This document shows positions 1 to 32,411 of a stretch of 32,411 nucleotides of DNA, in pieces; positions within the stretch are counted from its first letter, which is position 1, and the number at the start of each line of letters is the position of its first letter. The stretch comes from Gemmatimonadota bacterium (GTDB lineage Bacteria; Gemmatimonadota; Gemmatimonadetes; Gemmatimonadales; GWC2-71-9), in NCBI GenBank assembly GCA_003222235.1, contig QHVD01000023.1:1-32411 (forward strand), given 5' to 3'. The notes beneath the pieces were generated by a model. That model was not told where the DNA came from. It was given only the letters and a program-made list of their open reading frames with translations, and searched no databases. A program made the position numbers and the translations under genes.

Positions 1-2387
1 TCCTCGAGCGCGCGCTCCATGACCTCAGCTTCGGTCGCGCCGCGGGCGACGCTGAGATGCGCCCGAACCTTGCCGTTCACCTGGACGACGACCTCGACCT
101 CGCCCGCAGCGGCGATGCGCTCGTCGAAGCTCGGCCACCGGCCTTCGAAGATCGACCGATCGTGCCCGAGGACGGCCCAGAGCTCCTCCGCGAGATGGGG
201 TGCGTAAGGCGCGAGGATCACGATGAGGGGCTCTACCGCATCCCGCGTCGCGCATCCCGCCTCCCGCAAGGCATTCACATACTCCATCATCGCGGCGATC
301 GCCGTGTTGTAGTCCAGGCTCGCCGTGTCCGCCGTGACCTTCCGGATCGTCTGATGGAGCTTGCGCGCAACGGCCGGCGGCAGCCCCGGGCCCGCTGACC
401 CTGGGGACCCCGGGGACCCCGGGCTTGCGCCCGGGGTTAGGGGGCCCGGGGTCCCTGGGGTCACGGCTGCCTCGTGCGCGAGCTGCCACACCTTGTCGAG
501 GAAGCGCCGGACCCCTGTGATCCCCTCGTCCCGGAAGTCGCCGCCCTCCTGAAACGGACCGAGGAACATGAGGTACATGCGGAACGCGTCGGCGCCCCAT
601 TTCCGGATGTAGGAGTCGGGAATCACCACGTTACCGCGCGACTTCGACATCTTGGCGCCGTCCTTGATGATCAGTCCGTGCGCCCGGAACTTCGGGAACG
701 GCTCTTCGAACCCGACGTGCCCGAGCTCCTCCAGCACCATCGTGATGAAGCGGGAGTACAGCAGGTGGAGCACCGCGTGCTCGTTCCCGCCGATGTAGGA
801 CGTCACGGGGAGCCAGGTCCTGGTCCGCTCGGTGTCCCAGGGCCGATCGTCGAACTCGGTGGACGGATAGCGAAGGAAGTACCACGCCGAGTCGAGGAAC
901 GTGTCCGACACATCGGTTTCCCGCCGCCCCGTGGCACCGCACTGCGGGCACTTCACGAAATACCACTCTTTGTGCCGCGCGAGCGGGCTCACGCCGGAGG
1001 CGTCGGGACGGAAGTCCTCGATGAACGGCAACACGACGGGAAGGTCGTGCTCCGGCACCCCCACCGGACCGCACCGGTCGCAGTAGATGATCGGGATCGG
1101 CGGTCCCCAGTAGCGCTGGCGCGAGATGCACCAGTCGTGAAGGCGGTACTGGACCTGCGGCGTCGCGAGCCCCCGTTCCCGCAGTCAATCCACGATGCGC
1201 CGCTGCGCAGCGCGGCAGGGCAGCCCGTCGAACTGCCCCGAGTTCATCATGGCGCCGTCCTCGGTGACGCTCGGGAGCGGCTCGTCGGCCTGCACGACTC
1301 GGCGCACGGGGAGGTTGAACGCCGCCGCGAACTCGAAGTCGCGCTTGTCGTGGGCCGGCACCGCCATGATGGCGCCCGTGCCGTACTCCATGACCACGTA
1401 GTCGGCGATCCAGATGGGGATCGCTTCCCCGGTCGCTGGATTGCGGGCGTAGGAGCCGAGAAACACCCCGCTCTTGGTCTTCTCGCCCACCTTGCGCGAC
1501 ACGAGGTCCCTCGCCAGCACCTCGCGCCGGTAGGCGTCGACCTCGTGGCGCCGCTCGTCGGCCGTGAGCGAGTCTACGAGGGGGTGCTCGGGCGCGAGCA
1601 CGATGTACGTGGCGCCGAACACGGTGTCCGGGCGGGTGGTGAAGACGGATAGCTTCGCGCCCGCCCCCGGCGTCTCGAACACGAGCTCTGCGCCCTCGCT
1701 CCGGCCGATCCAGTTGCGCTGCAGTGTGCGGGTCGAGTCCGACCAGTCGAGCCAGTCGAGGTTCTCGAGGAGGCGCTCGGCATAGCGGGTGATCGCGAAA
1801 AACCACTGCTCGAGGTAGCGCAGCTCGACCTTGGTGTCGGGGTGGCGCTCGCAGTAGCCGTTGATCACCTGTTCGTTCGCGACCACGCTCATGTCTTTGG
1901 GACACCAGTTGACCGCCCCCCTCTTCCGGAATGCGAGCCCGGCCTTGAAGAGCTGCAGGAAGATCCACTGCGTCCACTTGTAGTAGCGGGGGTCGGTGGT
2001 CGAGAGCTCGTGGCGCCAATCGAACATGCCGCCGACGCGCTTGAGCTGCCGGCGGAACGTCGCGATGTTCTGCGGGATCAGCGTCCCCGGGTTGGTCCCG
2101 ACCGAGAGCGCGTAGTTCTCGGAGTGGATGCCGAACGCGTCGAACCCGATCGGCTCGAACACGTCGTGCCCCTGGAGCCGCTGGAACCGCCCGTAGATGT
2201 CCGCGCCCGTGAACGCAAACATGTTCCCCACGTGCAACCCCTCGGCCGAGGGATAGGGGAACATCATCAGGTTGTAGAACGGCCGCTCGGGGCGGTCGAG
2301 ATCGGGCTCGTTGGTGTGGTTCTGCTCCCAACGCTCTTGCCACTTGGTCTCGACGGCCTCGGGGTCGTAGCTCGGGACCCGGCTCAT
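1..2387 (-). CDS. leuS: Leucyl-tRNA synthetase, partial (C-terminus beyond left edge), interrupted by an in-frame TGA at 1185-1187
   Basis: ORF 1185..2387 (MSRVPSYDPEAVETKWQERWEQN...FPYPSAEGLHVGN...). Reading continues in the same frame after the TGA: LRERGLATPQVQYRLHDWCISRQRYWG, then KMSKS at about 639-653, open to the window edge. Confidence 0.95.
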
Positions 2388-2451
2388 AACTGCATGAAAC
2401 TAAACAGGCTTGCCCCTCCAGGTAACCCTGCGTACCTTGCCGACCCGCGTC

Positions 2452-4560
2452 ATGGCCAGCCGCACCCAGCAGCTCCGGCAGCGCTTCCTCCTGACGGGGG
2501 CCGGTGTCGCCCTCGTGCTCGTCGTCGGCTTCGCAGTGCTCTCGGGCAAAAGCACGCAACGGATCGTGGAGGGACAGGCGCGGGAGCAGGGTCAGGACGT
2601 GGCGACCCGCGTGGCCACCGCGGTCGACCAGTACCTGCGGGAGCGCCGCCACGAGGGAGAGGTGCTCGCCCTGTCGCCGGCGCTGATCCGGGCCGCCGTG
2701 AACGGATCGCAGCGGGCGGTCCGGGAGGGGCTGCTCCAGATGGACCGCTCGACCCTCGAGCGGATGTTCGGCCAACGCCGGGAGTTGGGGGGCGATCCGG
2801 AGCTCGCCGCCTACCTGCGGGAATACACCCGGCGGTCTGACTTCACGCAGCTGTTCTTCACCGAGAGCCACGGGTACACGGTGCTGTCGTCCGGTCGCCC
2901 CTCCGACTTCGTCCAGTCGGCCGCCGAGTGGTGGCGGCGCGCGATGGCGGACGGCGCGTACGCGGGCGGCCCGAGCTACGATTCCTCCGACGCGGCGGTG
3001 TCGCTCGAGTACGACGTTGCCCTCCGCGCGCCCGGTATCCCCCAGCCCGTGGGCGTTCTGAAGACCGTCTTCGCGCTCGACGCGCTGTCGCGCCTACTCG
3101 CGGCGGCGGGACTGGAGGGCGCGCGGTTGCAGGTCGTGGACGGCGAAGGCCGCGCAGTCGTGACGCCGAATCAGGGCGAGGTGCTGCGCGCGCTCCCCGA
3201 CGCCCGGGCGGTGCCGCGGACCGCGCGGCCGGCCTGGACCACGGTGCGGACGGCGGCAGGCGAGGAGCTGGTCATTACTGTCCCCGCGAACGAGGGGAAG
3301 TGGTGGGTCGTCTTCCGACAGCCGACCGGCGCCGCCTACGCCGCGGCGCAGGCCACGCTCGGGAACAATTTCCTCTGGGCCGTCGTCGTCTTCGCCGCGA
3401 CGCTGGGGCTGGTCTACCTCGCCTGGCGCTGGCTCAACAAGCGGGTCACCGAGCCCGTGCGTGCGGCCGGGGCGATCGCGAGCCGGGTGGCGGGCGGCGA
3501 CCTGTCGGCGACGGTGGCGGCGGAGCGGACGGAGACGGCGGAGGTGGGTGATCTCCTTTCCTCCGTACACACGATGGTCGTCGCGCTGCGCCGGCTGGTG
3601 GGTGCGATCCGCACGGCCGCCGACGAGGCCGCGGCCATGGCGAGCGAGATCTCGGCTTCCACCGAGCAGATGAGCGCTTCGACGCAGCAGATGAGCGCGA
3701 CCTGCCAGGACCTCACGCAGCGCGCGGCGGAACAGGCGCGGCTGGTGCGCGCGGCGGCCGACGACTCTGCGAAGATCCTGGAAATCGCCACGGTCCTCGC
3801 GGCGGGTGCCGAGGACTCGGTGCGCCGCAACACCGCCGTCGCGGAGCTGGCGCGCCGCCACAAGGGGGTGCTGGACCAGAGCACGACCCAGCTCGTGAAG
3901 CTCGCCGAAGAGGTGGATCGGGGAGTGCGCGAGGCGGAGGCGCTGGCGCTGGCGTCGGGTGAGGTTCAGAAGTTCGTGGCGCAGACGAAGGCGATCGCCA
4001 ACCAGACGAACATGCTCGCCCTGAACGCCGCGATCGAAGCCGCGCGCGCGGGGCCGCAGGGGCGCGGGTTCGCCGTCGTGGCGGACGAAGTCCGCAAGCT
4101 CGCCTCCGTGGCGGCCGCGGCGGCCGGCGACACCGCGGACACGGTGCGTGGCGTGCTCGCCCGCATCGCAGCGACGCGGGAGCGGCTGGCCCAGGTGGCG
4201 CAGGGTGGCGCGGCGGCCCGGGAGGCGGCGACGAGCGCCGCCGAAGGTCTCGCCACCGTGGTGCTGGAGGCTCAGGCGAGCGACGTCTGGAGCCGCGAGA
4301 TCGCGCGTTCGGCGGAGGAGATGCGGGCGCTCGTGGAGGAGATCGGCGCGCGGCTCGCCTCCGTGGCGCAGGGCACGGAGAGCCTGCTCGCCGCGGCGGA
4401 GGAGATCGCGGCGTCATCCGAGCAGCAAAGCGCGTCCACTCAGGAGATCGCGAGCTCCGCCAACCAGCTCGCCGAGGCGTCGGATCGCCTCACCGGTGCG
4501 GTGAAGTCGTTCCGGCTGCTCGCCGACGAGGAGCCGCCGGCGCGGCAGGCCGCGGACTGA
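2452..4560 (+). CDS. Methyl-accepting chemotaxis protein (periplasmic sensor, HAMP, signalling domain)
   Basis: N-terminal TM segment and signalling hairpin [39 protein letters not shown] at 2452 preferred over the ORF-track TTG at 2410. Confidence 0.93.
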
Positions 4561-4562
4561 CG

Positions 4563-6155
4563 TCAGCCGAGATCCGCCAGCCGCACCTGCAGGATGTCCG
4601 GGACGCGCCCGAGCTGGTCCAGCACGCCGTTCGTGAGGGCCTGATCCACCGTGATCGCCGCCAGGGCTTCCTGTCCGGGGGCGTCGCGGCGCGCCTGGTG
4701 ATAGCTGCCGATGTTGATCCCCGCCTGCCCGAGCAGCGTGCCCACGCGCCCGATGACGCCGGGCACGTCGCGGTTGCGGATCACGATCATCCACCCCTCG
4801 GGCGCCACGTCCACGTGGTATTCGTCGATGCGGATGACCCGGCCGTGGCTGTCGCCGACCAGCGCACCGGCGACGCGGGCCCGACCCTGTGCCGTCGCGA
4901 GCTTCACGCCCACCGTGGTCTCGAATCCCGGCTCCGGCGTTCCGGTCTTGCGGGCGTGCTGGATGCCGCGCTCTTCGGCGATGAGGAGCGCGTTCACGAG
5001 GCTCACCGGCTCCACGCGCATCGCGCCGAGCAGCCCCTCGACCGCCGCCATCAACACCGGGCGCGGCGCCGCCTCGTCCTTCCCGCCGTAGGCGACCTCG
5101 ACCGAAGCGACCGGGCCGTCCACCAGGGCGAGCGCGAGTCGGCTCAGCCGCCGCGCCAGGTCGAGCAGCGGCCCGAGTCGCCGCAGCACGTCGCCCGAGA
5201 TCCCCGGCACGTTGATCGCGAACGACAGGTCTCCCGAGACGAGGGACTCGCGCACCGCCGTGCAGATCTCGAGGCTGACCCGCTCCTGCGCTTCCGCCGT
5301 AGAGGCCGCGAGGTGCGGTGTGAGGATCACGCGGTCGAGCTGCCGCAGCGGCGAATCGGCCGGCAGCGGCTCGACGGCGAAGACGTCGATCGCCGCGCCC
5401 GCGATCCGCTTGGAGCGGATCGCCTCGGCCAGCGCAGCTTCGTCCACCAGCTCCCCGCGCGCGGTGTTGATGAGCAGCGCCGTCGGCTTCATGAGGCTCA
5501 GCCGCTCGCCGTTGATGAGGTGGTGGGTCTGCTCGGTGTGGGCCACATGCAGCGTGACCACGTCCACCTGACGCAGCAGCAAGTCCAGCGGCAGCAGCTT
5601 GACCTGCAGCTCGGCGGCCCGCTCGGGGTCGAGGAACGGATCGTGCCCCAGCGTCTGCATGCCGAACGCCCGCGCGAACTGGGCCACGTGCCCGCCGACG
5701 CGGCCGAGCCCCACGATCCCGATCGTCTTACCGCGGAGCTCGGTTCCCTCGAACCGCTTGCGGTCCCATCCGCCCCGGCGCATCGCCTCCGCAGCCCAAG
5801 GAATCTGGCGGACGAGCGAGAGCAGCAGGCTCATCGCATGCTCGGCCGCGCTCACGGTGTTGGCGCCGGGGGCGTTCATCACCGCGACGCCCCGCCGCGT
5901 CGCCGCGTGGACGTCGATGTTGTCCACTCCGGTACCGGCGCGGGCGATGACGCGCAGGTGCGGCGCCCGGGTGAGCAGGTCCGCCGTCACCCGCGTCTCG
6001 CTCCGCACGATCAGCGCGTGCGCGCCCGCGAGCGCCCGCTCGAGCTCCTCGCGGGGCCGTCCCGCGACGTTTGCCACCTCGAGCTCCGGCGTGGCGGCGA
6101 GCAGCTGCAGGCCCGCCTCGGCCAGCCGGTCGGCGACCACGACCCGGTGGGTCAT
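4563..6155 (-). CDS. serA: D-3-phosphoglycerate dehydrogenase, long form with C-terminal ACT-like domain
   Basis: GTGVDNIDVHAATRRGVAVMNAPGANTVSAAEHAMSLLL, GIVGLGRVGGHVAQFARAFGM; C-terminal DVPGVIGRVGTLLGQAGINIGSYHQAR (ACT). Confidence 0.95.
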   Translation of the reverse strand: MTHRVVVADRLAEAGLQLLAATPELEVANVAGRPREELERALAGAHALIVRSETRVTADLLTRAPHLRVIARAGTGVDNIDVHAATRRGVAVMNAPGANTVSAAEHAMSLLLSLVRQIPWAAEAMRRGGWDRKRFEGTELRGKTIGIVGLGRVGGHVAQFARAFGMQTLGHDPFLDPERAAELQVKLLPLDLLLRQVDVVTLHVAHTEQTHHLINGERLSLMKPTALLINTARGELVDEAALAEAIRSKRIAGAAIDVFAVEPLPADSPLRQLDRVILTPHLAASTAEAQERVSLEICTAVRESLVSGDLSFAINVPGISGDVLRRLGPLLDLARRLSRLALALVDGPVASVEVAYGGKDEAAPRPVLMAAVEGLLGAMRVEPVSLVNALLIAEERGIQHARKTGTPEPGFETTVGVKLATAQGRARVAGALVGDSHGRVIRIDEYHVDVAPEGWMIVIRNRDVPGVIGRVGTLLGQAGINIGSYHQARRDAPGQEALAAITVDQALTNGVLDQLGRVPDILQVRLADLG

Positions 6156-7231
6156 GCCAGGATCCCGCCGAGCAGGGTGAGCAGCTCGTCCAGCGCTGCG
6201 ACGCTATGGTCGCCCATGTGGCCGATCCGGATCGTCGTCTCCTTGAGCGGGCCATACCCCGCACCGATGGTCCATCCGGCCTCCTTCAGCGCCCCCACGA
6301 CCTGCTTCGCGCTCTTCCCCTCCGGCACTTTGACGCACGAGACGCTCCAGCTGCGCCGTCCCTCCGGGGGCAGGTAGGCGACGCCGCGGCGCTCGCACCA
6401 TTCTTCCACCCGCCGCCGCATCGCGTCGTGGCGCCGCCAGCGGGCCGTGACGCCCCCCTCACGGTCGATGCGCGCGAGCTGCGTCTCCAGCGCGTAGAAG
6501 AGCGGGATCGCCGGCGTATTGGTCGGCTGGTGCTTGGCCATCGCCTCGGAGAGGCTCACGAGGTCGAAGTACAGGCCGCGGCCGGAGAGCGTCTTGGCGC
6601 GGGCCAGCATGCGCTCCGATGCGACGCCGAGCGCGAGCCCCGGCGGGAGGGCGAGCGCCTTCTGCGAGCCGGTGAGGACGAAATCCAGTCTCCAGCGGTC
6701 GGTCTCGACGGGAGAGGCGGCGAGCGACGTGACCGCGTCGACGAGCAGGAGCACGTCGTCGAATTCATGGACCACGGCCGCCAGGGCCTCGAGGTCCTGC
6801 AGCGCGCCGGTGGACGTCTCCGAGTGGACGAGGGTCACGGCATCCACCGGCGTGCGTCGCAGCGCGTCACGCAACACGTCCGCTTCCAACACGCACCCGA
6901 GCGGCACGTCGAGGCGCACGCAGTCCTTGCCGCAGGCGCGGACCAAGTTCGCGAACCGTTCGCTGAAGGAGCCGTTGACGAGGCAGAGGGCCCGGTGCCG
7001 CACCCCGTTCCGGACCGCCAGTTCCATGAACCCCGTGGCGGACGTCGTGCCGACGAGCACCAGGCGGGACGTCTGGAACAGGCGGGCGAGCGACGGCTGC
7101 AGGCCGCCGAGCAGCTGCTCCATCGCGCTCGAGCGGTGGCCGATCATCGGCCGCTGCATCGCGGCCAACACGTCGGGATGGACGTCAGTCGGGCCCGGAA
7201 GAAAGAAACGCCCGAAAGCGGGCGTCGTCAT
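6152..7231 (-). CDS. Class V aminotransferase (alanine-glyoxylate / serine-pyruvate aminotransferase family)
   Basis: MTTPAFGRFFLPGPTDVHPDVLAAMQRPMIGHRS..., PLP-Lys region LTGSQKALALPPGLALG; ATG at 7231, ATGA overlaps with both neighbours. Confidence 0.88.
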   Translation of the reverse strand: MTTPAFGRFFLPGPTDVHPDVLAAMQRPMIGHRSSAMEQLLGGLQPSLARLFQTSRLVLVGTTSATGFMELAVRNGVRHRALCLVNGSFSERFANLVRACGKDCVRLDVPLGCVLEADVLRDALRRTPVDAVTLVHSETSTGALQDLEALAAVVHEFDDVLLLVDAVTSLAASPVETDRWRLDFVLTGSQKALALPPGLALGVASERMLARAKTLSGRGLYFDLVSLSEAMAKHQPTNTPAIPLFYALETQLARIDREGGVTARWRRHDAMRRRVEEWCERRGVAYLPPEGRRSWSVSCVKVPEGKSAKQVVGALKEAGWTIGAGYGPLKETTIRIGHMGDHSVAALDELLTLLGGILA

Positions 7232-7893
7232 ACGGCGGCGCTGGCGAGCTCCTCCACCAGGCCTTCCTCGACCAGTTCTTTCGTCCTCACGAGGCGCACC
7301 CCCTCGTCGCCCCATTCCCTGAGCAGGTGTTCGGAGACGTCCTGGTCGATGCCCCGGACGGCGTCGGTGACGACGAAGAGCCGCGTGTGCGGCCGCCGCT
7401 CCAGCAGTCCCTCGATCGCCGCCTTGTCGCACACGTCCGTCGCGACGCCGTACAGCACGATGTCCTGTGGATCGAGCACTTCGAGCACCGCCATCACATT
7501 CTCGTTGGTGAAAACGTCGAAGCGGTGCTTGTGGAACAGGACGTCCCCCCTGTGGGCGCGCACCCGCTCGGCGAGGGTCTGCGGGTCCGTCCGAGCAGGC
7601 TCGACCACGAGCGGGTCCCGGAGCGCGGTCTCAGGAATCTTCTTTTGCCCGGACGTGCCGCGCATGCAATGCGGCGGGAAGGTGCTCTGCCAGTCGGGTT
7701 TGTCCGAGATCTCCGGATGGCCCATCACGTGGTCGTCGGCGCTCGCCACGATCCGGATCCCGCGGGTGTGGGCGTAGTCCGTCAGGCGCTTCAGGTTGGG
7801 GATGATGTCTTGGGCTCCGGGCACGGAGAGCTTGCCGTCGGGCTGCATGAAGTCGTACTGGGTATCGACATCCCAGAAGATGACACGGGCCAT
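7228..7893 (-). CDS. Isochorismatase/nicotinamidase-family cysteine hydrolase
   Basis: MARVIFWDVDTQYDFMQPDGKLSVPGAQ..., catalytic Cys region LYGVATDVCDKAAIEGLL. Confidence 0.85.
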   Translation of the reverse strand: MARVIFWDVDTQYDFMQPDGKLSVPGAQDIIPNLKRLTDYAHTRGIRIVASADDHVMGHPEISDKPDWQSTFPPHCMRGTSGQKKIPETALRDPLVVEPARTDPQTLAERVRAHRGDVLFHKHRFDVFTNENVMAVLEVLDPQDIVLYGVATDVCDKAAIEGLLERRPHTRLFVVTDAVRGIDQDVSEHLLREWGDEGVRLVRTKELVEEGLVEELASAAV

Positions 7894-7960
7894 GGGACCT
7901 TCCTTGGATGATGCCAGCCCTGGGAATCTCTGGGGGAAAACGGGAATGTGTCAACGGCCA

Positions 7961-8031
7961 GATGGCTAGACGACTAGCCGTCTAGCGGTGGCTAGGGCGA
8001 AGGGAGGAGTTAGGCTGGCCTAGTCCGTCTA
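7961..8031. repeat. CTAG-rich tandem octamer tract (GATGGCTA GACGACTA GCCGTCTA GCGGTGGCTA ... CCTAGTCCGTCTA) containing hairpin GCTAGACG-ACTAGC-CGTCTAGC
   Basis: Direct reading: about 8-nt periodicity, five CTAG tetranucleotides, 8-bp inverted repeat; it ends on the argA stop codon (CTA = TAG, 8029-8031). Confidence 0.7.
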
Positions 8032-8568
8032 TAACTTCAGGACTACCGCGATCTCGTCGCAGCAGTTCTGTCGCGGGCACCTGGCGCAGTCCGCCCACAC
8101 CTTGAGGGGGAAGTGCTCCTTCTCGGCGGGGACGAAGCCGAGCCTCAGGAAGAATGTCGGCTTGCGCGTGAGCGCCAGGACCTCGCTCAGGCCGTGGGCG
8201 CGCGCCTCGCCGATCAGCGCCTCTGTCAGCGCCCGGCCGACGCCCGTACCCTGGTGGTCCGCGTGCACGGCGAGCCCCGCGATTTCGGCGAGGTCGCGGG
8301 AGTAGATCTTCAGGGACCCACACCCCACCAGGCCGCCGTCGGGCGCTCCGGCCACCACGTACTCCTTGATGTGTCGACAGAGATCGTAATTGCTCCGCGG
8401 CAGGAGATCACCGGTCGCCACGTAGGGCGCCATCAACCGCTCCAGCGCGGGAACGTCGGCGAGCACCGCGGGGCGGACGGACGTGGGACGTAGCGCTGCG
8501 TCCTGCAACCCAGCGGGGGCCGACGGCCGGCTCCCGACACCCGACGCCCAGCGGTTCGCGGCGCTCAC
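8029..8568 (-). CDS. argA: GNAT-family N-acetyltransferase, short ArgA-type N-acetylglutamate synthase
   Basis: VRPAVLADVPALERLMAPYVATGDLLPRS...IAGLAVHADHQGTGVGRALTEALIGEA; GTGA overlap with the argD stop, in an arg cluster. Confidence 0.82.
   Translation of the reverse strand: MSAANRWASGVGSRPSAPAGLQDAALRPTSVRPAVLADVPALERLMAPYVATGDLLPRSNYDLCRHIKEYVVAGAPDGGLVGCGSLKIYSRDLAEIAGLAVHADHQGTGVGRALTEALIGEARAHGLSEVLALTRKPTFFLRLGFVPAEKEHFPLKVWADCARCPRQNCCDEIAVVLKL
8522..8549. repeat. Four tandem heptamers GACGGCC GGCTCCC GACACCC GACGCCC within the 5' end of argA
   Basis: Direct reading; the unit matches the GGGTGTC-type heptamers at 17445-17503 and 31291-31325. Confidence 0.55.
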
Positions 8569-9773
8569 GCCAGTACCTCCTCCAGAATCGCGACGCCGCG
8601 TTCGAGCTCCTCGAGCGTGATGACGAGCGGCGGGATCAGCCGCAGCACGTTGGGCCCGGCGGTGACCACGAGCAAGGCCCGCTCGCGCGCCGCGGTGACG
8701 AACGGCGCCGCGGGCTCGGTGAGCTCGATGCCCCACATCAGCCCCCGCCCGCGCACCTCGCGCACCCGCGGCGACCGCGCGGCCAAGGCGCCGAGCCGCT
8801 CGCCGACCCAGTCGCCCTTGCGGCGCACGGCGGCGAGAAAGTCGGGGGCGGCGACCGTGCGCACCACGTCCAGCGCGACGCGCGCCACGAGCGGGCCCCC
8901 TCCGAAGGTCGTCGCGTGATCTCCCGGCTTGAGCGACGCGCCGATCCCGCCGGTCACGAGCACCGCGCCCATGGGCAGCCCGCCGGCGAGCGGCTTCGCC
9001 AGGGTGAGGATGTCGGGGACGATTCCGGTCTGCTCGTAGGCGAACAGGGTCCCGGTGCGGCCGAGGCCGCACTGCACCTCATCGAAGATCAGGGCGACGC
9101 CGCGGGAGTCACACAGCTCCCGCAGGAATCCGAGCCACTCGGCGTCGAGCGGGCGCACTCCTCCCTCTCCCTGCACCGGCTCGACGATCACGCTCGCCGT
9201 CCGGGATGCCGAGACCGCATGGTCCACCGCCGCCCAATCCCCCAGCGGGACGATCCGGATGCCGGGCACGAGCGGCTCGAACGGCTTGCGGTATTCGGGC
9301 CGGTCGGTAGCCGCGAGCGACGCGAACAACCGGCCGTGGAACGCCCCGCTGAACGCGACGATCTCGGTCTTCCCCGACCACTTGCGCGCGAACTTGAACG
9401 CGGCCTCGTTCGCCTCCGCCCCCGAGTTGCAGAAGAAGACACGATCGGCGAAAGAGCGGGCCACCAGCTCCTCGGCCAGCCGCTCGCCCGGCTCCGTGCG
9501 ATAGAGGTTGGACGCATGAATCAGCCCGGTGGAGAGCGCGCGCTCGACCGCCCCGCGGACCACGGGATGATTGTAGCCGAGGGCGTTGACCCCGATCCCG
9601 GCGACGAAGTCCAGGTAACGCGCGCCGTCCTCTGCGACGAGCTCCACGCCTTCCCCCCGGACGAACATGGGACCGACCCGGGCATACACGCCCAGCAACG
9701 CCTCGGTGGCCGGGGGGACGTCGGGGGCCGAGGGGAGCAGGGGGCTGGATGGGCTCGTTCGGACGCTGGTCAC
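8565..9773 (-). CDS. argD: Acetylornithine aminotransferase
   Basis: YLDFVAGIGVNALGYNHP, FCNSGAEANEAAFKFARKW, LIFDEVQCGLGRTGTLFAYE; GTG start overlaps the argB stop. Confidence 0.95.
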   Translation of the reverse strand: MTSVRTSPSSPLLPSAPDVPPATEALLGVYARVGPMFVRGEGVELVAEDGARYLDFVAGIGVNALGYNHPVVRGAVERALSTGLIHASNLYRTEPGERLAEELVARSFADRVFFCNSGAEANEAAFKFARKWSGKTEIVAFSGAFHGRLFASLAATDRPEYRKPFEPLVPGIRIVPLGDWAAVDHAVSASRTASVIVEPVQGEGGVRPLDAEWLGFLRELCDSRGVALIFDEVQCGLGRTGTLFAYEQTGIVPDILTLAKPLAGGLPMGAVLVTGGIGASLKPGDHATTFGGGPLVARVALDVVRTVAAPDFLAAVRRKGDWVGERLGALAARSPRVREVRGRGLMWGIELTEPAAPFVTAARERALLVVTAGPNVLRLIPPLVITLEELERGVAILEEVLA

Positions 9774-10531
9774 GCGCGCTGCATAGCAGGAGCGACGATC
9801 GCGGTGCCGGCGACCGGGTGAGCGAGCAGTTGCAGGTCGCCGATTCGCGCGGCGCGCGCGCCGGCCTCGAGCGCGCGCGCGCCGGCCCGGAGCTTCGCGG
9901 CCATGCCTTCGGTCGCGACGCCGCGCCCGACGAGCTCTTCGATCTCGTCCACGGCGATGGACGGCTGGACCGCCCCCCCGACCCGCACGCCCGGGACATC
10001 GGAGATGAAGAGCAGCTCCGACGCTTGCAGGGCCCCCGCCAGCGCAGCCGCGGCGTCGTCGGCATTCACGTTGTACGGCAGGCCGCCGTCCGGGCCCGGA
10101 GCCAGCGGGGCGATAACGGGGGTGAGCCCGGCGTCGAGGAGGCTCAGGATGAGCGGGACCCGCACGGCGGCGATCTCGCCCACGTGGCCCAGGCCGCCCG
10201 CCGCGGGACGCGCGGTCAGCAGGCCTCCGTCCACGCCGGCCAAGCCGATCGCGTCGATTCCCGCGCGACGGAGCGCCGCGACCACGAGCCGGTTGGAGGG
10301 CCCCGCCAGGACCATCTCCACGACCTCCGCCACCTCCGGCGGGGTGATCCGCCGGCCCTCGCGCTTCTCCACCCGGAGCCCGAGCCGCAGCGACAGGGCG
10401 CTCACCGCCTGCCCGCCGCCATGCACGACGACGACGGGCTCGACCACCTTGAGCGCCGCGGCGCAGGCCGCGAGCCACGCGGGCCGATCGAACTCGTTGC
10501 CGCCCAACTTTACGACGCGAACGGGGAGCAT
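9770..10531 (-). CDS. argB: Acetylglutamate kinase
   Basis: VVKLGGNEFD, VVVHGGGQAVSAL, PYNVNADDAAAALAGAL, LLFISDVPGV. Confidence 0.92.
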   Translation of the reverse strand: MLPVRVVKLGGNEFDRPAWLAACAAALKVVEPVVVVHGGGQAVSALSLRLGLRVEKREGRRITPPEVAEVVEMVLAGPSNRLVVAALRRAGIDAIGLAGVDGGLLTARPAAGGLGHVGEIAAVRVPLILSLLDAGLTPVIAPLAPGPDGGLPYNVNADDAAAALAGALQASELLFISDVPGVRVGGAVQPSIAVDEIEELVGRGVATEGMAAKLRAGARALEAGARAARIGDLQLLAHPVAGTAIVAPAMQRA

Positions 10532-10553
10532 CAGGCCGTGGTCTCGTCCTGAT

Positions 10554-11488
10554 TCAGCATGCGAGCCCCGCCGTCTCCGCCAGCCCGAACATCACGTTCA
10601 TGTTCTGGATCGCCTGGCCCGCGGCGCCTTTCACGAGGTTGTCGATCGCCGCGATCACGGTGAGCCGCGGCCGGCGCACGTTGGCGACGCACGCGACGCC
10701 GATCGCGACCCGGTTCCGGTACACGACGTCCCTGAGCGACGGCAGCGTACCGTGGGTAACGGAAACGCACGGCTCCCCGTCGTACGCCGCCTGGTAGATC
10801 TCCTCGGCCGCGCCGCGGTCGAGGACCCGGGTGAGCGGGACGTGGATGGTCTCGAGGATGCCGCGCTTTACGGGCAAGAGGTGCGGCGTGAAGACGAGGT
10901 CGCCGCTGAAGCCGCTCTCGCGGGCCAGCGCCGCGGTGAGCTCCGGAAAGTGGCGGTGCTCGTTCCCCACCGCGTACGCCCGGAAGTCCTCCGCCACCTC
11001 GCCGAACAGGAGCTCGCGCCTGGGGGTGCGGCCGGCGCCGGTGACGCCGGATGCGGCGTCGATCACGACCTCCCGCGACGCGTCGATCAGCCCCCGCCGT
11101 GCGAGGGGGATGAGGGCGAGGAGCGCGGCGGTCGGGTAGCAGCCGGGATTGGCCACGAGCTCGGCGGCCGCGACGCGCGGCCGCGCCACCTCGGTGAGCC
11201 CGTACACCGCCTCCGGCGACAGCCGAAAGTCGGCCGACAAATCGACCGCCCGCCTCCCCGCCGCCCGCGCCCGCTGGACGTAGCCGCCGGAAACACCGTG
11301 CGGCAGCGCGGAAAGCACGACCTCGACGCGGCTGAACGGCGCGTCGTCGGCTGTAATCAGTCGATGCCCTTCGACGACCTCGCCCGCCCCCGCTTCGGCC
11401 GTCGCAAAGACGACTGAGGCCCCCGGGTGGCCGGCGAGGAGCCGCAACACCCGAGGACGGCGACGGGGACGGGTGCATTAATATTCAC
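10554..11488 (-). CDS. argC: N-acetyl-gamma-glutamyl-phosphate reductase; reading frame broken near 11450
   Basis: Main ORF (LRLLAGHPGASVVFATAE...LVANPGCYPTAALLALIPLA...HRHFPEL) plus upstream VNINAPVPVAVLG in another frame; the expected GASGYTG nucleotide-binding motif between them is absent. Confidence 0.85.
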
Positions 11489-11507
11489 TGCGGCGGAAAA
11501 ATATGCA
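11474..11507 (-). promoter_or_regulatory. Candidate pair of ARG boxes (ArgR operator) at the argC start
   Basis: Minus strand TGCATATTTTTCCG (11507-11494) and TGAATATTAATGCA (11487-11474), start-to-start 20 bp; AT-rich island in a GC-rich context; resembles the ARG-box core TGAATAwwwATTCA. Confidence 0.5.
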
Positions 11508-11550
11508 GGCGCTGCGCGGGGGGCAAGAGGTGGCGAGGGACGGCCCCGGG

Positions 11551-12615
11551 TCAGTCCACCCGCTCGAGCCGCGGGTTGGGGTGGTACGCCCGTCCCACCT
11601 TGCCGCACGGCTTGCCCTCCACCCGCACGACGTCGGCGGTGAAGTCGAACCGCCCCTGGAAGAGGCTCGACCCCACGCCGTAGGCGTCCACGGGGACGCC
11701 TTGCTCCTCGAACTGACGGATCTTCTCCACGGTGAAGCCCCCCGAGACGACGATCTTGACGTGCTGGAACCCCTCGCGGTCGAGCGCCTCGCGCACATTG
11801 CACACGAGGCGGGGGTTCACGCCGGTGGGCTTGAACGTGCCCATCAGGGGAATCACGGACGTGTCCACGAGCGTCTCGGCCGTGTCGATCCGGACGCCGT
11901 AGAGCCGCTCTCCCAGGGCTCGGGCGACCTTGAGGGACGTGCCGACGCAGTCGTTCTCGAAGTCCACCAGCGTGATGAGGCGGATGCTCTCCGACATGAG
12001 CTCGGCGAACTTGCGCGAGGCGAGGACCGTGTCACCGCGATACGCCGCGATCAGCGCGTGCGGGACCGTGCCGATTCCCTCCGAGCCCCACCAGGACGCC
12101 TGGGCGTCGGTCGAGACGCCGATGGCGCCCGCGATGTGCGCGGCGTAGCCGTCGCCCGTCTGGACCAGCCAGTGGTCGTGGCGGGCGGGAAAGAACATGA
12201 CCTGCTTGGGCTGCGCCGCTTCCACCACGCGCCGGGTGTTGGTGCCGACCCGGGTGCGCCGCGCCAGCACGCCGAGGTAGAGCGTCTCCAGCACCGCGAA
12301 CGCGTCGTAGGGCCCCTCGATGAGCAGCACGGTCTCCCACGGTGCGATCTCGTCGCCGTCGTACAGCGCCCACACCTGAAGCTCCTCCCAGGTCTGGCTG
12401 CAGAGTTTCAGTATGGCGATCGCCTCGTCGATCCCGCCGAGGAATGCGTGCGCCTTGCCGAACACCTGCATGGTGACGCAAGGGCGGTGCCGGTCTTGGA
12501 CGAGTATCTCGCGGGCGCGCACGAAATACTTATCGGAATAGTAGCCCTCCCGCATCCTGTCCACCGGCAAGTGGAAAATGGAGGGGTGCAGGCGTTGTCT
12601 CCGCGGCATCGTCAC
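11551..12615 (-). CDS. pncB: Nicotinate phosphoribosyltransferase family protein
   Basis: HLPVDRMREGYYSDKYFVRAREIL, WALYDGDEIAPWETVLLIEGPY, IVVSGGFTVEKIRQFEEQGVPVDAYGVGSSLF. Confidence 0.85.
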   Translation of the reverse strand: MTMPRRQRLHPSIFHLPVDRMREGYYSDKYFVRAREILVQDRHRPCVTMQVFGKAHAFLGGIDEAIAILKLCSQTWEELQVWALYDGDEIAPWETVLLIEGPYDAFAVLETLYLGVLARRTRVGTNTRRVVEAAQPKQVMFFPARHDHWLVQTGDGYAAHIAGAIGVSTDAQASWWGSEGIGTVPHALIAAYRGDTVLASRKFAELMSESIRLITLVDFENDCVGTSLKVARALGERLYGVRIDTAETLVDTSVIPLMGTFKPTGVNPRLVCNVREALDREGFQHVKIVVSGGFTVEKIRQFEEQGVPVDAYGVGSSLFQGRFDFTADVVRVEGKPCGKVGRAYHPNPRLERVD

Positions 12616-12627
12616 AAGATACCCGAG

Positions 12628-13560
12628 TCAGCGGGCGGGGGGCCACGCGAACGTGGCGAGGAGCGTGTCGCCGCCGGTGAGGGCGAGCTGACGCGCTACG
12701 TTGTCGAGCCGCCCGCAGCGGATGCGTGCCGGCTCCGTCGAGCCGGGGACGACGACGCGCAGGCAGACGGCGTCCGCGTCGACGGCGAGGGCGCTGTCGC
12801 GCCCGGTGCGGGGCGGGTCAGGCCGCTCGAGCCTGACGTCGAGCTCGGACGTCTCGCCGCCCAGGGCGAACCTGACCCGGCGACCGGGGGTTTCGGGGAC
12901 CAGGTCGATCGCCCGTTGGCTGCTCGCGGTGTCGCCGCGCACGAGCGCCAGGCGGACCAGCACGCGCCGCGGTGGGACGACCGCCCGGGCATCGAACGTG
13001 AGGGCGCCGTCCGCGACCGTCACCCCCTCGCTAGGGCGCGTTTCGCCGGCGGCGAACTCCCGGCCGACCGTGATCTCTACCCACAGCGCACGCTCCCGCT
13101 GCAGGCGGCCGGCGGTGGCCGGGGTTGAGGGCGGGGGCGGGGGCGGGCCAAAGGGGTATAGCCGCGCCGTCCCACCCCACGCCACGCGCGTCCAACGCCG
13201 GTAACTGTCCTCCTCCCAGAGCGGCAGCCCGCGGCGCGAGCGGCCTGCCTGGCGCCGACTCAAGAACACGCCCGCCAGATTCACGGTGTCGGGCTCGGGG
13301 AGGATGCCGAGCAACCCCTCCAGCTCGGCCGTTTCCGTGCGAAGCGACAATCGCAGGGCCGTCTCAGGCGGGCCGCTCACGACGCCCGTCGCGAGGCGCT
13401 GCGTATCGCCGTCGAACCGCTCGACCACGTGCAGGAGGTACCTCACCCGATAGCCCGCGCCCTGGTGAGCGAGCGGAGGGCCGGGGCGGTTGGAAACGCC
13501 GGGAGGGCTGGCGGCGACGAGCGCCGCGGCCACCAGGCTACTGCGCCACGAAGCTGGCAC
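12628..13560 (-). CDS. Hypothetical secreted protein with Pro-rich segment
   Basis: Signal-peptide-like N-terminus MPASWRSSLVAAALVAASPPG; co-directional with the zf-HC2 gene and overlapping it. Confidence 0.6.
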   Translation of the reverse strand: MPASWRSSLVAAALVAASPPGVSNRPGPPLAHQGAGYRVRYLLHVVERFDGDTQRLATGVVSGPPETALRLSLRTETAELEGLLGILPEPDTVNLAGVFLSRRQAGRSRRGLPLWEEDSYRRWTRVAWGGTARLYPFGPPPPPPSTPATAGRLQRERALWVEITVGREFAAGETRPSEGVTVADGALTFDARAVVPPRRVLVRLALVRGDTASSQRAIDLVPETPGRRVRFALGGETSELDVRLERPDPPRTGRDSALAVDADAVCLRVVVPGSTEPARIRCGRLDNVARQLALTGGDTLLATFAWPPAR

Positions 13561-13873
13561 GCGTGGCCTCCAGCGGTTCGGGGCTCGGCCCGGCCCAGCG
13601 CCGGTGGCCGAGCCAGCCCGCTGCAGTCCCGACCACGAGGCTGATCGCCATCCACAGTGCCAGCGTACGCCCGCGCATCGGGTGCCTCGGCACGGTCCGA
13701 GCGTGCGGCTCTCCCGCTGAGCGCGCGAACGCGACCCGCATCTCGAGGTGGTTCACCCGGGCTTCGGCGCAGTGCCGGCAACCGACCAGGTGACGCGCCA
13801 GCGCGGCGCGCTCGGTGAGGCTCAGCTCGTCATCCAGCTCCAGATCGATTTGTCGCACCCAGTCGTCGTGCAT
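13538..13873 (-). CDS. Zinc-finger (zf-HC2) anti-sigma-factor-like membrane protein
   Basis: MHDDWVRQIDLELDDELSLTERAALARHLVGCRHCAEA (HxxxCxxC) followed by one TM helix LALWMAISLVVGTAAGWLG. Confidence 0.75.
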   Translation of the reverse strand: MHDDWVRQIDLELDDELSLTERAALARHLVGCRHCAEARVNHLEMRVAFARSAGEPHARTVPRHPMRGRTLALWMAISLVVGTAAGWLGHRRWAGPSPEPLEATRASFVAQ

Positions 13874-14601
13874 CACGGCAACTCCTCCCGCACGCGATAC
13901 CGCAGCGCCCGGCGCTGCATCCAGCGCACCGCCAGCGCGTCGGCGAGGGACCGGAACACCCGGTTCCACATGCCGTACTTGGTCAGGCCCAAGCGCCTCG
14001 GCCGATGCCGCACGGGCACTTCCGCCACGGTGCCGCCATGCAGCTTGATCAACGTAGGCAGGAAACGGTGCATGCCGTTGAACAGCGGCAGCGCGCGTAG
14101 GGCGTCGGCACGAAACGCCTTGAGCGAGCAGCCCGTGTCACGGATCGTCTCGCCGTTCAGCCGGTTCCGCACGGCGTTGGCGACGCGACTCTGCAGCCGC
14201 TTCCAGCCGCCGTCCTGCCGGTTCACGCGATAGCCCACGACAGCCGTCGCGCCGCTCCGCTCCAGCTCGGCGAGAAGTGCCGGGATGTCTGCGGGGTCGT
14301 TCTGCAGGTCGGCGTCGAGGGTGACGATCGTGCGCCCGCACGCCGCCCGGAACCCCGCCGCGAACGCGGCCGACTGCCCCGCGCGCGCGGCGAGCGCGAC
14401 GATATGGAGCTCGGGATGGTCCCGCCTCAGCTCCTTGAGCGCGTCGAGCGAGCCGTCGGTCGAGCCGTCGTCCACCGCGACGATCTCATAGTCCGACCCG
14501 ATCCGCCCCAGGGCCCGGCCGATCTCCTCGATCAGGAGCGGCAGGTTATCGCGCTCGTTGTACAGCGGCACCACGAGCGAGAGGTCAACCGGGCCGGACA
14601 T
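13873..14601 (-). CDS. Family 2 glycosyltransferase (DPM1/polyprenyl-phosphate type)
   Basis: LSLVVPLYNERDNLPLLIEEIGRAL, IVAVDDGSTDGSLDAL, TLDADLQNDPADIPALL. Confidence 0.92.
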   Translation of the reverse strand: MSGPVDLSLVVPLYNERDNLPLLIEEIGRALGRIGSDYEIVAVDDGSTDGSLDALKELRRDHPELHIVALAARAGQSAAFAAGFRAACGRTIVTLDADLQNDPADIPALLAELERSGATAVVGYRVNRQDGGWKRLQSRVANAVRNRLNGETIRDTGCSLKAFRADALRALPLFNGMHRFLPTLIKLHGGTVAEVPVRHRPRRLGLTKYGMWNRVFRSLADALAVRWMQRRALRYRVREELP

Positions 14602-15082
14602 ACTTCAGCTCGGGCGCGTCCGGGTACTCGCTCGCGAGTCGGGCGAGGAGGGCGTCCGCCTTGGCAGGGTCGTGCTGGCTGGTGCGGTAGATCTCGGCGA
14701 GGCGGATGCCCGCCATGAGGGCGCGGTGCCGGGGCGGGGGCGGGTCCGCTGCGAGCAGCCGCTCCAGGGCGGCGACCTCAGCTTCGATGGACAGGCCCGT
14801 CGCCGGCATGCTCTCCCCGGTGAGCGCGCCGCCAAGGAAGCGGCCCAGCGGCGTCACGAGCACGTCGAACAGCGAGGTGAAAAAGCCGAAGGCGCCCCAC
14901 AGCGCCAAACCTAAGGCGACGAGCCCCCACTGGACGCGTCCCGTGGCGAGGAACGCGACGACGAGAAACACCGCCACCACCCCGGCGGCGACGCCGAGGA
15001 TCCCGCGGACTACCGTGCGCGGGCTCGGCGGATCCTGGTAGCTCACGGTCGGAAGCGTATCGCGGCCCCTCCGGCTGAGCAA
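14585..15082 (-). CDS. Hypothetical membrane protein with TPR-like C-terminus (start uncertain; GTG at 15046 possible)
   Basis: Two hydrophobic helices (VVRGILGVAAGVVAVFLVVAFLA, WGLVALGLALWGAFGFFTSLF); overlaps the glycosyltransferase start. Confidence 0.6.
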   Translation of the reverse strand: MLSRRGRDTLPTVSYQDPPSPRTVVRGILGVAAGVVAVFLVVAFLATGRVQWGLVALGLALWGAFGFFTSLFDVLVTPLGRFLGGALTGESMPATGLSIEAEVAALERLLAADPPPPRHRALMAGIRLAEIYRTSQHDPAKADALLARLASEYPDAPELKYVRPG

Positions 15083-15111
15083 GTTGACAGCCGCTGCGGC
15101 AGCGCGTAAAC

Positions 15112-15219
15112 CTAGTGCCGTTCCAACTTTTCGGGACTAATCGCAGAACCGGGATAGCCGTGACCAAAGAGCTCATTCGGCGAAGGGGAACTAGGCGCGA
15201 AAAGTTGGAACGGCACTAG
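15112..15219. mobile_element. MITE-like element, 108 bp, perfect 22-bp terminal inverted repeats CTAGTGCCGTTCCAACTTTTCG ... CGAAAAGTTGGAACGGCACTAG
   Basis: Direct reading: 15112-15133 is the exact reverse complement of 15198-15219; intergenic between divergent genes; no coding potential. Confidence 0.8.
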
Positions 15220-15248
15220 CGCTGCATCTCTCAACACGGAGCCCAGCT

Positions 15249-16310
15249 GTGTCCGAGGTCCTGTCACGTCGCGAGTTCCTCGCCTCCACCGCCGTCGGCC
15301 TCGCCGCCACGACCGCCCTGGAGATACCCCACCCCATGCGGCCACCGCGCCCGCTGCCGCCCCAAAGCCGCTGGGCGGCGAAGCCCGTCGTCGTCTCGAG
15401 CGCGAACGGGTTGCGCGCGGTGCAGAAGGCCTTCGACATGCTGATGCAGGGCGCCGACACCCTGGATGCGGCCATCGAGGGCGTGAAGATCCAGGAGCTC
15501 GACCCCAACGACGACTCGGTCGGCTACGGCGGGCTGCCCAACGCCGACGGCGTGGTGCAGCTCGACGCCTCCTGCATGCATGGGCCCACGAAACGCGCCG
15601 GCGCGGTGGGTGCCCTGGAGGGGATCAAGACGCCCTCCGAGGTGGCGAAGCTCGTCCTCAAGTACACGAACCACATCTTCCTCGTGGGCGAGGGCGCCAA
15701 GCGGTTCGCGCTGCAGTACTGCTTCAAGGAGGAAGACCTGCTGACCGAGCACGCTCGGGAGGTGTGGCTGCACTGGCGCGCCAATCTCAATCCCGACGAC
15801 GATTACCTGGACGTGCCCGAAGCCGAGCACATGGCAGTCCGGCCGACGGGGACCATCAACTGTGACTGCGTCACGCCCGCGGGCGACGTGTCCTCGGTCA
15901 CGACCACGAGCGGACTGGCCTTCAAGGTCCCCGGGCGGGTCGGGGACAGCCCCATCGTCGGCGCCGGCCAGTACACCGACAACGACATCGGCGCGGCCGG
16001 CTCCACGGGGCGCGGCGAGTCGAACATCAAAGTGTGCGGAGGCTTCCTCACCGTGGAGCACATGCGTCGCGGCATGAAGCCGGCGGATGCCTGCCTCGAG
16101 ACGTTAAAGCGCGTGGTGAAGCTGAGCGAGGCGCGCCTGCTCGACGAGCGCGGCCGGCCGAGGTTCGACCTCAAGTTCTACGCCGTGAACAAGCGGGGCG
16201 AGTTCGGCGCCGCGTCGCTCTTCCCCGGACGGTTCGCCGTGCACGACGGCACCGAGGCGAAGCTCATGGACGCGGCGTACCTGTACGAGCGGCCCGCTGC
16301 ATCCCGGTAG
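15249..16310 (+). CDS. N4-(beta-N-acetylglucosaminyl)-L-asparaginase-like Ntn hydrolase with Tat-type signal
   Basis: SRREFLASTAVGLAATTAL (twin-Arg); DTLDAAIEGVKIQELDPNDDSVGYGGLPNADGVVQLDA; probable nucleophile Thr in PTGTINCDCVTPAGDVSSVTTTSG. Confidence 0.85.
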   Translation: MSEVLSRREFLASTAVGLAATTALEIPHPMRPPRPLPPQSRWAAKPVVVSSANGLRAVQKAFDMLMQGADTLDAAIEGVKIQELDPNDDSVGYGGLPNADGVVQLDASCMHGPTKRAGAVGALEGIKTPSEVAKLVLKYTNHIFLVGEGAKRFALQYCFKEEDLLTEHAREVWLHWRANLNPDDDYLDVPEAEHMAVRPTGTINCDCVTPAGDVSSVTTTSGLAFKVPGRVGDSPIVGAGQYTDNDIGAAGSTGRGESNIKVCGGFLTVEHMRRGMKPADACLETLKRVVKLSEARLLDERGRPRFDLKFYAVNKRGEFGAASLFPGRFAVHDGTEAKLMDAAYLYERPAASR

Positions 16311-17437
16311 GGCGGCCGCCGCGCTCGTCGGGACGCTCGCCCTGGACCCGGCGATTCCCACACCCCTCGCGGCGCAGCGCTATTGGCGCGAGAACCTGTA
16401 CCCGTACGCGTACTACAGCACCATAGACGGGCTCTGGGGCGCGTTCCATTACGGGCGCTACAGCCCCCTCGATGCCGTCGAGCGCCCTGAGCCGGATCTG
16501 GCGTCTGCGAGCTTCGACGCGGGCGCGAGCACGCAGGGGAGCTATGCCGTTGCCGTGGATGCGCAGGCGCCGGCCTGGTGGGAGGGCTGGCGTGCCCGGC
16601 TCACGCTCACCACGGCTCGGTCCAACCGCATGGGCTACTACGGGCTCGGGAACGACACGCAGTACGCGGTCGACAGCCTGACGACGGCCGGGGGTCAGCC
16701 GCACATCCACGGCTGCGCGCGCCACCGTGCAACACCGGGTCTTCGGGCCCGTGCGCGTCCTGCTCGGCGCCGCCCTGACGCGCAGCAGCTTCCGAGCGCT
16801 GCCGGGGCCGAGCGTGTTCCGGGAGGATCTCGCGTCCGGGACCGTAGATCCGCGGACCGTCCCGTTCACCGACAAGGTGATCCGCGCCGGCGTCGTCGTC
16901 GACACGCGGGACAACGAGATCGATCCGCACCGGGGGCTGTTGCTGGAGGCGCTGCTCGCGAGCGGCACCGGCTACACGCGCACGACCGCGGGCGCCGCCG
17001 TCGAGCTGCATCCATTCGAGCCGCTGGTGCTGGCGGGTCGCGTCGCGGGAGAAGCCATGGGCGGGAGTCCTCCGCTTGCCGCCCAACAGGAAATGGAATC
17101 GAGCGAGCTGCCCTTCCTCGCGGTCGGCGGCTACCGCTCGCTGCGGGGGTATCACGACGGGCGGTTCGTGGGGCACGGGAAGCTCGTGGGCGGGCTCGAG
17201 GCACGCTATGCGGTGCTCTGGGTTCCGAGCCTGATCGAGCTGAGGCTGGTGGCGTTCTACGATGCGGGCCGCGTCTTCGGGCCCGGTGAAGCGGCACGGC
17301 TCACCACGCGGGGGCTGCACGGGAGCGGTGGCGGGGAGGTCGCGGTCCGGTTGCTGCGCAACTCGCTGCTGGTGGTCGGCTACGGCCGCGGCAGCGAAGG
17401 TGGGCAGCTCCTGTTCGGGACGACTTGGAGTTACTGA
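16297..17437 (+). pseudogene. BamA/Omp85-like outer-membrane beta-barrel protein, frameshifted near 16690-16700 and lacking a canonical start codon
   Basis: Frame 1: AAAALVGTLALDPAIPTPLAAQRYWRENLYPYAYYSTIDGLWGAFHYGRYS...GLGNDTQYAVDSLTTAG; frame 2: VSRTSTAARATVQHRVFGPVRVLLGAALT...VRAGVVVDTRDNEIDPHRGLLLEALL...VGGYRSLRGYHDGRFVG...FYDAGRVFGPGE. 5' boundary approximate. Confidence 0.7.
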
Positions 17438-17444
17438 ACTGAAA

Positions 17445-17503
17445 GGTGTTAGGTGCTGGGTGCTGGGTGTTAGGCTAACACCTAACACCTAGCACCCGAC
17501 GCC
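17445..17503. repeat. Head-to-head heptamer array: GGTGTTA GGTGCTG GGTGCTG GGTGTTA - GGC - TAACACC TAACACC TAGCACC CGACGCC
   Basis: Direct reading: 4 units, 3-nt centre, 4 inverted units; ends 6 nt before the TetR ATG. Confidence 0.9.
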
Positions 17504-17509
17504 TCTCCC

Positions 17510-18130
17510 ATGAGCCAAGCCGACCTCACCCGCCAGCGACTGGTCCGCGCCGCACTCGAGCTGTTCACCGCGCAGGGCTACCACGTAACCACCACGCCGC
17601 TCATCGCGAAGAAGGCGGGCGTCGCGGAAGGGACCATCTACCGCCACTTCGCCTCGAAGCAACACCTGCTCAACGAGCTGTATCGGGCGGCGGCCCGCTG
17701 GGGGCGGCGGCTCGTGAAGGAGGCTGACGCCTTGAACGTGGGGCCGCGGGAGAAGCTCGCGGAGCTCGGCCGCAGTCTCGTCGCCGGGGCGAGCCGCGAG
17801 CCGGCAGTGGCCCGGCTGTTCCTCATTCAGCGTCACGGCGACCTGCTGGACGACGAGAGCAGGAAGCTGGCGCGGGACTTCAGCCTCGACCTCGAGGCCC
17901 TGGTCGCCCAGGCGAAGGCGGAGGGGTCCGTGAAGCCGGGAGCCGCCGACATCTGGGCTGCCGTCTGGCTCAGCGTCGTGACGCTCGCGATCGATCGCGT
18001 CTCAGCCAGAGACTGGCCGCAGACGCACGCAGGCGTGAAGCTGGCGTTCGCCGGGGCGTGGGATGCGATTGCCGCCCCGCCCCCCGCAGCCCCGAGCGGT
18101 CAGGCGGACGGTGGGTCGGGCGGACAGTAG
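17510..18130 (+). CDS. TetR/AcrR-family transcriptional regulator
   Basis: RLVRAALELFTAQGYHVTTTPLIAKKAGVAEGTIYRHFASKQHLLNELY; C-terminus and stop lie in the octamer array. Confidence 0.92.
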   Translation: MSQADLTRQRLVRAALELFTAQGYHVTTTPLIAKKAGVAEGTIYRHFASKQHLLNELYRAAARWGRRLVKEADALNVGPREKLAELGRSLVAGASREPAVARLFLIQRHGDLLDDESRKLARDFSLDLEALVAQAKAEGSVKPGAADIWAAVWLSVVTLAIDRVSARDWPQTHAGVKLAFAGAWDAIAAPPPAAPSGQADGGSGGQ

Positions 18131-18171
18131 GCCGCCGTCACAGTCCGCCCGACCGCCGGTCCGCCCGACCG
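18097..18171. repeat. Head-to-head octamer array A: CGGTCAGG CGGACGGT GGGTCGGG CGGACAGT - 11 nt - ACAGTCCG CCCGACCG CCGGTCCG CCCGACCG
   Basis: Direct reading; spans the convergent overlap of the TetR and metallophosphoesterase 3' ends. Confidence 0.85.
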
Positions 18172-19370
18172 GCGCAGTTCGAACAGCGCGATCTCCGGCG
18201 GCGCGAGCACGCGGATCGGCACGCCCACCACGCCGATGCCGCGGCTCACATACAGCTGGCTCTCGCCCCGCTGAAAGTGCCCCATGACGTACTTCGTGAT
18301 CATACGGCCCGGGGACCACCCGACCACCGGCACGTACAGCTGCCCGCCATGAATGTGCCCGGCGAGGGTGAGCGGGATGCCGCGCGGCACGGCGCTGTCC
18401 CACGCGCCGGGCCGGTGCGCGAGCAGCAGCTTGAACGCCTCCGCCGGCGCCCCACGGAGCGCCGCGTCCACGTCCTCGGCCTGCGGGTCGTCGAACTTCC
18501 AGCTGCGCGGGTCGTCGATCCCGAGCAGCGCGAGGCTCGCGCCCTCACGCTCGACCACGTGGCAGCCGTTCTTCACGAACACCTGCCCCGCGTCCCGGCA
18601 GCCACGGACCACCGCCTCCTCGCCGGTGTAGCGGTCGTGGTTGCCGAGCACCGTCACGACGCCGAGGGGCGCATGGAGGTCGCGGAAGGCGTGCACGTAG
18701 GCCGGGATGTACGAGGGCGAGATGTCGATCATATCGCCCGTTTGCACGATGAGGTCGGGCCCGAGCGCGTTCGACAGCGCCACGATCTCCTGCATCCGGT
18801 CTTGCTCGAGATGGATGCCGGCGTGCAGGTCGGAGAGGTGGAGCACGGTGAGGCGGTCGAGGCCTGCGGGTAGGTCGGGGAAGATCAGGGTGCGGCGCGT
18901 GATCGCGGGAAGCCGGTAGGCGCTCCAGATGCCGTGGACCGAGAGCGTGGCTCCCGCTGCCGCGTATGCGTACGTTGCGCGGGCCAGAAAGCGGCGACGA
19001 GAGAGGAAACGGTGGGGCGGACTGGCGGACGGCCGGTCGGTCGCCGGAGCAACTGACCGCCCGTCCACCAGACCGCCCGTCCGACAAAGTACACCACCAG
19101 CAGCGCGCAGAAGATCCACCCCAGCAGCTGCCACGCGATCCAGGGCCCGAGGTAGGGGATGCGCCCGACGCCCCAAACCGAGCCGAACAGCACGCGGCGG
19201 GCAACGAAGATCCATGGGACGTTGAAGACCGCGAACACGGCGGCGAGCGCGGCACGCCCGAGGCGCGCCCGGCGGGGCCGCGCCGGGTCGGGAAGACGCT
19301 CGCGCAGGTACAGATAGATCAAGATCTGCGGCGCCACGAACAGCAGCAGATAGATTAGTCGCGTGGTCAT
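18100..19370 (-). CDS. Membrane-anchored metallophosphoesterase; frame changes inside repeat array B
   Basis: N-terminal frame MTTRLIYLLLFVAPQILIYLYLRE...WQLLGWIFCALLVVYFVGRAVWWTGG; after about 19018-19083 the other frame gives HRFLSRRRFLARATYAYAAAGATL...TVLHLSDLHAGIH...IVQTGDMIDI...VVTVLGNHDRYTG...LAGHIHGGQ. Confidence 0.8.
19018..19083. repeat. Head-to-head octamer array B: CGGACTGG CGGACGGC CGGTCGGT CGCCGGAG - AC - ACTGACCG CCCGTCCA CCAGACCG CCCGTCCG (centre approximate)
   Basis: Direct reading; same CGGWCnGG unit family as arrays A and C. Confidence 0.8.
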
Positions 19371-19377
19371 ACGCTCC

Positions 19378-20624
19378 ATGTCCGTCCTCTGCGCCGGCCT
19401 GGTCGTCGTGCGCGGCGCGCTCGCCGGGCAACAACTCACCCCCACCGAGCGCGCCACGGCGGTGGCCACCATCTGGGCGGAGGCTCGCTACAACTTCGCC
19501 TACTGGGACCGGGTGCGCGCGGACTGGGACTCGGCCCTCGGCGCGAACCTCAAGCTCGCGGCCGAGCCGCAGTCGGATCTCGCCTTCTACCGCCGTCTAC
19601 GGCGCTTGGGTCGCGCCTCGCACGCCCGCCGCTGCGCCTGGAGACGGTCGAGCGCCGCCCGTTCATCCTCGACTATGCCGAAAACGACGAGATGCGCATC
19701 GCGCGCCCCGAGCGGCTCTCGGAGATTCTCGCCGTCCAGGGTGTGCCGGCCGAGACCTGGGTCCGCGACTCGATCCTCCCCGAGATCGCCGCCGCGACCG
19801 CTGCGGACCGCTGGCAGCGCGCGATCCAATGGATGCTCGAAGGGGAGAAGGGCACGCCGCTCCACCTGCTGATCCGGGTCCCCGGCGGCGAGCAGCGCGG
19901 TATCAGCGTCACCCGCAGCGTCTCGCTCAACGACCGCTGGCCGTTCACTCCGCCCGAGCTCGAGCTCGATTCGCTTCCGGGCGGTGTGGCGGTCGTCCGG
20001 GTCAATTCGCTCGCCGACGAGGAGGTCGCGCGGCGCTTCGACCGCGCGTTCCCTGACTTCGCCCGCGTCACTGGCCTGATCCTCGACCTGCGCGCCGCGG
20101 CCGGCGGCAGGAGCGAATTCGGCTATCAGATCCTCGCCCGCCTCGAGGACAAGCCGTTCCTCGCGGCCCGCTGGAAAACGCCCGAATACCGTGCCGCGTT
20201 CCGGGCCTGGCGGATGGCGGACTCCGTTATGACGTGGTACGGCCCGCCTGCCGACACCGTTCGGCCCCGCACCGACCGTCCGACATACACAGGACCCCTC
20301 GCGGTGCTCGCGTCGACGGGCACCGCCGGTGCCGCGGAAGATTTCCTCGTGGCATTCCGCACCTCGGGTCGGGGGATGACCGTCGGCGAGCCGTCGGCCG
20401 GGACTCCTGGCGACGTGGCGCCCATCCAGCTCCCAAAGAGCTGGGCCGTGCAGTTGTCGGTCACACGTCACACGTTCCCCGACGGCACCGAATTTTTCGG
20501 AGCGGGCATCAAACCGGAGATCCCCGTCACGCAGCCGGTGGGCGATTTTCTCGCGGGGAGAGATGCGGTGCTGGAGAGGGCGCGGAAGTATCTCAAGACG
20601 GTAGAGGGCGGTAGAGGGCGGTAG
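19378..20624 (+). pseudogene. S41-like peptidase (C-terminal processing protease type), frameshift/deletion near 19605
   Basis: N part MSVLCAGLVVVRGALAGQQLTPTERATAVATIWAEARYNFAYWDRV...DLAFYRRLRRL, then in another frame SRLARPPLRLETVERRPFILDYAENDEMRIARPERLSEILAVQGVPAETWVRDSILPEI...LILDLRAAAGGRSEFGYQILARL...VLASTGTAGAAEDFL. Confidence 0.7.
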
Positions 20625-20669
20625 AAGACGGTAGAAGTTGCTCCGCCCCTCTACCGTCTTCTACCGTCC
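20596..20669. repeat. Head-to-head decamer array: AGACGGTAGA GGGCGGTAGA GGGCGGTAGA AGACGGTAGA - 14 nt - TCTACCGTCT TCTACCGTCC
   Basis: Direct reading; both convergent stop codons (TAG 20622-20624 plus; CTA 20651-20653 minus) lie inside units. Confidence 0.9.
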
Positions 20670-21457
20670 TCCAGAGTCTCCCTGAAGAATCGAACCACCG
20701 CGCTCCAGGCCGAGTCCGCCACCTCCGGCTTCTCGCGCGTGCGCAGGAAGCCGTGCCCGACGCCGGGGTAGACGGTGTACCGGTAGGCCTTGCCGTACTG
20801 CCTCACCGCCGCGGCGACGTCCGCGAGCCCCGCGTCTATGCGCGCGTCGTTCTCGGCGTACACGCCCAGCCCGCTGGCGCGCACCCGGGCGATGGCCGAT
20901 GCGTCGGGGCCCGGCCCGTAGCACACGACGAACGCCCGGAGCGATGCGTTATTCGTCGCGTAGCGGAAGCTCTGGCCCCCGCCCCAGCAGAATCCGATCA
21001 CGCCGATCCGATCGCGGCGCACGGCCTTCAGCGTCTTGAGGTACCCAACCGTCGCGTCGACATCCATCGTCACCGTGTCGGGATTGAGGCCGCCGATGAG
21101 CTTCCGCGCCGAATCCGTAGACGCGGGCGTGCCACCGCGGCGTGACAGCAGGTCGGGCGCCAGGGCGACGAAGCCCTCCCGCGCCAACTGCTCCGTCGTC
21201 TGGCGGATGAAGTCGGACATCCCGAAAATCTCGTGGATCACGACCACCCCCGGCGCCCGATCCGCGCGTTCCGGGTAGGCGAGATACGCGGTGATCGTGT
21301 CTCGCCCGGAGAGGTATTTCACGTACTCGGCGTGAATATCGGCGGACGGGCGGTCAGGCGGTCGGGCGGACAGCAGCACCGCCGCCGCGGCCAGCATCGC
21401 GCCCACGCAGAAACCGACCGCCAGACCGCCCGTCCACCAGTCCGCCCTACTTGCCAT
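20651..21457 (-). CDS. Dienelactone hydrolase family protein with N-terminal membrane anchor
   Basis: GVVVIHEIFGMSDFIRQTTEQLAREGFVALAPDLLSR, IGVIGFCWGGGQSF, YPGVGHGF. Confidence 0.9.
   Translation of the reverse strand: MASRADWWTGGLAVGFCVGAMLAAAAVLLSARPPDRPSADIHAEYVKYLSGRDTITAYLAYPERADRAPGVVVIHEIFGMSDFIRQTTEQLAREGFVALAPDLLSRRGGTPASTDSARKLIGGLNPDTVTMDVDATVGYLKTLKAVRRDRIGVIGFCWGGGQSFRYATNNASLRAFVVCYGPGPDASAIARVRASGLGVYAENDARIDAGLADVAAAVRQYGKAYRYTVYPGVGHGFLRTREKPEVADSAWSAVVRFFRETLEDGRRR
21343..21444. repeat. Octamer array C: CGGACGGG CGGTCAGG CGGTCGGG CGGACAGC - 38 nt - ACCGACCG CCAGACCG CCCGTCCA CCAGTCCG
   Basis: Direct reading; the inverted arms encode residues flanking the N-terminal TM helix of the dienelactone hydrolase (DWWTGGLAV ... 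LSARPPDRPSAD). Confidence 0.85.
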
Positions 21458-22562
21458 ACTTCACCCTCCAGATCCGTCCCCCCGAGTCATCGCTGATCAA
21501 CAACGCGCCATCCGCCGCTACGACCAGCCCGACCGGCCGACCCCAGCGCGAGCCGTCCGGCAGCTGCCACCCGGTGACGAAGTCCTCAACGGAGACCGGG
21601 CGCCCGTTCTGCACCCGTACCCGCACGACCTTCGCGCCCGTCGGGACGCTGCGGTTCCACGAGCCGTGATAGGTCATGAAGGCATCGCCCTGGTATTCAG
21701 CCGGAAACTGCGTGCCCGTGTAGAACGCGAGCCCGAGCGGCGCCGAGTGCGCCTGGACCGCGAGGGCCGGCGGCTCGACGCCGGAGCAGTTGAACCCCGC
21801 GTACTCGGGATTCGGCCGGCCCGGGAGGTAGCACTGTGGCCAGCCGTACCATTTGCCGTCCTTGAGAATGTTCAGGTGCTCGGGCGGGACATCATCCCCA
21901 AGGTTGTCGCGGTCGTTGTTGTTGGCCCAGAGCTCCGCGGTGGCCGGATTGAAGGCGAGGCCCACCGAGTTGCGCAGCCCGGTCGCGAACGTGTGCGGCG
22001 CGGTGCCGTCGAGGTGGTAGCGTGTGACCGCCGCCCGGGGGGGCGGATCGTCGCACACGTTGCAGGAGGAGCCCACGGCGACGTAGAGCAGGTTGTCGGG
22101 TCCGAACACGACGGTCCGCGTGGTGTGCCCGCCGCCCGGAAGGTTGGAGACGAGCGTGACGGGACCCGCGGCCCCGGGATCGAGCCGCTTCACCGAGGTC
22201 TCTTCGGCGAAGTACATCGTGTCGCCGCGGAACGCGAGACCGAAGGGGCCGTCGAGGCCGCTCAGGACAGTGGTCCCGGAATCGGCGACTCCATCGCCGT
22301 TCGAATCCACGAGACGGACGATCCTCCCGCCGCCCGATAGCGTGGCGAAGACCGCGCCGCCGGGGCCGAGCGCGAGCGAGCGGACCCCGTTCTGCCCATC
22401 TGCGAAGATGTTGACCGTGAAGCCCGTCGGCACCTGCAACGAGTGCCCGGCGATGGGGATCGTGTCTTGGGCGCCGGGAGAGGTCGAAATGGTCGGGCTC
22501 TGCCCGGCCGGTCCCGGCCGGCAGGCGAGCACGACGAGGGCGAGCACGAGTGGTCGGTCCAT
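21447..22562 (-). CDS. Sorbosone-dehydrogenase-like (PQQ-type) beta-propeller protein, secreted or lipoprotein
   Basis: LVLALVVLACRPG; GFTVNIFADGQNGVRSLALGPGGAVFATL, WANNNDRDNLGDDVPPEHLNILKDGKWYGWPQCY, AFMTYHGSWNRSVPTGAKVVRVR. Confidence 0.88.
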   Translation of the reverse strand: MDRPLVLALVVLACRPGPAGQSPTISTSPGAQDTIPIAGHSLQVPTGFTVNIFADGQNGVRSLALGPGGAVFATLSGGGRIVRLVDSNGDGVADSGTTVLSGLDGPFGLAFRGDTMYFAEETSVKRLDPGAAGPVTLVSNLPGGGHTTRTVVFGPDNLLYVAVGSSCNVCDDPPPRAAVTRYHLDGTAPHTFATGLRNSVGLAFNPATAELWANNNDRDNLGDDVPPEHLNILKDGKWYGWPQCYLPGRPNPEYAGFNCSGVEPPALAVQAHSAPLGLAFYTGTQFPAEYQGDAFMTYHGSWNRSVPTGAKVVRVRVQNGRPVSVEDFVTGWQLPDGSRWGRPVGLVVAADGALLISDDSGGRIWRVKYGK

Positions 22563-22583
22563 GGGATACCTCCTCGAGGCTCG

Positions 22584-24221
22584 CTACCCCGATCGATGCC
22601 GGACGTTCGCGCGCAACAGCAAAGCCCCGTCCGGATCGATGCGAACGTCGGCCGGCGCACCCGGCAGGTCCAGCGTCGTGATCATTTCGCGCCCGACCAC
22701 GCTGACCCTGCGCCGGGTCACGGAGCCGTCGAAGCCCGGGAAATCGACCGCGACGCGCGGCAGCCGGAACACGCCCCAGGACGCCGGCTGCGCCTGCGTG
22801 AGCTTGAGGGTGACGCGCTTCGCTCCGGAATCGTAGCTCCAGGAGCATTCGAGCTGAGGGTAGCCGGGCTGGTAGAGCCATTGCCGGAAGAACCAATCGA
22901 GGTCCTGCTTCGACGCCTTCTCCATGACGCGCTCGAAGTCCGCGGAGAGAGCCGTCGAGTCGCGACGGCCGCCGTAGTAGTCGCGGATGCCGCGGAAAAA
23001 CGCCGAGTCACCCACGAGTCCCCGCAGCATATGCAGCACCCAGGACCCCTTCTGGTAATTATTGGCGTTGAGGAGCTTCATGAGGTCGTGCTCGGCCGTG
23101 TCGATGATCGCCCGGTCCACCACGTTCGACCTGAAGTAGCTCTCCGCGTTCGCCCCCATGCCGGTGCGGAGCACCGAATCGCCGTCCAGGGTTGCGCCGA
23201 TCACCAGGTCGAAGTAGCTCGCGAAGCCCTCCGAGAGCCAGAGGTGGTGCCAGTCGCGCTCCGTGACGGCGTCGCCGAACCACTGGTGGGCGGTCTCATG
23301 CCGCACCACTCCTTCCCCCATCCGCCGCTCCACGTACGGCTTTTCGGCGTAGAAGATGGCGCTCGCGTTCTCCATCCCGCCGAACCTGGTCGAGGACTCG
23401 ACGTGGGCGAGCTTCTCGTACGGGAACGGTCCGACGAGCCGCTCCATCACCTCGACGATCTCCGTCGCGCGGCGGAACGGGACGGAATCAGCGTAGGCGG
23501 AGTCTTCGGGGTAGGCCCACACTTCGATCGGAATCCCGCTGCGCGTGGGACGATGACGGCTGACGGAAAAATCCGCCGCTCCCAAGACCATCGTGTACGT
23601 CGGGATGGGATGGTCCTCCGACCACTGCCAGAACCCGATGCCTCTGCCGGCGTCCGGATGGTCCAGGGGCGCACCGTTGGCTACCACCTTCCATCCGGTA
23701 GGGGCGTCGACGATGAACCCGACGGCGGCTTTCTTCCCCGGTTCATCGACGGTGGGGAGCCAGTACCGGGCGCGCTCCGGCCAATTGTCCGCGAACACGG
23801 TACGGTGTCCGTGGGCGTTGTTGCGCCAGACGAGACCATCTCGCGGCACGCCGTGATAATGGATACGAACGCGTCGGAACAGATGTGTATCGTGGTCGAG
23901 CGGCACTCGAAGTATTCGACCGTCATAATCGACCGGGATCCGAGGACCTCGGCTGTCTATTCCCTGGGCATAGATTGAATCGACGGTGAGCCCGACCAGA
24001 TCCAGGCGCAGAACGTCAGCCTCCTCCTGGTCGCCCGCGAGGCGCACGTCAACGGTAGCCGTCAGGACGTTCCCAGTATCCGGAAGGATGATCGAAACGC
24101 CGTAGGACCCTGCCCTCGCCTCCCGTTGCTGCGCGGCGACGGGAACCGGAAGCGCGACGAGCGCCGCAACCATGCCGGCCGTGGCCGCCCGCGGCCGCCC
24201 TTTACCGCCCGTCCTTCGCAT
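22584..24221 (-). CDS. M1-family metallo-aminopeptidase, secreted
   Basis: FGGMENASAIFY, VVRHETAHQWFGDAVTERDWHHLWLSEGFASYFD (HExxH...E); signal peptide MRRTGGKGRPRAATAGMVAALVALPVPVAAQ. Confidence 0.93.
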   Translation of the reverse strand: MRRTGGKGRPRAATAGMVAALVALPVPVAAQQREARAGSYGVSIILPDTGNVLTATVDVRLAGDQEEADVLRLDLVGLTVDSIYAQGIDSRGPRIPVDYDGRILRVPLDHDTHLFRRVRIHYHGVPRDGLVWRNNAHGHRTVFADNWPERARYWLPTVDEPGKKAAVGFIVDAPTGWKVVANGAPLDHPDAGRGIGFWQWSEDHPIPTYTMVLGAADFSVSRHRPTRSGIPIEVWAYPEDSAYADSVPFRRATEIVEVMERLVGPFPYEKLAHVESSTRFGGMENASAIFYAEKPYVERRMGEGVVRHETAHQWFGDAVTERDWHHLWLSEGFASYFDLVIGATLDGDSVLRTGMGANAESYFRSNVVDRAIIDTAEHDLMKLLNANNYQKGSWVLHMLRGLVGDSAFFRGIRDYYGGRRDSTALSADFERVMEKASKQDLDWFFRQWLYQPGYPQLECSWSYDSGAKRVTLKLTQAQPASWGVFRLPRVAVDFPGFDGSVTRRRVSVVGREMITTLDLPGAPADVRIDPDGALLLRANVRHRSG

Positions 24222-25296
24222 ACACGCCATCCAGTGCGCTCTCCGCGGGCGGCATCTTGGCACGGCTCTCGAGCGCTTCCTCGGCGGCCGCCTCGACCTG
24301 CGCCGTCACGTCCGCCTCGACTTGCTCCAGCCGCTGCGCGGGGACGCCCTCTTCCTTCAGGTACTCCTCGTACAGCCCGATCGGGTCGCGCTTCCCCCAC
24401 GTCTTGAAGAGCTCGTCGGAGAACGTTTCGCGGGCCTCGCGCTCGTCGTGGGTCGCGTGGCCGCCCATGCGAAACGTCTCGGCGACTAGCAGCGCGGGGC
24501 CCTGACCGCTGCGGCAGCGCTCGGCAGCGATGCGCGTCGCGGCCCAAGCATCGAGCACGTTGTTGCCGTCGAATTCCGCCCCCCAGATGCCGTACTGCGC
24601 CGGCCAATCCTTGAAGTGCCCCGGCAGGTGGTGCTGGTCGAGCCGGGTTCCGAGGGCCACCTGGTTGTTTTGAAGGATGAAGATGGCGGGAACCTTCTGG
24701 ACGGCGGCGAAGTTCGTCCCCTCGTGCGCCGCCGCCGTCTTGGTCGAGCCGTCGCCGACCCAGGTGAGGGCCACGCGCTTCTCGCCCTTCATCTTGAATG
24801 TGAGGGCGATCCCCGTGATGACGGACACCATGTCGCCCACATGAGAGATCGGCTGCAGCACGCCGTGTCGCCACGAGCCGACGTGCAGGTCGCGCCCGCG
24901 GGACGGCGAGTCGTCGGTTGCGAGGTACGCCCGCAGCATCTCGGCGACGGACATCCCCAGCTCGCAGCACGCGGCGGCATTGCGGATCATCGGCGCCACG
25001 ATGTCGCGGCCCCGATCGAGGGCGTGCACGGGACCGACGGTGGCCGCTTCCTCCCCGCTGCCGAGCCAGGCCTTGGAGATCACGCCGGTCCGGACCCAGC
25101 GCTTCAACTGGATGTCGTGCAGCCGGGCGCGCAGCAGCGCGGCATATAGCTCCAGCTTGCCGTCGGCGCCGAGCGTCGAGGCGATCGCGGCGCGCTCGGG
25201 CGTACCCTCGATCGTGGCGCGGTACGCACGCACCAGGGCCGGCTCCGGCTTCCAGTCGATGTACTCGGGCGGATCGAAGGCGGGGAAACGCTTCAC
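24202..25296 (-). CDS. Thiamine-pyrophosphate-dependent 2-oxoacid dehydrogenase E1 alpha subunit
   Basis: GSGEEAATVGPVHALDRGRDIVAPMIRN, TWVGDGSTKTAAAHEGTNFAAVQKVPAIFILQNNQVALGT, RMGGHATHDE. Confidence 0.9.
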   Translation of the reverse strand: MKRFPAFDPPEYIDWKPEPALVRAYRATIEGTPERAAIASTLGADGKLELYAALLRARLHDIQLKRWVRTGVISKAWLGSGEEAATVGPVHALDRGRDIVAPMIRNAAACCELGMSVAEMLRAYLATDDSPSRGRDLHVGSWRHGVLQPISHVGDMVSVITGIALTFKMKGEKRVALTWVGDGSTKTAAAHEGTNFAAVQKVPAIFILQNNQVALGTRLDQHHLPGHFKDWPAQYGIWGAEFDGNNVLDAWAATRIAAERCRSGQGPALLVAETFRMGGHATHDEREARETFSDELFKTWGKRDPIGLYEEYLKEEGVPAQRLEQVEADVTAQVEAAAEEALESRAKMPPAESALDGVYAKDGR

Positions 25297-25305
25297 GGGA
25301 TCACC

Positions 25306-26367
25306 TCATTTCAGCTTCTCCCTGAGCCTGGCGAACAGTCCCCCTTCGTACGACAGCGTCAGGGCCTCGGCGAACTCGAGCGCCGTGCCGTAGCGGTCAT
25401 CGGGGTCCGACTCCATGGCCCGGGCGAGGGCCTTCTCGAGGCTCCCCGGGAGCTCTGGGCGGACCTGGCGCAGCGGCGTCGGCCGCCCGCGCAGGCGCGC
25501 GATCATCGTCTCCTGGGCGTTCCGCCCCTGGAACGGCAGCGTTCCGGTGAGCATCTCGAACGCCACGATCCCCAGAGCGTAAATGTCGGAGCGTCCGTCG
25601 AGCGGCTTGCCGCGGATCTGCTCGGGGCTCATGAACTCCGGCGTCCCGAGAATGATCCCGGTGGCCGTGAGCTTCGCGATGGCCGGATCGGCGCGGCGCT
25701 CCTTGGCGAGCCCGAAGTCCATCACCACCGCGCGCTCGCGCCCACCGTCCTCCGGGACGAGCATGATATTCTCGGGTTTCAGGTCGCGGTGCACGATCTG
25801 CAGGTCGTGGGCATGCTGCAGACCCGCGCACACCTGCCGCAGGATTTCGATGCCCCGGTCGGGGGCCATCGGACCACCCCGCGCCTCGCGGTCGGAGAGC
25901 AGCTCGCCCCCGAGGAACGGCATCACGAGGTAGATGAGCCCGCCGTCCGACTCCCCGAGACGCAGGATCCGACACACGTTGGGATGGTCGAGCCGCATCG
26001 CGAGGCCGGCCTCACGCCGCAATCGCTCGACGGAGCTCTTGTCGGTGGCGAGCTTCGGCGACAGCACCTTGATGGCCACCTCTTGCCCGGAGGAGAGCTC
26101 GCGCGCGAGGTAGACGTAGGACATTCCGCCCTCACCGAGCTTCTTCAGCACCTGGTAGCGGGCGTCGATGATCTGGCTCGAGAGGGAGGCGCCGCGGTCG
26201 GGGCCGGGGCCGGGCGGTGGCATCGCGCGGGGGGGGGTGCGGCTCGCCGAGGGGGGGGGCGGGGGCTTGGGCGACTGCACCTCGATGAGCATGGTGCCGT
26301 CGCGGGAACAGAAGCGGGCGGTGTCGGGGTAGACGCCGCCGCACTTCGGGCAACGGCGCTCGGTCAT
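25306..26367 (-). CDS. Serine/threonine protein kinase with N-terminal zinc ribbon
   Basis: CPKCGGVYPDTARFCSRDG; LGEGGMSYVYLARELSSGQEVAIKVL; IVHRDLKPENIMLV; VMDFGLAKE; GTPEFMSPEQ. Confidence 0.94.
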   Translation of the reverse strand: MTERRCPKCGGVYPDTARFCSRDGTMLIEVQSPKPPPPPSASRTPPRAMPPPGPGPDRGASLSSQIIDARYQVLKKLGEGGMSYVYLARELSSGQEVAIKVLSPKLATDKSSVERLRREAGLAMRLDHPNVCRILRLGESDGGLIYLVMPFLGGELLSDREARGGPMAPDRGIEILRQVCAGLQHAHDLQIVHRDLKPENIMLVPEDGGRERAVVMDFGLAKERRADPAIAKLTATGIILGTPEFMSPEQIRGKPLDGRSDIYALGIVAFEMLTGTLPFQGRNAQETMIARLRGRPTPLRQVRPELPGSLEKALARAMESDPDDRYGTALEFAEALTLSYEGGLFARLREKLK

Positions 26368-27806
26368 TGACGCACCACGTTGCGGCCTTCGTTCTTGGCC
26401 CGGTAGAGGGCCTGGTCGGCGAGCGCCACGAAGCTGTCGGCGCTGCTCACGCGGTCGTCGGGGAACGAAGCAAGCCCGATCGAGACGGTGAGGTCGAGCC
26501 GCTCCTCGCCGGGATCCGCGAAGTCGTGCTGCTTGATGCGCCGTCGCAGCCGCTCGGCGAAGATCGCCGCGCCGTGCATCGCCGTCTCCGGCAGCACCAC
26601 CACGAACTCCTCGCCGCCGTAGCGGGCCACGAGATCCACGGACCGCGTCTCCCGCCGCAGGATCTCGCCGACCTGGCGCAGCACCGAGTCCCCCGCGAGA
26701 TGGCCGCGGGTGTCGTTCACCACCTTGAAGTGGTCGATGTCGGCCAGCAGGATCGTCAGGGCCAGATTGTAGCGGCGCGCGCGGTCGAGCTCCGCCCCCA
26801 GCACGTCGGACAGGGCGCGCCGGTTGAGGCAGCCCGTGAGAGCGTCCGTGGCCGCGAGCTTCTCGAGGCGCTTCCTGTCCGAGACCGCCGTCTCGAAGTC
26901 GTATGCCTTCTCGATCGCGGCCACGGCCGTGCGGATCACGGTCTCGGCGAACTCGGCGTCGCCGAGCGTGAGGGCCGGGTCTTCTCCCGTCGTTCGCAGG
27001 AAAAACACGCCGATCTGCCGGTCCTTCATGGAGAACGGCAATGCGACCGCGGAGTGGGTCGCGACGTGAACACCCTCACGCTGCCAGCGCAGCCGCTCCT
27101 GCTCGTACAGCGGATCCCGGCCCACATCCGCGACGAGCACCGGGCGGCCGCTCGCGAGCGCGCCCTGGATCTCGGGGTAGCGCGCCAGCTCGACCTGCAG
27201 GTTGCGGAGCATCGGGTTCTCGTACGCCGCCACCACCAGGCCGAACTGGTCGCCGGGCTTGGCGAGGACCATCGAGCACTTGGAGATCTGGAGCGCGCGG
27301 GCGACGCGCCGCACCAGGATGTGGTAGATCTCGTCGGGCTTGATGGAGTCGGTGACCTCGTGGAGGATTTCCACGAGCGCGCCGCGGCTCTGCGCCTCCT
27401 CCTGAGCCCTGGAGAGCTCCTGGGAGGAGCGCACGTGCGCCTCGACTCGCGCCAGCAGCTCGCGCGCCCGGAACGGCTTGGCGATGAAGTCCGCGGCGCC
27501 CAGGCCCAGCGCCCGGACGGTCGCCCCTTCGACGTCCTGGACCGAGGAGATCATCAGCACCGGCAGGTGGCGGAACCGCTCGTCGGCCTTGATCTTCTGG
27601 AGCAGCTGCAGGCCGTCGACCTGCGGCATCATGATGTCCAGGAGCAGCAGGTGCGGGCGCTCCTCCTCGAGCTTGCTGAGCAGTCCTTCCCCGCCGGGCG
27701 CGACCACCACCTCGTACCCCTCGTGCTTCAGGATCCAGCTGAGCGTGCGGACCAGCGACTGGTCGTCGTCGGCGAGGAGAATCTTGGCTCCCGCGATGCC
27801 GGGCAT
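26364..27806 (-). CDS. Response regulator receiver - GAF - GGDEF (diguanylate cyclase) protein
   Basis: KILLADDDQSLVRTLSWILKHEGYEV...LLLDIMMPQVDG...; GAF-like middle; RYGGEEFVVVLPETAMHGA. Confidence 0.93.
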   Translation of the reverse strand: MPGIAGAKILLADDDQSLVRTLSWILKHEGYEVVVAPGGEGLLSKLEEERPHLLLLDIMMPQVDGLQLLQKIKADERFRHLPVLMISSVQDVEGATVRALGLGAADFIAKPFRARELLARVEAHVRSSQELSRAQEEAQSRGALVEILHEVTDSIKPDEIYHILVRRVARALQISKCSMVLAKPGDQFGLVVAAYENPMLRNLQVELARYPEIQGALASGRPVLVADVGRDPLYEQERLRWQREGVHVATHSAVALPFSMKDRQIGVFFLRTTGEDPALTLGDAEFAETVIRTAVAAIEKAYDFETAVSDRKRLEKLAATDALTGCLNRRALSDVLGAELDRARRYNLALTILLADIDHFKVVNDTRGHLAGDSVLRQVGEILRRETRSVDLVARYGGEEFVVVLPETAMHGAAIFAERLRRRIKQHDFADPGEERLDLTVSIGLASFPDDRVSSADSFVALADQALYRAKNEGRNVVRQ

Positions 27807-27812
27807 GTGGTG

Positions 27813-28742
27813 TCAGACCTCGAGCAGCGACGGATCGACGTTGCCCCCGCTCACGACGAGCACTGCGGGCGGGATGGGCTTCAGGATGCCGGCCCGCAAC
27901 GCCGCGGTCGTCGCGGCCCCGGAGGGCTCGACGGCCAGGCGGCACTGGCGCCATAGAAAATGCATCGCTTCCCGCAGCGTGTCATCGTCCACCAGCCCGA
28001 CCCCGCAGAGCCGCGCGCGCTGCTCTGTCAGGTGCGCGAAGGGAATCTCTCCCACGGTGAGCGTGATGAGGCCGTCGGCGAGGCTGGCCGTGCGGTCGAG
28101 CCGCACCGGCCTCCCGGCCTCGAGCGAGCGCTGGAGCTTGGGCGCGCCGCTGGGCTCGACCCCCCACACCCGCGCCCCGCTCCCCGCCGCGGCGAGCCCG
28201 ACGACCACGCCCGAGATCAACCCGCCGCCGCCCACCGGGACCACGACCGTCTCGACGCCCGGGAGCTGCTCGGCGATCTCGAGGCCCACGGTGGCCTGTC
28301 CCGCGACGATGTCGGGGTGATCGAACGGCGGGACGACGGCCAACGCTTCCCGCAGCGCGATCTCCTCGGCCTTCACGCGGCGATCCTCCGAAGTGCGGCC
28401 CGCGAACACGACTTCCCCGCCCCACTTCCTCACGCCCGCAACCTTCACCGCAGGCGCCGTCTCGGGCATCACCACCACCGCCCGGATCCCGACGTACTGA
28501 GCCGCGTAGGCCACGGCCTGCCCGTGGTTGCCGCTCGAGTAGGTGATCACCCCGCGCCGGCGCGCGGGCTCGGAGAGTTTCCGGATCGCGTTGTAGGCCC
28601 CGCGGACCTTGAACGCACCGGTCGGCTGGAGGCTCTCGAGCTTCAGGTACGCGCCCAGGGGCTCCACGTAGCGCAGCGGAGTCCGGACCGCCACGCCGCG
28701 GAGGCCCGCGGCCGCTTCGCGCACGCTCTCGGCCGTGACCAC
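27813..28742 (-). CDS. Threonine/serine dehydratase
   Basis: LKLESLQPTGAFKVRGAYNAI (PLP Lys), YSSGNHGQAVAYAAQ, VVPVGGGGLISGV; GTG start 2 nt after the gyrA stop. Confidence 0.92.
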   Translation of the reverse strand: MVTAESVREAAAGLRGVAVRTPLRYVEPLGAYLKLESLQPTGAFKVRGAYNAIRKLSEPARRRGVITYSSGNHGQAVAYAAQYVGIRAVVVMPETAPAVKVAGVRKWGGEVVFAGRTSEDRRVKAEEIALREALAVVPPFDHPDIVAGQATVGLEIAEQLPGVETVVVPVGGGGLISGVVVGLAAAGSGARVWGVEPSGAPKLQRSLEAGRPVRLDRTASLADGLITLTVGEIPFAHLTEQRARLCGVGLVDDDTLREAMHFLWRQCRLAVEPSGAATTAALRAGILKPIPPAVLVVSGGNVDPSLLEV

Positions 28743-28744
28743 CG

Positions 28745-31282
28745 CTACTTCTTTGCCCGGGGCCGGCCCTTCGGCTTCGCCGTGCTCTTGGCGCCACCCG
28801 CCGGTGCGTCGTCCTCGTCTTCCCCGCCCTCGCCGCCGTTCTCTCCCACGTCTTCCTTGACCACCCGCGCGACGCCCACCACCAGGTCGCCCGGCGTGAG
28901 GTTCATGATCTTCACCCCCTGGGTGTTGCGGCCGGAGATGCGGATACCCTCGACCGGCACCCGGATCATGATGCCCTTCTTCGTGATCATCATGAGCTCG
29001 TCGTCGGGGAGAACCTCCTTCAGCGCGATGGCGTCTCCCGTCTTGTCGGTGCGCTTGAGCGTGATGATGCCGCGCCCGCCGCGGTGCTGGACCCGATACT
29101 CGTCGAGCTCCGAGCGCTTGCCCATGCCCGTCTCGGTCAGGGTGAGGAGGGTGGAAGCGCGGCGCACCACCACCATGCCCATTACCTGGTCGCCCTTGTC
29201 CAGCTCGATTCCCTTCACGCCCGTCGCGGTCCTGCCCATGTCCCGCACGTCCTTCTCGTGGAACCGGATGCTCATCCCGTGCCGGGTGGCGAGGACGATG
29301 TCGTTCGAGCCGTCCGTGACCTGCACGTCGATCAGCTCGTCGCCCTTCTCGATGTTGATCGCGCGGATGCCCGCGGAACGCGGGTTGCCGAACTCGGAGA
29401 GCGCGGTCTTCTTCACCACGCCGTGCTTGGTCGCGAAAAACAGGAACTGGTCCTCGGAGAACTCGCGCACCGGGACCAGCGCCGCCACGTGCTCGTCCGG
29501 CTTGATCGCGATGCACCCGATCACGGGCTTGCCGCGCGCCGCCCGCGCCGCCTGCGGGATCTCGTGCACCTTGAGCCAGTAGCACTGGCCGTTCTGGGTG
29601 AAAAACATCATGTAGTCGTGCGTCGAGGCGATGAAGAGGTGCTCGACCCAGTCGTCTTCCTTGGTCTGGGCGGAGATGACGCCCTTGCCGCCGCGGCGCT
29701 GGCGGCGGTAGGCCGAGACGGGGAGGCGCTTGATGTAGCCCGCGTGGGACACGGTGATCACCATGTCCTCTTCGGCAATCAGGTCCTCGATGGAAAACTC
29801 GCCCTGGTCGGCGACGATCTCGGTGCGGCGCTGGTCGCCGAACCCCTCGGCGAGCTCGCTGAGCTCCTCCTTCAGGATCTTCAGGCGCCGCGGCTTCGAG
29901 CCGAGGATCTCCTTGCACTCCTTGATGAACTTGCGGACCTCCTTCAGCTCGTCCTCGAGCTTGGAGATCTCGAGCGCGGTGAGCCGCGCGAGCCGCATGT
30001 TGAGGATCTCCGCCGACTGCTTCTCGGACAGCTCGAAGCGCTTGCGCAGGGCCGCGTCCGCCGTGGGCGTGTCCTTGGACTTGCGGATGACCTTGATCAC
30101 TTCGTCGATGTGGTCGACCGCGATCTTCAGGCCCTCGAGGATGTGCTCGCGGTCCTGGGCGCGCTTCAGCTCGAACTCGGTCCGGCGGGTGATGACGGTG
30201 TGCCGGTGCTCGATGAAGTGCTGCAGCAGCTCCTTCAGGTCCATCTCCTTCGGCACGCCGTCCACGAGCGCCAGCATGATCGCGCCGAAGGTGGTCTGCA
30301 TCTGGGTGTGCTTGTAGAGCTGGTTCAGGACCACGGCGGGCACCGCGTCGCGCTTCAGCTCGATGACGATGCGCATCCCCTCGCGGTCCGACTCGTCGCG
30401 CAGGTCGGAGATCCCCTCGAGCTTCTTGGCGTTGGCGAGCGCGGCGATTTGCGCGACCAGGTTGCTCTTGTTGACCTGATACGGGATCTCGGTCACGACG
30501 ATCTGGTGCTTCCCCGTGGACTCCCGCTCTTCGACCACCGCGCGCCCGCGGATCACGATCCGCCCCCGGCCCTTGTCGTAGCACTCCCGGATGCCGTCGC
30601 GGCCGTAGATGATCCCGCCGGTGGGGAAGTCGGGCCCGCGCACGAACTTCCGGAGGTCCTTCACGGCTGCGTCGGCGTGGTCCACCAGGTGGTTGATCGC
30701 CTGGACCACCTCGCTCAGGTTGTGGGGCGGGATGTTGGTGGCCATTCCCACCGCGATGCCGGCGGCGCCGTTCACCATGAGGTTCGGAAGCTTCGACGGG
30801 AGCACCGTCGGCTCCTGGAGCCGCTCGTCGAAGTTGGCGACGAAGTCCACGGTGTTCTTCTCGATGTCCTCCAGCATCGTCATCGCGACGCGCGTGAGCC
30901 GCGCCTCGGTGTAGCGGTAAGCCGCCGCGGGGTCCCCGTCCACCGACCCGAAGTTCCCCTGCCCGTCCACGAGCGGATAGCGCAGCGAGAAGTCCTGCAC
31001 CATCCGCACCAGCGCGTCGTAGACCGCGATGTCGCCGTGCGGGTGGTATTTGCCCAGCACATCGCCCACGACGGTGGCGCTCTTCTTGTAGGGGCGGCCC
31101 GGCACGAGACCGAGCTCGTGCATCGCGTACAGGATGCGGCGGTGGACGGGTTTGAGACCGTCGCGCGCGTCGGGCAGCGCGCGCTGCACGATGACGCTCA
31201 TCGAGTAGTCGAGGAACGACTCCTTCAGCTCGTCCTCGATGAGACGCGGGAGAATGCGCTCGCGGGCGTTGGGTGCGGTCAT
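28745..31282 (-). CDS. gyrA: DNA gyrase subunit A
   Basis: [87 protein letters not shown]-terminal pinwheel repeats. Confidence 0.97.
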
Positions 31283-31290
31283 GGCAGACG

Positions 31291-31325
31291 GGTGTCGGGT
31301 GTCAGGGGCCGGGTGTCTGGTGACC
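31291..31325. repeat. Five tandem heptamers GGTGTCG GGTGTCA GGGGCCG GGTGTCT GGTGACC immediately upstream of gyrA
   Basis: Direct reading; begins 9 nt upstream of the gyrA start codon (31282). Confidence 0.85.
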
Positions 31326-31342
31326 TAAGTTGCGGCAACTTA
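31326..31342. promoter_or_regulatory. 17-bp palindrome TAAGTTGC-G-GCAACTTA upstream of gyrA, candidate operator or hairpin
   Basis: Direct reading: perfect 8-bp arms around one central base, nested with CCTAAG...CTTAGG. Confidence 0.55.
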
Positions 31343-31427
31343 ATCACTTAGGCGATGAAATTCAACCCGGCGTCCCTGCCGGACTGCTTGCGGGACGAAG
31401 GGTCAAGGCGGGCAGGCGCGCACCCGG

Positions 31428-32411
31428 CTACGGCATGAACGCCGGTGAGGTCATCTGCTCGGAGCCGGTGGCGGCGAGCGGCATGGGCGTCCCCGCGGCG
31501 GCGCCCGCCGGCTGCAGGAATACCCTGGAGAGGTTCTTCTCGCCCCCCACCAAAGCGAGGAGATCACCGGCCCGGGAGACGGCGAACTGGGAGATCAAGA
31601 CATTGGACCCGCTGAGGGGCGTCACCTGCGCGGTAGCGAGGTCGGCCTTGACGACCTGCGTCACCGTGCGGCCGCCCTGCTTGTGCTCGACGAGGTACGC
31701 GAGCGACCCGTCACGCAAGAATTGCGGAGAGCTCTCCCGAACCTGCGGCGTCTTGGTGAAGGCCCGCTGATTCGAGCCGTCCTTCGACATCAGCCAGATG
31801 TCTTGATTTCCCTCGCGCGTCGAAACGAACGCGATGGTCTCGCCGTCGGGCGACACGGCGGGTTGCCAGTTCTCCGTGGGCTCCTGAGTGAGCTGAACCG
31901 CGTCGGAGCCTGTGATCGACTGCACGAAGATCTGGCGATGGGAGCTGCGTTTCGACGTGAACACCACGCCTTGACCGTCCCCCGTGAATGTGGGATCGGC
32001 GTCCGCGGCCCGCGCGTTGGTGAGGCGCGCGGCGTTCGAGCCGTCCGCATCCATCACGTAGATCTCGGGCTGGCCGTCGCGCGTGGAGACGAACGCGATG
32101 CGCGACCCGTCCGGTGAGAACGCCGCCTGGGTCGCCGCGGCCGGATCATCCATGATCTTGCGCAGCTGGGACACGCTGGAGCGTTCCGTGGCGTAGAGTT
32201 GAAACCGGCCGGACCGCGAGCTCGCGACGACGATCTCCCCCTGCACGAACACCTCTGTCGTCGCCCGCCGACTCTCGGGCGCGGTGGCCACAATGCGAGC
32301 GTGGCCGTAGTCGAGGGACGTGACCATTCCATCCTGACCTACCGCCGCGACCGACGGGTTGTCGGAGGACCAGGCCACGCCGGTCGCCGGGCCGATCACC
32401 GCCCCGGCCTC
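31428..32411 (-). CDS. TolB-like / WD40-like beta-propeller protein with upstream Ig-like (Big2) segment, partial (N-terminus beyond right edge)
   Basis: VAWSSDNPSVAAVGQDGMVTSLDYGHARIVAT (Big2-like); repeats AAFSPDGSRIAFVSTRDGQPEIYVMDADGSNAARLTN, PAVSPDGETIAFVSTREGNQDIWLMSKDGSN; open to the window edge. Confidence 0.88.
   Translation of the reverse strand, partial: EAGAVIGPATGVAWSSDNPSVAAVGQDGMVTSLDYGHARIVATAPESRRATTEVFVQGEIVVASSRSGRFQLYATERSSVSQLRKIMDDPAAATQAAFSPDGSRIAFVSTRDGQPEIYVMDADGSNAARLTNARAADADPTFTGDGQGVVFTSKRSSHRQIFVQSITGSDAVQLTQEPTENWQPAVSPDGETIAFVSTREGNQDIWLMSKDGSNQRAFTKTPQVRESSPQFLRDGSLAYLVEHKQGGRTVTQVVKADLATAQVTPLSGSNVLISQFAVSRAGDLLALVGGEKNLSRVFLQPAGAAAGTPMPLAATGSEQMTSPAFMP

Follow-up and report, generated by a model that had tools for sequence, protein, structure and literature searches.

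The window analyzed here is a stretch of 32,411 nucleotides, contig C260 in the metagenome-assembled genome of a Gemmatimonadota soil bacterium (603 contigs totaling 3.84 Mb, 86% complete). On its reverse strand lies a metallophosphoesterase gene that the assembly divides between two frames. The membrane (N-terminal) part spans 18885..19379; it starts with an ATG at 19379 (or 19370) and runs on to a stop at 18885 that is out of frame, and its homologous portion is at about 19065-19370. The second frame, on the same strand at 18100..19014, encodes a Tat-like signal (SRRRFL) and the catalytic domain, a PF00149 match (E=1.7e-9). The linker of the protein is encoded by an inverted, hairpin-forming octamer array (array B, 19010..19083) with arms at 19010-19044 and 19049-19083. 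The neighboring S41 peptidase gene (19363..20624, forward strand) is divergently transcribed and is also frame-broken.

Read in order, the metallophosphoesterase gene gives hydrophobic N-terminal segments, the twin-arginine SRRRFL and a further hydrophobic segment, as assigned by eye. The twin-arginine motif stands just before the last hydrophobic segment and the metallophosphoesterase domain follows it. Polytopic YkuE-like metallophosphoesterases, for which a requirement for both Sec and Tat has been proposed, share this arrangement of N-terminal membrane segments, a twin-arginine motif before the last of these and a calcineurin-like phosphoesterase domain (PMC5449189). The window gene differs from them in that its linker is encoded by an inverted repeat array and the gene is frame-broken there. 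Judged from its sequence, the window gene fits a candidate Sec/Tat dual-targeted YkuE-like metallophosphoesterase. Array B would then encode the cytoplasmic loop that joins the third membrane segment to the Tat signal, a topology drawn from homology and inspection. A search by sequence for a matching solved structure found none. In seven distant class-level homologs (L094-L100) the N-terminal parts differ and no array linker was seen.

Octamer arrays in the window

The unit of array B is the octamer GGCGG[AT]CN. The window contains 16 matches to GGCGGWCNGGCGGWC (at most one mismatch) versus 0.74 expected, a count reached in 0 of 100 shuffles, and the genome contains 58 exact GGCGGACNGGCGGAC unit pairs versus 1 for the reversed control. 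The first-pass annotation had reported an octamer array at this position, and the array is indeed far above chance. The tandem layout given to it did not survive, however, because the arms are inverted, 80% complementary and fold as a hairpin (DNA fold of -35.2 kcal/mol; z=-5.95; 0 of 200 shuffles). These arms are short (about 3.5 units) and imperfect, and are mutually in register.

Array B is one of three GGCGG[AT]CN arrays in the window (18096-18171, 19010-19083, and 21341-21446). The second array, also inverted, lies where the TetR gene and the metallophosphoesterase gene end convergently. The third is inverted and in frame within the dienelactone hydrolase gene, where one arm lies on either side of the codons for that protein's hydrophobic N-terminal segment. 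An inverted array of a different unit, the 10-nt CGGTAGARGR, lies at the convergent S41/dienelactone hydrolase junction (20615..20668). Many relatives (L031-L059, about 1500-1650) also carry inverted arrays at this junction, mostly of period 10 and with varying units. Array B is probably one of the coding representatives of a family of inverted arrays with short units (7-10 nt) that is spread over the genome in this Gemmatimonadota family; the gene contexts of the arrays in G000 come from a home-made gene caller and are rough. The arrays at gene ends might play a role in transcription termination.

The frame break in the metallophosphoesterase gene

In the assembly the Tat-plus-catalytic part is read in another frame than the membrane part, as the first-pass annotation had stated (the gap between them is 2 modulo 3). 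The switch had also been placed within the array. An independent segmentation by codon usage also changes frame, between 18990 and 19045; the exact base of the break cannot be fixed within about 19000-19065. The same segmentation gave further same-strand frame changes at 13539-13880 and 16310-16713, which may be small genes or frame breaks.

The frame was compared in 27 family genomes that have both phosphoesterase parts and in an overlapping set of 28 public loci. In all 27 genomes the gene is in one open frame through the linker. The 28 public loci are likewise in one frame except L059, which is broken downstream of its in-frame linker. In L059 a deletion at about 4000 breaks the phosphoesterase frame, and the linker carries another unit, GTACGCC. 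Among the relatives linker length varies widely but always by multiples of three. Compared with the aligned relative (L051/G015), the window has a net difference of 4 nt rather than of 8-nt units, and the units of the 5' arm are the same.

These data bear on the suggestion of a phase switch, in which octamers gained or lost would toggle the frame and so turn a membrane-anchored enzyme on and off. The 8-nt unit does not divide evenly into codons, the frames differ across array B, and gain of one unit or loss of two from an unseen in-frame ancestor would arithmetically give the window frame. Against this, none of the 27 relatives is out of frame, the window differs in length from L051 by 4 nt and the arms, at about 3.5 imperfect units each, are in register. 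No on and off alleles differing by whole units were found among these relatives, in a comparison set where G000 is the sole genome of its genus, and phase variation by unit number, as first proposed, is very improbable.

The two halves of the gene are under normal purifying selection. In the catalytic part pN/pS was 0.281 for the window and 0.272 for the relatives, and in the membrane part the values were 0.388 and 0.416, respectively. As these ratios are those of the relatives, the frame break is either recent or not real. An old pseudogene was ruled out by the same ratios together with the lack of internal stops.

Another possibility is a real split, in which the downstream part is translated alone as a Tat-exported phosphoesterase and the upstream part is a separate membrane protein. 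The catalytic frame is open and conserved, its first in-frame start candidate (a GTG at 19065, inside array B) gives a Tat-signal-like start, and Acidobacteria homologs start just before the Tat signal. However, both parts are fused in every family relative (27 of 27), which refutes the idea that they are always separate genes. Moreover, inspection gave no clear ribosome-binding site for the GTG, and the stop codon of the membrane frame comes only deep within the second part, an arrangement unfavorable to re-initiation. We consider a real split improbable. Still harder to credit, and the least plausible of the explanations weighed here, is programmed ribosomal frameshifting, in which the hairpin would shift ribosomes to give a fused protein from two frames. 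A strong hairpin does lie at the frame junction, but the relatives carry the hairpin and none needs a shift, and no slippery heptamer was evident by inspection.

The S41 peptidase gene has a frame-breaking deletion of ~52 nt relative to its relatives at about 19590-19630, where there is no array, and hence frame breaks at this locus need no repeats. For the metallophosphoesterase break the likeliest cause is a small indel private to this genome, or else a consensus or assembly error, within the hairpin or next to it. Both this break and that in the S41 gene would be accounted for by a private indel or by faulty assembly.

The linker array in relatives

Arrays of 7-8-nt units, likewise inverted, make up the linker in nearly every relative. 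The units vary by genome and include GTGCGTG, GTGCGTC, GTRCGCG, GGGAGCN, GGCGGTTN and GGCGG[AT]CN, among others. In 22 of 28 genomes no other 100-nt stretch of the gene folds as well as the linker (median z of -4.2); the fold is weak in G015 and G085. In G023 (L034, L068) an in-frame deletion, either real or an assembly collapse, took the 5' arm of the linker and the end of the membrane segment.

The linker arrays show compensatory changes in their arms with the frame intact. Among ten alignable linkers two-sided changes were found in 9 of 23 pairs, and the covariation score was 0.295 versus at most 0.08 for slid pairings, although part of this signal is one change common to related genomes. 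On the gene tree the linker unit changed at least 12 times. G003 and G009 are 90-92% identical over the rest of the gene, whereas their linker arrays are made of unrelated units.

Repeat units differ in step between species

Six unit families were counted across 28 genomes. The linker unit tracks the abundant units of its own genome (within-genus label permutation, p=0.00025, with own-site copies removed). A strict rule of one unit per genome was rejected, as there are several unit families per genome and the linker unit, although correlated with the abundant ones, is not always the commonest (for example, in G004).

Units were then compared site by site over selected array stretches in five genomes of one genus. 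The arrays keep orthologous sites while their units differ in step between species. The unit letter differs between G004 and G005 in the same direction at 14 of 14 shared sites with units in both, and between G005 and G008 at 12 of 12 shared sites; the compared loci were picked for holding units, and these counts are of switched sites among unit-bearing loci rather than a share of all sites. G004 has mostly GTxCGTG and G005 has GTxCGTC (units 66:9 versus 10:45 over all 16 matched sites), and the units of G005 and G008 stand at 7:49 versus 63:2. G004 and G008 have the same letter (48:1 and 51:1). By flank identity, however, G004 lies closer to G003 and G009, which are C-type genomes, than it does to G008, and hence more than one switch is likely.

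Two loci stood out in this comparison. One of the shared sites is a heptamer array in frame within a ribulose-phosphate 3-epimerase-like gene, assigned by eye (L179 1676 and L160 3059), and its units differ between the two genomes. In G005 (L148 2984-4569) one array has its arms separated by 1.6 kb, with a 535-codon open reading frame between them that starts in the array, whereas in the G004 counterpart (L127) the arms are adjacent.

Discussion

Our reading is that array B belongs to a family of inverted arrays and encodes the linker of the metallophosphoesterase, and that the frame break is a private indel or an assembly error and not a unit-number switch. We hold this account as a whole to be likely. 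We found no paper on hairpins or repeats in Gemmatimonadetes/Gemmatimonadota in the partial collection searched.

Mobile palindromic elements (REP/RAYT, MITE, or Rickettsia-type) inserted repeatedly into a tolerant linker would explain several features. Rickettsia palindromic elements occur in frame inside genes. Like these and like REP/REPIN-RAYT systems, the arrays are dispersed palindromes, many per genome; some insertions are in coding sequence, and unit families are replaced at one site. In contrast to Rickettsia elements and REPIN-RAYT, the Gemmatimonadota arrays are tandem short units that are stable at orthologous sites and have no consistent Y1 transposase. The sites are orthologous across species with the unit alone changed, and an array at the linker in nearly every relative is not what repeated insertion predicts. 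REP/RAYT elements are single palindromes, for the most part extragenic, that carry a conserved tag; the arrays do not have this form, being of tandem units and including coding copies. Y1 transposase matches numbered 0-4 per genome, with none found in four repeat-bearing genomes (G008, G021, G025, and G027), some of the genomes being incomplete. Transposases so few or not found fit REP/RAYT poorly and lend that candidate no support. Repeated insertion of mobile palindromes of any of these kinds is unlikely, if somewhat less so than a real split of the gene.

Heptameric G-rich tandem repeats have been described in Xanthomonas (GGGAATC) and in Nostoc (PMC4692102). Those repeats are also dispersed 7-nt tandem arrays that often form inverted pairs near gene ends and are sometimes intragenic. 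The Gemmatimonadota arrays are of the same kind in being dispersed short G-rich tandem units with frequent inverted pairs, although they depart from them in unit sequence and in the octamer period. They further differ in having many families of 7, 8, and 10 nt, which are species-specific at orthologous sites, and in that one site, the phosphoesterase linker, is coding and conserved.

A second likeness is to the DNA uptake sequence dialects of Neisseriaceae, which also show single-letter species variants, inverted pairs and intragenic copies (PMC3630211). The uptake sequences are single 10-12-mers present in thousands, whereas the Gemmatimonadota repeats are tandem 7-8-nt units in tens to hundreds (PMC3630211). 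At the selected sites of one genus, a species-specific dialect was found at many sites. The concerted unit pattern resembles uptake sequence dialects by analogy and in pattern only, and no uptake function is claimed.

From the site-by-site comparisons we infer that the arrays would persist at fixed sites while their units are rewritten in concert. The driver could be a copying process that makes the arrays of one genome alike, or else the preference of a sequence-specific factor for one unit. In a tentative version of the latter, a sequence-specific cellular factor might recognize the 7-8-nt inverted arrays of this Gemmatimonadota family, and a change in its preference would rewrite the units in concert at many fixed sites, intragenic arrays such as the phosphoesterase linker among them, to give species dialects. 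We consider this possible, but doubtful.

As for the frame break, it is probably of little consequence, and on this evidence it should not be taken for a phase switch. What is unusual is that dispersed repeats lie at orthologous places, some of them intragenic, with units that shift in step and differ between close species. This raises a testable question: how can short repeats scattered over a genome stay uniform in one species and yet shift from one species to the next?
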